From positions 1 through 31,627 of IMG/VR virus record IMGVR_UViG_3300021962_006946: a stretch of 31,627 nt of DNA. The stretch is one strand, 5' to 3'. Of the stretch, positions 1-31,627 are shown piece after piece. Below the pieces are notes generated by a model. It was not told where the DNA came from. It was given only the letters and a program-made list of their open reading frames with translations, and ran no database searches. Source of the DNA: a virus. The translations under genes were made by a program, and so were the position numbers. Every line of letters begins with the position of its first letter. The stretch's first letter is position 1.

Positions 1-375
1 ATTTTTTCGAGGATAGTCTTCATTTTTTGCTCCTAAATATTTTATAGGCATTTTTGTTTTATAGTCATGCTTAACTACTTGTACATCTTTACCAACTTCG
101 CGTAAGTCCCAGAGCTCTGCGATATCGCCACGCACGATCATGTCACCGTCTATGAATATAGCATGACCAGTATAGCTCATAAGATAGGGAACAAGAAATC
201 TAGTATAGATAAAATGATTACTACCATCAGTGTGTGTTTCTGTATAATCTTTGAATAGATTAAGTGCTACAGGTATAATGCTTACTGGCCTGCTGGCGTT
301 TCTAATAATGCTGTTAACGCAGGTATGGTATGCGATTGCTTCTCTAGGATCATATCCAATAAAAATTGGTATCAT
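1..375 (-). CDS. Glycosyltransferase, GT8-like (C-terminus outside window)
   Basis: Read on the minus strand from ATG at 375, the frame stays open for 125 codons to the window edge, so the C-terminal part is missing. The protein starts MIPIFIGYDPREAIAYHTC. Around residues 70-90 it has a hydrophobic strand followed by IFIDGDMIVRGDIAELW. The D-G-D is the metal- and nucleotide-sugar-binding DxD motif of GT-A fold enzymes, and the surroundings resemble glycosyltransferase family 8 and phage relatives. The likely role is transfer of a sugar from a nucleotide sugar in the cytoplasm; the acceptor (LPS, phage protein or DNA) cannot be told. Its ATG overlaps the stop of the upstream methyltransferase (ATGA), so the two are translationally coupled. 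It forms the end of a three-gene unit starting at 1570. Confidence 0.75.
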   Translation of the reverse strand, partial: MIPIFIGYDPREAIAYHTCVNSIIRNASRPVSIIPVALNLFKDYTETHTDGSNHFIYTRFLVPYLMSYTGHAIFIDGDMIVRGDIAELWDLREVGKDVQVVKHDYKTKMPIKYLGAKNEDYPRKN

Positions 376-803
376 GCTTCCCCCACTGATAAAATATAAC
401 CATCGTGTCTAAAATGTGTTACTTTTTTAAAATGATTTCTTAACAAACTATCAATGCTAGTTTCAGTAAATGCTCGCTGCCACTCGGGTTTTTTCTTTAC
501 AATCAACGATAGTATAATAAATTTATCTGCGAATTTTTTAATATTAGACAAAGTAAAATCAGGGTCTTTAAGATATTCTAAAACTCCCAACAACAACCCC
601 ACATCAAACTTTTCATCTAATTTAAAGTCTAAATTTAGATCTACGTGTAAATCGGCAGTGTCAACAACATCAATACCTAAGTATCTAGATGGGTGGCAAA
701 AATCTAAAATTTCTTTGTTCCCACAACCAAAATCTATTATTGATATGTTATCATCGATGTAATCTTTTACAAATAGATTCCGTTGACTCCAAGGATTTTT
801 CAT
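372..803 (-). CDS. SAM-dependent methyltransferase (small class I)
   Basis: 143 residues. Residues about 21-30 read IIDFGCGNKE, the glycine-rich motif I of class I methyltransferases. An acidic residue ends the next strand (LGIDVVD), and FDVGLLLGVLEYLKDP gives motif IV and the following helix, as in Methyltransf_11/23-type enzymes. The domain is short and has no obvious acceptor domain. It overlaps the upstream nucleotidyltransferase-cupin gene and the downstream glycosyltransferase by 4 nt each, so it sits in a coupled sugar operon. Methylation of a sugar intermediate or terminal glycan residue is a plausible inference. A small-molecule or protein substrate cannot be excluded. Confidence 0.7.
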   Translation of the reverse strand: MKNPWSQRNLFVKDYIDDNISIIDFGCGNKEILDFCHPSRYLGIDVVDTADLHVDLNLDFKLDEKFDVGLLLGVLEYLKDPDFTLSNIKKFADKFIILSLIVKKKPEWQRAFTETSIDSLLRNHFKKVTHFRHDGYILSVGEA

Positions 804-1570
804 CTTCTTTCGATATCCTTTTCTTCACATTCAGAACCATATTGTATTTCAATAAGTTTTAACGGTTCATCGGAAGGATTACACAGTTGATGCCATTCAG
901 TTTTCTTTATGAATAAGCTCTGATGTTTATGAAATACTCCAACTAGCTCTTGGTCAGTGCTTTTGTTTATAGTATATACTTCGGCAGTTCCTTCTGCTAT
1001 GAACCAGTGTTCTGATCGATTTTGATGACGCTGCATGCTTAGACATTGGCCTGGATCTACAGTTAATTCTTTTACTTTAACTTCTTTGCCGTTTTCATGT
1101 AGCACACGATAATATCCCCAAGGCCTTTCGGTCTTTGGTGCCTTCCATTCTTGTAAAATCCAGCTACTAGAATTTTTCTTATCTTCGCCACCGACTCCAA
1201 ATACAAAGTCTAAGTGAAGCATTTCTTGAAGCAAGTTCATCTCTGGGATGTTTTCTTTTGTTCTGTCTCCGCCGTTGGCAAAGATGATTTGAGCATGTGG
1301 GTGAATCGCTCTGACTTTCTTAATGGCGTTGTTGGCACTATTATCGCTGTCATCAAAGTTAATAACTCGATCAACATTATGAAGTGCGGCAATGATAGTT
1401 GCACGTTCTTCCCAGGGCATGAACTCTTGCCCTTTCTTTCGACGTAGCCACTCGTCGGAGTTTACACCGACAATTAACGAATCGCCAAGTTCTCTAGCTG
1501 CGTTAATGTAGGCAATGTGCCCGGAGTGAAGAGGATCAAATCCGCCAGTAATTAAAACAATCTTTTTCAT
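800..1570 (-). CDS. HldE/TagD-type nucleotidyltransferase fused to a ManC-type cupin
   Basis: 256 residues in two domains. Residues 1-135 are a cytidylyltransferase-like domain: VLITGGFDPLHSGH carries the HxGH nucleotide-binding motif (H15, H18), followed by ARELGDSLIVGVNSDEW, typical of the RfaE/HldE C-terminal domain and TagD. Residues about 147-250 are a cupin like the C-terminal phosphomannose isomerase domain of ManC (RPWGYYRVL, then LSMQRHQNRSEHWF). H182, E187 and H227 could bind metal; the second His of the usual HxH is replaced by Asn184, so metal binding may be altered. The enzyme probably activates a sugar phosphate as an NDP-sugar and isomerises or binds a related sugar. It is the first gene of a minus-strand unit, with no Shine-Dalgarno sequence and a TAAATA box 5 nt before the ATG. 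Confidence 0.8.
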   Translation of the reverse strand: MKKIVLITGGFDPLHSGHIAYINAARELGDSLIVGVNSDEWLRRKKGQEFMPWEERATIIAALHNVDRVINFDDSDNSANNAIKKVRAIHPHAQIIFANGGDRTKENIPEMNLLQEMLHLDFVFGVGGEDKKNSSSWILQEWKAPKTERPWGYYRVLHENGKEVKVKELTVDPGQCLSMQRHQNRSEHWFIAEGTAEVYTINKSTDQELVGVFHKHQSLFIKKTEWHQLCNPSDEPLKLIEIQYGSECEEKDIERR

Positions 1571-1575
1571 GTTTC

Positions 1576-1583
1576 TATTTATT
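1576..1583 (-). promoter_or_regulatory. Late-type promoter box AATAAATA, 5 nt before ATG
   Basis: Minus strand reads AATAAATA-GAAAC-ATG. The box matches the T4-type late promoter (TATAAATA) at 6-7 of 8 positions. Five bases separate it from the ATG at 1570, and no Shine-Dalgarno sequence lies between. In T4 the box sits about 10 bp upstream of the start site, so transcription would begin at or next to the A of the ATG. Confidence 0.6.
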
Positions 1584-1597
1584 TGAATAATATGCCC

Positions 1598-1605
1598 ACT
1601 AAATA
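1598..1605 (+). promoter_or_regulatory. Late-type promoter box ACTAAATA with normal leader
   Basis: Plus strand ACTAAATA lies 25 nt upstream of the cupin ATG at 1631, with a purine-rich Shine-Dalgarno sequence (AAAGAGGA) in the leader. It is back to back with the minus-strand box at 1576-1583, so the two units diverge from a 60-bp gap. Confidence 0.45.
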
Positions 1606-1630
1606 AACTGTGGTTTAAAGAGGAAATAAA

Positions 1631-1975
1631 ATGATTGCTGGAAAAGTATGGGGTCAGACAGAACTGCTTGAAGCCAACGGTGTGTTAGAGTTCCACCGTA
1701 TCGAAGCTAAGAAAGGTGGTGTCTGTTCAAAACACAAACATCAATTTAAATGGAATGGTTTCTTTGTTGAAAAAGGAGCATTAGTTATTAGAGTATGGAA
1801 AAATAACTATGACCTAGTTGACGAAACAGTATTGATGGATGGCATGTATACCAAAGTTGCTCCAGGTGAATATCATCAATTTGAAGCCCTAGAAGATACT
1901 GTTGCTTTTGAATTGTACTGGGCAGAGTTTGATCATGAAGATATAGAAAGAGATTCAGTAGGATTTAAAAAATGA
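1631..1975 (+). CDS. Single-domain cupin protein
   Basis: 114 residues forming one cupin barrel. SKHKHQFKWNGFFVEKG at about residues 33-49 is cupin motif 1, with an HxH pair but no clear Glu at the expected position. VAPGEYHQFEALEDTVAFELYW at about 76-97 is motif 2 with its His. Such proteins act in sugar-nucleotide modification or as non-catalytic sugar binders; the substrate is unknown. The start is supported by AGAGGA upstream. The last codons overlap the ATG of the UDP-sugar dehydrogenase-like gene (ATGA), so the pair is coupled, pointing to a shared nucleotide-sugar job. Confidence 0.7.
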   Translation: MIAGKVWGQTELLEANGVLEFHRIEAKKGGVCSKHKHQFKWNGFFVEKGALVIRVWKNNYDLVDETVLMDGMYTKVAPGEYHQFEALEDTVAFELYWAEFDHEDIERDSVGFKK

Positions 1976-2745
1976 AAATTGGAATTTTTGGATTAGGATA
2001 TGTAGGTTCGGCAGTGGCACATACACACAGATATCAGCACGTTATCGCAAGAGATCCTAAATTAGGAGACCAATCAGCAACGATCAACGATATTAAAACT
2101 TGTGATGCTGTATATATTTGTGTGCCAACACCAATGTTGGAGGACGGACATTGCGACGATTCATATGTTAAATCTGTACTTTTAGAATTGACAGGTTACA
2201 ACAAAATTATCATTTGTAAAAGTACGGTTCCGCCAGGAGTATATTTGAGATTACAAGATCAATATCCTAACCTAGTCCACGCTCCCGAATTCCTCACTGC
2301 CGCAAACGCAACAGAAGATTATGAAACATCTACTTGGGTATTAATCGGTGGAAACTCTAAATTTTGTGAACAGGCAAAACACATAATTTCATCAAGCACT
2401 GTTCAAGCCAAACACTATCACTTCACTGACATAGCATCTGCTAGTCTTTTCAAATATATGGCAAATTCATTTATGGCCGCTAAAGTGACCTTCATGAACG
2501 ATTTATTTCACTTGGCGAAAGCAGTAGGAGTAGAGTGGAATGAGTTAAAAGAAATAGCTAAGAATGATCCTAGATTAGGGACTAGTCATTGGGATGTTCC
2601 GGGGCCCGATGGACAGTTTGGTTATGGCGGTGCTTGTTTTCCTAAAGACGTTGCTGCTATTGTTGAGCATGGGCTTGATGTAGGTACACCGCAAAAATTA
2701 TTAGAATCTGTTAAAGAAATTAACAAATTACATAGAAACTTATAA
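1972..2745 (+). CDS. UDP-glucose/GDP-mannose dehydrogenase-like protein lacking the C-terminal domain
   Basis: 257 residues, whereas the family is usually about 390-450. The N-terminal NAD-binding Rossmann fold has GLGYVGS at 7-13 and VYICVPTP at 48-54. The central domain has K161 and N165 (LFKYMANSF) and the catalytic cysteine in GGACFPKD (C222, D226). These residues oxidise the UDP-sugar C6 alcohol to a carboxylate in UGDH, UDP-ManNAc dehydrogenase and GMD. The protein ends soon after the catalytic Cys, so the C-terminal UDP-binding domain is absent. No remnant is visible downstream, where an opposite-strand methyltransferase overlaps the last 6 nt. It may be a compact phage form with altered substrate binding, or work with a partner. 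Confidence 0.85.
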   Translation: MKIGIFGLGYVGSAVAHTHRYQHVIARDPKLGDQSATINDIKTCDAVYICVPTPMLEDGHCDDSYVKSVLLELTGYNKIIICKSTVPPGVYLRLQDQYPNLVHAPEFLTAANATEDYETSTWVLIGGNSKFCEQAKHIISSSTVQAKHYHFTDIASASLFKYMANSFMAAKVTFMNDLFHLAKAVGVEWNELKEIAKNDPRLGTSHWDVPGPDGQFGYGGACFPKDVAAIVEHGLDVGTPQKLLESVKEINKLHRNL

Positions 2746-3255
2746 TTTTTGTCCTACAAAAACATGGTCGTTCCATTTCATTGAATCTTTTTCTGTAGAT
2801 TCTCTATCTACCCAATTAGCAATAATTTTTAATTCACATTCCTCTGCGATTGCCTTAAACGCATCGTCCATAAATCTCCAACAGTCCCTTACATCATGCC
2901 TTGGACCAGCACTAGGAGCAATGATTATAATAAATCCATCAAATTTTACTACTCGTTTTATTTCAGTTACAAGACGAAATGGATTTTTTACATGCTCTAA
3001 TGTTTGCCCACTTACAATAATATCATAATAATTGTCTTCTGAAGGTATAGTATATTCAGATGGCATAACGTGAGTTACGTCTTCGCCTGCTACAATATCT
3101 GCTATATGATATTCGTTAGAGCGATCTATTAACAGAGATTTATAAGATCGATCTCCTTTTAATCCCCTTCCTCCTATATCCAACACAGATAAATTTTTTT
3201 TAAGTTCTATTAAAGATAGAGCTTTTTTCATATTTTGAATAGATGAACTATGCAT
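2740..3255 (-). CDS. SAM-dependent methyltransferase (Methyltransf_11-like)
   Basis: 171 residues. VLDIGGRGLKGDRSYK at about 24-39 is motif I. After a spacer comes YYDIIVSGQTLEHVKNPF, the acidic/hydrophobic strand and EHV signature of ubiE/Methyltransf_11-like enzymes that act on small molecules or sugars. The domain is complete but short. Its start lies inside the end of the upstream methyltransferase gene (8-nt overlap), and it is convergent with the dehydrogenase-like gene (6-nt overlap). It is probably the last gene of the unit starting at 4734. Sugar methylation is inferred from context only. Confidence 0.7.
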   Translation of the reverse strand: MHSSSIQNMKKALSLIELKKNLSVLDIGGRGLKGDRSYKSLLIDRSNEYHIADIVAGEDVTHVMPSEYTIPSEDNYYDIIVSGQTLEHVKNPFRLVTEIKRVVKFDGFIIIIAPSAGPRHDVRDCWRFMDDAFKAIAEECELKIIANWVDRESTEKDSMKWNDHVFVGQKL

Positions 3256-3844
3256 ATTTTTTTATAAAATCTGTATAACTAATTAACGGCAAGTTGAACA
3301 CATTATCCTTATAAAACTTCCAAGAATTTTCTATGTTAAGTTTCTTAGGCTCCTGTGGCTGTTTGAATACTACTCCGCAGCCTTCGTCTATCAACACCAG
3401 TTGAAAAGTTACTTCTTTTCTAGCCGATAAATTGAAGGCCAGTTTCCAAACATCGCCTAACCATGTTTTTGGAAGAAATGTTGGGATAGGAACTACTGAT
3501 TCTTCTTCTTTTCTAGGTAGCATATCGTGTATTATAATAACCCCGTTAGGGTTTAAAAATTTTAAAGAATTATCAACGTCTTTTAAAACCTGTTCATAAT
3601 AATGTAATCCGTCGACAAAAATTACATCAAAAAAATCAGTGTTTTGATAAAAAAATTCATCGCTGGTCATTCTACGGTTGCCTCCTCTGAAGGGATCAAC
3701 TCCTATTTTATAATCGCAAATTACGTTATTAAAAATTTTATCTCTATCGCAACCAATTTCTAAATATTTGTTAGCATTGGTTTTTTTAATCATTAGATTG
3801 ATTAAATCTAATCTTGATTCTTGTGTAAATGGAATATTAATCAT
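3248..3844 (-). CDS. SAM-dependent methyltransferase (Methyltransf_24-like)
   Basis: 198 residues. NKYLEIGCDRDKIFNN at about 25-40 is motif I; DVIFVDGLHYYEQVLKDVD at about 73-91 and GVIIIHDMLPR at about 100-110 are the FVDGxHxYxxVxxD and xxHD signatures of Methyltransf_24 enzymes. These often methylate sugars or glycan O-positions and need a metal bound near the HD pair. It overlaps the upstream epimerase gene by 4 nt (ATGA), so it probably acts on the product of the same pathway. The methylated group cannot be read from the sequence. Confidence 0.75.
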   Translation of the reverse strand: MINIPFTQESRLDLINLMIKKTNANKYLEIGCDRDKIFNNVICDYKIGVDPFRGGNRRMTSDEFFYQNTDFFDVIFVDGLHYYEQVLKDVDNSLKFLNPNGVIIIHDMLPRKEEESVVPIPTFLPKTWLGDVWKLAFNLSARKEVTFQLVLIDEGCGVVFKQPQEPKKLNIENSWKFYKDNVFNLPLISYTDFIKKYA

Positions 3845-4734
3845 AGATTTTCTTTAATATACTCCTCTAATGTTTTAGAAGAACGCCATCCAAACACAGT
3901 TTTAAGTTTTGTATTGTCCGCCAACGTAATATATGCTTCGCCCATACGGGGTTCAATCATTTTTGTATTGTTAGATATCATTGCTGCTAATTCTAAAACA
4001 GAATGATTAGTACCGGTGCCAACATTAAAGACTTCTCCGTACCGATTGTGATCTCCGCTCATAGCTAAGATATTTGCTTCAACGACATCATCTACGTGAG
4101 TAAAATCTCTACGTTGTGTGCCGTCAGGAACTATAGTTAATGCTTCGTTTGCTTTAACCTGTCTAAGAAATAAACCAACTACAGGGGCATACGGTCCTCT
4201 AAGAGGTTCTCTATCACCGTATACATTAAAGTATCTAAAAATTACTGTTTTAAGTCCAAATAATCGAGTGTACATGGTACAGAGTTTTTCACCGGAGACT
4301 TTAGATACTGAATACGGATTAAGGCAATCGTCTGGCATATCTTCTCGTAACGGGGGTTCATTTTTTAAACCATAGCCCGATGAAGTAGAACTATACATTA
4401 CTTTATTAACACCTGCTTCTCTGGCACATTGTAGCACAGTACCTGTTCCTAGGGTATTTGTTTTAATAGCACCCAAGGGATTTAAAATAGTAGGTTGGAT
4501 CCTTGATTCAGCAGCACAGTGAAATACATAATCAACTCCATCGTATAATTTTCTAGTGTTTTCGTAATCTACGATGTCAAGTTTATGATAAGTTGCTTTA
4601 TCATTATAATAGAAGTTGTCATGTACTTGTGATGTTTCGTTATCTATTACAATAACATCATGTCCTAAATTTATTAACCTATCTACAATATGGGAACCAA
4701 TAAACCCTGCTCCGCCCGTCACTAATGATTTCAT
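3841..4734 (-). CDS. NAD-dependent sugar epimerase/dehydratase (SDR family)
   Basis: 297 residues, the usual length for an extended short-chain dehydrogenase. GGAGFIGSH at 7-15 binds NAD, FHCAAESR at about 71-78 is the Rossmann-edge motif, and YSVSK at 141-145 is the catalytic YxxxK, with S/T residues upstream (SSTSSGYG). RYFNVYGDREP and RRDFTHVDDVVE are typical of UDP-glucose 4-epimerase/WbpP-like enzymes. It probably interconverts UDP-hexoses or UDP-hexosamines; the exact sugar is not decidable. It leads a three-gene minus-strand unit with two methyltransferases. The leader has AAAGGG as a modest Shine-Dalgarno sequence and GATAAATA 26 nt upstream. Confidence 0.85.
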   Translation of the reverse strand: MKSLVTGGAGFIGSHIVDRLINLGHDVIVIDNETSQVHDNFYYNDKATYHKLDIVDYENTRKLYDGVDYVFHCAAESRIQPTILNPLGAIKTNTLGTGTVLQCAREAGVNKVMYSSTSSGYGLKNEPPLREDMPDDCLNPYSVSKVSGEKLCTMYTRLFGLKTVIFRYFNVYGDREPLRGPYAPVVGLFLRQVKANEALTIVPDGTQRRDFTHVDDVVEANILAMSGDHNRYGEVFNVGTGTNHSVLELAAMISNNTKMIEPRMGEAYITLADNTKLKTVFGWRSSKTLEEYIKENL

Positions 4735-4760
4735 TCAAAAACCCTTTAAAATTAACTGAG

Positions 4761-4768
4761 TATTTATC
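4761..4768 (-). promoter_or_regulatory. Late-type promoter box GATAAATA with leader
   Basis: Minus strand GATAAATA matches 7 of 8 positions of TATAAATA. It lies 26 nt upstream of the epimerase ATG, and the leader contains AAAGGG. It belongs to the leadered class of boxes in this window. Confidence 0.55.
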
Positions 4769-4772
4769 TGGT

Positions 4773-4784
4773 GATAAGTATAGT
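4773..4784 (+). promoter_or_regulatory. Possible variant promoter box GATAAGTATAGT
   Basis: The 12-mer GATAAGTATAGT precedes the plus-strand glycosyltransferase. The identical 12-mer directly precedes the ATG of the small terminase gene on the minus strand (14112-14123). GATAAGTA differs from GATAAATA at one position, so this may be a weaker late box; two occurrences are thin evidence. Confidence 0.25.
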
Positions 4785-4800
4785 TTTAAAGTTTAAACTC

Positions 4801-5433
4801 ATGAAGAAAATTATATTCCAAATCAACGTCCCTAACCACATACAAACTAACAAAGTCACAGCATATACTTTTATGTCAGATATGTATGATATCAGCGAGA
4901 GAAATGCTAGAAGGTATGCCGAACGCTGCGGAGCTGAGTATTATAAATTAACCGATGCTAACGATTTTAAACCTGCTGCTGGCAAGCATCTTGATTACCA
5001 AAAATTAAAGGCCTATGATTTTATAGATTATGATTCTGTAATTTACTTTGATTCGGATTATATTATTAAAGACAATGCTCCTGATTTATTCCAACTATGC
5101 GGAAGTAAATTTTCAGCAGTTATGGATCCCGGTAAATCAGTTCCTGAATTAGCCGCTAATTTAGGAATACCAAGAGAAAGATATTTTAACGCAGGATTCA
5201 TGTATCTAACTAAAGAAGTATTAGATAAAACTAGAAAATTCCTGCCTGAATATTTAGAAAAAGAGTACGAATTTCAAGGGCAGGGAATTTTAAATAGATT
5301 ATTTTATGACAAAGGAATAGATTTTTACAGATTAGATTCTTATGAATGGAATCCTGTAAAGAAAACATTTGGTCGTTATGCTGACCATTACTCTGGTTTT
5401 AAGAAAAAGAAATGGGGAGAAGTGACTTATTAA
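4801..5433 (+). CDS. Glycosyltransferase, GT8-like
   Basis: 210 residues from ATG at 4801 (MKKIIFQINVP). A GTG at 4771 is in frame, but it falls in the promoter-like region and would add an unlikely leader. SVIYFDSDYIIKDNAPDLF at about 79-97 has the DSD (DxD) metal-binding motif, and YFNAGFMYL at about 132-140 is the N-A-G acceptor-side motif of GT8/glycogenin-like enzymes. It probably transfers a hexose from a UDP-sugar. It is related in fold to the partial gene at 1-375. It faces uvsY; both genes use the same TTAA for their stop codons. Confidence 0.75.
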   Translation: MKKIIFQINVPNHIQTNKVTAYTFMSDMYDISERNARRYAERCGAEYYKLTDANDFKPAAGKHLDYQKLKAYDFIDYDSVIYFDSDYIIKDNAPDLFQLCGSKFSAVMDPGKSVPELAANLGIPRERYFNAGFMYLTKEVLDKTRKFLPEYLEKEYEFQGQGILNRLFYDKGIDFYRLDSYEWNPVKKTFGRYADHYSGFKKKKWGEVTY

Positions 5434-5885
5434 AGTGTCGCGTCTTCCATGCCTGCTACACGTAATTTAACTATATTAGTTAATTGCCATTGTTTCTGAT
5501 CCAACGACTTAATGATACCTAGCCATTTATTGCGTAGTAGAGCAAACTCGTTGATAATTTTTTCAAAGTCCACAACATCAGCTTCGCCGTCTACAAACTT
5601 TTCGCAATCCCTAGAACTTAAACTACGCTGATAGTTTTCAAGATACTTACGGAAGTGCTGACTTTTAAGCCTTCTTAATTCGATATTAAGATATTCGAGA
5701 ATCGCTTCAATCTCTTGAAGTTGATTAAAACGATTCTCAACTATACCTGGCATATTAGCTGATACTTTTTCAATGTTACCAAAAATTTTACATTCGAGTT
5801 TAGCAGCCTGTAACTCATTTTCGTAGTACTGAGCTGCGTCAGGAATATAAGAAATATCTTTACTAACTTTGTCGTACCAACTCAC
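5430..5885 (-). CDS. uvsY: UvsY recombination mediator
   Basis: 151 residues, close to T4 UvsY (137). The C-terminal two thirds match the marine T4-like form: LRRLKSQHFRKYLENYQR, then SRDCEKFVDGEADV, and the ending NIVKLRVAGMEDATL. UvsY forms rings that load UvsX onto gp32-coated single-stranded DNA during recombination-dependent replication. It is the last gene of the gp32-uvsX-small protein-uvsY unit and overlaps the preceding gene by 4 nt. This keeps the two interacting proteins together, an arrangement known in marine T4-like phages. Confidence 0.85.
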   Translation of the reverse strand: MSWYDKVSKDISYIPDAAQYYENELQAAKLECKIFGNIEKVSANMPGIVENRFNQLQEIEAILEYLNIELRRLKSQHFRKYLENYQRSLSSRDCEKFVDGEADVVDFEKIINEFALLRNKWLGIIKSLDQKQWQLTNIVKLRVAGMEDATL

Positions 5886-6121
5886 TCATCGTCCTCGTTA
5901 CTTTCATATTCCTCGTATTCTGCTTCATCTTCAGAATCTAAAGAATATTCAATGGCTTCATCTAGATGAGGATCAATACCTAACATACTGCTCAGTACTG
6001 ATTCCTTGATGCCGTAGTCCAGAAGGACATTCACAAAATCAAATGCTACATCCTTTTTCTGTTTCTCTGGGATGTGTTCGCTCATCACGTGCCAAAGGTC
6101 GGCAATCATATCTTCTTTCAT
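5882..6121 (-). CDS. Conserved acidic small protein between uvsX and uvsY
   Basis: 79 residues. The N-terminus MIADLWHVMSEHIPEKQKK resembles a small conserved protein found next to uvsX in cyanophages and other marine T4-like phages. The rest is helical (LLDYGIKESVLSSMLG), then a strongly acidic tail made almost only of D/E/S/Y/N. Overlaps of 4 nt with both uvsX and uvsY suggest a co-translated helper of the recombination machine. The acidic tail could mimic DNA or contact a basic protein. Function is unknown. Confidence 0.6.
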   Translation of the reverse strand: MKEDMIADLWHVMSEHIPEKQKKDVAFDFVNVLLDYGIKESVLSSMLGIDPHLDEAIEYSLDSEDEAEYEEYESNEDDE

Positions 6122-7197
6122 TCTACAGTCTCCGGTTGGGGTTCAACATTAGTAGTTATCTCAGATTCTAATTTTACGGCACCTTTAGAAACTTCATCCA
6201 TAATCTTGTCTAAACACCCACCTTCATTTCTTTCCCATTCTTTACGATAGAACTTAAGAATCTCGCCATCTGTTGTTACATAACTTAACCTATTGCCGTC
6301 TTTTTTCAACAAAGACTTTCCTTCAAACAAGTCGACCAGTCCACTATATGGATTCATACCTGTTTCGTAAGGAATTTTAACTTGTACTGATTCAAATGGT
6401 TTAGCGTAACGTGTTTTCATAATCTTACAGGCAGCACGAATGCCCTTGACTTCTGAAATCTTGTTGCCATCTTCATCCTCTTTGAGCTTGAGCTTCTTCA
6501 TAGCTACAACGATAGATGACGCATAGATAAAGCCTTGGCCGCCTGAAATTTTATCATCTGGATCAAACATGTCTTGGCTAGCGTATGTGTGATTAGTAGC
6601 AACTAATCCTACATTCCAACTACCAAACATATTAACACAGTTACGAACAAGTGCTGTCAGTGCTTTAGGCTTACGGCCCATGTCACCTTTCAAGTCACCG
6701 GCTTCAAACTGATTTACGTCAGTGGGAGTTAGCAACATACCGAGGCTATCTAATACGAATAAAACCTTAGGGCGATTTTCTTCAGGCATCGCCTTATACT
6801 CTTTCATAAATTCAACAATAGTTTTGGCAACATCGTCGATCATAGCCATGTTGAGTTTAAGGAGTTTTTCTTCTGATGTATCTACACCTAACGCCGTTAA
6901 CCAAGATTGATCTAATGCGTTCTCCGAATCTACTAAAACTACATAGATGCCCTGTTCTTGGGCGTGTTTGATCATATTACCTGAACAGATATATGACTTA
7001 CCTGCTCCACTTTCACCAGCGAATACAGTGACCTTACCTAACGGAACACCTTTGTGGAAGTCTCCGCTGATCAAATAATTTAAGGCAAAATTGCCGGTAC
7101 TGACCCAATCAGTTGGATCATTAAAACCTATACCAAGACCTTCAATACTCTTGGTGAGGCTTTTTCTAAACTTTGAAATATCAAATGCTTTTGTCAT
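6118..7197 (-). CDS. uvsX: UvsX, RecA-like recombinase
   Basis: 359 residues, slightly shorter than T4 UvsX (about 390). Walker A GESGAGKS is at 61-68 and Walker B VLFVLD at 145-150. SENALDQSWLTALGVD near 91-106 and GLVATNHTYASQDMF near 197-211 fit the loop and motif-4 regions of RecA/UvsX. It polymerises on single-stranded DNA and drives strand exchange for recombination-dependent replication and repair. It lies 57 nt downstream of gp32, has AGGA upstream of its ATG, and overlaps the next small gene by 4 nt. Confidence 0.95.
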   Translation of the reverse strand: MTKAFDISKFRKSLTKSIEGLGIGFNDPTDWVSTGNFALNYLISGDFHKGVPLGKVTVFAGESGAGKSYICSGNMIKHAQEQGIYVVLVDSENALDQSWLTALGVDTSEEKLLKLNMAMIDDVAKTIVEFMKEYKAMPEENRPKVLFVLDSLGMLLTPTDVNQFEAGDLKGDMGRKPKALTALVRNCVNMFGSWNVGLVATNHTYASQDMFDPDDKISGGQGFIYASSIVVAMKKLKLKEDEDGNKISEVKGIRAACKIMKTRYAKPFESVQVKIPYETGMNPYSGLVDLFEGKSLLKKDGNRLSYVTTDGEILKFYRKEWERNEGGCLDKIMDEVSKGAVKLESEITTNVEPQPETVE

Positions 7198-7254
7198 TAC
7201 TTTTTAGTCCTCACAGAAATGGAATGGAGGGGCATTGCCCCCCCAATTGTTTTA

Positions 7255-8217
7255 TTAGCTTTGGCGTGAACGGATCATCGCTAGGATGTCTTGTGCTCTG
7301 CTGTTATTAGCACCTGCGGATGCTGCTGGTGCTGCCTCTGCTCTAGGAGTTGGAGCGGCTGCTGCCGGCTCGTCATCTTCACTTGCTACAACATCGTCTG
7401 TACGACGTGCTACAGGATCACCAGTGGCTTGACTCATGCCTGCTGGTTTGAAGTATTGACCCCAACGTTCCATATCGTATGCTTCGCCGTCAACAGATGC
7501 TTCAAACATCTCTTTCATGACTTTAAGTTCAACATCAGTTGGCTTCTTAGGCAAGAAGTCTTTTAAGTTGAAAAGACCTTGTGCTTCAACTGCTGCACGT
7601 TCCTCATCGCTAAGAGCACGTTCGGTACGGCTCCACTTTGATGTGCTGTAGTCAGCATAACCACCTTTGCTGGTTTTAGCGATTCTGAAATCAACACCAT
7701 GGCTGAAATCAGTTGGCAGTTCGTTGAGCTCCGGATCCATCAACGCACCTTTAATCAATTGGAAAATTTGAGGTCCGATGATAAATCTACGGATTGGGTT
7801 TTCTGGAGTTGTATCTTCTGCGATAGGATTCTTAACAACGAAGCCTTGGAAAATGTATGAACGCTTCTTCCAGTACTTACGGCCCATGTCTTCAAGACTC
7901 TTGTCTTTGAACCAGCCACGCACCTCTGAAAGGATAGGACAAGTTTCATTCCACATTTCCATACAAGGTACTTGTACCTGTACAGCCTTACTGCCTGTAT
8001 CACCTTTGATACCAGCGAACGGCAATTTAATCATTGCTCGCTCAATCCAGAAAAAAGTGTTATTAGAGTCGCCGTCGGGCAAGAAACGAATAGTAGCTTC
8101 TTTACCTTCTGCCATGTTCCAGTGTGGATAGATTGCGTTGTCGCCGCCGCCTGTTTTGCCGCCTTGGCCTGCTTGTGCTTCTTGAAGTTTCGCACGGATT
8201 TCTGCTAATGTTGCCAT
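7255..8217 (-). CDS. 32: gp32 single-stranded DNA-binding protein
   Basis: 320 residues, near T4 gp32 (301). The N-terminal region is basic/helical (MATLAEIRAKLQEAQ). The OB-fold core contains YPHWNMAEGKEATIRFLPDGD and VPCMEMWNETCPILSEVRGWF, followed by YIFQGFVVKNP, as in marine T4-like gp32. An acidic, Ala/Pro-rich linker comes before the C-terminus, where T4 gp32 uses an acidic tail to contact partner proteins. Only two cysteines are present (C85, C93), so the T4 His-Cys3 zinc site is not conserved. It coats single-stranded DNA in replication and recombination. A very strong Shine-Dalgarno sequence (AAAGGAGG) and a structured leader precede it. Confidence 0.9.
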   Translation of the reverse strand: MATLAEIRAKLQEAQAGQGGKTGGGDNAIYPHWNMAEGKEATIRFLPDGDSNNTFFWIERAMIKLPFAGIKGDTGSKAVQVQVPCMEMWNETCPILSEVRGWFKDKSLEDMGRKYWKKRSYIFQGFVVKNPIAEDTTPENPIRRFIIGPQIFQLIKGALMDPELNELPTDFSHGVDFRIAKTSKGGYADYSTSKWSRTERALSDEERAAVEAQGLFNLKDFLPKKPTDVELKVMKEMFEASVDGEAYDMERWGQYFKPAGMSQATGDPVARRTDDVVASEDDEPAAAAPTPRAEAAPAASAGANNSRAQDILAMIRSRQS

Positions 8218-8226
8218 TTTAAATTG

Positions 8227-8279
8227 CCTCCTTTAATATGCCTTAAAATGTATGCCTTACGCATATATGTATTATGCGT
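8227..8279 (-). promoter_or_regulatory. Structured gp32 leader: hairpin, direct repeats, Shine-Dalgarno
   Basis: On the minus strand the leader holds a hairpin (ACGCATA, 7-nt loop, TATGCGT; 8279-8259), two exact copies of TAAGGCATA 14 nt apart (8259-8251 and 8245-8237), then AAAGGAGG (8234-8227) 9 nt before the ATG. T4 gp32 represses its own translation by binding a structured 5' element and an adjacent unstructured stretch over the ribosome site. The same layout here suggests an analogous operator; this is inference. Confidence 0.45.
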
Positions 8280-8299
8280 GATTTATTTATAAAAAACAA
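8271..8299 (-). promoter_or_regulatory. Possible sigma-70-like promoter for gp32
   Basis: Minus strand TTGTTT (8299-8294), 17-nt spacer, CATAAT (8276-8271). The -10 box matches at 5 of 6 positions and the -35 at only 3 of 6. It would allow early gp32 transcription and overlaps the late box at 8284-8291. Weak evidence in AT-rich DNA. Confidence 0.25.
8284..8291 (-). promoter_or_regulatory. Perfect T4-type late promoter box TATAAATA
   Basis: Minus strand TATAAATA matches the T4 late promoter consensus at all 8 positions. It lies 66 nt upstream of the gp32 ATG. A start site 6 nt downstream would place the leader hairpin at the very 5' end of the RNA. Confidence 0.65.
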
Positions 8300-8330
8300 G
8301 ATGTTTACGATATTTTTTTTCGCCAAAAGA

Positions 8331-8352
8331 AAAGGTTCTATTAGAACCCTTT
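8331..8352 (-). terminator. Intrinsic terminator after the small exported protein gene
   Basis: Minus strand AAAGGGTTCTAATAGAACCTTT forms a stem (GGTTCT/AGAACC plus A-T pairs) with a short loop, followed by TCTTTT. It lies 11 nt downstream of the stop codon at 8364 and separates that gene from the gp32 unit. Confidence 0.7.
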
Positions 8353-8363
8353 CTTAAAATCAA

Positions 8364-8555
8364 TTACTTCTTAGCCGCGTCTTTCTTTTCTTCTTTCTTA
8401 GTAGGAGCAGCAGGTTCTGCTTTAGCATTCGCAGGTTTAGAAGCGTTAGGTGCTACGGTCTTTACATCCTTGTCCGTTTCTTTCTTAGCGGGTGCTTGAG
8501 CAAATGCTGTTGTGGCTGCGAAAAGAGCCGCGGTTAATGCTACGATCGATTTCAT
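8364..8555 (-). CDS. Small exported Ala/Lys-rich protein with signal peptide
   Basis: 63 residues from ATG at 8555. The longer in-frame start at 8705 would cover a terminator and leader hairpin, so it is rejected. GGAGA upstream supports 8555. Residues 1-20 are a classic Sec signal peptide: MK, hydrophobic core IVALTAALFAATTA, then FAQA with cleavage expected after A-x-A near 18-20. The mature part of about 43 residues is only Lys, Ala, Pro, Glu and Asp with no fold motif, ending KKDAAKK. Such proteins are common in proteobacterial chromosomes but unusual in a T4-like structural/recombination region. It may act in the periplasm (envelope, superinfection or lysis-related) or be a captured host gene. 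Terminators flank it on both sides, so it is its own unit. Confidence 0.7.
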   Translation of the reverse strand: MKSIVALTAALFAATTAFAQAPAKKETDKDVKTVAPNASKPANAKAEPAAPTKKEEKKDAAKK

Positions 8556-8577
8556 ATGAAAATCTCCATTTTGTTTT

Positions 8578-8598
8578 GTTGCTGAAATACTCAGCAAC
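8578..8598 (-). promoter_or_regulatory. Leader hairpin upstream of the exported protein gene
   Basis: Minus strand GTTGCTGA-GTATT-TCAGCAAC is a perfect 8-bp stem with a 5-nt loop, 23 nt upstream of the ATG at 8555. It has no U-run after it, so it looks like a leader or RNA-stability element rather than a terminator. Confidence 0.45.
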
Positions 8599-8627
8599 TG
8601 TATATATAACGCTTTAAAATACATAAC

Positions 8628-8672
8628 GGTAAACGTGAAATGGTAAGATTGATAGCAAATGGTAAAACTGAT
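8628..8672 (-). repeat. Three TTACC(A/G)TT repeats upstream of the exported protein gene
   Basis: Two imperfect 16-nt direct repeats (plus strand AAATGGTAAnAnnGAT at 8638-8653 and 8657-8672) are 19 nt apart. A third GGTAA core lies at 8628-8632. On the minus strand they read TTACCATT, TTACCATT and TTACCGTT, ahead of a TATATA-rich stretch. They could be activator or repressor sites for this isolated gene. Confidence 0.35.
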
Positions 8673-8681
8673 CAAAAGAAA

Positions 8682-8697
8682 GGGCACCGAAGTGCCC
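8682..8697 (-). terminator. Intrinsic terminator with UUCG tetraloop
   Basis: Minus strand GGGCAC-TTCG-GTGCCC followed by TTTCTTTT: a perfect 6-bp GC-rich stem closed by the very stable C(UUCG)G loop, then a U-rich tail. It lies 20 nt after the stop of the 711-residue gene and ends that transcript. Confidence 0.8.
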
Positions 8698-8717
8698 GAT
8701 CTCAATCTAAAATATAA

Positions 8718-10853
8718 TTATAGTCCAGATAATTCTTTAATTCTTGCTAGTTCATTAACTTGTGGTACTTGTGTGTTTTGATTAGGTGCCATACGCTCTA
8801 CAAACTGTCGAGCTACTTGTTCTGCCTTTGGGCCGTATTTTTTGCCTGCCATTATTACCACAGCCTCTGGACCTTTTGGAAAAGTTTCAGACGGGCTGTC
8901 GTAGCAACTATACATAAATTCAGCTAATTCTTGTATATTCAAAGATTCCTCTTGACCCGTACGCTTGCGGAAATCTCGAGCATGGCGATCATCATGTTTT
9001 GCTGGATCAGGTAAACGATATTTGTCTGTGCCCTTGCCACGTTGTGCTGGTGAAAGATCGTAGTCGTCTTGTTTGTCGTATTCTGGGTCATTAGGATCAG
9101 CAGCTTCGTACTCGTTGCCAAAATCTCCATAGTCTTCGTCTGAACCATGACCGGCTGATGCTAGAGCATAACTATCATCAGTTTCGCCGCCTTCGTCGTC
9201 ACCACCTTGGGCAAGCTCTGCGAACTCTGCTTCGATATCTTCAATGTAATTGTCCATATCTCTAAGTTCGCCACCGTCTTGATCAGCATAAGCGTACCAC
9301 ACTACTTCTGTAGCACCTTCTACGTCACCTTGTCTTAATAGGTCAACAATCTTACCTTGGTCTGGATCACCGTAGCCGCCGATCTCGTTCATGTTTTCGT
9401 CAAACTTCCTTAGAATTTCTGCAACTTTTTCTTCTAAAGAACCAAAGCCTTCTTGAACACCTTCTTGGGCAGGCATATCCATATCGCCAAAATCTAATTC
9501 TCCAACTACGTCAGGAGCATTGTTTTCTAACCATTGATACACCAATGGACGCACACAGGTGTCTGCGTCCTCTTGGGCAGTATCTTTAATTTCACGTGCT
9601 AATTCTGGATCATCAATTATGCCTTTAAGGCTGCTGATAGCGTTTTGTCCATCTACACCTGCTGGGAAATGTTCTCCCACCAATGACTGTAGTTTCTCAA
9701 CAGCCGCTGCCTTTTCTTCTTCGTCTTGACTGGTAATAGCATTATCTTCGCCTAGATTCATAGCCCAATCTTCAAATTTTGAAAACGGGTCATTAAATTC
9801 TTCTACGCTGTCGAGGTCGAGTTCTACTTCTTCGTTAGTTGATTGTGTCATCGCGACTATGTCGTCATAGTGTATATCTTCTTTGGTCTGCATTAGGCTA
9901 TAGATGATAGGGAATGCGGCCTTGATATCTTCTTTGAAATTCTTTACTGTAAACTTATTTGTTAGATCTTCGATGAACTCTTCTGGAACCTCTGTTACTT
10001 GTTCTGCCTGGAACTGTGCCTTGAATTGCTCGTAATGTGTTCTTTTAGCTAGTTTCTTAATTGTTTCTCTAAGACCGTCTAGTGTCTCATGGGCACGACC
10101 AACAATCTCATTAGTTTCGGAGTTCATAAGATCGTTACGTACTACATAATTTCCAAAATTCTTTAGGTGTGCTATTTTTTCGCTGATACCAATGATATGT
10201 TTACCAATATCATCATACGGCAATCCGCCTTCTTGTACGTGTCTTTGCATAGCACGAGCACCTGCCAAATGGATGAACGGATATTTAAATCGCTCACCTT
10301 GGCCGTTTTCGATGAACATGGCATTGATGTGTCTAGTTCTAGCACCGGGACTAGTTTCATCTACCTGTTGATCATGCTTGATGATCAAACGTGTGTTTTC
10401 TAATTTTTGGTAGCTGGTTTTAGCAGTACCGTACATTCCTTCTTTCATAACTCCCTCTCCGACAGGTGTATTATTTGCATATTGACTCAAGAAACTAAAG
10501 TCTCTTTGATCTAAATTATCTTTGGTAATATCGCGTGTATCAAAGCTCATCAATCGACGCTTGGCAAACTCTCTAAGACCTCTTAGAAAATCGTACCAAC
10601 CATCTTTTTGTACAGCATCCATATTTTCAGTAATGCCTGTACTATAATAGACTTTCATATTTCCAGGTTCGGCTAAACTGATACTTACATGCCCTATAGG
10701 GTTTTCTCCCTCCATGTAATCAAAGTCAAAGAATACCGCATCTTCTGGGTTGATGGTAATTTCGCCTAATTCAGAACCTAATTTTAGGCCAGAAAAACGG
10801 CTTCTAATCTTATAAAAAAGGTCAGTGCTTACGCTTTTGATATTATCTTCCAT
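8718..10853 (-). CDS. Large conserved phage protein of unknown function, 711 residues
   Basis: The N-terminal part is globular (FFDFDYMEGENPIGHVSIS, GWYDFLRGLREFAKRRLMSFD). A basic/helical middle follows (ETIKKLAKRTHYEQFKAQFQ), then a highly acidic low-complexity part at about 550-620 rich in D, E, G and Y. The C-terminal segment has an SLNIQELAEFMYSCYDSP helix and ends ELARIKELSGL. As far as I recall, similar proteins sit next to the terminase in marine T4-like phages and are annotated as hypothetical or structural. The acidic middle could indicate a capsid-interior or assembly role, but no motif proves it. It follows gp17 directly, begins 5 nt after a GATAAATA box without a Shine-Dalgarno sequence, and ends at a UUCG-loop terminator. 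Confidence 0.6.
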   Translation of the reverse strand: MEDNIKSVSTDLFYKIRSRFSGLKLGSELGEITINPEDAVFFDFDYMEGENPIGHVSISLAEPGNMKVYYSTGITENMDAVQKDGWYDFLRGLREFAKRRLMSFDTRDITKDNLDQRDFSFLSQYANNTPVGEGVMKEGMYGTAKTSYQKLENTRLIIKHDQQVDETSPGARTRHINAMFIENGQGERFKYPFIHLAGARAMQRHVQEGGLPYDDIGKHIIGISEKIAHLKNFGNYVVRNDLMNSETNEIVGRAHETLDGLRETIKKLAKRTHYEQFKAQFQAEQVTEVPEEFIEDLTNKFTVKNFKEDIKAAFPIIYSLMQTKEDIHYDDIVAMTQSTNEEVELDLDSVEEFNDPFSKFEDWAMNLGEDNAITSQDEEEKAAAVEKLQSLVGEHFPAGVDGQNAISSLKGIIDDPELAREIKDTAQEDADTCVRPLVYQWLENNAPDVVGELDFGDMDMPAQEGVQEGFGSLEEKVAEILRKFDENMNEIGGYGDPDQGKIVDLLRQGDVEGATEVVWYAYADQDGGELRDMDNYIEDIEAEFAELAQGGDDEGGETDDSYALASAGHGSDEDYGDFGNEYEAADPNDPEYDKQDDYDLSPAQRGKGTDKYRLPDPAKHDDRHARDFRKRTGQEESLNIQELAEFMYSCYDSPSETFPKGPEAVVIMAGKKYGPKAEQVARQFVERMAPNQNTQVPQVNELARIKELSGL

Positions 10854-10858
10854 GTTTA

Positions 10859-10866
10859 TATTTATC
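10859..10866 (-). promoter_or_regulatory. Late-type promoter box GATAAATA, 5 nt before ATG
   Basis: Minus strand, immediately after the gp17 TAA: GATAAATA-TAAAC-ATG. No Shine-Dalgarno sequence is present. The 5-nt gap and the AAAC before the ATG match the gene starting at 1570 (AATAAATA-GAAAC-ATG). Confidence 0.6.
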
Positions 10867-12453
10867 TTAATATATAGAACTTACATAAATGGGCATAGGT
10901 AACTGTTCTTCAGATAACCTTTCCGTCATTTTTTCATAGATGTGCGGATCCCAATCAGCTAAAATGCCGGCCATCCGTATGATTAATAGGGTAGACGATA
11001 CTAGGTCGTCATGTTCGCCTGTTTTAGCACCAAATCCTACTCCGTGTGCTACAAATGTTTTTAATTCAGAAATCAGCGGTTTACTGTTTATCTTCATCTT
11101 ATAGGTTTCTAGCATATTTTTAAGCTGGCTACAAGCCGTTACTTTAGATCTATGTGTAGTGTTAAATCCTTTTCGGAATTTACGTACATGTCCTTTTCGT
11201 ATAGGTTCGCTTAAAAATAGTCCCGGAAAGTTTTCTTCGCCTATATCATTGATTGTTATTAACGCTGCTTCGCCTAATGTGTTATTTTCAACACTGTAAT
11301 ATATTTGTGGCTGACCGCCTAATTCCATAGCACGTTCGGCAATATATCTTAATATTTCTCTCATGTGCTTTACTTGCGATTGGATAGGCGTTAGATTGTG
11401 ATGCCACTCTGCTACTTGTTCCATTGAAGGCATTTCGTAAACTTGTATAGCACCATAGTCACCGCCAGTACCTAGGCTAGGATCAAGTGCTACTAGATAC
11501 GTAGCCTGTGGATTAATTTCTTTATACCAGCGTGTTTGTCCCATAGTCATTACAGGATCAACACCTTTGAGTTCTGCTAATTTTACTGCGTTGATTAGTG
11601 TTTCATCAAAGATTAAGAATTCACAATCAAATTCTCTACGGAAACGTTCGTCACCGATCTTGGCACGTTCTACTTTGGCCCACTCTTCATCGCGGTCTGG
11701 ATGTTCTGCCCAGTGTGCGAAGTATGAACAGAATCCGTTAGCACCTAATTTTTGTTCATTGCCGAACTCATCAAACTTTTTGTTAGCTTCGGTCCAGATT
11801 AACGCAAACTGATCTTCGTCTGAGTTTGGTGTTGAAGTAATAATACACTTACCACCTGTGGACAATGTTGGTGATAGGGCAGTCCAGAATTCTTTGGCCT
11901 TTTCTGGTGGTTGTACAAACGCAAACTCATCACAGTAAATTAAGGATAGCGACTTACCACGGCCTGTATTTTCAGTAGTTGTGGTTGCTTGGATACGAGC
12001 ACCATTATCGTATTCAATAGTATTCCTGTTATAAGAATATACGCCAGCACGGATAAAATCAGGTAAATTTTCATATCCATATCGATAACGATTCATGATG
12101 TCTTGAGCACCCTCATATTTGTGAGCAGCGATCAAAACCTGTGCTTCGGGTACGAACATCGTGTACCATAATAGATAACCTGTAGCACAAGTAGTCTTAC
12201 CCATCTGGCGAGGTAACATAGCTATACATTGCTTGTTTTCGTGATAGGCCTGTATTAATCTTTCTTGATATTCATAGGGCTCAAACGGAATACTTCCACG
12301 AACAGGATGCTGTATCTTTAAAAAATTTCTACAGAAATACAACGGTCCTGTTATAGGATCCATACATGCTTCTAGATGCTTTACTTCTTCTAAAGTATAC
12401 TTGATCTGGGCATGTGCTTTCTTGATCAGATTACCGTCGAGTGATTTTGCCAT
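10867..12453 (-). CDS. 17: gp17 large terminase subunit (ATPase-nuclease)
   Basis: 528 residues, somewhat shorter than T4 gp17 (610). The N-terminal packaging ATPase has Walker A-like LPRQMGKTT at 80-88, Walker B LIYCDE at 171-176 and coupling motif IITSTPNS at 204-211. The C-terminal RNase H-like nuclease has D324 in VALDPSLGTGGDYGAI, E389 in YYSVENN and the acidic pair D482-D483 in GEHDDLVSS. It cuts concatemeric DNA and drives packaging at the portal. It begins 5 nt after an ATTAAATA box with no Shine-Dalgarno sequence, just past a strong terminator, so it is a separate transcription unit. Confidence 0.95.
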   Translation of the reverse strand: MAKSLDGNLIKKAHAQIKYTLEEVKHLEACMDPITGPLYFCRNFLKIQHPVRGSIPFEPYEYQERLIQAYHENKQCIAMLPRQMGKTTCATGYLLWYTMFVPEAQVLIAAHKYEGAQDIMNRYRYGYENLPDFIRAGVYSYNRNTIEYDNGARIQATTTTENTGRGKSLSLIYCDEFAFVQPPEKAKEFWTALSPTLSTGGKCIITSTPNSDEDQFALIWTEANKKFDEFGNEQKLGANGFCSYFAHWAEHPDRDEEWAKVERAKIGDERFRREFDCEFLIFDETLINAVKLAELKGVDPVMTMGQTRWYKEINPQATYLVALDPSLGTGGDYGAIQVYEMPSMEQVAEWHHNLTPIQSQVKHMREILRYIAERAMELGGQPQIYYSVENNTLGEAALITINDIGEENFPGLFLSEPIRKGHVRKFRKGFNTTHRSKVTACSQLKNMLETYKMKINSKPLISELKTFVAHGVGFGAKTGEHDDLVSSTLLIIRMAGILADWDPHIYEKMTERLSEEQLPMPIYVSSIY

Positions 12454-12458
12454 ACAAC

Positions 12459-12466
12459 TATTTAAT
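12459..12466 (-). promoter_or_regulatory. Late-type promoter box ATTAAATA, 5 nt before ATG
   Basis: Minus strand ATTAAATA-GTTGT-ATG for gp17, located directly after the U-run of the terminator at 12473-12494. There is no Shine-Dalgarno sequence. The terminator blocks readthrough, so gp17 expression should depend on this box. Confidence 0.55.
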
Positions 12467-12472
12467 GAAAAA

Positions 12473-12494
12473 AATAGGCTCCGAAGAGCCTATT
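12473..12494 (-). terminator. Intrinsic terminator with UUCG tetraloop
   Basis: Minus strand AATAGGCTC-TTCG-GAGCCTATT followed by seven T in all: a perfect 9-bp stem with the C(UUCG)G loop and a strong U-tract. It lies 15 nt after the stop at 12510 and insulates the gp17 gene. Confidence 0.9.
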
Positions 12495-12509
12495 TGGTTT
12501 TATGATTGT

Positions 12510-13055
12510 TTATTTAGATTTGATTTCTGCCAACAATGCTTCTAGTTGTGCTTTGATATTTTCTACAGCCATAGGATTGTCGCCGGGCTGTGTAGCAGGA
12601 AACTGACGTTTCTTGCGATTTAGATCATCTCCGTTTGGTATAGCAGCACTCATAGGTTTAATCTCTGGATCTGCTCCGCCATCTGGTGTGTTAGCAAATG
12701 ATTCTTCTTCCCCACTCATATTATCCATCGGATCAATGTCGTTATCAGCTAACGCAGGCGGTTTTGGTAATAGTTTATCTCTCAATGATGCCATTGATGG
12801 TTCTGTTTTAACCATAGGTAGAGTCGGATCGCTGACATCGACTCCCATAGGTGATCCCATGCTAGGGTTCACTTTGGTAATCAACTTCATTAATGATTCG
12901 ATGTTGTCCATGCCTTGAGCATTGAGATTGATACTCATTGACGGTGGAGCAGTTGGCGGTGTCGTTGGCGGAGTTGACATAGGCATGCCACACTCCTCTG
13001 ATACCTCGCTAGCATTTAGCTCAGCCATCTTTTCTAGTATAGCTTTAAAATCCAT
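12510..13055 (-). CDS. Pro/Met-rich low-complexity protein next to terminase
   Basis: 181 residues. A short helix (MDFKAILEKMAELNAS) is followed by a Pro/Thr/Met-rich disordered stretch (MSTPPTTPPTAPPS), more disordered acidic sequence, and a C-terminal amphipathic helix (NIKAQLEALLAEIKS). There is no catalytic motif. The shape, disordered with helices at each end, suits a scaffold, head-core or adaptor protein. It lies 1 nt after the capsid-targeted protein gene, with AGGGAG as Shine-Dalgarno, and ends at a terminator. Function unknown. Confidence 0.55.
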   Translation of the reverse strand: MDFKAILEKMAELNASEVSEECGMPMSTPPTTPPTAPPSMSINLNAQGMDNIESLMKLITKVNPSMGSPMGVDVSDPTLPMVKTEPSMASLRDKLLPKPPALADNDIDPMDNMSGEEESFANTPDGGADPEIKPMSAAIPNGDDLNRKKRQFPATQPGDNPMAVENIKAQLEALLAEIKSK

Positions 13056-13056
13056 A

Positions 13057-13620
13057 TTAACTCCCTAGGGCACTTTTAGTGCCTGCTTTATCTTGTTTAG
13101 GTGCTTTGGGCATTTTATATTCGCCCTGGTTGTTTTCTTTAGTTCTTTCTTTGCTGACTTTAGCAATATCTTTTAAGAAAGCTGCTGTGAATTCGTTACC
13201 AAAATTTTCTTTGTGTTTGATTTTTTCAGCGTCTTTTAATTCGCTGTCGTTTAACAAGGCTTTGCCGCTAGGACCTTCGACTGGCTCTGCTTGTTCAAAC
13301 GGATCATTAACATTTCTTACACGTAGGTGTGTGTTAGAAATACCAGTTGATTCGTGTACATCAATCTGTACTTGTTGTGGTGTTACTGGATATGAACATT
13401 CACATTCAAACACTGTGACTTCTATATTAGATAGATCTAGAAATTCTAGAGCTGTTTTTTGTATAGGTGTACTAGCTACTTTTTCAAACTTTCCGCAGCC
13501 ATACTTGCCCATTTTAGATTTAGCCTTATCTTCAAAACCCTCAGGCAACGGGCCAGCAACCTTGATCCTAAAACCATAGGTTTTTTTGCTTTCAGATAGA
13601 TATTCTTTGAATGTTTTCAT
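13057..13620 (-). CDS. Putative head-packaged protein with T4-type capsid-targeting sequence
   Basis: 187 residues. The N-terminus MKTFKEYLSE|S closely matches the capsid-targeting sequence of T4 internal proteins and Alt (MKTYQEFIAE|A), which prohead protease gp21 removes after Glu. The P3-P1 residues L-S-E fit the L/I-x-E cleavage rule. The rest is a globular part with YGFRIKVAGPLPEGFED and FECECSYPV (a possible alpha/beta fold), then a basic C-terminal half (TKENNQGEYKMPKAPKQDK). It is probably packed in the head and injected or bound to DNA; the biochemical role is unknown. It starts 5 nt after an AATAAATA box that overlaps the gp16 stop codon. Confidence 0.6.
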   Translation of the reverse strand: MKTFKEYLSESKKTYGFRIKVAGPLPEGFEDKAKSKMGKYGCGKFEKVASTPIQKTALEFLDLSNIEVTVFECECSYPVTPQQVQIDVHESTGISNTHLRVRNVNDPFEQAEPVEGPSGKALLNDSELKDAEKIKHKENFGNEFTAAFLKDIAKVSKERTKENNQGEYKMPKAPKQDKAGTKSALGS

Positions 13621-13625
13621 ATCAG

Positions 13626-13633
13626 TATTTATT
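13626..13633 (-). promoter_or_regulatory. Late-type promoter box AATAAATA, 5 nt before ATG
   Basis: Minus strand AATAAATA-CTGAT-ATG. The box contains the TAA stop of gp16. An AAGGA lies before the box, too far from the ATG to be a normal Shine-Dalgarno sequence and outside an RNA started here. Confidence 0.6.
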
Positions 13634-14111
13634 CCTTTCCCTGGAGTTTTTTCAACAATTCGTTGCGATCAGTTATTACAAACGCCTGGCCGCTGAGCAT
13701 GTTATTAGAATCATCATCTCCAGCATCTTTGTCAATTTTAAGTTTTTTTAACTTAGCATCTATAGCTTTTAATTTCTTATCAATCTTTGCTGATTTAGCA
13801 TCTATAGCATTTCTTAGCATAGTACCTGCTACTTCAAAAATACGTCCGCTGTAGCGTACTTCCACGTTCATACCTAGATCCATTAGATCATCGTAGGCAT
13901 CTTCAGCTTTTTTAGCCAATGCGTCTAATTCGTTTTCGCCTAGGTTTTCTAAATCTGCTATATCTGGCAAGCGTCCTGCTATAGCATCTACTTCGCGATA
14001 ACTTCTTTCCAGATCACGAACTTCTTCTTTAGATTCTTCAATCACAGGAACTTTAGCCTCAACAGCTCTAGTATCTTCTAAGTTAAACAGTTCTTCGAGT
14101 TTTTTCGTCAT
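13629..14111 (-). CDS. 16: gp16-like small terminase subunit
   Basis: 160 residues, the same size as T4 gp16 (164). It has the family layout: an acidic N-terminal part (LEELFNLEDTRAVE), then DLERSYREVDAIAGRLPDI. A central helical hairpin follows (GRIFEVAGTMLRNAIDAKSAK, then a Lys-rich coiled coil), and the C-terminal LSGQAFVITDRNELLKKLQ resembles the T4 end (ATVFMGSPTELMDEI). The small terminase forms rings that recognise DNA and stimulate gp17. It lies between gp4 and the capsid-targeted protein, not directly beside gp17 as in T4. A GATAAGTATAGT stretch precedes the ATG. Confidence 0.7.
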   Translation of the reverse strand: MTKKLEELFNLEDTRAVEAKVPVIEESKEEVRDLERSYREVDAIAGRLPDIADLENLGENELDALAKKAEDAYDDLMDLGMNVEVRYSGRIFEVAGTMLRNAIDAKSAKIDKKLKAIDAKLKKLKIDKDAGDDDSNNMLSGQAFVITDRNELLKKLQGKE

Positions 14112-14118
14112 ACTATAC

Positions 14119-14559
14119 TTATCTGCGTTTTGAACCTTTGTGGAAAATATCGTCTTCGTTGACTACCCTAAAACGAATTCCCTGTTGCTTACACCAAGCA
14201 GTAGCAGCTTCCCATTTAGCAAGATTTTTTACGTATTGTTCTTGATTGTATCTGCTCTTTCCTACTTTTTCTAAAAAAGTATGATTGCTGGGTTTTACTT
14301 CTACTAGTTCTGCGTGTTTTTTTCCGCCTTTGTCATTGTAAACAATAAAAAAATCAGGCACATATATTGTATATTTGCCTGTTAGCGGGTCTCTATAAGG
14401 AATCTGGATACTTTCTGATGCCCAATTTTCCACTCCCGGGTGCTCGTCTAGCATACGCATGAAAACAAATTCCCAACTGCTGCGAGCCAGCGGTGTTTTC
14501 TTCCCGATATATTTGTCGGGATTTTTCATTTCAAATTTACCTTGAGCAAATTTAACCAT
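14119..14559 (-). CDS. 4: gp4 head completion nuclease-like protein
   Basis: 146 residues, the T4 gp4 (gp50) size. RSSWEFVFMRMLDEHPGVENW at about 26-46, YVPDFFIVY at 66-74 and LVEVKPSNHT at 85-94 give a TnsA-like PD-(D/E)xK nuclease core (E30, D69, E87, K89). In T4, gp4 trims DNA or completes filled heads before tail joining. Its ATG overlaps the upstream stop (TAATG), so it is coupled to the 125-residue gene. The gp4 assignment is solid for the family; its action here is inferred. Confidence 0.85.
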   Translation of the reverse strand: MVKFAQGKFEMKNPDKYIGKKTPLARSSWEFVFMRMLDEHPGVENWASESIQIPYRDPLTGKYTIYVPDFFIVYNDKGGKKHAELVEVKPSNHTFLEKVGKSRYNQEQYVKNLAKWEAATAWCKQQGIRFRVVNEDDIFHKGSKRR

Positions 14560-14936
14560 TACGCTCTAATGTTTCTAAGTTTGAGTTGATTAGCAGTAAT
14601 CACTGTCCTAAAACCCAATCTCGATGTTTGGCTACGATTTTGATTTAATATCTCAGCCACTAATCCTGTAAGTTCTAACTGTTTCAAAGAATCTAAAGTT
14701 TTTAATAATTGAAATACAGGGAATCCGTCTTTTTTAGCCTGTTGTAAAAGCACCATAGCTGTAACTGTGGCTGCTTCGAGACCAAATCCTTTGCTAGTTA
14801 AAAAACCTATAGTAGCATCTACATCACTACCGAGATATTCTTCTCCTCGCTGTCCAAAATTATTCAGATAGACTCTGCTTCTATCGGCACTATCGCTAGA
14901 TTGCGTAGTTGGTAAGTTAGTTAAGACACTATTCAT
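14559..14936 (-). CDS. Small predicted structural/assembly protein, unknown
   Basis: 125 residues. The first 30 are polar and probably flexible, followed by helices (LGSDVDATIGFLTSKGFG, ATVTAMVLLQQAKKDG, FQLLKTLDSLKQLE). The C-terminus is NQLKLRNIRA. I do not recognise it with confidence. It overlaps the upstream tail-tube-fold gene by 4 nt and gp4 by 1 nt, so it is coupled to virion assembly proteins and is probably a small tail or neck component. Confidence 0.55.
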   Translation of the reverse strand: MNSVLTNLPTTQSSDSADRSRVYLNNFGQRGEEYLGSDVDATIGFLTSKGFGLEAATVTAMVLLQQAKKDGFPVFQLLKTLDSLKQLELTGLVAEILNQNRSQTSRLGFRTVITANQLKLRNIRA

Positions 14937-16066
14937 TCTGCTCTCTTGTTTGTTCCGAATGATATACCAGGCAATCCACTGGTAACATTATCTAACCCTG
15001 TAGGCGTTAGTAATATATTCGTTGCTTCTGCGACTAGATTTTCTGGCCGAAGAGATGCTAGACTCTTATAAAAATTAATAGCTTTGATAGCAGCCTGCAA
15101 CCCGTCTGTACTAGAAAAAGCACCCTGGACGTTGTTATCTCCGTATATTTTTGGAGCATCTTCAATAATTTGCGACCCTGCGTTAATTAACCCGCCGGGA
15201 CCAAATATACTAGAAATCTGGCCTCCACCTATAGTTAAAGGACTAGGAGTTTTATCATAATATAGTTCAGCAAATCCTCGAGGCCGTAATCCTGCGATAA
15301 TAGAACCTGTTCCATATAAAACTGTTTCATAAACAATATTCATTGTAGCTTCAATTGTGCCGTTATTAGATCCTTGATCCACGTTTCCGTGATTCCAGCT
15401 TGTTATATGAGGATTAATCAAGGTATAAGAATTGAATTTTTTTCGACTCAACGTAAATATAGTAATTGAATCAAAGAATGGTCTTGTAAAATTTATTTTA
15501 TCAACGTCAAGACCATATCGGATTTGTCCTGCTTCTATTTGTCTTTCTGCTCTGCCTGTTGCGTCCATGTTGCTGTCGGCCTTCTCTTCGCCGGCTGTGG
15601 TTTGATCCGGAGCATATACCCCGCCCTTTGTCTGGGTCCAAAACGTAGGAGGGAGATATCTTTCATTAGAATAATGAGAAAGGTATTGAGCCCATAAAGC
15701 ATTTATTACCCCTAAGTTATCGTCATGAAAAACAAGATTTAGCGGTTCATATTTTATTTCTTTGTAAATTATACGTTTTCTATTATATTGGTTTTTAACC
15801 TCGTGCTCAAAAGTAATTTTAGGTAAATCGGCTTGTTTTACTAACATGTCGATGGCATTTTGATTATTTTTTAGATACGTGGATGACATTACAGCAGGTT
15901 GGTTTATGTTAAACTGAACGTGATACAGGAATTTGGTTCTCGGTGCTCGAGACATTCCGTTATCAAGATATAGTCGAGCCGCGTGACGAGCATCGCCAAG
16001 ATTTCCCTTGGGATTTGTAATGCCTTGCCCCACTCCTTGGAGGAATCGTGTGAATTTATCTGCCAT
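14933..16066 (-). CDS. Tail-tube-fold protein, possibly gp54-like tube initiator
   Basis: 377 residues. RTKFLYHVQFNINQP near 42-56 and ADLPKITFEHEVKNQYNRKR near 88-107 resemble the tube-protein fold of gp19 (I..P.....E....YN). KYEPLNLVFHDDNLGVI follows, and later RPFFDSITIFTLSRKKFNSY and NIVYETVLYGTG complete the barrel. The C-terminal 120 residues are Gly/Ile-rich and helical. T4 has gp48 and gp54 as gp19-fold proteins joining baseplate and tube. A gp54-like role fits, but the exact counterpart cannot be chosen by eye. It begins 5 nt after an ACTAAATA box with no Shine-Dalgarno sequence, just past the gp19 terminator. Confidence 0.6.
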   Translation of the reverse strand: MADKFTRFLQGVGQGITNPKGNLGDARHAARLYLDNGMSRAPRTKFLYHVQFNINQPAVMSSTYLKNNQNAIDMLVKQADLPKITFEHEVKNQYNRKRIIYKEIKYEPLNLVFHDDNLGVINALWAQYLSHYSNERYLPPTFWTQTKGGVYAPDQTTAGEEKADSNMDATGRAERQIEAGQIRYGLDVDKINFTRPFFDSITIFTLSRKKFNSYTLINPHITSWNHGNVDQGSNNGTIEATMNIVYETVLYGTGSIIAGLRPRGFAELYYDKTPSPLTIGGGQISSIFGPGGLINAGSQIIEDAPKIYGDNNVQGAFSSTDGLQAAIKAINFYKSLASLRPENLVAEATNILLTPTGLDNVTSGLPGISFGTNKRAE

Positions 16067-16071
16067 AATAT

Positions 16072-16079
16072 TATTTAGT
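16072..16079 (-). promoter_or_regulatory. Late-type promoter box ACTAAATA, 5 nt before ATG
   Basis: Minus strand ACTAAATA-ATATT-ATG, located just past the gp19 terminator. No Shine-Dalgarno sequence is present. Same geometry as at 1570, 10853, 12453, 13620 and 22067 on this strand and 20298 on the plus strand. Confidence 0.55.
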
Positions 16080-16087
16080 GATAAAAA

Positions 16088-16108
16088 AAGCCCGGGGATT
16101 CCGGGCTT
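16088..16108 (-). terminator. Intrinsic terminator after gp19
   Basis: Minus strand AAGCCCGG-AATCC-CCGGGCTT followed by TTTTTATC: a perfect 8-bp GC-rich stem with a 5-nt loop and U-tract. It lies 17 nt downstream of the gp19 stop and ends the abundant tail tube transcript. Confidence 0.9.
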
Positions 16109-16125
16109 GATTTAATTGCGTGATA

Positions 16126-16758
16126 TTAACTTCCTGTAGCCAGGGTACCAATAGTTCTAGCACCGATGTTTCTACCAATGCCGTCAATACCGCCACCTTT
16201 GTATTGTATAGCGTTATCATAACGGATTGCTAATGCGATCATTGCTGGTTCGTTTGATGTATAGTTTAAATCACCATAATCGATGTTTTGTACAAAACAA
16301 CCGTACAATTCAAATGTTTCTAGAACGTTAGGTGTTTGAGCACCATTACCGCCATCTAATAATTCGATTAAAGTAGTGAACTTATAGTCTTGAGCAGATG
16401 CTGCTCCTGATTGTTCGAAAAAGTCAAATTGTTTCTGAATCTGTTCACCGCACAGGCGTTGAATAGATCCTGTAGCATCATCTCTCACGTTTAATGTTAC
16501 TGGTTCCCAATTGTGTCTACCTGCTAGGTATACTCTTGAGTTGTAAATTGGAAGTTCTATTTCTTCAAAGTTTACTTTAGGACGAGTAATGTCATTTACT
16601 TGTTTTGTTAATTCAGTTGCTACTGTTCCATTTGCCCCGAAGCCTTGTAAGACTACCCTAAATCTATACTTTAGCTTGGGCATTAACAAGCCCTGAGCAC
16701 TAGACGAAGCGTCTGTTGCTAAAGGTACTGTTAATTTTGATAGTGTTGAAATTGCCAT
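16126..16758 (-). CDS. 19: gp19 tail tube protein
   Basis: 210 residues, slightly longer than T4 gp19 (163). KLKYRFRVVLQGFG near 28-41, ITRPKVNFEEIELPIYNSRVY near 57-77, then WEPVTLNVRDDATGSI and the C-terminal NEPAMIALAIRYDNA are typical of T4-like tube proteins. The protein stacks as hexamers to form the inner tube through which DNA passes. It has GGAG upstream of its ATG, a GCTAAATA box 22 nt upstream and its own terminator, as expected for a highly expressed late gene beside gp18. Confidence 0.9.
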   Translation of the reverse strand: MAISTLSKLTVPLATDASSSAQGLLMPKLKYRFRVVLQGFGANGTVATELTKQVNDITRPKVNFEEIELPIYNSRVYLAGRHNWEPVTLNVRDDATGSIQRLCGEQIQKQFDFFEQSGAASAQDYKFTTLIELLDGGNGAQTPNVLETFELYGCFVQNIDYGDLNYTSNEPAMIALAIRYDNAIQYKGGGIDGIGRNIGARTIGTLATGS

Positions 16759-16780
16759 ATTCTTATGCTCCGGATAATGT

Positions 16781-16788
16781 TATTTAGC
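16781..16788 (-). promoter_or_regulatory. Late-type promoter box GCTAAATA with leader
   Basis: Minus strand GCTAAATA 22 nt upstream of the gp19 ATG; the leader carries CCGGAG as Shine-Dalgarno. It belongs to the leadered class. Confidence 0.5.
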
Positions 16789-16821
16789 TCTTATGATTGG
16801 GGGATTTTTCGCCCCCAAACA

Positions 16822-19800
16822 TTAAGATGCTCTCGATGCTGCTATCTCCCCTGTATTTTTCAATCTTAATGGGATGTAAATAAATTCAATCGCTTTTACT
16901 GGTTCAATTGCGATATCTACATATAGTTCATTTCGATCAATCCTTGCTGGAGTGTTATTTGTTTCATCGCAGACCACAGCATAATCATAGATAGCACGTA
17001 GACCTACAAGCTCTAGCAATAGACTTTCTACTGCCTGTCTAACTTCGTCTCTTGTAAGTTTATCGTTAGGTTCAAACACAAACGGTTTAGCTAATTTGCT
17101 TAACTGGCTGCGTAGATAAATTACCAAACGTGCTACGTTAATTCTGTCTAGTGCTGATGATCCAGTACTTAGGGTTTTTTGACCATAGTTTACTAGACCA
17201 ACGCCATTAAAGAATGTTAAAGGATTAACTCTAATATTCGCTAATGTGTCACGCTGTCCTTCTGTTAATGCTACAGGTTTAAATTGTCCTGTTTTGCTTT
17301 CTAGGTACCCCACTGATGTAGCATTAGTAACACCACCTCGTCTAATACCAGCAGGAGCAAACCATGGATAAGATACTTGATCATTTAGAGCAATAGTTCT
17401 TAACATCATGTAGCTTGGTGGTACCATGATTGTGTTACCAGTATTGTCACTGGTTAAACCTGCTGGATAAAATACTCCAGCATACGCATCTGAGCTAACT
17501 AGGCCCACGTCTCCGTTGTCAGTAGCAGCATTAACGTTTTTGCCCCAGTTGTTTAATGAATTAGTATCTGGAAGTAATCTGAAAGGAGCATCGCCTACCA
17601 CAAATGCTGTTGTTCCACGATCAATGTTTAGAGCAATCATTTCTTGTAGTACTTCGGGATATCCTGGTGTAGCAATAAGATTGAAATTGCGTACTTCGTC
17701 TTCACGTATTTCAGAGTTAGAATTTAATAACCCCTTCAACGCCTCAACAACCACTTGACGCTGTGCTTTACGACCAAAGTCGCTGCCTGAATCAGATACC
17801 CAACGTGCTGACTCATAATCTATCATTGACTCATCACCGTAACGACCGTTGTCTGTCGATGTGTCAACATGATTTCTAACATACTTTTTAATGTTGAAAC
17901 CGCTTCTACGAGTGTTGAATAACAAAATACCTCTTGGATATAGATCGGGATCTGGTGCGTCGTAGTCTACAAAATCACTGCTTAACAATTCTAAGATTGT
18001 GGCAGGATCTTTTGACTCGCCATTTAAGTCCCATCGAGCATCACTAAACACAATACCATCTTCTGATGTGCTATCGCTCTTGTCAATTAATACCCAATTA
18101 TTTGCTATCTGGTCAGTTAAGCCGTCTTGATATTTGTAGATTACCGGATAATTTTCTAAATCACTAGCATCAATCCATAAATCACCAGTCACAAGTGCGG
18201 TACCGTCGCTTTGTAGCAATGGTCTAACAGAATTAACAATTGGCCCCATCGGGTCTGTACCGTTGGCATATACTGGGGATGCTGTAGTAGCAATACCGCC
18301 ACTACCACTATACCTGTAACCTACCCATGCTGATCCATTATGAATCATGATATCTGTTTGATCAATTAAACTGTTAAACCATCTTTGACCATCTGCCGGA
18401 TCGTTTAACGGAGCATCTGAAGATGCTACATATCCTGTAGATGTACCAGACAATGGCATATAATTACTGATTACATAATCAAAATCACTGCTGACACTTG
18501 GTGATCCGTAAAAATTAGGAGTTCCTGTAGCGTCTGTCACATTATATTCAACAAAACCGGCATCAGTAAACAAATCATCGCCGTCGATAATTCTAATCTC
18601 ACCGCCTAGTTTATGAGTAATTGTAATTTTACCATCTAGTACTGTAGCTTCAACGTTTACAAAACCAGCATTGTTGATAGCTTGTCTTAGTGTATTAGCA
18701 TCCGCACCTGTACCTGCTGAGGTAAAAGTTATTGAAATGGCACTTGAAAGACTAGCATTATTAACAAGACTTTCTCTCATACTAAATGTGTAAGAACCAC
18801 TAAATGTTCCTGCTCCAATTGTATCAGATGTTACAGATGTGGCACCTTTGATCTTTCTAACAAAAATCTTAAAGCTGGCTGTTTGAGGTGTGTTATCGTA
18901 GCCAGTATCTTCAGTGTAATTGTATTGTACATACACTGTGTCTTTATCAATCCCAACACCACCGCCTGTTTTGTTAACTCCAAAGATAGCACCTTGTGCG
19001 TTAGCCGATAAAGGAGCAGCTACTTCTAACCATGATTTAGAAGAACTATTCCAACGTTTTACTCTCCAACGTGCTCCAAGATTAGGATCGGTTGTCTTAA
19101 CCCATATAGATCCGCTTGGTCTGGAGATAGCAGCATTTGATTTCCATTGAGGAACCTGTGTGTGCGGCGACATTGATAATTCTGGACCATAATATGTTCC
19201 TGCTGCAACACCGAATAAACTTAACACAGTAGCTGATCCGTCTTCTAGCACAAGAGCATTGCTGCCTGTTGAATCACCGACCATGTCATCTGTGGCATCT
19301 GTAATGTATAGTGTTACAAACCCGTTTACGGTGGCTGCTCTAACACCTTGGATTAAAGCATTATTAATCAATGTAACCATGCCGCCTACAGTTGTATAAG
19401 CTGGAACGTTAATCTGTACTCCATTAATAATAAAAGTTGACGAACTTGTTTTTGACGAATGTCCGTCTACTTCGGCTGTAAATGATGGCCAAAACTTACG
19501 CCACTCTTTTGTTCCTAGCAATTCCCACGATACCGGTTCGCCTACTGTAGTATAATCTTTGCCTTTGTAATAGACTCTGATAACATCAGACGCTGTAACC
19601 ACAGCATAGTCACCGACTCGACCAACACCACTAGCTGGTTGGGTTCCGTTTAGACTTTCTGTATCTTCTGCTGTGATGACAACGGGCACTTTGTTATTAA
19701 ATTTTTGTCCTGCTAATCCGGCAGGAGCTGAATCCCACTCAAAAATACCCCAGTTGGTACTTTGAGTATCTAACCACCACTGACCGCTTGTTGCTTCAGA

Positions 19801-20181
19801 ACCAGGAATTTCTGATTTAGCAGTTAGGTCATCTAAATTTACTGCTGCTCTGACTACATAGGCAGAATTAGCAGATCCCAAGAAACTATAGGCTGTCTGT
19901 AAGCCATATTCGTTTCTTTCGTCCCCGTGTATTGGGGAACCCGATATTGTTCTCCTAAATGTCGGGGTGCCAAAGAAATCAACAAGTTCTCTTTGACTTG
20001 AAACTTTGTATACTTTACCTGCGTTGGTTGCTAGTGTACCTTGTGCGGTACCTGTTCCGCTAGCGTTTGCTTTATTTTCTGCAGTAGCAATTACAATTAA
20101 TGGAGTTGTGCTGCTTTCAGCTGGAGTATAAAAACTCTCATCGATTACTGTAACTTCTACGCCTGGTGAATTAAGTGCCAT
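16822..20181 (-). CDS. 18: gp18 tail sheath protein, enlarged
   Basis: 1119 residues from ATG at 20181, against 659 in T4. The start is set by MALNSPGVEVTVIDESFYTP, the conserved sheath N-terminus, and AGGAGA upstream; the in-frame ATG at 20280 lies above the promoter. The C-terminal conserved part includes NPLTFFNGVGLVNYGQKTL, INVARLVIYLRSQLSKLA and the end EFIYIPLRLKNTGEI. Between about 130 and 705 is a large insertion: two copies of a domain with LxxAINNAG-type helix and beta strands, and four short tryptophan motifs (133-149, 357-387, 598-621, 666-701; for example GDLWIDASD then YQDG). The insertion probably forms extra surface domains. Sheath subunits contract to drive the tube into the host. 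Confidence 0.95.
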   Translation of the reverse strand: MALNSPGVEVTVIDESFYTPAESSTTPLIVIATAENKANASGTGTAQGTLATNAGKVYKVSSQRELVDFFGTPTFRRTISGSPIHGDERNEYGLQTAYSFLGSANSAYVVRAAVNLDDLTAKSEIPGSEATSGQWWLDTQSTNWGIFEWDSAPAGLAGQKFNNKVPVVITAEDTESLNGTQPASGVGRVGDYAVVTASDVIRVYYKGKDYTTVGEPVSWELLGTKEWRKFWPSFTAEVDGHSSKTSSSTFIINGVQINVPAYTTVGGMVTLINNALIQGVRAATVNGFVTLYITDATDDMVGDSTGSNALVLEDGSATVLSLFGVAAGTYYGPELSMSPHTQVPQWKSNAAISRPSGSIWVKTTDPNLGARWRVKRWNSSSKSWLEVAAPLSANAQGAIFGVNKTGGGVGIDKDTVYVQYNYTEDTGYDNTPQTASFKIFVRKIKGATSVTSDTIGAGTFSGSYTFSMRESLVNNASLSSAISITFTSAGTGADANTLRQAINNAGFVNVEATVLDGKITITHKLGGEIRIIDGDDLFTDAGFVEYNVTDATGTPNFYGSPSVSSDFDYVISNYMPLSGTSTGYVASSDAPLNDPADGQRWFNSLIDQTDIMIHNGSAWVGYRYSGSGGIATTASPVYANGTDPMGPIVNSVRPLLQSDGTALVTGDLWIDASDLENYPVIYKYQDGLTDQIANNWVLIDKSDSTSEDGIVFSDARWDLNGESKDPATILELLSSDFVDYDAPDPDLYPRGILLFNTRRSGFNIKKYVRNHVDTSTDNGRYGDESMIDYESARWVSDSGSDFGRKAQRQVVVEALKGLLNSNSEIREDEVRNFNLIATPGYPEVLQEMIALNIDRGTTAFVVGDAPFRLLPDTNSLNNWGKNVNAATDNGDVGLVSSDAYAGVFYPAGLTSDNTGNTIMVPPSYMMLRTIALNDQVSYPWFAPAGIRRGGVTNATSVGYLESKTGQFKPVALTEGQRDTLANIRVNPLTFFNGVGLVNYGQKTLSTGSSALDRINVARLVIYLRSQLSKLAKPFVFEPNDKLTRDEVRQAVESLLLELVGLRAIYDYAVVCDETNNTPARIDRNELYVDIAIEPVKAIEFIYIPLRLKNTGEIAASRAS

Positions 20182-20215
20182 TCCGTTGTCTCCTGATGGT
20201 TTGAATCTTGTATAA

Positions 20216-20223
20216 TATTTATT
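20216..20223 (-). promoter_or_regulatory. Late-type promoter box AATAAATA for the tail sheath
   Basis: Minus strand AATAAATA lies 34 nt upstream of the ATG at 20181, with AGGAGA in the leader. It is the clearest leadered late promoter beside the gp32 box and fits a highly expressed virion gene. Confidence 0.65.
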
Positions 20224-20284
20224 CAGTAAACCAAAAAACACAGAGTTTAAACTATCGGAAAAGGGGTGAAAAAGGTCCAAATTC

Positions 20285-20292
20285 TTTAAATA
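20285..20292 (+). promoter_or_regulatory. Late-type promoter box TTTAAATA, 5 nt before ATG
   Basis: Plus strand TTTAAATA-GATGT-ATG ahead of the HNH-like gene. This is the only plus-strand case of the exact 5-nt geometry. It supports ATG 20298 rather than an upstream start at 20208. Confidence 0.45.
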
Positions 20293-20297
20293 GATGT

Positions 20298-20633
20298 ATG
20301 AGACCCCTATGTAAATGCGGACAAAGACCGGCTGCTATAAACTATCGCAAAGAAAAGAGAATCTATTATAGATCTCTTTGCGAAATTTGTTTAAAGCACG
20401 GAAAGTATCACGGCATACCTAGATGGTATAGAGCAGGATATAGGAAAAAGAATGCCTGCGACAAATGCGGGTTTAAATCACCGCATCCTGAAATTTTCGC
20501 AGTTTATCATGTCGATGAAGATCTTAATAACTGTAAGATCGCTAATCTAAAAACAGTATGTGCTAACTGTCAACGAGTGTTAGCTAAAGAAGGCATTAAA
20601 TGGAAACAAGGCGATCTTGTTGCTGATTTTTAA
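20298..20633 (+). CDS. HNH-like zinc-finger protein
   Basis: 111 residues from ATG 20298. Four cysteine pairs are visible: C5/C7 (LCKCG), C28/C31 (CEIC), C54/C57 (CDKC) and C88/C91 (CANC). YHVDEDLNN at 70-78 followed by NLKTVCANCQ at 83-92 is the H-N-H style segment of HNH endonucleases. The usual last His is Gln92 here, so catalysis is uncertain. The N-terminal CKCG and YYRSLCEICL part is like small conserved proteins I recall from marine T4-like phages. It could be a homing-type or structure-specific nuclease, or a DNA-binding zinc protein. It diverges from gp18 and overlaps the dNMP kinase end by 38 nt in convergent orientation. Confidence 0.6.
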   Translation: MRPLCKCGQRPAAINYRKEKRIYYRSLCEICLKHGKYHGIPRWYRAGYRKKNACDKCGFKSPHPEIFAVYHVDEDLNNCKIANLKTVCANCQRVLAKEGIKWKQGDLVADF

Positions 20634-21255
20634 TCAATCCTTCTATCTTTTCAAATAGGTCCGATATACCGTCGTTGTTATCTAACACGGCATCAAACTT
20701 AGTACCTACCCAAGCAGTTTCCGAAGCATGGATTTTAAATTGTGTTAATCTGTCTTTGCTTAACGCCCAATTTATATGTTTAGGACCCGCATTTACCGCT
20801 ACCGCATCTTGATACCATTCGGGCTCAGGACCGCGAACTACACGTACTACGATTCCGCCGGCGTTTTTAATACTGGCTATCTCGTTGGGAAAACGACAGT
20901 CTGATATCACTATATTATCTTTGGAGTTACGGAGTTTATTTTCTAGACTGGCGATCCATATATCATCATGGAAACTCTTGCGGCAAACTTCTGTGCCCCA
21001 GTATTGTAGTACCCACCTAGGAGTTAACGTAGGCATTGATAGACGTTCTGCCCACCACGGATCTACTTGCTCACGCCACTCTCGAGCTTCTTTAGTACGC
21101 CCTTCTAGCATAATTCGGTCCCAACCAAATACCGATGCCACAGCATCTTTTAATGTGTTGGCAAACGACTCGCGTCTAAATTCGTGAAAGTTTACAAGAT
21201 AATCGGCAATAGTGTCTTTGCCCGAACCAATAAAACCGCATACTCCAATAATCAT
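20596..21255 (-). CDS. 1: Deoxynucleoside monophosphate kinase (T4 gp1-like)
   Basis: 219 residues from ATG 21255. AGGAGATACT precedes this ATG, so the in-frame ATG at 21270 is rejected. GFIGSGKDTIADYL at about 7-20 is the P-loop. FANTLKDAVASVFGWDR, then WVLQYWGTEVCRKSFHDDIW, and NIVISDCRFPNEIASIKN match T4 gp1 dNMP kinase, which makes dNDPs from dGMP, dTMP and modified dCMP for phage DNA synthesis. Unlike its virion-gene neighbours it has a near-consensus sigma-70 promoter, suggesting early expression. Confidence 0.9.
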   Translation of the reverse strand: MIIGVCGFIGSGKDTIADYLVNFHEFRRESFANTLKDAVASVFGWDRIMLEGRTKEAREWREQVDPWWAERLSMPTLTPRWVLQYWGTEVCRKSFHDDIWIASLENKLRNSKDNIVISDCRFPNEIASIKNAGGIVVRVVRGPEPEWYQDAVAVNAGPKHINWALSKDRLTQFKIHASETAWVGTKFDAVLDNNDGISDLFEKIEGLIKNQQQDRLVSI

Positions 21256-21277
21256 AGTATCTCCTAACAATACTAAT

Positions 21278-21306
21278 ATTGTAGCAGTTTTTTATTTTAC
21301 GGTCAA
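21278..21306 (-). promoter_or_regulatory. Sigma-70-type promoter for dNMP kinase
   Basis: Minus strand TTGACC (21306-21301), exactly 17-nt spacer, TACAAT (21283-21278): 5 of 6 matches in both hexamers with ideal spacing. The -35 box contains the gp13 stop codon. The start site would leave a leader of roughly 15-20 nt with AGGAGA. This marks an early, host-polymerase-read gene. Confidence 0.65.
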
Positions 21307-22067
21307 CCGACTACGAAAGTATATCCAGCATTAGCATGGCCGGGGACGAAGTTAACCAATTCTGCTGTTAGTCTTTCAATATCAGCCTGAGCTTCTTGTT
21401 TAAGTGTAGCACCATTTAATGATGTACCACCTTGCGGGCCGGCAATTTGAGCAAATTTCTCTCGGGCCTGGCCAAGCATCATTTTACAGTTGGCTAATGT
21501 ATAATCTTTGATCCATTGCCCGGCGTAAGTATCAACTAGGATAGCCACGTCTGGTCGTGTGTTGTAGCACCAAAGCATGATTTCTTCATCAGTTCTAGGA
21601 CGCTGATGTATGGTTAGCTTGTGAGATTGAGCGTGCCATGTAAACTGTATGAAACTACCAAACATCTTACCCACACGTTCTTGATAACCAGCAAACAACT
21701 CATAAGTTAACAGTCCGCCCATATTAGTAGATGATAACAAATAGGTATTTGTATAAGCTAAGTTAAACGGTTCAAACACTGTTCCGCCGTTACCTCCACC
21801 TGATCTAGATCCAATGCTTCGTCGATAAATTTCTCGAACTACTTGGATTTCGTTTGGTAAAGTATAAACGTTTTGATCTTCAGATAGGGTTAAAAACGCA
21901 AAACTTTCTTCTACAGAATTATCCCCTCGTTGCCGAAAAACTGCTAAACTACGCTGAATTGCTGTTTCGTAGTGCTGGGGGTCTAGTTCTACGTCAACCA
22001 TGCCGTCGCCCAGCATTAAGCGACAATAGTCGAATACTTTTTGTTTTTCTTGATCTAGTTGGCTCAT
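21303..22067 (-). CDS. 13: gp13-like neck protein
   Basis: 254 residues (T4 gp13 is 309). The N-terminus VFDYCRLMLGDGMVDVELDP matches the T4 opening (LRRLGAPIINVELTP). The C-terminal half WIKDYTLANCKMMLGQAREKF, GPQGGTSLNGATLKQEA and ending TFVVG matches the T4 WVKDYATALAKELNGQI...GGVTIDGQRL...ILVG pattern. gp13 joins gp14 in the neck ring that seals packed heads and accepts the tail. The gene starts 5 nt after an AATAAATA box without a Shine-Dalgarno sequence and diverges from the gp14-like gene. Confidence 0.85.
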   Translation of the reverse strand: MSQLDQEKQKVFDYCRLMLGDGMVDVELDPQHYETAIQRSLAVFRQRGDNSVEESFAFLTLSEDQNVYTLPNEIQVVREIYRRSIGSRSGGGNGGTVFEPFNLAYTNTYLLSSTNMGGLLTYELFAGYQERVGKMFGSFIQFTWHAQSHKLTIHQRPRTDEEIMLWCYNTRPDVAILVDTYAGQWIKDYTLANCKMMLGQAREKFAQIAGPQGGTSLNGATLKQEAQADIERLTAELVNFVPGHANAGYTFVVG

Positions 22068-22072
22068 GCTAG

Positions 22073-22080
22073 TATTTATT
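22073..22080 (-). promoter_or_regulatory. Late-type promoter box AATAAATA, 5 nt before ATG
   Basis: Minus strand AATAAATA-CTAGC-ATG for gp13. No Shine-Dalgarno sequence. It is 6 bp from an opposing plus-strand box, so two neck genes are served by a very compact divergent element. Confidence 0.6.
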
Positions 22081-22085
22081 ACAGC

Positions 22086-22093
22086 GGTAAATA
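22086..22093 (+). promoter_or_regulatory. Possible late-type box GGTAAATA for the gp14-like gene
   Basis: Plus strand GGTAAATA lies 7 nt upstream of ATG 22101 and 1 nt upstream of an in-frame ATG at 22095. No Shine-Dalgarno sequence is present. A box this close again predicts a leaderless or nearly leaderless RNA, but its first two bases are off consensus. Confidence 0.4.
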
Positions 22094-22100
22094 TATGACT

Positions 22101-23315
22101 ATGCCAAGACTCAGTTTATACAAGCCCGAAAAAGGCAATGATTACAAATTTATAGACAAAAATATCTGGGAAATGTTCCAAGTTGGTGGTACAGATGTTT
22201 TAGTTCACAAGTATATAGGACCCGGTGATCCGTTGCCCGGTTCTAGCACACCTACAACACCGGTTTATACTGGCGGGATTCCTGAGTTACAAATACAAGA
22301 TTTGTTGTTTTTAGAAAACAGAGACAGAAAATACGATCCCGATGTATACATTTTGAGAGGCGTATACAACATAAGCGATCTCGATTTTAATCTATCACAG
22401 TTTGGTTTATTTTTACAGAACGACACAGTTTTTATCACTTTCCATATTAACGATACTGTAGAAAAAATAGGTAGAAAACTGTTGGCTGGGGACGTTATTG
22501 AGCTACCGCATTTGAAAGATTACAATGCCCTAAACGATTTAAAATTTGCTCTAAAAAGATTTTATGTCATAGAAGAAGTTAGTCGAGCCGCAGAAGGGTT
22601 TTCGGCCACATGGTATCCGCATTTATATAGAGCAAAATGTACTCCGTTAGTAGACAGTCAGGAGTTCAAACAGATTCTAGACGGGTTAGCTGACGACACC
22701 GGAGAAGATAACAATACTACCTTACGTGATATAATGAGCACCTACGAAACAGAGATGCGTATTACTGAAGCAGTATTGGATCAAGCCGAATCGGATGCTC
22801 CTAAGAGTGGCTATGATACTACAATGTATTATACCGTACCGTTAGATGAGCAAGGAAATGTAAAACTAGTTACTACAGACGCTGGGGACATTGAAGCCAG
22901 CAACGAAAGTACTGCGGTAGATGCCAGCGTTATCATAGCAACGCCTACCAAAGACGGATATCAAAATTATCACGAAGATGGAGCAACTCCAAATGGTGCT
23001 CCCTTTACTAGCGGTATTACATTCCCTGGCAACCCTGTAGAAGGACAGTTCTGTCTCAGAACAGATTATTTCCCTAAGAGATTGTTTAGATTTAATGGCA
23101 AGCGTTGGGTCAAATACGAAGACAATGTAAGAATGACCATGAGCAATCTTGGAACTTCTGATACCGAATCTGGAGAAAGATTCGAAGGCAGAGATACAAG
23201 ACAAAACCAAAAAGGCACGTTTATCAATAACACTAATGAACGTATGATAGACGGCAAACTGGTTAAAGAAAAACAGAGCTTGAGCAAAGCACTAAGACCT
23301 AAGGCGGATGAATAA
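22101..23315 (+). CDS. 14: gp14-like neck protein, enlarged
   Basis: 404 residues from ATG 22101 (MPRLSLYKPEKGNDYKFID); ATG 22095, two codons upstream, is also possible. DLLFLENRDRKYDPDVYILR, DFNLSQFGLFLQNDTVFIT, LAGDVIELPH and RFYVIEEV follow the T4 gp14 order (LIFGEDVQ, FFSKFGLQNNDELTLT, PLEGDLIYFP, FEINWVE). T4 gp14 is 256 residues. The extra C-terminal half is low-similarity and holds GQFCLRTDYFPKRLFRFNG then RWV (315-337), like the tryptophan motifs in the sheath. Position between gp13 and gp15 supports the call. Its stop overlaps the gp15 ATG (TAATG). Confidence 0.65.
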   Translation: MPRLSLYKPEKGNDYKFIDKNIWEMFQVGGTDVLVHKYIGPGDPLPGSSTPTTPVYTGGIPELQIQDLLFLENRDRKYDPDVYILRGVYNISDLDFNLSQFGLFLQNDTVFITFHINDTVEKIGRKLLAGDVIELPHLKDYNALNDLKFALKRFYVIEEVSRAAEGFSATWYPHLYRAKCTPLVDSQEFKQILDGLADDTGEDNNTTLRDIMSTYETEMRITEAVLDQAESDAPKSGYDTTMYYTVPLDEQGNVKLVTTDAGDIEASNESTAVDASVIIATPTKDGYQNYHEDGATPNGAPFTSGITFPGNPVEGQFCLRTDYFPKRLFRFNGKRWVKYEDNVRMTMSNLGTSDTESGERFEGRDTRQNQKGTFINNTNERMIDGKLVKEKQSLSKALRPKADE

Positions 23316-24745
23316 TGGATTTTTTCTATGACGGACAGATAAGACGATACGTAACTCAGTTTATGCGTATCTTTATTGGTTTTAAGTATCAAGCAGGTGA
23401 TGGATCTTTAAAACAAGTTCCGGTAGCCTACGGTGATCTCACTAAACAGGTAGCACAGATTATCAGAGAAAATTCTGAAAACAAAATGCCTAGCGTTCCT
23501 AAGATTGCCTGCTACATAACTGGAATAGAATTAGATAGAAATAGATTAGCTGATGCAAGTTATGTTAGTAAAGTTAGCATCCGTGGTAGGTCTTTTGAAT
23601 CGTTCGATGACGAAACAGGTCAACCGATATATGATAATACGCAAGGTGGTGGGTATACCATTGAACGATTGATGCCTACACCATTTAAACTAAGCATGAG
23701 AGCCGACATTTGGAGTTCTAATACAGATCAAAAACTCCAGTTGTTAGAACAAATTTTAGTGTTATTCAATCCTAGTTTAGAAGTACAAACCACAGACAAT
23801 TATATTGATTGGACCAGTCTTAGTGTTGTTGAGTTGACAGCGTCTAACTTTACTTCGCGAGCGATTCCCCAAGGCACCGAAGTTGATATAGATATATGTT
23901 CATTGGATTTTGAAATGCCAATCTACATTAGCCCGCCAGTTAAAGTTAAGAAACTTGGCGTTGTACAAAATATTATCATGAATATGTTCGACGATGATGG
24001 GCAGTTGAAACCATTGGCTGAGCTAGCATTTAATAGTCCTGTTGATTCTAAAGATATCAAATCAACATCAATTATTACTACTCCTGGAAACTTTGGCGTA
24101 TTATTGCTTTCATCAAAGACTGTTACGGGTGTTGAGACAGGTTCATACTACGTTAGTGCTTTAGATGTTAATGAAGCTGTCGTTGAAAGCGGGTTAGACA
24201 TACCTAAAAAGACTGCTGCCGTGATCGACTGGAATAAAATTATTCCTCAGTATGGAAAATATCGTCCTGGTATCAGTCGAATTAGATTCTTACAGCCAAG
24301 CGGCTATGAGTTGGTAGGCACATTTAGTATTAATGAAGTAGATTCACAATTTTTAGTAGTAGATTTTGATTCTGATTCTGAACCTCAGACCGATTTAATC
24401 ATTAACGCTATCATAAATCCGCAGACATATGACCCTAGAACAAGTTTACTTCTAGGAACAAAATATCTAATATTGGAAGATATTGGATCAGAAAGTAATG
24501 TCGACGGTGCTGACGCATGGAAAAATTCTGATGATTCGGATTTTGTAGCCGCGGCAAATTCTATAATTGAATGGAATGGGGCTAGCTGGACAATAATTTT
24601 TGATCCGTTGATTGAACATAACGAACCATACTACATTAAAAATCTTAAAACTGGTGTCCAGTACAAATGGGAAGATGGGCAATGGCTTAAATCATTTGAG
24701 GGCGAATATACAGCCGGATACTGGAGTTTTGATTTAGAAGGATGA
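23315..24745 (+). CDS. 15: gp15-like tail completion/sheath stabiliser protein, enlarged
   Basis: 476 residues against 272 in T4. The N-terminus MDFFYDGQIRRYVTQFMRIF and QVPVAYGDLTKQVAQI match T4 gp15 (FYNSSFRRYATLMGDLF, RVPITYAS). PTPFKLSMRADIWSSNTDQK and LLEQILVLFNPSLEVQT match the T4 MIYELSIFTRYEDDMFQIVEQILPYFQPHF segment, and EVDIDICSLDFEMPIYISPPV the T4 WSLTFEVNGWMYPPV. gp15 caps the tail end and binds the neck. The C-terminal extension ends with YYIKNLKTGVQYKWEDGQW, another tryptophan motif. It is coupled to gp14 and to the next gene. Confidence 0.85.
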   Translation: MDFFYDGQIRRYVTQFMRIFIGFKYQAGDGSLKQVPVAYGDLTKQVAQIIRENSENKMPSVPKIACYITGIELDRNRLADASYVSKVSIRGRSFESFDDETGQPIYDNTQGGGYTIERLMPTPFKLSMRADIWSSNTDQKLQLLEQILVLFNPSLEVQTTDNYIDWTSLSVVELTASNFTSRAIPQGTEVDIDICSLDFEMPIYISPPVKVKKLGVVQNIIMNMFDDDGQLKPLAELAFNSPVDSKDIKSTSIITTPGNFGVLLLSSKTVTGVETGSYYVSALDVNEAVVESGLDIPKKTAAVIDWNKIIPQYGKYRPGISRIRFLQPSGYELVGTFSINEVDSQFLVVDFDSDSEPQTDLIINAIINPQTYDPRTSLLLGTKYLILEDIGSESNVDGADAWKNSDDSDFVAAANSIIEWNGASWTIIFDPLIEHNEPYYIKNLKTGVQYKWEDGQWLKSFEGEYTAGYWSFDLEG

Positions 24746-25143
24746 TATATAAAGGCATGCAGAAACATGCCGGTATACTTTTCATATCTAAAAAAACTTC
24801 TAGGGTACTAATGATTCTAGAAGATCTCAAATGGACTGTTCCTAGTTTTCCTAGAGATAAATCTGTTGTCGAAGATGCTCAATCAATCATCCAAGAATAT
24901 TATGGGCAAGAAGCTAGATTGGTGCCGGTTGAATTATATCTAAGTCAAGATAGCGGTTTTGAATTTTCCACATATATATGTTTAGTTGAACAAGAATTTG
25001 TTCCGTCAAACAATCAAACTTTTTGTTGGACTATGATCGATGTACTACCAAAAGGTGTACACACCGGTTTAAAAAATACCCTTACAAATAAAATTATCAA
25101 AACTAAAATTGATACTATATTACTAATGGGGACTTCATTATGA
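24742..25143 (+). CDS. Degenerate Nudix-like protein
   Basis: 133 residues. KHAGILFISKKTSRVLMILED at 8-28 is the typical first strands of a Nudix fold, followed by WTVPSFPRDKSVVEDAQSII where the Nudix box should begin. The box consensus GX5EX7REUXEEXGU is largely lost: the Gly is not there and the REUxEE part reads IIQEYYGQE. A catalytic pyrophosphatase is therefore unlikely. It may be a structural or regulatory Nudix relative. It overlaps gp15 (ATGA) and the next gene (ATGA), so it is co-translated with tail completion proteins. Confidence 0.55.
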   Translation: MIYKGMQKHAGILFISKKTSRVLMILEDLKWTVPSFPRDKSVVEDAQSIIQEYYGQEARLVPVELYLSQDSGFEFSTYICLVEQEFVPSNNQTFCWTMIDVLPKGVHTGLKNTLTNKIIKTKIDTILLMGTSL

Positions 25144-25406
25144 AACTATCTATTACTAAAAGTAAAAATTTTATCAGCGATTGCCAGCGATACGAACAAG
25201 CAATCAAAGAAACTAAAGATTTAGAATTAGAAAGTCTTTACAAAAGATTTATCTCACAGGCTAAATCGCTAGATGCGTCAACAGACTCTATAGAAATCTT
25301 TTCTAATGTTGCTCGTCAAACAGAAGAAAGAAATAGATTAAAATCTCTAAGAGTTGATTTAGAAAAAAGAATCACAACGTTGAAAGAAAAGCTTCAACGG
25401 TCATAA
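25140..25406 (+). CDS. Small coiled-coil protein
   Basis: 88 residues, almost wholly helical and charged, with heptad-like spacing in the C-terminal half (ERNRLKSLRVDLEKRITTLK). No cysteines in a motif, membrane segment or catalytic site except a single Cys near residue 15. It ends the plus-strand gp14-gp15 unit. Its last 35 nt are also coding for HldD on the other strand. It could be a chaperone or small assembly factor; unknown. Confidence 0.6.
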   Translation: MKLSITKSKNFISDCQRYEQAIKETKDLELESLYKRFISQAKSLDASTDSIEIFSNVARQTEERNRLKSLRVDLEKRITTLKEKLQRS

Positions 25407-26262
25407 AATCATAATCTCCTAAAATTTTATAAAGTTCAGTATTATCTGAACAGGTATATTTCTGATATTGATTTATCAGATTACTAGGAAAATCAACTTC
25501 TTCTATTTCAGCAGAATATTTTTTAGCGATCAATTCGGCAACAGATCGAAACGAAATAGAAGATCCAGTACCTAAGTTAAAAATTCCATTTACATTTTTA
25601 TCGATCATTTTTGTTTTGATCTGTGCTATGTCATCAACACAGATAAAATCTCGTTGGAAATTTTCGCTGTTCTTAAAAACTTTAATCTTACCTGTTTCGA
25701 TCGCCTGTTGTTTGAATTTAGTTATAGGACTGGCTTGATCTTTTTTATGAGATTCGTTGTGTCCGTATACATTGAAATATCTCCATCCTTGTATGCGAGC
25801 ATTGGGATAATCTAATAGTGTAGAGTAGACATATTGATCTATCAACATCTTGCTAGTAGCATATAAAGATCTAGGATTCAAAGGTTGTTTTTCTTTGAAC
25901 GTATTACTATCGCCATAGACAGAAGCAGAACTAGCATATGATAAAGTTAAATTATTTTTAACTGCTTGTTCAATCAACCAATAGCTCGGCTGTAAATTAG
26001 ATTTTTCAATCTTGTCTTGACTAGTTTCTGTAGTTGATGATATCGCACCTTCGTGAAATATAGCTTCCACCTTAAGCCAGTGATCGAAAATTCCGTAAAA
26101 GTTTTCTGGTGAAACTATATTAGAAAATTTTAATTCTTTAATATTATTTTCTTTTCCGCTGTCCAGCTCATCAACAATCAATATATCTGTTATAGATCTG
26201 CGATTTAGTTCTTTTACAATATTAGAACCAATAAATCCTGCTCCGCCGGTTACGATTATCAT
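25372..26262 (-). CDS. hldD: ADP-glyceromanno-heptose 6-epimerase (HldD/RfaD-like)
   Basis: 296 residues, close to bacterial HldD (about 310). MIIVTGGAGFIGSNIVKELN at 1-20 binds NADP; IFHEGAISSTTE at about 68-79 matches the HldD IFHEGACSSTTE signature; YATSK at 134-138 is the catalytic YxxxK. RYFNVYGHNESHKKDQASP, with HK and MAS-like residues, is diagnostic for HldD. It converts ADP-D-glycero- to ADP-L-glycero-D-manno-heptose for LPS inner core. It is the last gene of a five-gene operon with kinase and nucleotidyltransferase, a strong contextual match. It overlaps the HAD gene by 4 nt and the convergent coiled-coil gene by 35 nt. Confidence 0.88.
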   Translation of the reverse strand: MIIVTGGAGFIGSNIVKELNRRSITDILIVDELDSGKENNIKELKFSNIVSPENFYGIFDHWLKVEAIFHEGAISSTTETSQDKIEKSNLQPSYWLIEQAVKNNLTLSYASSASVYGDSNTFKEKQPLNPRSLYATSKMLIDQYVYSTLLDYPNARIQGWRYFNVYGHNESHKKDQASPITKFKQQAIETGKIKVFKNSENFQRDFICVDDIAQIKTKMIDKNVNGIFNLGTGSSISFRSVAELIAKKYSAEIEEVDFPSNLINQYQKYTCSDNTELYKILGDYDFMTVEAFLSTL

Positions 26263-26567
26263 TTAAAAAATTGCTCCGGATGTATAGACTTATCATCGAT
26301 CCATAGGTCATAATGTGGTTTACGTAGTTGGAGACTAGTATATTTTGCTCCCCAGTCAGCCATCTGTTTATGTGTGATTTCGGTTCTATCAATGCCTGAA
26401 CGCGATCCACGTGCTGTGTAGTAATGTATTTCGTGTCCTTCGTCGAATAACTTATTGATTTTAGCTATTCTATCCATATACGGTTTTGTTTTAGCATAAT
26501 CTACATTACCGTCGACATCAAATTCCATAGAACATATAGTGCCGTCAATATCCACGATGTAAATCAT
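26259..26567 (-). CDS. Short HAD-family phosphatase
   Basis: 102 residues. IYIVDIDGTIC at 2-12 holds the nucleophile pair D6/D8 (DxDGT), IHYYTARGSRSG at about 47-58 is motif II with its Thr, and DLWIDDKS at about 87-94 supplies the acidic motif IV. It is minimal, with no cap domain. In heptose synthesis a HAD enzyme, GmhB, removes the 1-phosphate of heptose 1,7-bisphosphate. This protein sits between kinase and epimerase genes and could do that step, though it is shorter than GmhB (about 190). A sugar-phosphate phosphatase of other specificity is the alternative. Confidence 0.7.
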   Translation of the reverse strand: MIYIVDIDGTICSMEFDVDGNVDYAKTKPYMDRIAKINKLFDEGHEIHYYTARGSRSGIDRTEITHKQMADWGAKYTSLQLRKPHYDLWIDDKSIHPEQFFK

Positions 26568-26932
26568 TTTTGACTGTCTCCTGGAATTAATCTGTGATTA
26601 TCTTCGACTGAATCGGCTGTGCTTACTTCAAACACCATCGCACCGTCTGTCATTGCTTCTAATTGGTGTGGTTGTAACGGAGGATTATGCCACGTGTCTC
26701 CTTCGTTTAATTCTTGTTCATATATCTTAGCGTCTTTGGTGTCGATCCAACGCAATTTAAATTTGCCTGAATTTACAAACCAAGTTTCGTCTTTTTTATT
26801 ATGAAAGTGCATAGAAAATTTATTTCCTGCTTTTTCAAACACTAATATTTTCCCGCAGTAAAGATCGTTAGTGGCCCATATAATTTCAAAACCCCAACCT
26901 TTGTTTACTTTTCCAGTTAATCTTTCTGTCAT
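26564..26932 (-). CDS. Mannose-6-phosphate isomerase-like cupin
   Basis: 122 residues, a single cupin. NKFSMHFHNKKDETWFVNSG at about 37-56 is motif 1 with both His of HxH and the Glu. GDTWHNPPLQPHQLEAMTDG at about 77-96 is motif 2 with its His. All metal ligands are present, unlike the cupin fused at 800-1570. The family includes sugar-phosphate isomerases and binding proteins. In this operon it might make the heptose precursor in place of GmhA, but that is speculation. It overlaps both neighbours by 4 nt. Confidence 0.7.
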   Translation of the reverse strand: MTERLTGKVNKGWGFEIIWATNDLYCGKILVFEKAGNKFSMHFHNKKDETWFVNSGKFKLRWIDTKDAKIYEQELNEGDTWHNPPLQPHQLEAMTDGAMVFEVSTADSVEDNHRLIPGDSQK

Positions 26933-27693
26933 TTTATTTCCTCTAATCTTGGAGCATAAACTCCTACGTGTTGTACGGTCACCGCTGATGCTTTGTTAGC
27001 AAACTTTATCGCGTCAGGCATGTGGGTCGTTTCTAAAAATTTATAAACAAGAGCAGCTAAAAATGTATCTCCTGCTCCGCATACATCAGTTACATCACCT
27101 ACTATTTCAGCCGGATAAACCCAGCCGTTCCATTGAGCACCATCTCGCCCATGTGTAACAATTAAATGATCATTGTCGGGCAAATAGCTAGTAGCACGAC
27201 TTTGTTCCAGTTTGTTAATTTTTACATAACAGCCGGCCAGTCGAGCTAGATCTGTTTTCTTTGTGTCGATAAAGATCGGTACATTTACTTCTTTAACTAG
27301 ATCTTCAATAAGATCGTAGGTCACTGTGCCTTTGTTATAATCACTGATCACGATAGCATCATAGACAGGCGGTATCGCTGTTTCAAAGGTAATGGGCGTA
27401 CTTTCAACATCTCGATCTACCCGTAGTATCTGTTGTTTGGTGCGTTCATCAATCAACCTATTTTTCTCGCTGACCCTGTCTTTATCCCTTAGAAAATCAA
27501 CATCGCAGCCTAATGCTTCTAGATTTTTTCGTACATTACCTGCCATACCGTCTTTGTGGATAGTATAGTGTGGTTCGAAAACAGGAACCGGGGCTTCGGG
27601 ACTGATACGGTTTACATACCCATAGGTGTAAACATCGTTACAGTCATCGCCTATTAGTAATATCCTGAATGATTTTTGTTGTAGAATAGTCAT
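26929..27693 (-). CDS. HldE N-terminal-type sugar kinase (PfkB family)
   Basis: 254 residues from ATG 27693 (MTILQQKSFRILLIGDD); ATG 27705 is an alternative four codons upstream. YGYVNRISPEAPVPVFEP near 24-41 matches the HldE kinase signature SRISPEAPVPV, GMAGNVRKNLEALG near 49-62 is PfkB motif 1, and DVTDVCGAGDTFLAAL near 200-215 is PfkB motif 2 with the catalytic Asp in GAGD. HldE phosphorylates D-glycero-beta-D-manno-heptose 7-phosphate at C1. The domain is shorter than the bacterial one (about 318), with compact loops. It begins inside the nucleotidyltransferase gene (50-nt overlap). Bacterial HldE carries both domains in one chain, kinase first; here they are separate and reversed. Confidence 0.85.
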   Translation of the reverse strand: MTILQQKSFRILLIGDDCNDVYTYGYVNRISPEAPVPVFEPHYTIHKDGMAGNVRKNLEALGCDVDFLRDKDRVSEKNRLIDERTKQQILRVDRDVESTPITFETAIPPVYDAIVISDYNKGTVTYDLIEDLVKEVNVPIFIDTKKTDLARLAGCYVKINKLEQSRATSYLPDNDHLIVTHGRDGAQWNGWVYPAEIVGDVTDVCGAGDTFLAALVYKFLETTHMPDAIKFANKASAVTVQHVGVYAPRLEEIK

Positions 27694-28039
27694 ATAGCCT
27701 ATCAAAAAATATAATTTCGTCGCAGACTTCTTGGCCTACGATAGGTTTACCCATGTAATCACTGCCCTTAACCATAATGTCGCAGGCCGCAACGAGATTT
27801 ATGAGTTCTAGATCAGTGTCAAATATCACGACCTCGTCGACTGCTTTTAGATTTTTGAGCATGTGTGCTCGATATCGTTGATTGTTGATTGGTCGAGAAG
27901 ACCCTTTTAAGTGGCGAATGCGATCGTCTGAATCGATGCCAACCATAAGATGGTCTCCTAAACTCTTAGCATAGTTTAAAAGATCAATATGTCCGGGATG
28001 TAATATATCAAAAGAACCGTTAACAAAAATCAGACTCAT
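27644..28039 (-). CDS. HldE C-terminal-type nucleotidyltransferase
   Basis: 131 residues from ATG 28039; ATG 28057 would lie inside the promoter. MSLIFVNGSFDILHPGHIDL at 1-20 contains HxGH (H14, H17), and AKSLGDHLMVGIDSDDRIRHLKG follows the RfaE/HldE C-terminal consensus (LGDRLIVAVNSDxSVRxLKG). Near the end YSTTKIIQDI matches the family YSTTxIIxxI motif. It transfers a nucleotide (AMP in HldE) to heptose 1-phosphate. It leads the heptose operon, and its ATG is 6 nt after a perfect TATAAT, within a hairpin. Confidence 0.85.
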   Translation of the reverse strand: MSLIFVNGSFDILHPGHIDLLNYAKSLGDHLMVGIDSDDRIRHLKGSSRPINNQRYRAHMLKNLKAVDEVVIFDTDLELINLVAACDIMVKGSDYMGKPIVGQEVCDEIIFFDRLYDYSTTKIIQDITNRR

Positions 28040-28065
28040 GCTGTAATTATACAGCAAAGAGTCTG
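28031..28065 (-). terminator. Terminator-like hairpin enclosing -10 box and start codon
   Basis: Minus strand CAGACTC-TTT-GCTGTA-TAAT-TACAGC-AT-GAGTCTG, then ATTTTTGTT: 7-bp and 6-bp stems separated by a small bulge, 4-nt loop and U-rich tail. It lies 12 nt after the stop of the big virion gene, so it could end that transcript. The ATG of the nucleotidyltransferase spans the bulge and the 3' arm. Confidence 0.6.
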
Positions 28066-28073
28066 TTTGTCAA
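28046..28073 (-). promoter_or_regulatory. Perfect-hexamer sigma-70 promoter of the heptose operon
   Basis: Minus strand TTGACA (28073-28068), 16-nt spacer, TATAAT (28051-28046), then TACAGC-ATG. Both hexamers are exact and the spacer is one short of optimal. Initiation 7 nt after TATAAT falls on the A of the ATG, predicting leaderless mRNA; no Shine-Dalgarno sequence exists. Confidence 0.75.
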
Positions 28074-28077
28074 CCTT

Positions 28078-31000
28078 TTAGGCTTGTGCTTCGCCCCAAC
28101 GTAGAATAATGTTAGCGTTAACTGATGTTCCAGATACCTTAAAGATGTTGATAGCCAATACGTCTGGACCATTTGGGAATGTACCCCTACCGCCTAAGGT
28201 AGTATTGGTTAATTCTTTCAATTCTGAAAGATCCAAACTATCTGAACTTCCCGGCAAGCTGATGAACGAGAATACCTGTTCACCTGGTAAAGCATACGGT
28301 GGTTGTCCAAATTTAAATGTAATAGTACTAGCACCTGCTACCACAGCATTGGATGTCTGCGTAAATGTTACAGAGTAGTAGCCAGTGCCCCCAAAGCTTC
28401 GTAAAGTACTAACTGTGGCTACGCGAGTACCCGCAGCAAATTTAGCATCAGAGACTTCTGTGCCGGCACCTGCTGAATAGGTCGATACCAATGTTTCCCA
28501 CGATGCTTGTGTAAAATAAACAAAGTTAGTCACTGCGGTATTTTGTGCCAGCGATAGCGTAATAGTATTGTTAGCATTTACAGCCGCTGCTGTGGTTCTA
28601 GTTATGAACAAGGTATAGTAGGGTATAGTATCAAAGGTCACAGTTGTTCCGCCTGCTAGTGTACCTATGCAATTACTACTAAACACCACAGAGTAGTAGC
28701 CAACCCCTCCAAATGTTTGTAATCCGCTGATAGTAGAGATAGTTGTTCCACCGGTAAATTTACCAGAGTCGTTGGTTAATGTACCTGCCACTGGAACATC
28801 TACTGGTAGTGCTGTCCAACTCGCTGCTGTAAAGAACAGATTATTGGTAGTTGTTCTAGAACCGCCGAACGCGGTGTTGATAGTTTGAGCTGATAATGGT
28901 AAATCAGCACTTAATCCTTGGCTCATTGTTACAGTATAATATCTGTTAGGCGATGTGCCTTGTATGCCTGACACTGACGATACCGTAGTTCCTCCTGGGA
29001 ATGCCGAAGTTACACTAAATCCAGTTTGTGTTACTGGATTGGTCATATTATTCCAACTGGCTTCCGTGATGTTTAACGCAGTTTGTCCTGCTACATAGGC
29101 TGTAAAAATAGTTCCGTTGTTGTTAGCTCCGGTCGCTGTTGAATTATATTGAACAAAGTTATTGCCTGCTCCTGTTACAATATAAGTTCCATTATATGCG
29201 TTAGGGTTTACACCAGTTACGGTAATTCTAGAATTGACCGGAAACGGAACATAACCTTGATTATTAAAAAATAATGTTGCTGTTACACCGTTGCCTTGTG
29301 GGAAAGTCGTATTAACTGACCTAAAGAACGTCTGCATACTAGAAGTTAACGCACCTAACGTTGTAGCTACTGGACTCGGGCTTGCGGCCACAGATGATAC
29401 TGTAGTGCCTGATTGGAATTTAGTATCCGAGGCTGCTATAGCGAATCCAGCAGTGGCACCTGAAGAATTCCAGCTGGCTTGTGTTGCGTATACGAATGAA
29501 GATCCTGTAGCTCTATTGAATGCTGTTTTATTAGGTACCGTTACGTTAGCAGTTACCGTATTCAATGCCGTAGCAGTAGCAGTGGGCTGAGCTACTCCAC
29601 CAGACCAGTTTACAGAACCACCAGGAGCGATCTGTGCGAAGCTAGGTTGGCCACCGGCAGCAACGCCTGTTAATCCAGACCAAACAATGTCGCTGGGGTT
29701 TGAAGGATAGTTCTGAGGATTTAACACTCCTTCAACGATGATACCGCCTGTGCCTGTATCTGATGTAACAGCTATCTCTTTCAATAATAATTGAGCTCTG
29801 TTTAACAATTCTCTATCACCGAGATCGCCCACTACCGCATTTGAAACACTAGGTGCTAGACGAATCAAGAACGCAGTAGCTTTGGTTGTGCTAACACTTA
29901 GACCAGTAGACGCATAGTTAAAAATGTATCCTCGATCTGAGTCAAACAAACCGTCTGTTAGGAAAGCACTACCCCAGTGGCTAATTAGTGGCGTTGTAGT
30001 GTTGTTCATTAGAATAACGCCAGTTCCGGCACTGTGATCTGCTGCCACGCCGGCTGTGAAGTTTCTATTAGCACCTGCTATGAATAAATCCAATTGAGCA
30101 GATCTAGTACAACCTGTTAGTCTGTTTAGAGTTCGATCGATTCCTGTATAAGAAATCATTTCATTGTCTATATAAACGATACCAGTTTCTGGGAATCCCG
30201 CCACGCTTGCGAGTGATACTACTGCAGCAGTATTGCTAATATCACTGACTAAGCTGCTAGTAGCACCATAATTTGAAACTTCGTACCTAACAGGCAGGTT
30301 ACCAGTACGCATATAAGCTTCTGTATTGATGTTTGAGTTTCTCATTCTATGTGCGAAAACATAATTACCGTCCGAACCTCTTAACATGAAATCAATAAAG
30401 CCAGCACCGTACCATGAATACTGGATTCCAATCATCTGCATCTTTGTGATATCTAAATCATACCCGCTAGGCCCGGTTCCATCTAGTCGATCTTTATTAA
30501 AGTTTGATTGCTGTACTCTAACTTCTGAAACTAAACTCATTTTAGCATTTGATACGTTGTTGACACCTCGGAAGTCTGGGTTAACAGTCATCGATGTCTG
30601 GCTGTCAACGTGTGTTACTATGTGTGTCATACCCCTAATGGTGACAGCATCGCCTGCTTTGATCTGATCTCGGAATCTACTGTTGAGCCCTGTAACTCTG
30701 TTCGAACCAGAGTTTACAGAAATAGTTCCTGCTAACTGTTTCGTAGAAGTGCGTTGAACAGCCCAAAGAGTCTGTCCATCATATTCCCAGAAAATTCCAT
30801 TTTGATCGTCAAAAACTCCAGCACGGACAACAGCACCTTTCCAGCGTAAAGTAGAAATTTGACAATTAAAACTTAGTGCGGGTTTTCTAGTTCCTACTCG
30901 TTTCGTAGCAATAATTCTAAATGTTCGTTCGCTGACGATTTCATCAACGGTATAATCGCCATCATATCCTCCGGTTGTTACACCGCTAAGGCGTATAACA

Positions 31001-31627
31001 GCACCGCGTTGTAGGCCGTGATCGTTGTCACCTAATGTAATTTCTATAGTGGCACCTACTTCGACATCCGTAGCAAGTATAGTCAATACATCATAGCTAG
31101 GTGCGAATAACGCACCTGTGGTATACATAACACCTTTACCAGATTGATAACGGATATATTTTTTACTTTGACGTATGGCCTGTACGCCATGTTGTGGGCC
31201 TCCAGTGCCTAGTTGAACACCGCCGTCGAACGGTCTATGTGTAAAGAAGCTATCAGGTCTTGGATACACCACTCCTGTTATAGGAGCACCTGTGATCACA
31301 CCTGGTGATCTAGCTTGGAAGGTAATGGTGTTTCGAGTTGGAATTTGTGTAGCGGAGAACGAACCGTTGGCTAATGAATGATTGTTAGATCCATTATCTG
31401 AGCTGACTGTAACGATAAACGATCCGCCTGGAGGAATTCCGTGAGGTTCTTGGAATATAATCTGTAATGTAGCTAATGTACCAAACCCTAATCCTGTACC
31501 GGAAGTAATTGTTGCTGTAGTAAATTCACTGACTGTTACAGAAGAATATAATTGTAGATTAATCCCAGCTACACCTAATCCAGTTACTGTAGCTGCTGTG
31601 ATGGCACCTGTAGATAGTGATACAGAC
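28078..31627 (-). CDS. Large repetitive virion structural protein (N-terminus outside window)
   Basis: The frame is open from the window edge (first full codon ends at 31626) to TAA at 28078, giving 1182 residues with no start visible. A GTG at 31299 is internal, not the true start. The region after about residue 110 has YPRPDSFFTHRPFDGGVQLG and QAIRQSKKYIRYQSGKGVMY, a conserved block I associate with large structural proteins of marine T4-like phages. SGVTTGGYDGDYTVDEIVSER and a second GYNGTY-type segment look like small beta domains. The C-terminal third holds four tandem repeats (about 29515 down to 28305) with an ASW core and GTTVSSV and YYSVTF segments. It is Thr/Ser/Gly/Asn-rich and probably a tail or baseplate fibre-like component. 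Confidence 0.7.
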   Translation of the reverse strand, partial: SVSLSTGAITAATVTGLGVAGINLQLYSSVTVSEFTTATITSGTGLGFGTLATLQIIFQEPHGIPPGGSFIVTVSSDNGSNNHSLANGSFSATQIPTRNTITFQARSPGVITGAPITGVVYPRPDSFFTHRPFDGGVQLGTGGPQHGVQAIRQSKKYIRYQSGKGVMYTTGALFAPSYDVLTILATDVEVGATIEITLGDNDHGLQRGAVIRLSGVTTGGYDGDYTVDEIVSERTFRIIATKRVGTRKPALSFNCQISTLRWKGAVVRAGVFDDQNGIFWEYDGQTLWAVQRTSTKQLAGTISVNSGSNRVTGLNSRFRDQIKAGDAVTIRGMTHIVTHVDSQTSMTVNPDFRGVNNVSNAKMSLVSEVRVQQSNFNKDRLDGTGPSGYDLDITKMQMIGIQYSWYGAGFIDFMLRGSDGNYVFAHRMRNSNINTEAYMRTGNLPVRYEVSNYGATSSLVSDISNTAAVVSLASVAGFPETGIVYIDNEMISYTGIDRTLNRLTGCTRSAQLDLFIAGANRNFTAGVAADHSAGTGVILMNNTTTPLISHWGSAFLTDGLFDSDRGYIFNYASTGLSVSTTKATAFLIRLAPSVSNAVVGDLGDRELLNRAQLLLKEIAVTSDTGTGGIIVEGVLNPQNYPSNPSDIVWSGLTGVAAGGQPSFAQIAPGGSVNWSGGVAQPTATATALNTVTANVTVPNKTAFNRATGSSFVYATQASWNSSGATAGFAIAASDTKFQSGTTVSSVAASPSPVATTLGALTSSMQTFFRSVNTTFPQGNGVTATLFFNNQGYVPFPVNSRITVTGVNPNAYNGTYIVTGAGNNFVQYNSTATGANNNGTIFTAYVAGQTALNITEASWNNMTNPVTQTGFSVTSAFPGGTTVSSVSGIQGTSPNRYYTVTMSQGLSADLPLSAQTINTAFGGSRTTTNNLFFTAASWTALPVDVPVAGTLTNDSGKFTGGTTISTISGLQTFGGVGYYSVVFSSNCIGTLAGGTTVTFDTIPYYTLFITRTTAAAVNANNTITLSLAQNTAVTNFVYFTQASWETLVSTYSAGAGTEVSDAKFAAGTRVATVSTLRSFGGTGYYSVTFTQTSNAVVAGASTITFKFGQPPYALPGEQVFSFISLPGSSDSLDLSELKELTNTTLGGRGTFPNGPDVLAINIFKVSGTSVNANIILRWGEAQA

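What the first reader, a model, noticed from the sequence alone, without database searches (positions are those of the whole stretch)
800..1570. HldE-type nucleotidyltransferase fused to a ManC-type cupin
ManC joins a GDP-mannose pyrophosphorylase to a cupin isomerase; here an unrelated HxGH nucleotidyltransferase takes the first place. The second His of the HxH metal pair is Asn184. The window holds a second, separate HxGH enzyme in the heptose operon, so the phage carries two sugar-activating enzymes of this class.
Basis: partly seen in the sequence, partly recalled or inferred. Interest (0 to 1): 0.5.

Follow-up and report, generated by a model that had tools for sequence, protein, structure and literature searches.

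The report
Likely GDP-mannose enzyme with swapped domain
A gene in this T4-like phage joins the isomerase half of the usual GDP-mannose enzyme to an unrelated nucleotide-transferring half; the same fused gene sits in nearly all sampled SAR11-family bacteria, which lack the usual enzyme, so it is probably an alternative way of making GDP-mannose.

Summary
Window 800-1570 (-) encodes 256 aa: an HxGH nucleotidyltransferase (NT, residues 1-142) fused to a ManC-type phosphomannose-isomerase cupin (146-255). It is not a one-off: at least 80 IMG/VR contigs carry it full length, and so do 48 of 53 genomes of the Pelagibacteraceae (SAR11) family, behind polA in all 13 checked. Two claims need correction. 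Asn184 is not a lost metal ligand: the isomerase motif is SxQxH..RxE..H, invariant in 129 cupins except one S-to-T, while residue 184 varies even in ManC. And the pairing is not phage-specific. Context indicates the substrate. In other Alphaproteobacteria the same NT stands alone, in operons cupin-phosphomannomutase-NT (2 genomes), mutase-NT (2 more), and within 2.5 kb of GDP-mannose 4,6-dehydratase (6). In two phage contigs the fusion lies just before that dehydratase. None of the 14 NT-bearing genomes in a sample of 289, and none of 53 SAR11-family genomes, has ManC. Best reading: a ManC analogue making GDP-mannose, with an HldE-like NT replacing the GT-A guanylyltransferase. GTP use and both activities are inferred, not assayed. 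New variant of a known kind.

The parts
800..1570 (-). fused NT-cupin gene (256 aa), predicted bifunctional mannose-6-phosphate isomerase / mannose-1-phosphate guanylyltransferase
1145..1570 (-). NT domain, residues 1-142 (PF01467, HldE-like)
   Evidence: (matches to stand-alone cyanophage relatives end at residue 142)
1517..1528 (-). HSGH signature, residues 15-18 (HxGH)
   Evidence: H15, G17, H18 invariant in 57 of 57 rows of A1; S16 near-invariant
1154..1174 (-). NSSSWIL, residues 133-139, at the place of the STT motif of HldE
803..1135 (-). type II PMI cupin domain, residues 146-256 (PF01050)
1010..1039 (-). PMI motif S178-M-Q180-R-H182-Q-N-R185-S-E187
   Evidence: 129 cupins; paper passages on Ser95/Gln97/His99/R408
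890..892 (-). His227, predicted fourth metal ligand
   Evidence: 129 of 129
372..803 (-). methyltransferase-like gene, coupled to the fusion by an ATGA overlap
1..375 (-). GT8-family glycosyltransferase, cut by the window end, coupled by an ATGA overlap
   Evidence: PF01501 35.3 bits; GT8 relative downstream of the fusion in 57 of 71 phage loci
27644..28057 (-). second, separate HxGH protein (HldE-C-like), for comparison only

Best explanation
The protein is a bifunctional enzyme of GDP-mannose synthesis that works like ManC but is built from a different nucleotidyltransferase. The C-terminal cupin, with metal held by Gln180, His182, Glu187 and His227, interconverts fructose 6-phosphate and mannose 6-phosphate. 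A separate phosphomannomutase (of the host, for the phage) makes mannose 1-phosphate. The N-terminal HxGH domain joins mannose 1-phosphate to a nucleotide, most likely from GTP, giving GDP-mannose. In the phage this feeds the glycan genes downstream (methyltransferase, GT8, in some relatives GDP-mannose 4,6-dehydratase). Shown: architecture, conserved motifs, operon neighbours, absence of ManC. Inferred: both activities, GTP as the nucleotide, mannose as the sugar, the metal ligands.
For: (1) Split version: the same NT stands alone in 11 Alphaproteobacteria of a 289-genome sample; two have the operon cupin PF01050 - phosphomannomutase PF03332 - NT (G084, G240), two more have PF03332 directly before the NT (G348, G136). 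PF03332 occurs in 5 of 14 NT-bearing genomes against 6 of 275 others (Fisher p 5e-5). (2) gmd (TIGR01472 over cut-off) lies within 2.5 kb of the NT in G094 (23 bp gap), G235 (gmd-fcl-NT), G331, G348, G136, G084. (3) Phages L080 and L081 have gmd just behind the fusion; in L080 the order is fusion - methyltransferase - gmd (423.8 bits, cut-off 415) - glycosyltransferase. (4) ManC over cut-off in 140 of 289 Alphaproteobacteria but 0 of 14 NT-bearing ones (p 7e-5, not corrected for genome size or kinship) and 0 of 53 genomes of the Pelagibacteraceae family, of which 48 have the full fusion and 27 have gmd over cut-off. (5) In G057 (1.348 Mb) E. coli ManC hits only the fusion's cupin, HldE's NT half hits only the fusion's NT, ManA nothing below E 0.6, while a ManB-type mutase (1e-41) and Gmd (1e-113) are present. 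(6) PMI motif invariant in 129 cupins bar one Thr at S178. (7) NT signature residues invariant in 57 of 57.
Against: No activity has been measured. The NT scores highest among NCBIfam NT models against HldE (84.9 bits, under its cut-off), an ATP-using heptose enzyme. The phage cupins end at DIER and lack the last residues (like DxYGR) that E. coli CpsB and the SAR11 forms keep. 26 of 53 SAR11-family genomes have no gmd over cut-off, and two that have it (G020, G059) show no fusion. No mutase was found in 8 fusion-bearing phage records (PF03332, PF02878). PF03332 is absent from the 53 SAR11-family genomes; there the partner would have to be a PF02878 enzyme (24 of the 53 searched). G240, G224 and G093 have the NT but no gmd match at 1e-60; G322 only one below cut-off. 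Monofunctional guanylyltransferases unlike ManC were not excluded.
Confidence: 0.68

Rival explanations
1. The NT activates another manno-configured or related sugar 1-phosphate (for instance a heptose, with ATP as in HldE), and the cupin isomerises that sugar's phosphate.
For: Best NT model is HldE domain II (84.9 bits); 37% identity to E. coli HldE-C and 31% to the window's own second HxGH protein; the window also has a heptose cluster.
Against: The NT family separates from the HldE rows in the tree (94/95; several HldE branches are very long); neighbours are PMM and gmd, not heptose genes; no GmhA (PF13580) in 8 fusion-bearing phage records.
Confidence: 0.17
2. The NT works as above but the cupin is a non-catalytic binding or regulatory domain.
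For: Phage cupins lack the final residues of ManC cupins; many cupins of the same fold are not isomerases (CapF and others tie with PMI).
Against: All six motif residues are kept (one S-to-T in 129), including across the fast-evolving phage cupins; the split operons place the lone cupin next to PMM; E. coli ManA has no match in G057, so another PMI is not evident there.
Confidence: 0.09
3. The NT is a cytidylyltransferase for a polyol or amino-alcohol phosphate (TagD-like), fused to an isomerase of a separate pathway.
For: Structural matches to TagD (1coz Z 15.2, 126 aligned, rmsd 2.5) are as good as to HldC (5xf2_B Z 14.6, 132 aligned, rmsd 2.8).
Against: TIGR01518 only 47.6 bits against a cut-off of 165.4; operon neighbours are GDP-mannose genes.
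Confidence: 0.06

Closest known systems
ManC / AlgA / PslB, bifunctional type II PMI - mannose-1-phosphate guanylyltransferase (TIGR01479)
   Same: C-terminal PF01050 cupin, same PMI motif; 39% identity of the cupin half to E. coli CpsB; predicted same pathway, with a mutase acting between the two steps
   Different: N-terminal half is an HxGH NT (PF01467), not the GT-A guanylyltransferase; 256 aa instead of about 470
HldE domain II / HldC, heptose-1-phosphate adenylyltransferase (TIGR02199)
   Same: HxGH fold, GGD motif, 37% identity to E. coli HldE-C
   Different: separate clade, family motifs NGGDR and VGG..K.N.SS, different neighbours, no kinase half
Stand-alone cyanophage mannose-6-phosphate isomerase (S-SCSM1, PMC9602691)
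   Same: type II PMI cupin in a T4-like phage, beside nucleotide-sugar genes
   Different: no NT; 'nucleotidyltransferase' and 'cupin' do not occur in the paper's main text (a word search)
Stand-alone cyanophage NT between gp43 and uvsX (S-SSM7, P-TIM68, S-SCSM2R, Sf-FS3)
   Same: 46-50% identical to the NT half in those four phages
   Different: no cupin; annotated as heptose kinase/adenyltransferase, glycerol-3-phosphate cytidylyltransferase, cytidyltransferase-like or hypothetical

Membership tests
ManC (TIGR01479) | C-terminal type II PMI cupin with its motif | tested here: met
   PF01050 94.5 bits; motif
ManC (TIGR01479) | N-terminal GT-A mannose-1-phosphate guanylyltransferase domain | tested here: not met
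   only positions 358-460 of 467 match, 88.2 bits against 372.95; N-terminal half is PF01467
ManC (TIGR01479) | makes GDP-mannose | not testable with these tools
   inferred from context
type II PMI cupin (PF01050) | score over gathering threshold and S/Q/H/R motif | tested here: met
   motif meaning from PMC9602691 passages
type II PMI cupin (PF01050) | C-terminal DxYGR-like end seen in CpsB (my own criterion; not a curated one) | tested here: not met
   absent in the window; DDFGR in L088, DDYNR in L092
HldE domain II (TIGR02199) | curated score | tested here: not met
   84.9 bits against 181.5; the window's second HxGH protein also fails at 124.8, so the cut-off is strict for phage proteins
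HldE domain II (TIGR02199) | HxGH signature and GGD motif | tested here: met
TagD glycerol-3-phosphate cytidylyltransferase (TIGR01518) | curated score | tested here: not met
   47.6 bits against 165.4

The most novel reading that the evidence does not exclude
The HxGH superfamily has evolved its own mannose-1-phosphate guanylyltransferase, not homologous to the GT-A enzymes, and this fused form is the only PMI/GDP-mannose pyrophosphorylase of most SAR11 bacteria, shared with aquatic T4-like phages that use it to drive their own glycan genes.
Probability: 0.55. Interest if true: 0.78.

Novelty: new variant of a known kind. Interest (0 to 1): 0.62.

Why it matters
GDP-mannose is made in known organisms by GT-A type guanylyltransferases (recalled). 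If an HxGH enzyme does it in SAR11, among the most abundant bacteria of the ocean (recalled), then annotation of their surface glycans misses a step: the ManC model finds none (0 of 53). It would also be a clean case of one half of a bifunctional enzyme being exchanged for an unrelated protein doing the same chemistry, and it names the product of a gene that many aquatic T4-like phages carry near uvsX. It is directly testable with one purified protein.

Tried and rejected
Asn184 as a lost metal ligand: rejected. Phage-only peculiarity: rejected. Bin contamination by phage contigs: true for L089-L091 (a gp17 relative beside each; L091 read by eye) but not for L088, L092, L093, which sit among chromosomal genes (gene names there read by eye). 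GmhA-less heptose route through the cupin: GmhA (PF13580) is absent in 8 fusion-bearing phage records, but nothing links the fusion to heptose, so dropped. PF03332 as the universal partner: not so, 0 of 53 SAR11-family genomes and 0 of 8 phage records. Family in a 398-genome phylum-wide sample at E 1e-30: only the centre genome G010, so it is rare outside the groups named. Host of the window's phage: gp17 gives no close isolate (all under 60% identity), so no host is claimed. PMC8231724 (passages): its GDP-mannose mention is a table abbreviation; not used. PMC11109978 (passages): irrelevant. A genome-size control for the ManC comparison could not be done because the listing of non-matching genomes is cut. 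Print: ten searches listed no paper that I recognised as describing this fusion; only open-access PMC papers are held.

Rows dropped: one search reduced 86 full-length hits to 71 distinct sequences plus the window; A1 holds 57 of these 72 after a 93% identity filter; A2 holds 33; the trees used 51 NT rows and 60 of 129 cupins. The NT tree warns that long branches meet; the cupin tree has few columns; neither settles how many times fusion arose.

Full report
What is there. The ORF at 800-1570 (-) is exactly as described: 256 aa with PF01467 at 7-102 and PF01050 at 146-255. The AlphaFold2 model, built from 57 window and locus sequences, is confident (mean pLDDT 92.0), but pTM is 0.63 and residues 131-140 average 62, so the placement of the two domains against each other is not settled. 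The cupin half matches phosphomannose isomerases 7zvy_B (Z 16.5, rmsd 2.1, 108 aligned) and 7zvm (Z 16.3, rmsd 1.7, 102 aligned); CapF cupins at Z 16.0 (rmsd 2.1, 111-112 aligned) are tied with these, so the fold alone does not name the function. The NT half matches 3glv_A (Z 15.9, rmsd 2.1, 121 aligned), TagD 1coz_A (Z 15.2, rmsd 2.5, 126 aligned) and HldC 5xf2_B (Z 14.6, rmsd 2.8, 132 aligned).

The fusion is a conserved family. The common phage order is gp32 - uvsX - a homologue of the window's 5430-5885 gene - fusion - GT8 glycosyltransferase; a GT8 relative lies within about 1.5 kb downstream in 57 of 71 loci with at least 900 bases of room. The fusion's stop is part of an ATGA overlap in 70 of 79 phage loci, and in the window the fusion, a methyltransferase-like gene and the GT8 gene are coupled in this way. 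In INPHARED no record covers 80% of the protein; the NT half alone matches stand-alone cyanophage genes up to residue 142, sitting between DNA polymerase and uvsX genes.

It is also a bacterial gene. Genome contigs gave six full-length hits. L088 and L092 (Pelagibacteraceae by record title) carry it directly behind polA in an ordinary chromosome, L093 (SAR116 by title) in another chromosomal place, and L089-L091 are phage contigs in a Rhodobacteraceae bin. In the family of the L092 genome 48 of 53 genomes have it full length, one more is cut by a contig end, and four have only weak or no matches. All 13 distinct genomes examined have the order polA - fusion - MFS - PEPCK. In 289 Alphaproteobacteria it is fused in 3 genomes and stands alone as NT in 11; in 398 genomes across the phylum only the centre genome matched at 1e-30. 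Tree of the NT: the family forms one side of a branch from the five HldE rows (94/95), with fused and stand-alone forms interleaved (7 changes for 6 labels); several rows are long and the number of fusions or fissions is not settled.

The metal site. PMC9602691 (passages) states that type I and II PMIs share a motif with Ser95, Gln97 and His99, and that R408 matters in type II. By motif these fall on S178, Q180, H182 and R185. In 129 cupins (17 counted as ManC, one of them a fragment that I assigned to ManC; 8 stand-alone bacterial, 4 stand-alone phage, 100 fused) Q180, H182, R185, E187 and H227 never vary, S178 is Thr once, and position 184 is H 10, Y 4, R 3 in ManC. So the isomerase site looks intact. 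That E187 and H227 are the other two metal ligands is inferred from their alignment with the cupin pattern of 7zvm. A point against full activity: phage forms end at DIER and lack the ManC-like tail kept by L088 and, in similar form, L092.

What it makes. In G084 and G240 the gene order is lone PF01050 cupin - PF03332 phosphomannomutase - NT, that is isomerase, mutase, nucleotidyltransferase in pathway order (Pfam 93.8 and 109.5 bits for the mutase; NCBIfam names it only HAD-IIB). In G348 and G136 the mutase directly precedes the NT. PF03332 is rare: 11 of 289, of which 5 fall in the 14 NT-bearing genomes (Fisher p 5e-5). GDP-mannose 4,6-dehydratase lies within 2.5 kb of the NT in six genomes: G094 (23 bp apart), G235 (gmd, then an ORF whose best model is GDP-L-fucose synthase, 438 bits against a cut-off of 500, then NT), G331, G348, G136, G084. 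A rough uniform-placement estimate gives about 2e-12 for 6 of 11; related genomes make that too small. In phages, L080 reads fusion - methyltransferase - gmd (423.8 bits, over cut-off) - group 1 glycosyltransferase, each start overlapping the stop before it or 2 bases behind it; L081 has the same gmd match at the same distance; L054 has gmd (406.7 bits, just under cut-off) in the same locus on the other strand; and 2 of 8 larger fusion-bearing phage records have gmd (G002 539.8 bits; G006 410.1, just under cut-off).

ManC is missing where this family occurs. TIGR01479 passes its cut-off in 140 of 289 Alphaproteobacteria, none of them among the 14 NT-bearing genomes (p 7e-5; NT-bearing genomes are small, 0.8-2.2 Mb, and a size-matched count was not possible). 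In the 53 Pelagibacteraceae-family genomes no match passes, and the strong matches are all the cupin end, nearly all of the fusion itself; 27 of these 53 have gmd over cut-off. In G057, nearly all of which was searched, E. coli ManC matches only the fusion's cupin (47%, 2e-26), the NT part of E. coli HldE only the fusion's NT (37%, 2e-13), E. coli ManA nothing below E 0.6, while a ManB-type mutase (1e-41) and Gmd (1e-113) are found. Of 24 SAR11-family genomes searched for PF02878 mutases, 20 list two matches, 3 one and 1 none.

Conclusion. The most economical reading is a ManC analogue: an isomerase cupin and an HldE-like NT, fused, flanking a separate mutase step, giving GDP-mannose. It works like ManC but is not a ManC, because the GT-A domain that defines ManC's first half is absent. 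It is related to HldE-C in fold and motif but lies outside that family by score and tree. GTP as the nucleotide follows only from the adjacency to gmd. No experiment supports it yet; ten literature searches listed no description that I recognised.

Noticed in passing
window 25372-28057: Heptose cluster with the kinase-like and NT halves of HldE as separate ORFs, plus cupin, HAD-like ORF and HldD (281 bits, over cut-off). No GmhA seen; the cupin could stand in for it.
   Followed up: partly
L003-L005, L007: Cyanophage stand-alone NT of the same family sits between DNA polymerase and uvsX; in SAR11 the fusion sits behind polA; in other phages near uvsX. The recurrent closeness to DNA polymerase or recombination genes is unexplained.
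   Followed up: no
L179, L181 (G012): PF03332 phosphomannomutase near a different, more distant HxGH NT in a Rhodobacteraceae bin (36-41 bits to the NT profile): perhaps a second case of the same pairing.
   Followed up: no
L153, L155, L156: Divergent NT-only genes overlap an upstream ORF that looks like pyrE (by eye); in SAR116 L093 the fusion follows an ORF that looks like pyrC (by eye).
   Followed up: no
window 1972-2745: Nucleotide-sugar dehydrogenase of only 257 aa, matching the N-terminal and central domains but with no C-terminal domain match.
   Followed up: no
L186 and L006 (marine virus AG-345-D19): Two contigs of one single-cell virus carry the NT alone and the PF01050-type cupin alone, possibly the split pair in one phage.
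   Followed up: no
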